A DNA stretch of 25,948 bases from a virus. How positions within the stretch are numbered: position 1 is the first letter of the stretch; the number at the start of each line of letters is the position of its first letter. The position numbers and the translations under genes are program-made. Shown piece after piece: positions 1 to 25,948 of this stretch. The notes under the pieces are model-generated. The model saw only the letters and a program-made list of their open reading frames with translations. It ran no database searches and was not told the DNA's origin. The stretch lies in IMG/VR virus record IMGVR_UViG_3300047566_000280, positions 1-25,948 of that record. The stretch is one strand, 5' to 3'.

Positions 1-3000
1 CCGGGTTGATTTTAGGACGCACAAAGTCGGTCACCTTGGTCAAAAACCCACCCAAACCCTGATCCGGTCGGAAGTCGATGCCACCAGCAGAAATACTCTG
101 TGCGGTTTGCCCAGCTGCAAAGTTGCTGATAACCAAACCAGGACTCCGGGCACCACCCAAACCCAAGGAACCCAATATGCCTCCCAGGAAACCACCGGAA
201 GAGGCGCTCCCGCCACCAATGAACGGTGGAGTTCCCCCGGCGCTGCCGGGCACGCCTGCTCTCCCACCTTGCAGAACGGACGTCAAATCCTCAATCGCCT
301 TGGTGTTTCGATTTTGAGCGTTGACAGATTTGTCCAGAGCCAATTTTGCAGGATCCACTCCCAGGGGAGTGCCGCGCAGAATTCTCCCCAGCGTAGTCAA
401 TTCCCCGGTGCCTTTGCCAGTGATGGGGTCAATTTTTTCCTGTCCAGGGATGATACCTCCCAGCTTCTGCACAGAGCCACGGAACAGCTCTTCGCCCAAG
501 TTGACAAATATGGTCTTTTTGATCTGCTCCACGTAACCACGGAAGAAGTCTTGAAGGCCAGTCTTGCCAGAAGCCTTGAGAGCATCATACAGCGATCCCA
601 GGGAGGCCCGCAGCTCCTCGTTCTGCTTTTTGCGGATGTTGGCAATTTCAATTTCCCGCTCATACCGCGCATCCAGCAGCTCTTTTTCCAGCTTATACGC
701 ATTTTCCTCACTTTTGATGCGATATTCTGTCTGGCGCCGCTCCAATTCCACCTTGTCCTTGGTGCGGATGTAGGCGTCAATCGAAGCTTTGCGCTGCTCT
801 TCCAAAGTTTGTTTGGTAACCAGGAACTCTTCTTGCGCAACACGCACCTTGGTGCGGTAGGCATATTCCTGGGCGAACCTCTCATCCCCCGGCAGCGTTC
901 TCGCCTGCACCAGTCGGTTGTCCCGTTCAGCAGCATCCCTGAAACGACTTTGTCCAATTTGCCGTTCACTTTCCACGAGCCTGAGCGCGTTCTCATACAT
1001 ACGCTCAACTTCTTTGCGCTGCTCTTGGCGTAACTTGAGGATAGAAATCTGCTTCTCAGCGTCAGCTTCATTCTTCTCCTTGACCAACTGAGCTTCAGTC
1101 TTCAATTGATTCAAACGCAGGTTTAACCCAGCCTCATTGAAGGCCTTGTCATTTTTATCGATGGCAAAAATGGCTTCAGCTGCCGCATAGTCCGCCCGGT
1201 TGCGAGCATCCGCGATTGACTTCTCTTGATTGGCCAGAGCTATCCGGTCACGATACAGCTGCAGGATGTTCGCTTCCTCATTCCCTGGATCCCGTTTAGC
1301 GGCAGCAATTCTCTGAGAAATTTGAAGCGATTGGCGCGCAGAATCCGCCACAATCTGGGACTTTACATCAGATTCCCTGATATTTTGCTTCAATACCTCG
1401 ACCTTTTGGTTACGGTCTTCTTTCTTCAGAAGCTCTGCGTATTCTGCGTTAATGGTACCAAGCAGCTTCTTGTACTCAGCCCCATTCCGCAATGCCGCGT
1501 CAAATGGCTGAAAAGTAGCAGCAACTCTCTGCAAGGCAGCCGAACGCTCAGACAGGATGCGCGCTTCCCCACTCAGCTCACTGGCCTTGGCGCGTTCCAG
1601 GGCGGCGGTAGCGGACTGCTGCGCCTCCTTGATTTTGGCCATAAACGCCGCAAACTGAGCCTCTACATTAGCATTGGGATTGGGAGTGAACTTCAAGCCG
1701 TCCGGATCTGTCGTGATACTGCGATTAAAGGCAGATCGAACCTCTTCCCCTTTGAGTACGCGACCGCCGCCCAGATTAAAGTCAGGGATCTGGACAGGGG
1801 AAGACTGAGGCAGCAAACCCAAAGCCTCAGCTGGCGGGTTCTTCAGAAATGCGTCCTGCTTGGCCTGTCTGGCTTTATACACCACCGCCAGCTTATCCGC
1901 CAGTTGCTCCTGTATGACCAATTCGAGTTTGGACAAACGTTCGATTTCGGCTACATACTTCTCGCGGTCTGTGATGATGCCTTTGCTTGCTTTGAGAGCC
2001 AGCTCCTTCTTCTGGTCTTCTAGCTTGGCGATGGCCGCCTTGGCGGAATCAAGTGCTGCGGCTTCGGGATCAGTATTGCCAAACAACGTCACCACAGTGG
2101 CAGCCGTAATCGCTGCGCCAGCCTTCACCAGGGGAGGCCCCGGAACGTAGCGTGCTGCCGCAGCTGCCGCACCCGCTGCTGTAATAGCTACAGTTAGATC
2201 CCCAACAGTTTCGGCGTTGTTTCTAACGCCCTCCGCCATGCTGGTCAGTAACTCAACAGTGCGCTGGAGAGCTGGAGCAAATCTCTCGCCCAAAGCGTTC
2301 TTGGCTTCATCCGCCAAACGGGACAGAGATTGCATTTGACCTGCGGCAGTGGTCAAACTAACCTCATACGCTCCCATGATGCTCGGACCCTTGCTCAACA
2401 CCTCATTAAGAGCAATGTTGGATCGTTCGTAATCGGTCAGAGTCTCTCTGGTCTTGTTTAACCGCGCTGCGCCCCTGGCCAGCGCCTGTTCAAAGCTGAC
2501 TTGGATGCCGTAGGTACGCAACACTTCGACCTGTTGCGTTTTAATGCCGTTAATGATGCCACCCAAAGCTTCTGAGCTGCTGATGCCCGCAATCTTGGCA
2601 GCGTTCTGGGCCAACCGGGCTAAATCCGTGGCCTTGCTCAGGTCTAACTGACCCTGAATCATTTGGATAATGGTGTTACGAGATTCTTGGGTAGTGATCC
2701 CCAAGCTTCTCACTGCCTCAGCTTGAGCGCGCACGGACTGTACGTTCAAGTTACTGGACCGAGACATCTGGTCCATTACCGTGTTCAATTGTTCCGTGCG
2801 GGCAGCGTACAGCGCCGCGTCGACCGTGGCCGACTTGGCCGCCCCCGCAACTCGATTGAGAGCCTCAGAGAGCAGGTTACCTGTCAAAACGGCCAGAGAC
2901 ATGCTGCTGGAGTGCTTCTCAGTGGCTTGAGCAGCGCTCTCAGCAGCATTAGTTGCTTGTTTAAGGGTGACTGTGAGTTTAACCTGAGAGTTGTCTAACT

Positions 3001-3124
3001 TATTGGTGGCGGTAGCTGCTCCCGTGGTGTCTTTGTTGAGACCATCCATGGATTGGCGAATCGCGCTGAGAGCAGCTTGTCCCTCAGTTCGGATCTTGAT
3101 TACTAACTCAACGCTGTCGCTCAT
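1..3124 (-). CDS. Tail tape measure protein, C-terminus beyond the window
   Basis: This frame is open for about 1041 codons, from the ATG at 3122-3124 to the left edge, so the protein is truncated by the window. The tape measure protein sets tail length, sits inside the tail tube and may help DNA entry. The start (MSDSVELVIKIRTEGQAAL) is typical of the family. Most of the chain is charged, Ala/Glu/Arg-rich helix with strong coiled-coil character, notably residues 380-850. A hydrophobic stretch lies near residues 310-350 (AITAAGAAAAAARY and AAITAATVVTLFG). The visible C-terminal part turns Gly/Ser/Pro-rich (FIGGGSASSGGFLGGILGSL). The start codon abuts the TAA stop of the preceding chaperone frame (TAAATG), and a GAGG lies upstream. 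Length, composition and position directly after the frameshifted chaperones make the call firm. Confidence 0.93.
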   Translation of the reverse strand, partial: MSDSVELVIKIRTEGQAALSAIRQSMDGLNKDTTGAATATNKLDNSQVKLTVTLKQATNAAESAAQATEKHSSSMSLAVLTGNLLSEALNRVAGAAKSATVDAALYAARTEQLNTVMDQMSRSSNLNVQSVRAQAEAVRSLGITTQESRNTIIQMIQGQLDLSKATDLARLAQNAAKIAGISSSEALGGIINGIKTQQVEVLRTYGIQVSFEQALARGAARLNKTRETLTDYERSNIALNEVLSKGPSIMGAYEVSLTTAAGQMQSLSRLADEAKNALGERFAPALQRTVELLTSMAEGVRNNAETVGDLTVAITAAGAAAAAARYVPGPPLVKAGAAITAATVVTLFGNTDPEAAALDSAKAAIAKLEDQKKELALKASKGIITDREKYVAEIERLSKLELVIQEQLADKLAVVYKARQAKQDAFLKNPPAEALGLLPQSSPVQIPDFNLGGGRVLKGEEVRSAFNRSITTDPDGLKFTPNPNANVEAQFAAFMAKIKEAQQSATAALERAKASELSGEARILSERSAALQRVAATFQPFDAALRNGAEYKKLLGTINAEYAELLKKEDRNQKVEVLKQNIRESDVKSQIVADSARQSLQISQRIAAAKRDPGNEEANILQLYRDRIALANQEKSIADARNRADYAAAEAIFAIDKNDKAFNEAGLNLRLNQLKTEAQLVKEKNEADAEKQISILKLRQEQRKEVERMYENALRLVESERQIGQSRFRDAAERDNRLVQARTLPGDERFAQEYAYRTKVRVAQEEFLVTKQTLEEQRKASIDAYIRTKDKVELERRQTEYRIKSEENAYKLEKELLDARYEREIEIANIRKKQNEELRASLGSLYDALKASGKTGLQDFFRGYVEQIKKTIFVNLGEELFRGSVQKLGGIIPGQEKIDPITGKGTGELTTLGRILRGTPLGVDPAKLALDKSVNAQNRNTKAIEDLTSVLQGGRAGVPGSAGGTPPFIGGGSASSGGFLGGILGSLGLGGARSPGLVISNFAAGQTAQSISAGGIDFRPDQGLGGFLTKVTDFVRPKINP

Positions 3125-3526
3125 TTACTTGTCCGCCTCGTATTTGGCAAATTCCACAGATTTCTCTTCGGTAGCAAATATGACAAAAGCATCAAAGATG
3201 TCCACAGGCCACTGACTCAGGTCTGGTCCAAACATGTAGCAACCCTCCATCCGTTGGGATTCAGACCAATCCGAAAGTAACTGTGTGGATTCAACATTGC
3301 TCAGACTCACCGGACATTCCGCGCTGCTAACTTGGTTAATGGTGACCACTTTGCCTTTGCCAGAGGTGTAGGTTGGATACCACCAATGCGGCAATTTTGG
3401 ATTTACTCGTTCTGGGAAATACTTGGTGCAATTCCGCTCTCGGTAGGCTTGTTGCCGTTGACATTTGGCGCAATCGTATGAATCATTTGCCCATCCGCCA
3501 CTGCGCCAGAAGTGATAGGCGATTCT
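3125..3526 (-). CDS. Tail assembly chaperone extension read by -1 frameshift (GT-type fusion, full span 3125-4089)
   Basis: This is the -1 frame segment downstream of the chaperone gene. The frame is open from just after a TAA at 3542-3544, has no convincing start of its own (only a TTG at 3394 lacking a clear ribosome site), and ends with TAA at 3125-3127 next to the tape measure ATG. Reading 188 codons from 4089 to the slippery heptamer and then 133 codons in this frame gives a 321-aa fusion. The first -1 residues are RIAYHFWRSGGWANDSYDC, followed by a Cys-rich piece (CAKCQRQQAYRERNC) and an acidic, aromatic C-terminus. By analogy with lambda gpG/gpGT, the extended form would recruit the tape measure protein and tail tube subunits during tail assembly and be absent from the virion. 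Family similarity beyond position and frameshift logic is not visible. Confidence 0.85.
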   Translation of the reverse strand, partial: RIAYHFWRSGGWANDSYDCAKCQRQQAYRERNCTKYFPERVNPKLPHWWYPTYTSGKGKVVTINQVSSAECPVSLSNVESTQLLSDWSESQRMEGCYMFGPDLSQWPVDIFDAFVIFATEEKSVEFAKYEADK

Positions 3527-4089
3527 AAATTTGCTTGCGTTTTACGGGTGGGGTTGACCATGCCCATGAATTCTTCCAAGATCTCTCGACACAGGTCTTC
3601 CGGCCCAGTCTGGTACAGGGAAGTCGCCGTGTAGGGCTGACCCGTCGCATCCAGCAATCCGTTCACAGACACCAGGCCATGCTTCAAGTACACAGGCACC
3701 GACAATTCATCCGTGGCCAGGTCAATCTGCTGACCCAGGTCAGTAATGCGGTCCACCGCTGCTTCCTGCTCTGGCGTAAACTTCTTGGTAACTGTCCCAG
3801 GCGCAATCGACGACGCCTCACCCAGGGTAGGTACAGCCTCGTCCTCCAGCAGCACCATACCGTTGGTTTCTGGGGTGTCGTTCGTTTCCAGAGTCGAGTC
3901 CAATCCATACTTGGACACCTCCAGCTGCATCAACTCATTCAAATGACGAATTCGTTGCAGCGCCGGCACCAGATCACGACGCAAGCGCGTGCGCAACCCG
4001 TAACTGACGCGATTCAAAACGAACGAAACTCCAGCAAACTCAGGAAGCTTGCTGCATACTTCAACGGTGTTGGGGTAACTACTCGACAT
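3403..4089 (-). CDS. Tail assembly chaperone (gpG-like, short form)
   Basis: This 228-aa protein lies between the tail tube and tape measure genes, where siphophages carry their tail assembly chaperone. I chose the ATG at 4087-4089 because AAGGA sits 8 nt upstream; a longer frame from a TTG at 4128 has no such site. The N-terminal half is helical and basic (VSYGLRTRLRRDLVPALQRI), the middle is acidic and Pro/Thr-rich, and helices follow near residues 110-175 (FTPEQEAAVDRITDLGQQID, CREILEEFMGM). The zero-frame tail after the slippery site is a 40-residue polar segment (ESPITSGAVADGQMIHTIAP...). It would coat the tape measure protein before tube polymerisation. A strong hairpin precedes the gene and may keep its level below that of the tube protein. 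Confidence 0.85.
   Translation of the reverse strand: MSSSYPNTVEVCSKLPEFAGVSFVLNRVSYGLRTRLRRDLVPALQRIRHLNELMQLEVSKYGLDSTLETNDTPETNGMVLLEDEAVPTLGEASSIAPGTVTKKFTPEQEAAVDRITDLGQQIDLATDELSVPVYLKHGLVSVNGLLDATGQPYTATSLYQTGPEDLCREILEEFMGMVNPTRKTQANLESPITSGAVADGQMIHTIAPNVNGNKPTESGIAPSISQNE
3526..3532 (-). promoter_or_regulatory. -1 ribosomal frameshift slippery site
   Basis: The minus strand reads A AAT TTA in the zero frame (codons GCA AAT TTA GAA), a perfect X XXY YYZ heptamer. It lies 9 nt after the -1 frame opens and about 120 nt before the zero-frame stop at 3403. Possible downstream structure: GAATC at 3525-3521 can pair with a GATTC further on, and TGGCGCA at 3508-3502 can pair with TGCGCCA at 3472-3466. 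The spacing of the second stem is longer than the classical optimum. Confidence 0.85.
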
Positions 4090-4144
4090 GTGGTTTTCCT
4101 TGTGACTTTGATTGCTAAATACACACAACTAGCGATTTCTATTA

Positions 4145-4185
4145 TAGCGCGGAACCAGACGAGCGATCGTCTGGTTCCCTCGCTA
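4145..4185 (-). terminator. Very strong hairpin between tail tube and chaperone genes (attenuator or processing site)
   Basis: A perfect 12-bp inverted repeat has arms GGAACCAGACGA (4151-4162) and TCGTCTGGTTCC (4167-4178) around a 4-nt loop. After a small internal loop a further 5 bp pair, TAGCG (4145-4149) with CGCTA (4181-4185). It lies 45 nt past the tail tube stop and about 55 nt before the chaperone start. No U-run follows on the minus strand; TATAAT (4146-4141) follows instead. It is therefore not a classical intrinsic terminator, and attenuation, RNase processing or 3'-end protection are all possible. The rest of 4090-4229 shows no gene. Confidence 0.75.
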
Positions 4186-4229
4186 CTTGCCAGCTGGAGT
4201 ACCACCAACCAACCCGCAAGAAACCAAAA

Positions 4230-5474
4230 CTACATCATCCACATACGGCACTCGTTGTATCCAGTGATGGAGCTGCCGTAGGCTTGAGAGTTGCTGTAGT
4301 TCATCGTGAATGCTCTCTGGGAGTCATCACGTTCAGGGGAAGCCAGTTGCACGCCGCGCAAAACAAACACCACCGTGTTGTTCGGCGACGTGCCCAACTG
4401 GAAGATCATGTCGATGCTGGTCTTGTCGACCGCTGCCTGCTCCAGGGTGGCTTGCGCGGCGCTGTCGTCTTCATACATGTTGAAGTCGACCGACACCGCC
4501 CGTTCGTCCGCCTCAGGCGTGTCCACATAATCGGATCCAAAGACATCCTGCGGGAGGTCCAACGCGCTGCCATACTTGATGCTGGCGCTGCGAATTCGCA
4601 CCATCGTGGAGCCGTTGATGACGGCACGCCCCTTGAAACCGGCAATGCCAGACCCACCAGTAACCGAAGACCCGGTGATGAGGGACAAATCGGGAAACGC
4701 CGTCAGTCCACCTTTTTCCGTGGAGGTGGCGCTGGAGAATTTCAAGTTATCCAGCACCCACTTGGCCCCGCCGCTGGCCTGAAACGTGGCAATGTCCTGA
4801 CCCAGGGTAAAGGTCATTTCCTTGGTCACCTGGCCGAAGCAAACGCGCTGGCTGGCCGTCGCGTAGGGGATGCGGGCACTGTACGTGCAGAAGCTGGGCT
4901 CAGCGTCAGTGGGCTTGTAGTACAGACCGGACTTCGACACAGAGCCGCCCGAAGTGTAGGCTGCGTTGCCCGCACTGCCAATCAGTTCAAAGGTACTGGA
5001 GGTCAAAACATTGACGGCATAAATGCCGTTGGCTTCCGTGTTGCCCAGAACTCCCGTGATGGACACCACGTCGTAGGAGCTCAAGCCATGAGCTGCCGCC
5101 GTGATCACGATCGGCGTGGCGTTGGTGGCCCCGGTGACCGAAACCGTGCCGGAGGTGACCGTTGCGACCCCTCCAAAACCGGAAACAAAAATGGGATCCA
5201 AATCCGGAACAGTACCCGCCACGCCCCCGGTGACCAAGGACGCTTGCGCGCTCCAAGAAGCATTCCGGCGTCCGCCCGTACCACTGGAACGGGTGCGAGA
5301 GCCAGTTTTGTCTTTCCGAAAGAGATCAGTCACTGACCGATTGAACTTGATCTGAATGGCCAAGGCCGCATCAGCGCCGGCAACCGTAGCAGTGCCGCTT
5401 GTGTTGGGAATAACGCCGTAAGATGATTCCTTTTGGAGGAAAAACATTTCCTGGCGCGAGAAAATTTTTGACAT
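4230..5474 (-). CDS. Major tail tube protein with inserted beta domain
   Basis: This 414-aa protein has the position and composition of a siphophage tail tube subunit. The start (MSKIFSRQEMFFLQKESSYG) and later stretches (SFCTYSARIPYA, GYNECRMWMM) frame a beta-rich core. Residues about 111-182 form an insertion with the pattern TPIVITAAAHGL, then YDVVSITGVLGNTEANGIY and TFELIGSAGN. That pattern resembles small beta domains annotated as ubiquitin-activating E1 FCCH-like in many phage structural proteins; the E1 label reflects fold similarity, not enzyme activity. Such insertions usually project from the tail surface. The ATG at 5472-5474 has GGAG 7 nt upstream. The 129-aa gene ends 4 nt before it, and the strong hairpin at 4145-4185 follows. 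Confidence 0.8.
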   Translation of the reverse strand: MSKIFSRQEMFFLQKESSYGVIPNTSGTATVAGADAALAIQIKFNRSVTDLFRKDKTGSRTRSSGTGGRRNASWSAQASLVTGGVAGTVPDLDPIFVSGFGGVATVTSGTVSVTGATNATPIVITAAAHGLSSYDVVSITGVLGNTEANGIYAVNVLTSSTFELIGSAGNAAYTSGGSVSKSGLYYKPTDAEPSFCTYSARIPYATASQRVCFGQVTKEMTFTLGQDIATFQASGGAKWVLDNLKFSSATSTEKGGLTAFPDLSLITGSSVTGGSGIAGFKGRAVINGSTMVRIRSASIKYGSALDLPQDVFGSDYVDTPEADERAVSVDFNMYEDDSAAQATLEQAAVDKTSIDMIFQLGTSPNNTVVFVLRGVQLASPERDDSQRAFTMNYSNSQAYGSSITGYNECRMWMM

Positions 5475-5477
5475 AGC

Positions 5478-5867
5478 TTACTCCTCGATGTGAGCGTTAA
5501 TTTCGGTGTCGGCTGAATCGAGTGTCCCACCAGGTTCAGTTGCGGAATGGCGTTCTGCGTCCAATCTCTGGCGCAATTCGCAAAATAATTGTTGTGCCTG
5601 CGAGCGTTTCTCTTGAAACGCTGCCTTAGCAATGCGATCCTCAGGCAGATGCGGAATCTCAAAGGGATCCATGTACGGATCAAACCATCGCGCATCTTCC
5701 TTGGTGAACCCAATCTGCAAGAAGTCGGATTCAGCGATAAGGGCCGCGCCCCCTAATTGGGCGTTTTGAGCCACGCTGTCTTCCATCAAGATTCTTGTGC
5801 CGAAGCGATCAAGCTTCAGGGAACCTACAATGGATTCAGAACCCACAAATCGGTAGACATTCGGCAT
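5478..5867 (-). CDS. Hypothetical protein upstream of tail tube, possible tail completion or connector protein
   Basis: This 129-aa soluble protein is acidic overall. Its N-terminus is beta-like (MPNVYRFVGSESIVGSLKLD), followed by helices (RIAKAAFQEKRSQAQQLFCE) and a disordered acidic tail (SADTEINAHIEE). No family motif is recognised. It sits between the 180-aa connector candidate and the tail tube gene, where siphophages often place tail-terminator or small tail accessory genes; the role is inferred from position only. The ATG at 5865-5867 has AAAGG close upstream, and a TATAAT (5880-5875) ends 7 nt before it, so it may also be transcribed separately as a near-leaderless mRNA. Confidence 0.6.
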   Translation of the reverse strand: MPNVYRFVGSESIVGSLKLDRFGTRILMEDSVAQNAQLGGAALIAESDFLQIGFTKEDARWFDPYMDPFEIPHLPEDRIAKAAFQEKRSQAQQLFCELRQRLDAERHSATEPGGTLDSADTEINAHIEE

Positions 5868-5888
5868 AGCCTTTATTATACTCCTAAG

Positions 5889-6431
5889 TTAAACGTCTCG
5901 CTGAAACGTCAACCGGAACAGTACCGTTTGTTGGAAGCTGCCCTTGGATGAAGTCGATTCAGTTACTACCCCTTTGTTACAGGAATAGGCGCCATTGTAC
6001 ACTATTCCTGATCCCCAATTCTGCACAGAAGTTAGTTGCAGCACCTCACTAACCACGTCCTCGAGCAACAGGCTGGGAACTTCTGTGTTTTGATTATTGG
6101 ACCCTCCGGTCCAACCCAGCGAGAAGTCCAGCGACACCTGCACCAACCCGCTGAAGTCTCGCGGTTTCTCATAGTTGAGATTATTGGAAGAGGGAGAGTA
6201 CAACCAAGCTCGATTGCGGCTGGTGGGTCCGTTCGCGTTCACTAACCCCGGCTCTAACTGACCCAAAAAGAAGTTATTCGACGACTTGGCGTAGATGGTT
6301 TCTGGGAAATCAAAATACCACGGAGCGATAAGATAGTCCCCGGCTTTCGCGGACATGTTGTAGTTGAATCCGCGAGTTTCTGAGCGAAGCTTGGCTAGTA
6401 CAGCGCTGAGAGGTTCTGACGATATCTTCAC
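5889..6431 (-). CDS. Head-tail connector or tail terminator candidate
   Basis: This 180-aa protein starts with GTG at 6429-6431, which overlaps the TGA of the preceding gene as GTGA and indicates translational coupling. The sequence is beta-rich, with aromatic segments (APWYFDFPETIYAK, GLVQVSLDFSLGWTGG) and a C-terminus that returns to strands (GSFQQTVLFRLTFQRDV). The N-terminal helix (SEPLSAVLAKLRSET) followed by beta strands fits a tail-terminator or minor capsid connector fold (lambda gpU-like organisation), and the gene order (gpG-like, this gene, tail tube) agrees. No diagnostic motif is visible, so the name rests on context. Confidence 0.55.
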   Translation of the reverse strand: MKISSEPLSAVLAKLRSETRGFNYNMSAKAGDYLIAPWYFDFPETIYAKSSNNFFLGQLEPGLVNANGPTSRNRAWLYSPSSNNLNYEKPRDFSGLVQVSLDFSLGWTGGSNNQNTEVPSLLLEDVVSEVLQLTSVQNWGSGIVYNGAYSCNKGVVTESTSSKGSFQQTVLFRLTFQRDV

Positions 6432-7210
6432 AAAGTATCCTTTGACTGACGCACAGTAGCGGAAATACCAAGGCTCTGCCTGATACGGAAAGCCATGCGT
6501 TGCATGATGTCGTTACACATAATTTCCTTGTCCTGGTCGTTGGCTCCCAAGAACGCACGTTTGGGCAAATGACCAGCTCCTCGTTGATGTCCGGACGCCC
6601 GTTGAGCTTCCTCCCCGTAGATACCTATCCTCACTTCATTGGCAGGCTCTGTCTGCGACATGGGAGCTGGCTCGAATTGACCAGCAACGAAATCCTGTAC
6701 TGTTACAATTAGGGCTTGGAGCATATGCGGGGCTTGTATGCCGCGCAAGTCCACCGTCAACCTTCCAAACGCTGCCTTAAAGGCAGCGTAACTACTGAAT
6801 TTCAGTCCCTTGGTGGTTTTCTGCACATATTGGGCATGTGACCCTTTAACCGAAACAGAGCGACTGTTTTTGCCATTCAAGCCAATTAGCTTGGAAATGC
6901 GATCAGTGGCGCGTTCTCGCCCTTTAACGGATTGCTGTTCTTTTGTCTTTGACCCAGAGGACGACTTATTGTTTGACTGTGCGCCAGGGTAATAATACAC
7001 TGGACTTTTGGTGGAATATGCCTGAAAAGGCGTCTCGTTCACATCCGTTCCCTTTGACGTGCGCGATAGTATCCGGCTGCGCTGACGCTGTCCGGCGTAC
7101 AACAGATCACCAACCGTAGGCAAGGCGTGCTTCTCCGCTTGGGCGAACAAGTCAACAACCTCGTCGCCCGAACGACCCCCAAAATTCAGCACTACATCAC
7201 TTTTTGCCAC
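6428..7210 (-). CDS. Virion morphogenesis protein (phage Mu gpG-like)
   Basis: This 260-aa basic protein has a C-terminal signature seen in phage virion morphogenesis proteins: NEVRIGIYGEEAQRASGHQR, then GHLPKRAFLGANDQD, matching the family pattern of an A..H..G element followed by (I/L)PxRxFLG. These proteins act at head completion or tail joining. A low-complexity Ser/Lys-rich linker occurs near residues 75-100 (SNNKSSSGSKTKEQQSVKGR). The gene follows a Mu gpF-like minor head gene, the same neighbour pair as in Mu-type phages. It starts with GTG at 7208-7210, has AAGGA upstream, and overlaps the preceding gene by 14 nt. At 260 aa it is longer than the common ~150 aa form because of the N-terminal extension. 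Confidence 0.7.
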   Translation of the reverse strand: MAKSDVVLNFGGRSGDEVVDLFAQAEKHALPTVGDLLYAGQRQRSRILSRTSKGTDVNETPFQAYSTKSPVYYYPGAQSNNKSSSGSKTKEQQSVKGRERATDRISKLIGLNGKNSRSVSVKGSHAQYVQKTTKGLKFSSYAAFKAAFGRLTVDLRGIQAPHMLQALIVTVQDFVAGQFEPAPMSQTEPANEVRIGIYGEEAQRASGHQRGAGHLPKRAFLGANDQDKEIMCNDIMQRMAFRIRQSLGISATVRQSKDTL

Positions 7211-8228
7211 GCTGATCCTTCTTGTCCTTGATTCTTTGCTGTGCTAGCTCTCGTTGTTGGCTAGAATCTAACTTCGGTGTACGCTTTATTCTATCTTGAT
7301 TTATGATGCGGCGGGATCGAGTTTCTTCCGCTATGGCTGAGCTGCGCTGGCGCTTGCTGCCACTTGAACTCTGGCGTCTCACAGGTTTGTCCCCTTGCTG
7401 TGATTTCAGATCAGTAGTGTCAATGATCCATTGATGCCGGCACCGATACCCACCTGCAGTTAACCACACATTGGGCAACTGGCCGTTATCCATGGCGTTG
7501 ATCTGTTGCCTGGTCCAGCTCTTGCCGGAATTGGATTGCCTCTGCAGCTTCGTGCAAAACGGACGGGTCAAAACGTCCAACGGACCCTCGTACACATATC
7601 GTATCTTCATCTCCGGCAAGTCATCTTCGATGATCTGATATCCCTTATCAGTGATAGCCCTGTAAAAGGAGCTCAAACCCGTATCGGCGATCGCCTGAGC
7701 CTGTGCGACCGACTTATGCAACTGCGACTGGATGGCTTCGGCAAGCTGCTTGGCGTTGACCGCCCCAATTTGTTCCAGGGATGTGCGTTTAGCGCGGGAT
7801 AGGGACTGCTCCACCACGCTATCGATCAGCGCTGCTTGTTGTATCTGTGCCGCCTTCAGCTGCAGACCCTTAGGGTCAATGGAAGGTGTGGGAAGAGGCC
7901 AGGACAGCTCCTCGTTGATCGCCTTCAGCACGTTCTCAAAAGCAACATACTGCCCGTTAAAGCTGTCCTGGTACTCCTGTATGATTTTTGGGTATCCGTT
8001 CTCCTGCAGATACTTCCAAACCATGCTGTCTAAGTTAGAGAGCACCTTCAAGTTACCTGAGGTAGCTGCGACTGTTCCAGCTACTGTAGTCCTCAAAGTA
8101 TCCGATAATTGCTGCCGAAGATATTCTCCAGCTTGAGTCAACAAGCTCTCCAAGTCTTTTTCGAGTTTTGCTGCCACCGCTTCAATATCATCGGCATGAC
8201 TAGCAATTAAAGTGGGTAAACGGCTCAC
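7197..8228 (-). CDS. Minor head protein (Mu gpF / SPP1 gp7-like)
   Basis: This 343-aa protein binds near the portal and takes part in head assembly or DNA ejection. The N-terminal two thirds are helical (residues 1-200, with runs such as LIASHADDIEAVAAKLEKDL). The C-terminal domain carries the family signature: YVYEGPLDVLTRPFCTKLQ near residues 212-230, then DNGQLPNVWLTAGGYRCRHQW near residues 246-267, i.e. RxFC...GQL...GGxxCRH. A highly basic Arg/Lys/Ser tail follows (residues 280-343) and could contact DNA. The GTG start (8226-8228) abuts the TAA of the 33-aa gene (TAAGTG) and has GGAG 7 nt upstream. In most phages this gene follows the portal directly; here about 8.7 kb intervene. Confidence 0.8.
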   Translation of the reverse strand: MSRLPTLIASHADDIEAVAAKLEKDLESLLTQAGEYLRQQLSDTLRTTVAGTVAATSGNLKVLSNLDSMVWKYLQENGYPKIIQEYQDSFNGQYVAFENVLKAINEELSWPLPTPSIDPKGLQLKAAQIQQAALIDSVVEQSLSRAKRTSLEQIGAVNAKQLAEAIQSQLHKSVAQAQAIADTGLSSFYRAITDKGYQIIEDDLPEMKIRYVYEGPLDVLTRPFCTKLQRQSNSGKSWTRQQINAMDNGQLPNVWLTAGGYRCRHQWIIDTTDLKSQQGDKPVRRQSSSGSKRQRSSAIAEETRSRRIINQDRIKRTPKLDSSQQRELAQQRIKDKKDQRGKK

Positions 8229-8330
8229 TTATAACTCCGTGTGGTCTTTGGCAGTAGACATTTGTGCGACATGCTGTAGATCAGCCAGAGCCGACCCAAA
8301 CAACGCGAGAAGAATGAGGAGTCGGAACAT
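8229..8330 (-). CDS. 33-aa peptide made mostly of a signal sequence
   Basis: This small frame lies between the 144-aa fibre-like gene and the minor head gene. It reads MFRLLILLALFGSALADLQH followed by VAQMSTAKDHTEL. The first 15-17 residues form an Arg-plus-hydrophobic Sec leader with an ALA-D cleavage site, which would leave a mature peptide of about 17 residues. Support comes from tight packing: the ATG is 6 nt after the upstream TGA, and its TAA is directly followed by the GTG of the next gene. The ribosome site is weak (GAGCG), so translation may depend on coupling. A longer overlapping frame (8225-8407) has no comparable features. It may be a membrane or periplasmic micropeptide, or only a coupling cistron. 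Confidence 0.5.
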   Translation of the reverse strand: MFRLLILLALFGSALADLQHVAQMSTAKDHTEL

Positions 8331-8336
8331 AAACGC

Positions 8337-8771
8337 TCAGGGTGCCCCCGCTGTTGGCGCGGAGAGTTGGCGCGTAATGGGTTTAATGGTGATGGCCAAA
8401 ATAGCATCGTCTGAGGACCAAGGCAAAATCGGACGAAGAGTAGCGAGGGTGATACTGTAGTCTACCGTTTCCGACTGAACAAGTCCATTGCGAACGTAGA
8501 CAGCGCCGGGACGGGCCGGGTAATTTCCATTGACATCAGGCTTCAGCGTCTCAACTGCAATGGTCTGATCCACAGTAGAAGCAGGGACCAAGACAATACG
8601 ACCACCGGAAATAGTGAGTCCTGCCCCAAGTTCAACTACAAAAATTTTTCCAGTAGCATCAGCAGCCAACAGGCGCGCAGTCGATGCTGGGGTCGTGCGC
8701 ACCTGATCTGTTTTGACTGTTGTCTGGCAAAATACCGACACTGACGCAAGTATCAACGAAATGAGGCGCAT
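8337..8771 (-). CDS. Secreted fibre-like protein with a C-terminal 'NG...DY' beta domain
   Basis: Starting at the ATG 8769-8771, with GGAG 8 nt upstream, this 144-aa protein begins with a short hydrophobic leader (MRLISLILASVSVFCQ). It continues with a repeat-like beta segment (ARLLAADATGKIFVVELGAG, then LTISGGRIVLVP) and ends with AVYVRNGLVQSETVDYSITL...DDAILAITI. The pattern NGL...DYsi...I...P..dDaI is common in receptor-binding and fibre-associated phage proteins. The open frame extends to an ATG at 8900, but that would add a Cys/Gly-rich stretch with no ribosome site. It belongs to the block of genes with Sec-type leaders. Confidence 0.65.
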   Translation of the reverse strand: MRLISLILASVSVFCQTTVKTDQVRTTPASTARLLAADATGKIFVVELGAGLTISGGRIVLVPASTVDQTIAVETLKPDVNGNYPARPGAVYVRNGLVQSETVDYSITLATLRPILPWSSDDAILAITIKPITRQLSAPTAGAP

Positions 8772-8974
8772 AGTGAACTCCGTGGTATCGGGTTTGGAGG
8801 AAACCGTTCTGGCCAGAGCTTCGACTCCACTGACAACCGCTCCCATGGTGTACGAGCAGCCGCCACCAAGCGTTGGCGAGCACGATCCACGCATGAGCAC
8901 TCATCCCCTCCACTCCGCAAGCCAGAACCATGGCAAGAATCACAATATGGAAAGGAGAGGCAAATTGGATGCAT
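8753..8974 (-). CDS. Possible small cysteine-rich protein (doubtful)
   Basis: The 201 nt between the 122-aa gene and the 144-aa gene carry an ATG frame that directly follows a stop (TAAATG), an arrangement used elsewhere in this operon. The 73-aa product contains CDSCHGSG and CSC, which recalls zinc-binding CxxCxGxG knuckles, then a basic region. Against it: the last 19 nt overlap the next gene, there is no clear ribosome site, and the composition is odd (many Arg, Pro, Ser). A competing frame in the same stretch (8659-8997) encodes a hydrophobic segment (FHIVILAMVLACGVEG). The region may be non-coding or the remnant of a fibre-cassette gene. Confidence 0.25.
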   Translation of the reverse strand: MHPICLSFPYCDSCHGSGLRSGGDECSCVDRARQRLVAAARTPWERLSVESKLWPERFPPNPIPRSSLCASFR

Positions 8975-9343
8975 TTATTGCTGACCCCTTGCAGCATCCA
9001 TCAGAGCCTTGCGCGCAGCGTCCAACGCAGCTTGTTTAGCGGCAATCTCCGCCACGATCGCTTTGGTGCTCGCGCTGGGGAATCGCAAAGAAATCCGTTC
9101 GGCAAAGTCGATGGCGCTCTGTTTCAGCATATCCGCCAGATGGGCATACTTCGGGTTACCGTCTCGATCTTTCTGAGTGGCTAACCATTGCTTCGCACTG
9201 TCGATTCCAGCAGCAGCGGCAGGTCCGGAGATCGTCGCCGTTTGGGTGGTTCCGTCTGCTTCGGTGACAGTGAAGGTGATGCTCTGCGCAAATAGCGACA
9301 GACACAGAAACAAGGACAATACGGACAGACGAAGGGTTCTCAT
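8975..9343 (-). CDS. Small secreted helical protein of the fibre cassette
   Basis: This 122-aa protein has a clear Sec-type leader (MRTLRLSVLSLFLCLSLFAQ) with likely cleavage near FAQ-S. A short Thr-rich beta segment follows (ITFTVTEADGTTQTATISGP), then an Ala-rich amphipathic helical region (residues 45-120: AIVAEIAAKQAALDAARKAL). The ATG at 9341-9343 has a strong AGGAG 5 nt upstream, and the preceding 783-aa gene stops 9 nt before. The organisation suggests a small helical bundle or oligomerisation element exported from the cytoplasm, possibly a partner or chaperone of the neighbouring fibre. No family is recognised. Confidence 0.65.
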   Translation of the reverse strand: MRTLRLSVLSLFLCLSLFAQSITFTVTEADGTTQTATISGPAAAAGIDSAKQWLATQKDRDGNPKYAHLADMLKQSAIDFAERISLRFPSASTKAIVAEIAAKQAALDAARKALMDAARGQQ

Positions 9344-9351
9344 AAATGCTC

Positions 9352-11703
9352 CTAATTCATAAAGTTCAACGACGCCATACGCTGTGAAGCGGTGTTTGCC
9401 GTCGCCGCGTTGGTCGAAAACGTGATAGTGGTTTGCAGGTACAGCGTCCCGGTGAGGTCGATTGCCGAAGACGCCGCAGTGTTGGTGTCATTACGTGTAG
9501 TTGTCGTGCCGCTAGCTGTGGTTGTCAGTGTGATATTCGACGAGCCGTGGGCTTCCACTGTGCCCGTCGCGCCCGTCGTGACCCCCGCCAGGTTGATGTC
9601 GAAATTCCATGGCATATTTGACGCCGCCGCCGTCGTCGCGGCGCTCGTCCAGGTGGCAAGGGTGATTACCGTACCGGAGCCGCATCCGCTGACTGTGCAA
9701 AGCTTGACCTTCAACGTAACTGTCGGCGTTTGACTGGTCTGCGTTGTATACACTCCCGCCGATCGGAACCGCGTGTGTCGATTGGCCTGATTAAGCGCTC
9801 CGGCTGGAATGGTCAGCACCATCAGATTTTGGTCACTCGTGGTGTTAGTATTGACTGTCACCGGGGTGACGCTACCCACCGCCGCTGGAACGTGCTGATG
9901 ATCGGCGCGAGCCAGACTCGTCGATGTGCCTTCGTTGTAATTCGTACCTCCAGACGATCCAGCAGTGGATACGGTGTACCCGGCTGCTGTAGTCGGCGCA
10001 GCGCCGGCACCGCCGCCCATGACGAACGTGTTTGCGGCGAGGGCGCTGGACGACGCCCACGTCGAAGAGCTCGAGAAATACGGGATGCCGCCGGATGTTC
10101 CGGAAATGGTGAATGCGGGCGTTGAGGTGCCTGTTGCGACGGATACGATGCCGCCGGTCCAGCCGACAGAGGTGACCGTACCAGTTGCGGCCGCAGTGCA
10201 AGACTCAGCGTTCCCGCTGGCGTCCACCCCAAGCGGGTACGAACCGGCCGAGCAGTTGGTGCCGTTGGCAGCCAGCGCCGTGGCTGTAGCGACGTTGCCC
10301 GCAGGAACGACATAATCAGTCCCCGCGACAGCAATGGACGGGACGCCGGTCGCCGTCGTGTTTTTCAGCAGCCCTGTTGCGAGACCGGCGAGGGATGTTC
10401 CGTTGATCTTGGACACCGTCGTCGCCACAGTTCCCACGGACGTTGTGACGTCGCCAGTGAGGGCCGGCATACGCCCGGCGGGGAGAGTTCCTGTGGACAG
10501 GTCGGCCGCGCTTCCAGAAGTGGCTACAGCAGCGAGAGTAGGCGTACCGGACACCTGAGAATACGCTACTTGGGCACACGTCAGGACGCCCGCAGCGTCT
10601 GTGTCGGTGACGTACTGGCCGGCAGAACACGCTGCCGGGTTCGCCGGCAAGTTGGCCGTAATTGTGATCGGAGCGGATCCGTCGAAGCTGACCCCGTTGA
10701 TGGCGCGAGCAGTTGCCAAAGTCGTTGCCGTCGCCGCGTTGCCGGTGAAGGCCCCAGCAGACGTGATGCCCGTAAGCGTGGATCCGCTGGAATCCTGGAA
10801 CGTGAGCAGGTTTCCCGATTGCCCAGCGCCAGCGCGAATGTATCCGTTGGTGGTGCCCGTTATCGAGACCTGATCCCACAGGCGGAAGGTTCCGGTGCTG
10901 CCGCTGCGTCGAACGTCAAGAGCGATGTTAGACTCCGCATATTCGTCACTAATAATGACATTTCCGGTGTTTTTGATGCTTACTGCTAGAGTTTCATAAC
11001 TGCTTCCAATTTTTGTGGTAGAAAAAGAAATTCGTCCTGGAATAGAGGCACTTGCTACTGTTCCGTCGACATAGGTCCCAATAGTCGCGGCAACATTCCA
11101 AATATTTGTTCCATCATCCCCCAATGACCTCAGGAGCATTATTTCATCCCCTGAAGATACAGCTCCGTTAGTATTCCCGTCTGCGGAACGAGTCTTGAGA
11201 TACTCATTCCACATGCCAGCTGATCCCCTACTTCCGGCAGCTATAAAAACCAACCCATAATCAGTGTACGAATCGTACTGAAACAGGCCCAGATTGTCAT
11301 AGGTAGGTGCTCCCCAAAATGTCTCAAATAACCCTGTTCCGGTGATATTCTTGGTCGCTTGAAACACTCCGTTTACAAATTTTGTGTTTGCAGCCTGCGT
11401 CACTACTCCAGCGGAATCCACCATCACCGCCGCACCAGAGGTGACTAGGTTCGTACCGCCGGAAACATCCCCGCCGCCACCGCCGCCACCAGTAGCGCGC
11501 AACACCCATGCAGCCGACCCACCCGATTTCTTGCAATCGTAGATGTTCGCCGTGGATCCAGAGATGTCCTGGGCAACGTGTCCATAATTGGCGGATGTGC
11601 AATCCCCCGCCGTGGGCGTGCCGCTGTAAGTCCACACGCGACCCACTGGCTGCGCCTGCCCCCACGCCGCCAGCGTGGCAACGATCAGCCACGCGGCCCG
11701 CAT
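9352..11703 (-). CDS. Large fibre or appendage protein with a Sec-type leader
   Basis: This 783-aa protein starts with MRAAWLIVATLAAWGQAQPV, a typical signal peptide, followed by a Cys-containing domain (GTPTAGDCT, IYDCKKSGGSAAWVLR) shared with the next gene upstream. A seven-glycine linker (residues 72-78) leads into Thr/Ser/Gly/Ala-rich beta-repeat sequence. Residues about 321-350 match the phage tail-fibre repeat pattern (NAATATTLATARAINGVSFD). Later segments resemble fibre modules (GTVTSVGWTGGIVSVATG; SLARADHQH with an HxH motif). The C-terminus, from about residue 610, is a Thr-rich beta domain (TLKVKLCTVSGCGSGTVITL). The ATG overlaps the previous stop as TAATG. It most likely forms a trimeric receptor-binding fibre; why a fibre has a Sec leader is unexplained. 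Confidence 0.72.
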   Translation of the reverse strand: MRAAWLIVATLAAWGQAQPVGRVWTYSGTPTAGDCTSANYGHVAQDISGSTANIYDCKKSGGSAAWVLRATGGGGGGGDVSGGTNLVTSGAAVMVDSAGVVTQAANTKFVNGVFQATKNITGTGLFETFWGAPTYDNLGLFQYDSYTDYGLVFIAAGSRGSAGMWNEYLKTRSADGNTNGAVSSGDEIMLLRSLGDDGTNIWNVAATIGTYVDGTVASASIPGRISFSTTKIGSSYETLAVSIKNTGNVIISDEYAESNIALDVRRSGSTGTFRLWDQVSITGTTNGYIRAGAGQSGNLLTFQDSSGSTLTGITSAGAFTGNAATATTLATARAINGVSFDGSAPITITANLPANPAACSAGQYVTDTDAAGVLTCAQVAYSQVSGTPTLAAVATSGSAADLSTGTLPAGRMPALTGDVTTSVGTVATTVSKINGTSLAGLATGLLKNTTATGVPSIAVAGTDYVVPAGNVATATALAANGTNCSAGSYPLGVDASGNAESCTAAATGTVTSVGWTGGIVSVATGTSTPAFTISGTSGGIPYFSSSSTWASSSALAANTFVMGGGAGAAPTTAAGYTVSTAGSSGGTNYNEGTSTSLARADHQHVPAAVGSVTPVTVNTNTTSDQNLMVLTIPAGALNQANRHTRFRSAGVYTTQTSQTPTVTLKVKLCTVSGCGSGTVITLATWTSAATTAAASNMPWNFDINLAGVTTGATGTVEAHGSSNITLTTTASGTTTTRNDTNTAASSAIDLTGTLYLQTTITFSTNAATANTASQRMASLNFMN

Positions 11704-12539
11704 TACCGCACCACCCGAACAGTAAACGTGAGAGAGGACAAATCCACCGCAGCGCCGGAGTTGTTACAGATCTGAACTTTCGCAGTATCGGCTGCAGAAA
11801 CAATAACTGCAGGGTGAATTCCAGCAGGAAGTGTTGCCGATATGCCGAGAGCTAATGGATCTCCAAAATTTACTCCGGTCAAAGTCATGGTGCTTTCTAA
11901 GCAAGCGCCATCGTTAACAGAGGCAAAATCGATGGTGCTGGCCGAAGAGATGCGAGCGGTCCACACGGCATCAGTTCCATCGCTCTGTAGGATGGCACCA
12001 GAGGTGCCCAACGCTACCGCTTCCCACGCCGATGCTCCTCGACGAATCAAACCCCCTCGAGTTGGGGAAAGAGCAGCAATAGCTGTGAGATCACTGTCCA
12101 GCGGCTGTAGAATAGAAGACAAATCAGGAATATCCGCCAAAACCAGCGATCGAAACGTCGGAGTGGCCGCCGAACCGGACGTAGGGCCGGCAAACACCAA
12201 ATTTTGCGCTCTTGTGGGCAGAGCAATGGCAAGGGTGCCGGTACTGGTGATAGGTCCGCCGCTCACAGATAGCAGGGCAGAAGGCACACTCAAATCCACG
12301 CTGGTGACAGTTCCTGCAGTGTTGTTGCGCAACACCCAAGTGGGAGTTGAGCTTACCGTGAGACAATCATAGATCACGTCCGGATCCGGCGCAGTATTGA
12401 CGCCGACCAGAACGCCAATGGTACTGGCCGTGCAATCACCAGCCGTGGGCGTGCCAGCATACGACTTCGTGCGAGTCACAGGCTGCGCTTGGCCAAAAAC
12501 CAGAGCAGCCGCAAAAATGGAAATCAAAAGTGTTTTCAT
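11703..12539 (-). CDS. Fibre-like protein with a Sec-type leader, paralogue of its neighbours
   Basis: This 278-aa protein begins MKTLLISIFAAALVFGQAQP (signal peptide). Its N-terminal domain (TRTKSYAGTPTAGDC...VIYDC...TWVLR) is clearly homologous to that of the 783-aa protein. Residues about 74-130 have the fibre-module pattern (GTVTSVDLSVPSALLSVSGG, then FRSLVLADIP). The C-terminal ~75 residues (NDGACLESTMTLTGVNFGDP...VQICNNSGAAVDLSSLTFTV) match the C-terminus of the 290-aa protein next to it. It therefore combines the head domain of one neighbour with the tail domain of the other. The ATG (12537-12539) overlaps the upstream TGA as ATGA. A virion fibre or an exported surface protein is likely. 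Confidence 0.7.
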   Translation of the reverse strand: MKTLLISIFAAALVFGQAQPVTRTKSYAGTPTAGDCTASTIGVLVGVNTAPDPDVIYDCLTVSSTPTWVLRNNTAGTVTSVDLSVPSALLSVSGGPITSTGTLAIALPTRAQNLVFAGPTSGSAATPTFRSLVLADIPDLSSILQPLDSDLTAIAALSPTRGGLIRRGASAWEAVALGTSGAILQSDGTDAVWTARISSASTIDFASVNDGACLESTMTLTGVNFGDPLALGISATLPAGIHPAVIVSAADTAKVQICNNSGAAVDLSSLTFTVRVVR

Positions 12540-13408
12540 TTAGAAACCCCAAAGTAGAAAGTGGTTGAGGGCGGGTCGTAAGACGCGCCGCTGTGGTTGC
12601 AGATTTCCAGTTTAACGGAATTTGGCCCTACAACTTTGGCGTGAACATACACAGACTCAGGCCAAACCAATAATGATCCAATTGTTGTGTTATTGCCCAA
12701 AGCCGCCCCAGGCACCGTAACTGCTGTCGAGTGCAATACACAAGATCCATCAGGTATCGCCTCTGAGTCTATCACCGCGCTGACAGACAGGGTTCCCGCT
12801 GGATCAGCCCAAATGGGCAACCCCGCTGATACCGTCAGCACTTGCGAAGCAGATCCAATTCCCAGTCGGCTCAAATTTCCCAAATTGTCCTTATACAGCA
12901 AATCTCCTGCCGTGGTGCTTGGGTCAACTAGAGCTGATAAAGTGTATGGGGTCCACGTTGAACCGCTGTACTGTAACACCTGCCCGGTAGTGGCCCCGCC
13001 AGCAGTGATCTGAGAGGGAGGGATCATAACTGTGGGTGGATCGATTGAACCCACCGTCACATCAGGTATGGTCAATGGTACACTGCTGACGGGAACTCTC
13101 CAAACTGTCACGGAGGTACTGCTTCCGGAAATAGTCAATTTAGCTTGGTACCAAGAAGCTGGGGCAGATCCGGTGTTGGGGACTACGTTCACAACTAACC
13201 AGCCATTAGCTGATATTGGATACACTTTCGTCTGCGCGGGAACGTAGGTACCGTCAACAGCCGTAAACGCTTGCACCACTTGCAGCTCTAGCGTGCCGCC
13301 TACGGCCACCTGACCGTCCGGAGCATACAGACGCTGGCGTATGGTGGTGGGAGCAGCACTGAGTGTGGCTACCAACAAAATTAGCCATAGCTGAATCGCA
13401 ACGCGCAT
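12536..13408 (-). CDS. Fibre-like protein with a Sec-type leader and Ig-like N-domain
   Basis: This 290-aa protein starts with a leader (MRVAIQLWLILLVATLSAAP). A beta-sandwich-like domain follows (residues 20-120: GTLELQVVQAFTAVDGTYVP, WLVVNVVPNTG, WYQAKLTISG, VTVWRVPVSSVPLTIPDV), then tail-fibre-type modules (GQVLQYSGSTWTPY, AGDLLYKDNLGNLSRLGIGS). The C-terminal domain (DGSCVLHSTAVTVPGAALGN...VKLEICNHSGASYDPPSTTF) is paralogous to that of the 278-aa protein. It is the first gene of the leader-bearing cassette in transcription order. Its ATG (13406-13408) overlaps the stop of the 306-aa gene as TAATG. Confidence 0.68.
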   Translation of the reverse strand: MRVAIQLWLILLVATLSAAPTTIRQRLYAPDGQVAVGGTLELQVVQAFTAVDGTYVPAQTKVYPISANGWLVVNVVPNTGSAPASWYQAKLTISGSSTSVTVWRVPVSSVPLTIPDVTVGSIDPPTVMIPPSQITAGGATTGQVLQYSGSTWTPYTLSALVDPSTTAGDLLYKDNLGNLSRLGIGSASQVLTVSAGLPIWADPAGTLSVSAVIDSEAIPDGSCVLHSTAVTVPGAALGNNTTIGSLLVWPESVYVHAKVVGPNSVKLEICNHSGASYDPPSTTFYFGVSK

Positions 13409-14328
13409 TAAGCCCTCCGGATGCGAGAAGACAGGTCCAACAGAATTTCAACGTCTTGCCCAAGACCTGGAGCAGTCCCAGATAACACCGGATCCCCCTC
13501 CAGCGTGTAGCTGTCGGTATCCAATGGAATCAAAATCGAGTTTTGTTTGTACACCAAAGCATCCGTATCCGTATTGCCAACGTACACGTTCCATCCAGCT
13601 GCGGCCTTGGGCGTGTACTGAGACAATGCGGTAGTGTACTCCGGTTGAGTGGCTGTAGGTGGAGTCAAGTTGGCGATGGATACACAGAGCACGGAGTCCT
13701 CCGCCAGGGTGGCGTTAGCTACAGTGGACGGATAGCTCTCCACTCCATCTTCCGACACCCAGGTAACGCGAACCCTTACGTCATATGTCTGCGTACCAGA
13801 TCCCGCAACAAGGCTGAGGTTGCTGTTGCCGAACGTGCCTGATCGGTAGAACTTCGCTCCAGGAGCTACCAGCGGATTCATCACAATTGGCAGACCCTGT
13901 CGGCGCAATAGCGGCCAGCTCTGGTTTCGCAGACGGAGCGCTACTGCGTCTAGTCGATCCTGATACCGATCGCCGATCTTGTTAACGCAGGCCCCGTACA
14001 CCTGCTCCAAAATCTTATCAGCAGTCCAGAGTTTCAGCAAACTCCATTCCAACTCCGAATCACCATGGGTTACGATTTGCGCCCAACCCACCCTCTGGAG
14101 GTTAAATGAAGACGTGAACGACGTGCGATTAACATTGCGGAAGCTCAAATCTGTTGGACTAAACCCAGACAAATCGAGAAAGGGGACGAGAGCGCGTTGA
14201 GCCGCCTCTCGCCCCCGTTGTATGTGGAATTCAAGGTTGATCTGCTCTGTGCTGGCGATTTCAATGAGCTCAGAATCCAATTCAATCAGATCAGAGCTTG
14301 TCACGCAGCTTTCGTCAACCCAGAGCAT
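13408..14328 (-). CDS. Neck or head-completion candidate with C-terminal fibronectin-like domain
   Basis: This 306-aa protein has no signal peptide. Its N-terminal half is helical (MLWVDESCVTSSDLIELDSE; LEWSLLKLWTADKILEQVYG; DRYQDRLDAVALRLRNQSWP). The C-terminal half is a beta sandwich with fibronectin-III-like patterning (YDVRVRVTWVSEDGVESYPS; AGWNVYVGNTDTDAL; GDPVLSGTAPGLGQD). Its position two genes after the capsid gene, with helical N-part and decorative C-part, fits an adaptor or head-completion protein, but no family signature is seen. It could instead be the base to which the downstream fibres attach. The ATG at 14326-14328 has AAAGG upstream and lies 7 nt after the previous stop. Confidence 0.6.
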   Translation of the reverse strand: MLWVDESCVTSSDLIELDSELIEIASTEQINLEFHIQRGREAAQRALVPFLDLSGFSPTDLSFRNVNRTSFTSSFNLQRVGWAQIVTHGDSELEWSLLKLWTADKILEQVYGACVNKIGDRYQDRLDAVALRLRNQSWPLLRRQGLPIVMNPLVAPGAKFYRSGTFGNSNLSLVAGSGTQTYDVRVRVTWVSEDGVESYPSTVANATLAEDSVLCVSIANLTPPTATQPEYTTALSQYTPKAAAGWNVYVGNTDTDALVYKQNSILIPLDTDSYTLEGDPVLSGTAPGLGQDVEILLDLSSRIRRA

Positions 14329-14335
14329 GTCGCCT

Positions 14336-14767
14336 TTACCCCTTTCGGTTGTTTTTGTTGTTCTTGGCGTCCCGGAACTCGGAAGGTTTGGACTTCTCCG
14401 ACTCCGGAGTTTCTGCGGGCGGGGGAGGCATTTCCGTCAGCTCCAGTGAGGTCTGCACAGGCCCAGCCAGTTCGATTGCGCCTTGCCCATCCCCCAACAA
14501 TTCCTGGTGCACTTCGCCGTTGGGTCCGGACAGCAGCGACTTCAGGTGGTCCTCCGCCACGGCGCGATCTTCAGGCGAAAGAGATTCCAGATACTCTTGG
14601 TGTTTTTCTTTCGCCAATTCTGCCGGCCAAGCTGCGTAGAAGTTGCCCAGAAGCTGGCGAACTTTGTCCGCATCTTGGTCCGTCAGTTCGCAAGATCCGT
14701 TTTCAAAACGGAACCCTCCCCAAAACCCTGTCTTGCCGATATTGGGACCGACTAGCATGAATCTCAT
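14336..14767 (-). CDS. Hypothetical structural-operon protein
   Basis: This 143-aa protein follows the capsid gene. Its N-terminus carries a short beta motif with GFRFENGSCELTDQDADKVR, then a helix (ALVKxx-like pattern around RQLLGNFYAAWPAELAKEKH), and it ends in a Pro/Glu/Lys/Asn-rich disordered tail (PPPPAETPESEKSKPSEFRD, KNNKNNRKG). This form (small folded N-domain, charged tail) is common for minor head-associated proteins encoded after the capsid gene, but no function can be assigned. The ATG at 14765-14767 has a strong AAGGAG 7 nt upstream, so translation is independent despite the hairpin before it. Confidence 0.6.
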   Translation of the reverse strand: MRFMLVGPNIGKTGFWGGFRFENGSCELTDQDADKVRQLLGNFYAAWPAELAKEKHQEYLESLSPEDRAVAEDHLKSLLSGPNGEVHQELLGDGQGAIELAGPVQTSLELTEMPPPPAETPESEKSKPSEFRDAKNNKNNRKG

Positions 14768-14807
14768 TAGTTACTCCTTGTTGGCGCCCGTATGCCGATC
14801 CATTTCA

Positions 14808-14855
14808 GGTTGTTGCTGTCTCTAATGACCAGGCCATTAAGGATCAGCAACAACC
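14808..14855 (-). terminator. Long inverted repeat after the major capsid gene (attenuator or mRNA 3' stabiliser)
   Basis: A perfect 11-bp inverted repeat has arms GGTTGTTGCTG (14808-14818) and CAGCAACAACC (14845-14855). A second inner repeat pairs TAATG (14823-14827) with CATTA (14835-14839). It lies 33 nt past the capsid stop and 40 nt before the next gene. No U-run follows on the minus strand, so it is likely a partial terminator or RNA-stability element. A smaller CCGT/ACGG stem with TCTTTT after it lies between the stop and this repeat (about 14861-14872). The rest of 14768-14887 holds no gene. Confidence 0.65.
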
Positions 14856-14887
14856 ATGAAAAGACCGTCTACGGCTGATGTGAAGGT

Positions 14888-15823
14888 TTAGTTGGAGATG
14901 CCCTTGAGCATGGCCAGCCCCTTGAGGCTGAACAGCGCCAAGCCGCAATACCACTTCACGCGAGTGATGGTGTTGTCTTTGGTTTCGGACAGACCCACCT
15001 GCTGCACCACAATGCCGGCCTCGTTGCTGGCCGTCAAACCAGCGATGCCATGCGAGCGGGAGCCATCGTCGAGCGTGCCCGCAAACATGGTCGTGCCGGT
15101 GCTGAGAGACCCTTGCGTCTGGTTGGTGGGAATCCAGTCATTGCGGAAGATGGGGATGCCGCGATAGCCAGGCACCTTGAGACCGGAGGGCAGCTCGACA
15201 ACCTCGCCGATGGACGCCCCGCCCAACGCCCGCAAGAGCGCGTAGTAGGAGCGCAAAGTGCGACCATGCATCATCAGATATTCCACTTCGCCGTCCTTGT
15301 CCGTGACCAGATCGATGAGCTCATCCATCTTGGCAAAGCTCAACGCACCACCGTTCGTGGTAACGCTGGCCGTGTCCTGAATGATGGTCTGGCTCGAATC
15401 GCACAGCGCCAAGAGACCGGAAAACTCATCCGACGTGCCGGTGCCGTTGATGAGTTGGTTCTGGTAGGACCGACCCACACTCTTGGCCTTGGAGGCAATT
15501 TGGATGGCTTCCTGGTCATTGCCTTCGCCGGAGCGCGTGGCCTGAATGAGGCCATTGACTTCGGCGTCGCCGATGATCGTGGTGAGGGAAGAAGTGACCT
15601 GAGAGAACGTGGCAGCCGCTTTGGCGGTGATGGTGCCGTCGATACCCAGGCTCTGGACGTCGCCCAGCACGTTTTCGCGGTTGTAGGCGAGCGCGTTGCC
15701 GTCGATACCGTCCATGGGCAGAACGTGGAAGAAGTGGTTGACGGTGACGACGTTTTCGATAACGCCGGCAACCAGGTCATTCTGAGAAAGTTTGGCGGAT
15801 TCCGCCAGCGTGACCGAAGCCAT
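14888..15823 (-). CDS. Major capsid protein (HK97-fold type)
   Basis: This 311-aa protein builds the icosahedral shell. It starts MASVTLAESAKLSQNDLVAG, the usual short N-arm of a class of siphophage capsid proteins lacking a protease-cleaved delta domain. The chain shows the expected alternation: N-arm, E-loop region (HVLPMDGIDGNALAYNRENV), a helical spine (GLIQATRSGEGNDQEAIQIA) and a P/A-domain with strands (VEYLMMHGRTLRSYYALLRA; GYRGIPIFRNDWIPTNQ; NTITRVKWYCGLALFSLKGL). The gene follows a scaffold-type gene. The ATG 15821-15823 has AAAGGA about 10 nt upstream. A strong inverted repeat follows the stop, consistent with a highly expressed cistron. Confidence 0.88.
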   Translation of the reverse strand: MASVTLAESAKLSQNDLVAGVIENVVTVNHFFHVLPMDGIDGNALAYNRENVLGDVQSLGIDGTITAKAAATFSQVTSSLTTIIGDAEVNGLIQATRSGEGNDQEAIQIASKAKSVGRSYQNQLINGTGTSDEFSGLLALCDSSQTIIQDTASVTTNGGALSFAKMDELIDLVTDKDGEVEYLMMHGRTLRSYYALLRALGGASIGEVVELPSGLKVPGYRGIPIFRNDWIPTNQTQGSLSTGTTMFAGTLDDGSRSHGIAGLTASNEAGIVVQQVGLSETKDNTITRVKWYCGLALFSLKGLAMLKGISN

Positions 15824-15867
15824 ATGATTGTTTCCTTTGGGATTAAATTAGCCGATGTTGCGAGAGA

Positions 15868-16626
15868 CTACGACGCCTTGCGATTTTTCTGGAGACCCGC
15901 TCGAATGCGGTCCATAGGCGACATGTTCTCCCGATGGTTGGTTCCGGCTGGCGTCCCGCCAGATTTCACAGGAGGCTTCCCGCCGCCCGTGTTGCCGCTT
16001 GCCTCGAAAGCGCGACCAAAGACATCACTGCTCTTCATCTCGGCCACGAGGTCTTTGATGGTCATGAATCCGCCGCTGTGGTTGCCGCGTGGATCACCAT
16101 CCTTGTCAATAACGCGAACGACATACACGCCGTTCTCTTCAATAACCCGCGTAAACTGCTTGACGTGAGGCAACAAAAGAGCCACGGAACCCTTCGCCTC
16201 CGCCAGCGCCAACGTCGCCTCGTTGTCCACCAAATGGCGCTCCACAGTAGCGCGCATGGTGCTGATTTCCTTGTCCTTCTCGGACAGTTTCTTGGAATAC
16301 CCAGCTTCCAAATCGCCTTTGAGCTTGTCCCAATTGGGCTGGTTCTCTTTGCCCTTAGCGGCTGCCTCCTGCAACTCCGTCAGTTTCTGGGAGATAACCT
16401 CAGGGGTGTCGCCCAGCGCCTTCCAGGCCGCAATCTGCGCCCTCACCTCTTTGTTGGCCTTGCGCTCTTTCTCCAGAGCCGTGGTGAGACCGTTCACGTG
16501 GCTGCTGAATTCGGGATGGTAGGTGAACCCAACTCCCTGATCTTCCGGCAACGGAACATACAGTCCCCGAAATTGATCGGGAACTGATTCGAGGTTGTCG
16601 ATTTTTGTTTTGAAATCAAAGGACAT
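15868..16626 (-). CDS. Head scaffolding protein
   Basis: This 252-aa, highly charged protein has the classic scaffold profile: a long central coiled coil (residues 45-145: GLTTALEKERKANKEVRAQI; KLTELQEAAAKGKENQ; GYSKKLSEKDKEISTMRATV), then a small beta element (VIEENGVYVVRVIDKDGDPR) and a Gly/Pro-rich linker before a basic C-terminus (MSPMDRIRAGLQKNRKAS) suited to binding capsid subunits. It directly precedes the capsid gene. The ATG at 16624-16626 has AAGG upstream. The 82-nt gap before it contains one copy of the 18-bp promoter-like motif, so scaffold and capsid may have their own transcript. No protease motif is seen. Confidence 0.85.
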   Translation of the reverse strand: MSFDFKTKIDNLESVPDQFRGLYVPLPEDQGVGFTYHPEFSSHVNGLTTALEKERKANKEVRAQIAAWKALGDTPEVISQKLTELQEAAAKGKENQPNWDKLKGDLEAGYSKKLSEKDKEISTMRATVERHLVDNEATLALAEAKGSVALLLPHVKQFTRVIEENGVYVVRVIDKDGDPRGNHSGGFMTIKDLVAEMKSSDVFGRAFEASGNTGGGKPPVKSGGTPAGTNHRENMSPMDRIRAGLQKNRKAS

Positions 16627-16689
16627 AACAGAACCTTCTCGGTTGAAATTATCGAACAGCTACTGCCTGAGTAACTGAATCAATAACTA

Positions 16690-16707
16690 AGTATACCGCG
16701 AAAGTAT
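16690..16707 (-). promoter_or_regulatory. Promoter-like 18-bp motif, copy 2 (before scaffold/capsid)
   Basis: The minus strand reads ATACTTTCGCGGTATACT, differing by one base from the copy at 18635-18652. It contains a TATACT -10-like box (16695-16690) and a GTATAC palindrome. It lies in the 82-nt intergenic gap, 63 nt before the scaffold ATG. No good -35 box is spaced upstream of it. Confidence 0.55.
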
Positions 16708-16708
16708 T

Positions 16709-16915
16709 TCAACAGTTAGGGCAGCAGGCCCCTCCATTCCGCCCATGGGTCATGGATCCACCTAGCGCTTTCACCGGATTGTTGGCGCCGATTTTGACGG
16801 AAGGGTAACCGCCCAACTTTCCGGCAGCGGCCATCTTGGGCATGGTCACTTGGCTTGGGACAGACGAACCGCGAACCGTGTTATGGGGTCCGGATCCACT
16901 CAACTTGTTACTCAT
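16709..16915 (-). CDS. Small hypothetical protein with Cys-rich C-terminus
   Basis: This 68-aa protein is Gly/Ser/Pro-rich and basic (MSNKLSGSGPHNTVRGSSVP; KLGGYPSVKIGANNPVKALG) and ends in NGGACCPNC. It has no hydrophobic segment. The gene lies between portal and scaffold, with a good AGGAG about 8 nt before the ATG (16913-16915) and short spacing to the portal stop (14 nt), so it is probably translated. Small proteins at this place are sometimes decoration or head-maturation accessory proteins, but nothing here identifies one. The terminal CC..C could bind metal or form disulfides. Confidence 0.55.
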   Translation of the reverse strand: MSNKLSGSGPHNTVRGSSVPSQVTMPKMAAAGKLGGYPSVKIGANNPVKALGGSMTHGRNGGACCPNC

Positions 16916-16929
16916 ATGAGACTCTCCTA

Positions 16930-18381
16930 TTAGGCGCCAGCAGGCGCAGGTGAATTGGTTGGGGTTGACTCTGACAACAGCTGAGCTTGCAAGACCGCGT
17001 CAGTCATGGCCTTGTCCGCCTCATCCGCTAGCAGAGCCTTGTCAGCGGTGGAATTAAAGTCGTCCGACAGCACATTGCGCCGTTTCATTTCCTCGACAAA
17101 TTGATCGTGGCTGATCTCTCTCATCTCGCGCATCTTGATCAGCGTGGCCTGATCAGCTCCTCCAGACGTCAATCCAAAGTCACTGTTGACAGACAACGAG
17201 CCACTGCTCGACTCGGGTATGCCGATCCACTGCCCAGCCACATTGAAGCAGGACTCCAGAAAATCTCCAAATCGCATGGCAAGATCCTGCAGAAGACTTG
17301 TGCTCTGGGCCGTGTCCGTGGAAATCTCGGTGGCAGTGATAGATCCCCCGCGTCGAGTCAAATCCACAGCAATCATAGCCATCTCGAGCTTCAAATCTTC
17401 CAGGTCCGCCCTACCAGCTGCAATAGCTGCTCCCGAATGCTCCACGTAGTAGAATTCACCGTCTTTGGACTGAGAGGTGAGCAACTTGTTCGGACCAATG
17501 TCTACTGTGGCCTCCTCATCGTTCAATCCACGGGCAGCCAACAACGGGAAACGGGTCAGCGTCAGAATGTTGCGCTGATCTGAGGAGCTTTGGTAATGCG
17601 CGATATTGAGGTGCGCCAGATCCGTCAGAGGAGGTCGCGAGACCATAAAGTCTTCCCTCTCTGTGTAGAACGTCAGCAGCGGAATGTAACCCAATGAGTT
17701 AACCCCGCTATTGTGGATTTCCCAATACTTGTTGTTCTTTTGCCAAATCTCCCAACGATCCGGATACAGAACGCGAACTTGCTCAACAGTTTGCTCTTCC
17801 CACCCATTGACCGATGTGGTCGACTCCTTGATGCGCACCTGAGACAATCGCTCTTCGCCATGGATGTTTTCAGCATAAGCCGCAATAATGTTGCGATGCG
17901 GAACATGGCAAAAATAAGGAGAGGCGTTCAGGGCGCGTTCATCCGCCAGCGTGCCAGGGGCTTGCGCAGCGACGTCAGGGTATTCGATCAGCACGTGAGT
18001 CAGCCCGTTCACCAAAGCATCCTGGAACACGTTACGCGCAAACGTATTCAAGTGGTTTCCGTTGCGGTCCACGTTCTCCACTAACGGCAACAAGGCTTGC
18101 GGAAAATCATCCTTGATCTGGATCGGTTTGGAGAATGGCTTGCCTACCAAGATGCTCACCGAACGCTTGAAAATATTCAACAAAACCGAACGGTTGCGAC
18201 GATACTCGTAATTTTTGGAGGATTCTGCCTCATATCGCGGCAAGTAGGTTTCGCCGGCAGCCCGCAACGCCTCTGTGCCGCCCATCAACGCATCCATCAG
18301 CGCTATGCGAGGAGCCATGATGCGAGCAGCAACGCTGGGAACAGATGGATCTTTGATCTTGCTGAGATTGACGGGTGCCAC
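16930..18381 (-). CDS. Portal protein (DUF4055 type)
   Basis: This 483-aa protein forms the dodecameric portal through which DNA is packaged and ejected. The N-terminal region (GETYLPRYEAESSKNYEYRR, then LNIFKRSVSILVGKPFSKPI) fits the DUF4055 portal family: a Y-x-x-R segment, then a helix ending in VG.pFskp. The wing/clip region includes HVLIEYPD and FCHVPHRNIIAAYAENIHG. The stem and crown follow (AHLNIAHYQSSSDQRNILTL; MAMIAVDLTRRGGSITATEI), and the C-terminus is acidic and helical. The GTG start (18379-18381) has a strong GAAGGAG inside the end of the holin gene. Length and location after TerL agree with a portal. Confidence 0.88.
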   Translation of the reverse strand: MAPVNLSKIKDPSVPSVAARIMAPRIALMDALMGGTEALRAAGETYLPRYEAESSKNYEYRRNRSVLLNIFKRSVSILVGKPFSKPIQIKDDFPQALLPLVENVDRNGNHLNTFARNVFQDALVNGLTHVLIEYPDVAAQAPGTLADERALNASPYFCHVPHRNIIAAYAENIHGEERLSQVRIKESTTSVNGWEEQTVEQVRVLYPDRWEIWQKNNKYWEIHNSGVNSLGYIPLLTFYTEREDFMVSRPPLTDLAHLNIAHYQSSSDQRNILTLTRFPLLAARGLNDEEATVDIGPNKLLTSQSKDGEFYYVEHSGAAIAAGRADLEDLKLEMAMIAVDLTRRGGSITATEISTDTAQSTSLLQDLAMRFGDFLESCFNVAGQWIGIPESSSGSLSVNSDFGLTSGGADQATLIKMREMREISHDQFVEEMKRRNVLSDDFNSTADKALLADEADKAMTDAVLQAQLLSESTPTNSPAPAGA

Positions 18382-18385
18382 TCGT

Positions 18386-18625
18386 TTACTCCTTCGACTT
18401 GTTGTTCTCTGTGACTGCCGGAGCTTCTGGGTTTACATCTTTTTGCTTGCTGTCCGCATACGGAGATTGTCGCAAAAACGCAACTACCACCATAAGCGTG
18501 GCATAAGCTGCTCGCAATCCGACTTTGTGCCAATCAAAATGGTCCAAGTCGGACATAGCTTCCAACCCGGCAGACAAACCGGCGGCGATGGCGCCAACGA
18601 TAAAGGTCTTGACAGCAGGTGACAT
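18386..18625 (-). CDS. Holin candidate (small two-helix membrane protein)
   Basis: This 79-aa protein has two hydrophobic helices (residues about 6-24: KTFIVGAIAAGLSAGLEAM; residues about 37-51: LRAAYATLMVVVAFL). A short acidic loop with a conserved-looking DWHKV joins them, and a charged cytoplasmic-type tail follows (KQKDVNPEAPAVTENNKSKE). Small class II-like holins share this plan, with FLRQSP after the second helix. Holins form lesions that release endolysin; the Tlde1-type endolysin gene lies one gene away. The ATG (18623-18625) has only a weak ribosome site, and a TATACT box ends 9 nt upstream. Other small membrane proteins cannot be excluded. Confidence 0.62.
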   Translation of the reverse strand: MSPAVKTFIVGAIAAGLSAGLEAMSDLDHFDWHKVGLRAAYATLMVVVAFLRQSPYADSKQKDVNPEAPAVTENNKSKE

Positions 18626-18634
18626 GGTAACCGT

Positions 18635-18652
18635 AGTATACCGCGAAATTAT
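18635..18652 (-). promoter_or_regulatory. Promoter-like 18-bp motif, copy 1 (before holin/portal)
   Basis: The minus strand reads ATAATTTCGCGGTATACT, 17 of 18 bases identical to the copy at 16690-16707. It overlaps the TerL stop codon and ends 9 nt before the holin ATG. The TATACT box (18640-18635) would place transcription start within a few bases of the ATG. The 14-bp core TTTCGCGGTATACT is exact in both copies. Confidence 0.55.
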
Positions 18653-19977
18653 ATACCAATATCCCTGGGTTTAGCTCCACTTCCTGTGGGAAATTTACTG
18701 CGGATATAGTAGCCCAGCGCGTCACTAATGTGGGTTAGCTCAGCATCCGATTCTTTGTCTATCTCACCTGAGCCGCCCTCTACCGTTCGGACCCCCTCAA
18801 AGTCTTTCACCACATTCTTGGCTTTATCTGGGTGGATCATCAGCTTAACTTCATTGGCCGCCGACAACAAACGCAAGTTTACCGCATTGACGCGGGACTT
18901 CTCAGTGGGGTTAGCATCAGGCACCATGATTCTCAAACGTTCTTGGAAAACAGGACGCAAGCACTTGCGGATAAGGTCCCAGTCTGATCCTTCAGTCTTG
19001 GCAGAACCTCCGGCGCCACCAGTGGCGTCACCGTAACAATACACGAGTCCTTGATGCTTGCCCCAATCCTCAATGAGTCGGTTGCAAACGAACTTGGTGT
19101 TGCTGCCTTGAGGAATGTACACCTGGCCAATCACAGCTGTGCCTGGGAGTTTCCCTGGTGAAGGCAGCTCCAGCACCTCCTGGCACACCGCGCACACACC
19201 AGGCGCAGTGTTAAAGTCGAAGCAAAAGATCAGCGGCAGCTTGGGGTCATAAGCAAGCTTGGTAGAGCAATGAATGTTGCGATCGAAACAGTGGTAAGCT
19301 CTTCCTGTGAAGTTGACAAAGCTGGCCTCATACTCCTGCTGGAACACGAGAGGGTCCAGTCCGCGTTTGGCGGACTCCACTTCTTCTGGAGCAATGATCT
19401 CAGCGCTCTTCCAAGTAAACGCGGCCCACTCCCCGGTCGTGTCGGCCAAAGCCTTCTCATAGGCGTCGTAGTAGTGGTTGCGCCCTTCCGGCACGCCGAT
19501 CAGGTCGCACCATCCGATACGATCCGACAGCGCGGGTCGAACGTTCTCAGGCCAGGCCTTGGCCTTCATGTCAGCATACTCATCCAGTACACCACCGTTC
19601 CAAGGTCGACCTTCTATGCGCTGTGGTTTGTCCAACCCCACAACGCAAATTTGCGCCCCGTTGACGTACTCGATGATGAGCTCACCCTCAAGAATTCTCT
19701 TGATCAGAGCAGGCGGAGAAAGCGCCTTGAGATCAAACCACCAAATCTGCTTGGCCTGATCTCGAGTGGGAGCGCCGGCAAAGTATCTGGGGTCGTCCCA
19801 ATCAGAATTCTCCAAAGCCGATATTACCAGCTTACGTTTGGCCCGTTCTGTTTTGCCAGAACGTCGACCAGCTGGGATCACGTTGAAACGAGCTTTGGAA
19901 TTCATCCAAGCAAGTTGCTTCGGATGCGGTCGCAACGGATACCAGCGCGGGGTGAGAACTAGATCAGTGGAAGACAC
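18649..19977 (-). CDS. terL: Terminase large subunit (ATPase-nuclease)
   Basis: This 442-aa packaging motor pumps DNA into the prohead and cuts concatemers. The ATPase domain has Walker A GRRSGKT (residues 37-43) after the adenine-binding HPKQLAW (18-24), and Walker B VLDEYAD (130-136). The C-terminal RNase H-like nuclease shows its acidic residues in FCFDFN (D254), CYGDATGG (D317) and THISDALGYYI (D419). The GTG start (19975-19977) has AAGGA about 10 nt upstream, 26 nt after the endolysin stop. The length is typical. Here TerL is separated from TerS by a zinc-ribbon gene and an endolysin gene. Confidence 0.95.
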   Translation of the reverse strand: MSSTDLVLTPRWYPLRPHPKQLAWMNSKARFNVIPAGRRSGKTERAKRKLVISALENSDWDDPRYFAGAPTRDQAKQIWWFDLKALSPPALIKRILEGELIIEYVNGAQICVVGLDKPQRIEGRPWNGGVLDEYADMKAKAWPENVRPALSDRIGWCDLIGVPEGRNHYYDAYEKALADTTGEWAAFTWKSAEIIAPEEVESAKRGLDPLVFQQEYEASFVNFTGRAYHCFDRNIHCSTKLAYDPKLPLIFCFDFNTAPGVCAVCQEVLELPSPGKLPGTAVIGQVYIPQGSNTKFVCNRLIEDWGKHQGLVYCYGDATGGAGGSAKTEGSDWDLIRKCLRPVFQERLRIMVPDANPTEKSRVNAVNLRLLSAANEVKLMIHPDKAKNVVKDFEGVRTVEGGSGEIDKESDAELTHISDALGYYIRSKFPTGSGAKPRDIGI

Positions 19978-20002
19978 AGGTTGCTGTCCTTGATGTTGGA
20001 AA

Positions 20003-20407
20003 CTAATACACCAGCAAACGATCGTGCGGATGATCGATCACCAATCGGCGAGCAGGATAACCAAGTACAATGCAGCCTTTCGACGCAGTACCTGGCTTAC
20101 TGATGTTATCTCCGTGTATCATGAAGTCTGAGCGGTTCAGCATGTTATTACTCACATCCGGAATCAGCTGGATAGCCCAAGGTCCCACTATCGGATGGTT
20201 GCGATACACTACTCCGAAAGTGTAACTACCGCGCGGAATAGGACCGCAATTCTTCAAACCCTCGAAACGAGAATTGTTGGTATAACCAGGTGCGCCGGAG
20301 TAACCAATTTGCACCAACTGTCCATCAAATAGGAAATTGCCTGTGGACTGTTGGTACTTGAATCGCTGAGCTGGGAGGCCGGGCAAAGGTTTGTCAGCAG
20401 TGGGCAT
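20003..20407 (-). CDS. Endolysin candidate, Tlde1 / L,D-transpeptidase-like peptidoglycan enzyme
   Basis: This 134-aa protein matches the Tlde1 (DUF2778) plan: start FKYQQSTGNFLFDGQLVQIG, then YSGAPGYTNNSRFEG, a C-GPIPRGSYTFG element (NxGPIPxGxY type), and the catalytic region FMIHGDNISKPGTASKGCIV with His98 and Cys112. Tlde1-fold enzymes cleave or exchange bonds in peptidoglycan stems. In a phage late operon near a holin candidate the likely role is host lysis. I chose the ATG at 20405-20407 (AGGA 6 nt upstream); a GTG at 20566 in frame gives 187 aa but lacks a ribosome site and overlaps the zinc-ribbon gene. The 106-nt leader 20408-20513 has only a small TCGGG/CCCGA hairpin (20454-20467). 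No signal peptide is seen, so export needs a holin. Confidence 0.75.
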   Translation of the reverse strand: MPTADKPLPGLPAQRFKYQQSTGNFLFDGQLVQIGYSGAPGYTNNSRFEGLKNCGPIPRGSYTFGVVYRNHPIVGPWAIQLIPDVSNNMLNRSDFMIHGDNISKPGTASKGCIVLGYPARRLVIDHPHDRLLVY

Positions 20408-20513
20408 GGATTCCTCGAGAGACATAAAGCGCTCTGATCTACTATAGCTAACTTCGGGACGACCCGATGTCCAGCATGTTGCGTATAACCCTCCGCTCAG
20501 GGTTTCGATGTGA

Positions 20514-20822
20514 TCAGCGACGACCTCCAACAGCATCCTGCCAGAAGGCAGTGTTACAGTTCTCACAACGAGTTAGATTAGGCGGTACCGTGCTTGGCTC
20601 AAAACAAGCGCTGCTGGTTGTACCATCTTTGTTCATGAGCAGAATATCACCGCACATCGGTTGCGGCTGCCAGACAAAAGGTTTTGCCATAGTTCCGCAC
20701 ACCGGGCACTCGTTATTGGGAACCTTGCACCGGGTTGGAAGCCGAGAGACACAATTGCTGTATGAGGGAGCATGCTGCTGGCCAAGACCGAATAGCGACG
20801 ACAGCCAACCCCTTCGGTTCAC
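20514..20822 (-). CDS. Small zinc-ribbon protein
   Basis: This 102-aa protein has CPVC (Cys39, Cys42) and CENC (Cys86, Cys89) near its two ends, the spacing of a zinc ribbon with a long insert; extra cysteines are at 24, 32, 57 and 73. The segment TRCENCNTAFWQDAVGG is a typical second knuckle. The GTG start (20820-20822) has GGGGAG about 9 nt upstream. It lies between the terminase genes and could bind nucleic acid or protein during packaging, but no specific family is recognised. Confidence 0.65.
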   Translation of the reverse strand: MNRRGWLSSLFGLGQQHAPSYSNCVSRLPTRCKVPNNECPVCGTMAKPFVWQPQPMCGDILLMNKDGTTSSACFEPSTVPPNLTRCENCNTAFWQDAVGGRR

Positions 20823-20879
20823 TTGGTCGACTCCCCGCGAGCCTGGACGGTGTTGGTTATGGTCTTTGTCGGCGACATG

Positions 20880-21758
20880 CTACTTTTTCTCCACCCCTTG
20901 CAACTCCTTCATCTTGCGCACAGCTTCCATTATGGTCTGAGCCATGCGGGTTCCCTCGCCGGGATCCTTGTCTTCCGGGTAAAGGTTCAATAACTTCGAC
21001 AGATGCTCCAAAGCTCGCAACTTATCATGCATCCTGATTGCCGTCTTCTTTACCACAGGCTTGGAACTGTCGCCGTCCTCTCCTCGACCACCCTGCACCA
21101 CGTAGGTCTCTTGAGTGATCTCCTTCAAAGCACTCATATGACCGCGATCGGCCCACTTGAAAGTCAAAGTGGCCTCAGCGCCGTCCTCTCCAATTTCTAT
21201 GAAGTCGCCCAAGTTAGTCATGGCCACGTTGGTCAGCTCTTCCACGACTTTCTGCGTGGTGATCGCGTTGCGAGCCGACACAAGATCAAGCTTGCGCTGT
21301 ATCTCACGCTGTATCTTCGGACACATGTAAGTGAGAAAGTCACTGGCTTTCGTTGGATCTTTATAACCAGCCGCCGCAGCCGCTCGAAATGAATTGCGGT
21401 ACCGCAAAAAGTATTCAACAAACAGTGTTTGCTTACGGGACAATTTGTTTTCCGCCACAAAGGAGTGGGCGGATATTTGGTCCCACTCAGAAGTGGCACG
21501 TCTGCCAGGGATAACTGTGCGTTTCCACTCTTGCTGAAACTCTAGCAGCTCTACCTGGAAAGCCTCTTCTTCCTCTGCCGTCATTGAGTAGCCTTCTTCA
21601 ATGGCCTGCTCATATTTAATCAATCTTTTCTGGATTTTGGCGTGAACTCCACTTCTTGGTTTATCGCCGCCAGATTTGGTCTTCGGTTTCTTACCGACAG
21701 AGCCTGTGTTCGGTTTCTCGCCGACTGCATCGTCTCGACGCGTTTCTGAGGTACTCAT
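20880..21758 (-). CDS. terS: Terminase small subunit
   Basis: This 292-aa protein recognises phage DNA and delivers it to TerL. Residues about 106-158 form the terminase_2-type DNA-binding domain: LSRKQTLFVEYFLRYRNSFR, then AAAAAGYKDPTKASDFLTY and the helix KIQREIQRKLDL. A helical oligomerisation region follows, and the C-terminal part (MHDKLRALEHLSKLLNLYPE) matches the usual TerS helix that binds the large subunit. An unusual Lys/Gly-rich N-terminal extension of about 100 residues precedes the helix-turn-helix. It is the first gene of the leftward operon. The ATG has a GGGGG only 2 nt upstream and a TATACT box 7 nt upstream, so it may be leaderless or start further in. Confidence 0.82.
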   Translation of the reverse strand: MSTSETRRDDAVGEKPNTGSVGKKPKTKSGGDKPRSGVHAKIQKRLIKYEQAIEEGYSMTAEEEEAFQVELLEFQQEWKRTVIPGRRATSEWDQISAHSFVAENKLSRKQTLFVEYFLRYRNSFRAAAAAGYKDPTKASDFLTYMCPKIQREIQRKLDLVSARNAITTQKVVEELTNVAMTNLGDFIEIGEDGAEATLTFKWADRGHMSALKEITQETYVVQGGRGEDGDSSKPVVKKTAIRMHDKLRALEHLSKLLNLYPEDKDPGEGTRMAQTIMEAVRKMKELQGVEKK

Positions 21759-21765
21759 ACCCCCT

Positions 21766-21771
21766 AGTATA
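21766..21771 (-). promoter_or_regulatory. -10 box for the late operon
   Basis: TATACT on the minus strand ends 7 nt before the TerS ATG (AGGGGGT between). No good -35 box is visible; CAGGTA lies at the standard spacing. If used, the transcript would begin at or beside the start codon. Confidence 0.45.
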
Positions 21772-21860
21772 GCCTATCGCCTGCTTGCTACCTGCCCCAG
21801 GAGCAATCCGGCAGCACCCTGCCAGGGGTGGCGACAGCGCGTCCCGGTCTAGCGCCCCTA

Positions 21861-22032
21861 CAACTCATCCGCCGGAGCACCCTCCCCGCCGCTCATCCGC
21901 CGGAGCAACTCACCCACCCTCAACTTATCCGCGTCAACTTACCTCGTAAGTTACCTCGTAAGTTACCTTACGACTTATCCGCCCTCACCGCTCACCCAAC
22001 CTCTCAACTTATCCGGCCCTCCAACTCACCCG
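21861..22032. repeat. Iteron-like array of degenerate 11-bp repeats (origin candidate)
   Basis: Nine copies related to CAACTTATCCG begin at 21861, 21889, 21906, 21921, 21935, 21971, 21988, 22005 and 22022. Three contain TTATCCG exactly (21925, 21975, 22009); others read CTCATCCG or CTCACCC. The last four are at exact 17-bp intervals, and 21889-21906 is also 17 bp. Copies 1 and 2 are part of a 16-bp exact repeat CTCATCCGCCGGAGCA (21864-21879, 21892-21907). The stretch is C-rich and G-poor on the plus strand. A frame through it (21828-22148) is repeat-derived and unlikely to be coding. It probably binds a replication initiator or regulator. Confidence 0.65.
21943..21966. repeat. 12-bp tandem repeat containing the palindrome GTAAGTTAC
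   Basis: CTCGTAAGTTAC occurs twice back to back (21943-21954, 21955-21966). Each contains GTAAGTTAC, a palindrome around a central G. TTACGA follows (21968-21973), inverted relative to TCGTAA. It interrupts the 17-bp repeat array at its one large gap, as expected for an operator or a second protein's binding site. Confidence 0.55.
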
Positions 22033-22038
22033 GCAACG

Positions 22039-22054
22039 CGCCACCAGGGTGGCG
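22039..22054. repeat. GC-rich 7-bp hairpin at the end of the repeat array
   Basis: CGCCACC (22039-22045) and GGTGGCG (22048-22054) form a perfect inverted repeat with a 2-nt loop. A related sequence with GGTGGCGACAGCGC occurs near 21827-21840. No T-run follows on either strand, so it is not an intrinsic terminator. Confidence 0.5.
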
Positions 22055-22076
22055 GTCGCGCACCAACAACCCGCCG

Positions 22077-22110
22077 ACAATCCACCCGCCGCGTCACCAA
22101 CAATCCACCC
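22077..22110. repeat. Direct repeat ACAATCCACCC x2
   Basis: Exact 11-bp copies lie at 22077-22087 and 22100-22110, 23 bp apart. They resemble the CAACTCACCC variants of the neighbouring array and may be diverged members. Confidence 0.45.
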
Positions 22111-22143
22111 AAATCCGCCCCAACAACGCCCCCGAAAGTTCAT

Positions 22144-22175
22144 GTTAACTACGGTTAAATCTACCAGTTAACTAC
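22144..22175. repeat. Direct repeat GTTAACTAC x2
   Basis: Exact 9-bp copies containing the GTTAAC palindrome lie at 22144-22152 and 22167-22175, also 23 bp apart, with a related GGTTAAAT between them. The spacing is about two helical turns, so both could be bound from one face of the DNA. Possible operator pair or second iteron type. Confidence 0.5.
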
Positions 22176-22182
22176 AGCTAAT

Positions 22183-22191
22183 TTGTCCACA
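22183..22191 (+). promoter_or_regulatory. DnaA-box-like site
   Basis: TTGTCCACA differs by one base from the DnaA box TTATCCACA. It lies at the border of the C-rich repeat block and the AT-rich stretch, where an origin would load host initiator. A single such match can arise by chance. Confidence 0.35.
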
Positions 22192-22230
22192 ATTCGCATC
22201 ACCATCCAATGGTACACCACAAGAAAACAA

Positions 22231-22276
22231 CCTAACCCCTGTATTATCAACGGTTAGGCATCTCTCTATATAATAC
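22231..22276 (+). promoter_or_regulatory. Inverted repeats around a TATAAT box (promoter/operator candidate)
   Basis: CCTAACC (22231-22237) and GGTTAGG (22252-22258) form a 7-bp inverted repeat. GTATTAT (22241-22247) and ATAATAC (22270-22276) form another, interleaved with it. TATAAT lies at 22269-22274. No good -35 is at the standard spacing; the repeats occupy that position, as expected for a regulated promoter. Confidence 0.4.
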
Positions 22277-22338
22277 TAAAAACGAAACCCCTACCCTCCC
22301 TTTTTCGAACGGCTCCGATCGATCCTTTATTTATTTAT

Positions 22339-22354
22339 CGAGATTGCTATCTCG
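22339..22354. repeat. Small hairpin CGAGAT/ATCTCG
   Basis: A perfect 6-bp stem (22339-22344 with 22349-22354) has a TGCT loop in the AT-rich part of the divergent region. The plus strand continues TGTAAATTTT, a poor U-tract. Confidence 0.4.
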
Positions 22355-22392
22355 TGTAAATTTTCGAAATCGGACGCTTTTAATCCGCCATT

Positions 22393-22411
22393 CACACCCT
22401 GGAAAGGTGTG
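22393..22411. repeat. Small hairpin CACACC/GGTGTG
   Basis: A perfect 6-bp stem (22393-22398 with 22406-22411) has a 7-nt loop. It lies just upstream of the best rightward promoter candidate. Confidence 0.4.
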
Positions 22412-22432
22412 GTTATTCACCATTATCTTTCG

Positions 22433-22462
22433 TTAACACGTCGAATTTCCCCTGGGTAAAAT
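22433..22462 (+). promoter_or_regulatory. Sigma70-like promoter for the replication genes
   Basis: TTAACA (22433-22438, 5/6 match to -35) and TAAAAT (22457-22462, 5/6 match to -10) are 18 bp apart. It would give a leader of about 145 nt before the primase ATG. The leader contains the CCATC/GATGG inverted repeat at 22483-22495 and lacks a Shine-Dalgarno sequence next to the ATG; otherwise 22463-22612 holds nothing recognisable. Confidence 0.5.
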
Positions 22463-22612
22463 TATTTGTTGTGGTCAATAAGCCATCGCCGATGGTGAAA
22501 AAAGCCACGAAAACGCACCTGTTATGTAACTTTTGTAATTTCAGTAAGTTAGCCATCTCGCAGAGGAATAACAAACCGCCACATAAATTTTAGTATTAGA
22601 CTTACGTTACCC

Positions 22613-24187
22613 ATGCCTACTCACGAGGCCTACGTTCAGCGTTTCGCGGCCCTTTTTGCCGGATACGACAGAGCCTTCGGCCAATACCTCGTCAATGAAC
22701 AAGAACCAGAAACAGGTAAGAATGTCGGACCCAGATCAACCAAAACCGGAGCACTAACCCTCCAACACTATCGCGCTCACCTTGATAACACCGGACCTGG
22801 ATTAGGGGTTATTATGTTGAGGGAAGATAACAACGTCTTATTCGCCGCGTTAGACGTTGATAACTATCGGCTAGATTTGCCGGAGTTAGAGAAGAGAGTA
22901 ACTAAGCTCAAGTTGCCTCTCACTCTGTGCCGCACTAAGTCAGGAGGTGCGCATCTCTATTTGTTTCTGTCAGAACCCGCTTCGGCAGAAATCATTCGCA
23001 CTAAGCTGGCTGAATGGGTATCCGTACTCAATCTCAGCAACAAGACTGAGATCTTTCCCAAGCAATCGACCAGGGCAGGCGAGAGCGACATTGGTAGTTG
23101 GATCAACGTCCCATACCAGAATGAATCCGAGACCATGCGCTATGCGGTGCATCGAGGTAAAGAGCTGGAACTGCCTGAATTTTTGGACCTGGCTGAGTCG
23201 CGGCGCATCTCTCTTGCAGATCTTCTCAAAATATCCCCAATCAAGCCCACAACCAACGATCCCTCCGATCCTTTATACGAAGCGCCCCCTTGCCTCGTCA
23301 CCATCCACCAGCAGAACGGTTTTCCTTCCGGCACCCGTAACGATGGCATGTTGGCAGTGGGAACTTACCTCAAGAAACGATTTGGTGAGGAATGGGAGTC
23401 ACACTTTGCTCAATACAACGAGCTGTTCTGCAATCCGCCCTTGGAACATAAGGAACTGTACGAACTCACGCAAAGTTTACGCAAGAAAGAATACTTCTAC
23501 AGATGCAAGCAGCCGCCTATCCATAGCGTATGCCAACAACGAGCATGTGCTAAGCGGGAGTTCGGCGTGGGCGGCACAGACGAAGGTGGCCTAGTGCAGA
23601 TCGAAGCGTTAGCTGTGAACGGACTGGTGCAGTATAGCTACCCAGGCGAGACGGAAGAGTCGTTGTGGGGGCTGGAGATACGAGGCGTGCGCCTAATGGT
23701 GCCCACTGAGATATTGCTGAATCCTTCTGCGCTTGTGGTCAAAATTGTGGAAACAGGCCGGATTCTTCCCTCCGGTCTTAGCCAGGTAAGCAAACCAAAG
23801 TGGCACAAATATCTGGAACCGCTACTTCTCACTTGCGAGCGTTTGGACATGAACGTCCACACGGGCGCTCCATCGCCTCTGTGGGAGTCAACCCTACAGG
23901 TGTTGAAATCGAGCAGACGTGCGCGCAGCGAGGAACACTATTTGGAGGACATTGATCAGTTAGTTTGGCAGAAAGGTTCCGGCCTGTATTTCACTTTTTC
24001 CATGCTAAGACGATTTCTTGGATATCGCAGTGCTCGCAAACAGCTAAGTGAGATCACACTTACGCGGACTCTGGAGAGTTACGGAGCAATACGCAAACGC
24101 CTCAAGGACCATGCAGTCTGGTACCTCGAGAACTCAGCAGTTATTAACTATGACGCCATTAGTCTGCCGGACAAGGAGGCCTTCTAG
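22613..24187 (+). CDS. Primase-polymerase of the archaeo-eukaryotic primase superfamily
   Basis: This 524-aa protein would prime, and possibly extend, phage DNA synthesis. The catalytic domain shows motif I FAALDVDNYRLD (D81, D83), motif II TKSGGAHLYLFL (S110, H114) and motif III region TEIFPKQ followed by GSWINVPY (146-168), the pattern of AEP/PrimPol enzymes of the TOTE-like and phage types. A helical PriCT-like domain follows (GTRNDGMLAVGTYLKKRFGE, LYELTQSLRKKEYFYRC), with a cysteine cluster Cys298, Cys307, Cys312 in RCKQPPIHSVCQQRACAK, which may bind Zn or Fe-S. The C-terminal ~180 residues look like DNA-binding domains and are unassigned. No Shine-Dalgarno precedes the ATG. It overlaps the helicase start by one base (TAGTG). 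Confidence 0.82.
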   Translation: MPTHEAYVQRFAALFAGYDRAFGQYLVNEQEPETGKNVGPRSTKTGALTLQHYRAHLDNTGPGLGVIMLREDNNVLFAALDVDNYRLDLPELEKRVTKLKLPLTLCRTKSGGAHLYLFLSEPASAEIIRTKLAEWVSVLNLSNKTEIFPKQSTRAGESDIGSWINVPYQNESETMRYAVHRGKELELPEFLDLAESRRISLADLLKISPIKPTTNDPSDPLYEAPPCLVTIHQQNGFPSGTRNDGMLAVGTYLKKRFGEEWESHFAQYNELFCNPPLEHKELYELTQSLRKKEYFYRCKQPPIHSVCQQRACAKREFGVGGTDEGGLVQIEALAVNGLVQYSYPGETEESLWGLEIRGVRLMVPTEILLNPSALVVKIVETGRILPSGLSQVSKPKWHKYLEPLLLTCERLDMNVHTGAPSPLWESTLQVLKSSRRARSEEHYLEDIDQLVWQKGSGLYFTFSMLRRFLGYRSARKQLSEITLTRTLESYGAIRKRLKDHAVWYLENSAVINYDAISLPDKEAF

Positions 24188-25683
24188 TGCTTCACTTTAA
24201 CGTTCCCAGGGTTCGTGTGGTATTTGGCGCCCCAGGCACCGGCAAGACCTCGTTCATTCTCAACGAGATTCGCAAGCTGGTGGCCTCTGGAGTGCCGACC
24301 GAACATATCGCCTTCACCACATTTTCCAAGCATGCCGTGCGCGAAGCTTTGCGGCGTCTAGACCTCCCACGCTCCGCCACACCCTGGTTCCGTACACTGC
24401 ATTCTTGCGCGTTCCGATTGAGTGAGATGCGACGAGATACTATCATGACGGATCGGGAACTGCAGCGATTCAATCAGCTCACCGGATACGAAATCAACGC
24501 CAAGCGTTTGGGTTTCCGCTTCCAGGATACTGAGCGACACCACTGGAGCAATGAGGCAATGTTCCTGGCCCAATCTGCGAGGTCAATGAACTTGAGTGTG
24601 GCAGAGTATTACAGTGATGTGGCCCATCAGACCCAGCTGCAGCTGCGAGACATCGAGGCCTTTGCAGAAGAGTACCAGCGCTACAAGCGCCAGTATGGAT
24701 TAAAGGATTTCTCTGACTTGATTGATGAGTGTGACACTCCATTTCCACCAGAAGTAAGTCACATATTTGTGGACGAGGCGCAGGATCTTACTCCGCAACA
24801 ATGGGAAATGGTTCAGCGTCTCACGGTCAACGCCGAAGAAATGCTCATTGTAGGCGACGATGATCAAACCATTTACGGGTTCGCTGGAGCCTCTGCCAAG
24901 CTGTTGGTTGAATACGCTGCAGCTAATCCGTCAAAAGTGGACCGTCTGCGCGTTAGTCATCGCTTGCCCAAGGATATTCTCACCCTGAGTCAAACGATTG
25001 CGAAGCGCCTGAAACAGCGAGTACCCAAGAACATCCAGCCTCGCAGTGACAACAGCGGCGGCATTAAGCTCTTCACCAGCATAACAGATCTGGACTTCTC
25101 GCAAGGAGAGTGGTTGGTGTTGGCTCGACATCAGTACCAGCTTCGTCAGGCGGCGGAGTTTCTACACGGTCAAGGTTTCGCTTATTGGTTTCGAGGGGAA
25201 TGGAGCCACTACTGCCCGGAAATGCGAGTCATACGCGCCTGGGAGCACTATCGCGCCACCGGGGAGCAGCCTAATCATGGCGACAAGCGCATTATGACGC
25301 GCTATCACGCCAGACGCTGGCCAGTGCCCGATCGTATGCGAGAGGTGCCGTGGAGCCAGGCTTATCCAACAATACCTTTGGTGTACGGAGAATACTATCG
25401 ACGGCTCCAGTTCAATCAGGAACTGGCTCAGCCTACGGGCCGTATCCGCCTATTGACGATTCATGAAAGCAAGGGCACAGAAGCCGACAACGTTGCTTTG
25501 TTGACCAGTTACTCTGGCGCGGTAAAACGACATGCGGAAGCTGATGCCGATGAGTTTGGTCATCAAGATGAGTTGCGTATCCTATACGTGGCGCTGACAA
25601 GGGTACGAGAAAATTTGTATTTACAGACCCCTGATACTAACGACAACTACTTTTTTACTTTAATGCGAGGAGTGAGGTTATAA
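24187..25683 (+). CDS. UvrD/Rep-like superfamily 1 DNA helicase
   Basis: This 498-aa ATP-dependent 3'-5' helicase candidate likely unwinds DNA for the adjacent primase-polymerase. Motifs in order: Walker A GAPGTGKT (14-21), Ia FTTFSKHA (43-50), II VDEAQDLTPQQ (195-205), III VGDDDQTIYGF (222-232), IV SHRL (257-260), V TIHESKGTEADNV (424-436), VI YVALTRVRENL (467-477). It is shorter than UvrD (about 720 aa), so the 1B/2B subdomains are reduced. It starts with GTG overlapping the primase stop, which implies coupled translation in fixed proportion. A role in recombination or repair is also possible. Confidence 0.9.
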   Translation: MLHFNVPRVRVVFGAPGTGKTSFILNEIRKLVASGVPTEHIAFTTFSKHAVREALRRLDLPRSATPWFRTLHSCAFRLSEMRRDTIMTDRELQRFNQLTGYEINAKRLGFRFQDTERHHWSNEAMFLAQSARSMNLSVAEYYSDVAHQTQLQLRDIEAFAEEYQRYKRQYGLKDFSDLIDECDTPFPPEVSHIFVDEAQDLTPQQWEMVQRLTVNAEEMLIVGDDDQTIYGFAGASAKLLVEYAAANPSKVDRLRVSHRLPKDILTLSQTIAKRLKQRVPKNIQPRSDNSGGIKLFTSITDLDFSQGEWLVLARHQYQLRQAAEFLHGQGFAYWFRGEWSHYCPEMRVIRAWEHYRATGEQPNHGDKRIMTRYHARRWPVPDRMREVPWSQAYPTIPLVYGEYYRRLQFNQELAQPTGRIRLLTIHESKGTEADNVALLTSYSGAVKRHAEADADEFGHQDELRILYVALTRVRENLYLQTPDTNDNYFFTLMRGVRL

Positions 25684-25684
25684 T
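25679..25684 (+). promoter_or_regulatory. -10 box before the right-end small genes
   Basis: A perfect TATAAT overlaps the helicase stop codon and ends 6 nt before the ATG of the 14-codon minigene. The -35 position (TTACTT) is weak. It would give a leaderless or near-leaderless mRNA. Confidence 0.4.
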
Positions 25685-25690
25685 CACATT

Positions 25691-25735
25691 ATGGGAAACC
25701 ACGAGTATTGTGAAGATTTTGGTGGTGGGGAATGA
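25691..25735 (+). CDS. 14-codon minigene (possible leader peptide)
   Basis: ATG at 25691 opens a 14-codon frame (MGNHEYCEDFGGGE) whose TGA overlaps the next ATG as ATGA. It has no close ribosome site; GAGGAG lies about 16 nt upstream. It may act only as a translational coupling leader for the next gene, or be chance. Confidence 0.25.
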   Translation: MGNHEYCEDFGGGE

Positions 25736-25932
25736 TCCACCGCATCCGCATGGCCCGCAAGCGCCTGATGGTGGCGCGGCAACGGGAATCGACGAAGTGG
25801 ACCAAATCGGTATTGAGCGGCTGCCAGACGCACCCGCAGTCAGACGGACAGATCAGAACCAAGAAACTCCGCTGGGAACGCGCCGAGTGGAACGCCATCA
25901 CCATCATGCGGAGAAAGGATCCGCTGGCATGA
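25732..25932 (+). CDS. Small basic hypothetical protein
   Basis: This 66-aa, strongly basic protein (MIHRIRMARKRLMVARQRES; IRTKKLRWERAEWNAITIMR) has no recognised family; the charge suggests nucleic-acid binding. ATGA overlaps at both ends (with the minigene and with the next gene) and G/C-rich third codon positions support it. A GTG frame from 25710 is also open through to the window end and has the same reading frame as the next gene, so the choice is uncertain. Confidence 0.5.
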   Translation: MIHRIRMARKRLMVARQRESTKWTKSVLSGCQTHPQSDGQIRTKKLRWERAEWNAITIMRRKDPLA

Positions 25933-25948
25933 CCGAGCACTCTAGCCC
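25929..25948 (+). CDS. Start of a further gene, cut by the window edge
   Basis: ATG at 25929-25931 overlaps the TGA of the 66-aa gene as ATGA; only MTEHSS is visible. The frame is also open upstream to a GTG at 25710, so the true start could be earlier. Confidence 0.35.

Follow-up and report, generated by a model that had tools for sequence, protein, structure and literature searches.

The window, meaning the whole stretch of DNA that was analysed, is a single linear IMG/VR virus record of 25,948 bases. Its minus strand carries, in order, the terminase small subunit (20880-21758), an L,D-transpeptidase-like gene (20003-20566), the terminase large subunit, portal, scaffold and major capsid protein, two small genes in neck position, the cassette described here, and then more head, tail-tube and long tail genes up to the contig end. 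The tail-fibre genes that usually come after the tape measure are absent from the contig. The L,D-transpeptidase-like product (Pfam Tlde1_dom, E 3e-11; phrog_24118) is encoded between both terminase genes, an unusual spot for a peptidoglycan enzyme, and in another phage a 39% identical homologue (L089:2530-2883) precedes a putative packaging gene. A divergent early pair at 22613-25683 encodes a primase with an AEP-TOTE domain (phrog_21866) and a UvrD-like helicase (phrog_1967).

Table 1. Cassette genes and their two flanking genes, with positions in the window; signal peptides and domains are predictions.
Feature	Length (aa)	Positions	Strand	Description
Flanking gene		13408..14328	-	Putative neck/head-completion protein, labelled from position only; stop codon overlaps the g1 start
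g1	290	12536..13408	-	Signal peptide 1-18; neck/tail-fibre docking-type N-terminal domain 19-121; linker; tailspike-type C-terminal domain with Cys223/Cys270
g2	278	11703..12539	-	Signal peptide 1-18; two-Cys N-terminal domain (C36, C59); fibre module (FAGP); tailspike-type C-terminal domain with Cys213/Cys258
g3	783	9352..11703	-	Signal peptide 1-17; two-Cys N-terminal domain as in g2; exchanged middle with tail-fibre repeats
g4	122	8975..9343	-	Signal peptide and short domain; no relative found
Extra gene	73	8753..8974	-	No signal peptide; zinc-ribbon-like cysteines; overlaps the g5 start
g5	144	8337..8771	-	Signal peptide (weak cleavage site) and fibre-like mature part; no relative found
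g6	33	8229..8330	-	Signal peptide and 17 residues; tentative, supported by its tight fit between neighbours only
Flanking gene		7197..8228	-	Putative minor head protein, gpF label without confirmation; directly after the neck homologue in L007

All six open reading frames of the original prediction, which had described six consecutive phage genes with Sec-type signal peptides, were found where it had placed them. The leaders were borne out, while the strict succession was not, as a leaderless 73-aa gene lies between the fourth and fifth members. This additional gene has a homologue in another contig (L122:4433-4705; 47% identity, E 1e-21) at the equivalent position, where, as in the window, it comes right after a fibre gene with a leader and overlaps the start of a small ORF that also has one. 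Judging from this homologue in the same position, 8753-8974 is a real gene. No relatives were found for g4, g5 or g6. The downstream flanking gene had been called Mu gpF-like, a label for which no Pfam or PHROG family match was obtained.

Besides the overlap of g1 with its upstream neighbour, g1 and g2 overlap by 4 bases and g2 and g3 by 1, and the last cassette gene abuts 7197-8228. With its genes overlapping or nearly touching and its ends abutting the flanks, the cassette forms one operon with the flanking genes. Promoter and terminator scans gave nothing beyond shuffled sequence and thus no evidence for a separate moron unit. The GC3 of the cassette was inside or near the range of the backbone.

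Leaders were called with a fixed home-made heuristic comprising a basic n-region, an uncharged hydrophobic core and small residues at -3 and -1. By this rule, Sec-type leaders were present in 6/6 cassette genes versus 1/18 other window genes (Fisher p = 5e-5). The single other positive, 18386-18625, probably encodes a membrane protein; it is a small protein with one hydrophobic N-terminal segment, located between portal and large terminase, and is possibly holin-like. Among 989 plus-strand genes of relatives with the same major capsid protein, 18 (1.8%) were positive at the called start, and shuffled copies of the six N-termini were positive in 1-8% of cases. Given these background rates, a run of six leaders is far beyond chance. 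The rule yields both false positives and false negatives (L264, L265, L271) and misses leaders without K or R. Cleavage sites, predicted originally for all six proteins, were likewise called in each by the heuristic, although that of g5 is weak (VFC↓Q). No transmembrane helix or lipobox was detected in any mature protein tested.

The genomes of two relatives were informative on the origin of the cassette. Homologues of 13408-14328 and 7197-8228 (38% and 37% identical) are direct neighbours in L007, with no cassette between them, and in L083 the homologues of both flanking genes are separated by one unrelated 122-aa ORF, again without the cassette. Because the flank homologues sit together without it in these two relatives, the cassette is, by gene order, an accessory insertion. 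In a third phage with a different backbone (L088), homologues of g1, g2 and g3 (44%, 73% and 57% identical, respectively) follow one another in the window order behind a holin-containing region, all with leaders. The two g3 proteins share conserved stretches of 86 residues at the N-terminus and 276 at the C-terminus (the latter 85% identical), and the middle is replaced; on sequence comparison, such conserved ends with a swapped middle are typical of fibre exchange.

A search of related phages for the cassette, proposed along with the original prediction, returned the g1-g3 order with leaders in L088, and at least five more phage contigs with similar runs of leader-bearing fibre genes. Recurrence was sampled by module and not by leader, and leaders were present on 15 of the 92 phage fibre proteins sampled through the FAGP module. 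L092 contains a run of five leader-bearing genes (a fibre, a Laminin_G_3/DUF2341 protein, a second fibre and two others), L194 a run of five between the capsid protein and a putative neck gene, and vir555 (L108, BK063671.1) a run of three fibre genes. Two leader clusters, one after a putative neck gene and one in the tail region, lie on a single contig (L271 and L276); the rule passes over leaders that lack K or R, so these clusters were in part assigned by eye. Two further leader-bearing genes follow a T7-like fibre gene in L145. A g1-type gene comes first in the runs of L092, L194 and L088.

Several features of these phages were recorded separately. A 154-aa leader-bearing protein encoded between putative capsid and neck genes (L276:9109-9573, the same phage as L271) is possibly an exported head decoration protein. 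The phage carrying the five-gene L194 cassette also has about eight genes that by eye look glycosyltransferase- or methyltransferase-like (L275:3907-11206). The BK063671.1 record gives a Methanomicrobiales host and its three leader-bearing fibre proteins look bacterial, so this host label may be doubtful.

No DNA relative of the cassette was found among GenBank phages, and none among plasmids; protein searches matched at the module level only. In two scans of bacterial genomes no cassette-bearing prophage turned up, and the matches, in scattered taxa, were to the capsid only. An Acidobacteriota host, first suspected from the AQ-type leader ends, was dropped, since similar ends also occur in contigs that look unlike that group.

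Cysteine content served as a second line of evidence on export. The C-terminal domain common to g1 and g2 was sampled in 80 contigs, and both of the cysteines of the window domain were present in 7/8 leader-bearing versus 0/34 leaderless representatives (Fisher p = 3e-7); the scan patterns contained one cysteine, so that sampling was biased to cysteine-bearing copies in both groups. When profile seed sequences were left out, the pair was present in 2/3 leader-bearing versus 0/34 leaderless proteins (p = 0.0045), the non-seed leader-bearing proteins numbering only three. Leader calls in this test were reassigned by eye after the data had been seen: those of L264 and L265 were judged false, and a missed leader in L271 was judged likely. 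Counting L271 as leader-bearing gave 7/9 versus 0/33 (p = 1.3e-6), and otherwise p = 3e-7. The L271 domain (L271:6007-6246), in a protein that is probably leader-bearing, has two cysteines at positions other than those of the window, suggesting an independently acquired pair.

After redundancy filtering at 60% coverage of the longer protein, even cysteine counts outnumbered odd ones by 17 to 5 in leader-bearing fibres (22 cysteine-containing clusters), compared to 11 to 17 in leaderless fibres with the same module (28 clusters; p = 0.008) and 102 to 119 in other genes of the same contigs (221; p = 0.005). On cysteine density alone, leader-bearing fibres could not be told from other phage genes (0.78 versus 0.77 per 100 aa). 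Proteins exported in Gram-negative bacteria are known to favour even numbers of cysteines (PMC7678975). Taken together, the pair and parity tests point to adaptation of the mature parts to an oxidising compartment. Export of the cassette fibres, one of the options originally raised, is well supported by these comparisons, and the exported proteins would lose their leaders and form disulfide bonds.

Structure prediction was informative on what is exported. The domain directly after the g1 leader was modelled from 9 sequences, with pLDDT 80 in the best of five models and 56-62 in the others, which places the model at moderate confidence. The best match of this predicted model was residues 1-96 of the A-1(L) neck fibre (8keg; Z 11.7, rmsd 2.0, 95 aligned), and further matches were the A-1(L) tail fibre (8kec, Z 11.1), a Bxb1 tail-tip chain (9d93, Z 11.0), the XM1 neck region (7kjk, Z 10.6), the Ur-lambda tail tip (9e7m, Z 10.1) and the DEV collar (Z 8.7); the top non-phage match had Z 7.9. 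With moderate confidence, the mature N-terminus of g1 is thus predicted to be a docking-type domain of virion neck or tail fibres. The C-terminal domain was modelled from g2 (pLDDT 89, 41 sequences). The domain of g1 and g2 resembles the C-termini of tailspikes, depolymerases and R-type pyocin fibres (6tku, 9qrm, 4ru4, 6cl5; Z 6-7.7), a middling match when the PDB is taken alone, and that of g2 also matches many predicted phage fibre proteins (E down to 7e-6). A pilin/CnaB-like fold matches as well (Z 6-7) and fits exported surface proteins too. The overall architecture is modular, with repeat modules and a C-terminal domain of receptor-binding or trimerisation type, partly on the basis of predicted folds. 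The predicted folds of the g1 N-terminal domain and the shared C-terminal domain agree with the earlier suggestion of fibres; a host-derived origin of adhesins, suggested alongside it, received no support, the modules being those of phage fibres.

The hydrophobic N-termini might instead be virion-attachment or assembly peptides on proteins that fold and assemble in the cytoplasm in the ordinary way, close to the capsid-anchoring N-terminus first proposed. Virion fibres of tailed phages are normally assembled in the cytoplasm, and a hydrophobic N-terminus can look like a leader. Between the window and L088, however, the leaders are 22-44% identical and the mature parts 46-76%; leaders whose sequence drifts and whose physical character stays, while the mature parts are conserved, argue against a specific docking peptide and are as expected for signal peptides. 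A leaderless L088 paralogue of the g1 domain starts with Met exactly where a mature protein would, and this is the point at which the docking-type domain begins in g1, right after the predicted cleavage site. As the cysteine pair and parity are in addition tied to the leader, we regard this explanation as improbable.

Dual localisation was also considered, in which inefficient export would leave a cytoplasmic pool to join virions and a periplasmic pool with another role. Such an arrangement would reconcile a virion-docking domain with a leader, and the g5 cleavage site is indeed weak. The cysteine pairs, on the other hand, imply selection on the exported form, and no sign of inefficient export was seen, making this a very remote prospect.

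The explanation we prefer, to which we assign an even chance, is a neck- or tail-fibre cassette whose proteins are exported by Sec, become oxidised in the periplasm and are added to virions at lysis. The fibre precursors would be made late, together with the head-neck genes of the late operon, and would cross the inner membrane by means of cleavable Sec signal peptides, losing the leader. The mature fibres would fold in the oxidising periplasm with intramolecular disulfides and, having no membrane anchor, would stay soluble until lysis. Docking at that stage is drawn from the fold and the genomic position: the g1 N-terminal docking domain could attach the fibre to the neck of completed virions, and g2 and g3 would make up other parts of that fibre.

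The same export evidence, both cysteine pair and parity, is equally in keeping with proteins that have a non-virion role in the periplasm, on the cell surface or free after lysis, for example excluding superinfection, acting as receptor decoys or polysaccharide-binding adhesins, or serving as released depolymerases. Several cassette members elsewhere look lectin- or beta-helix-like (Laminin_G_3 in L092; beta-helix-like by eye, with no family hit, in L092, vir555 and L276). L092 encodes, besides, an ordinary leaderless tail spike, a receptor-binding protein outside its leader-bearing set. Against such a role stand the location of the cassette in the late structural operon, adjoining head-neck genes, the predicted virion-fibre docking-type domain right after the g1 leader, and the lack of a membrane anchor or lipobox in the mature proteins tested; the products are, moreover, several large modular fibres and not one small exclusion protein. 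We consider a non-virion role a serious possibility, if a rather doubtful one.

Under the preferred fibre explanation, some tailed phages would build virion fibres outside the cytoplasm, by periplasmic secretion, disulfide formation and docking at lysis, with a cassette that moves between unrelated phages as a general and overlooked route of decoration. We offer this broader proposal tentatively, at somewhat less than an even chance. If many uncultivated phages do export fibre proteins, pipelines that discard leader-bearing proteins will miss receptor-binding proteins. Exported fibres wanted for structural work or diagnostics would have to be expressed recombinantly under periplasmic, oxidising conditions. 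Whether fibres can join tailed virions from the periplasmic side during lysis has become a testable question.

In the accepted view, tailed phages fold and assemble their virion proteins in the cytoplasm. In a study of phage diversity-generating retroelements, the absence of signal peptides from target proteins was used as support for phage origin (PMC6199706). Our search of the open-access literature returned no report of Sec-exported fibres in tailed phages, and the closest known systems each share part of the features of the cassette. Superinfection-exclusion lipoproteins and membrane proteins such as T5 Llp and Cor are small and anchored. The window proteins, by their sequences, are probably exported as those are and are also phage-encoded, but differ in being large, modular and of the soluble fibre type, without lipobox or transmembrane helix. 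To our knowledge, PblA and PblB of streptococcal phage SM1 have no classical leader. These two proteins are phage-encoded, have a cell-surface role and are released with the aid of a holin (PMC5241397). The window proteins are likewise phage-encoded and may share a cell-surface role; they differ from PblA and PblB in having Sec leaders and in a host envelope that is presumed to be different. From the tailspike- and R-pyocin-type relatives the cassette is set apart by its cysteine pair, which is missing from the leaderless copies of the C-terminal domain (0/34).

The nearest parallel is the neck fibre of the Anabaena myophage A-1(L), which consists of gp82, gp81 and gp80 encoded in one operon; gp82N attaches the fibre to the neck, and the authors propose self-assembly before hooking to the neck (PMC10966104). 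The matched gp82 chain begins at Met1 with the docking domain, unlike window g1, and the same paper mentions neither a signal peptide nor a disulfide (PMC10966104). The A-1(L) neck-fibre genes are set apart from the other structural genes, unlike the cassette, and the window proteins differ from their A-1(L) counterparts in their Sec leaders and even cysteine numbers. Both systems have a three-gene fibre cassette, with a mature N-terminal domain in g1 that is predicted to have the fold of gp82 residues 1-96 (Z 11.7 for the model), and in both the distal components are putative carbohydrate-binding or tailspike-like parts.
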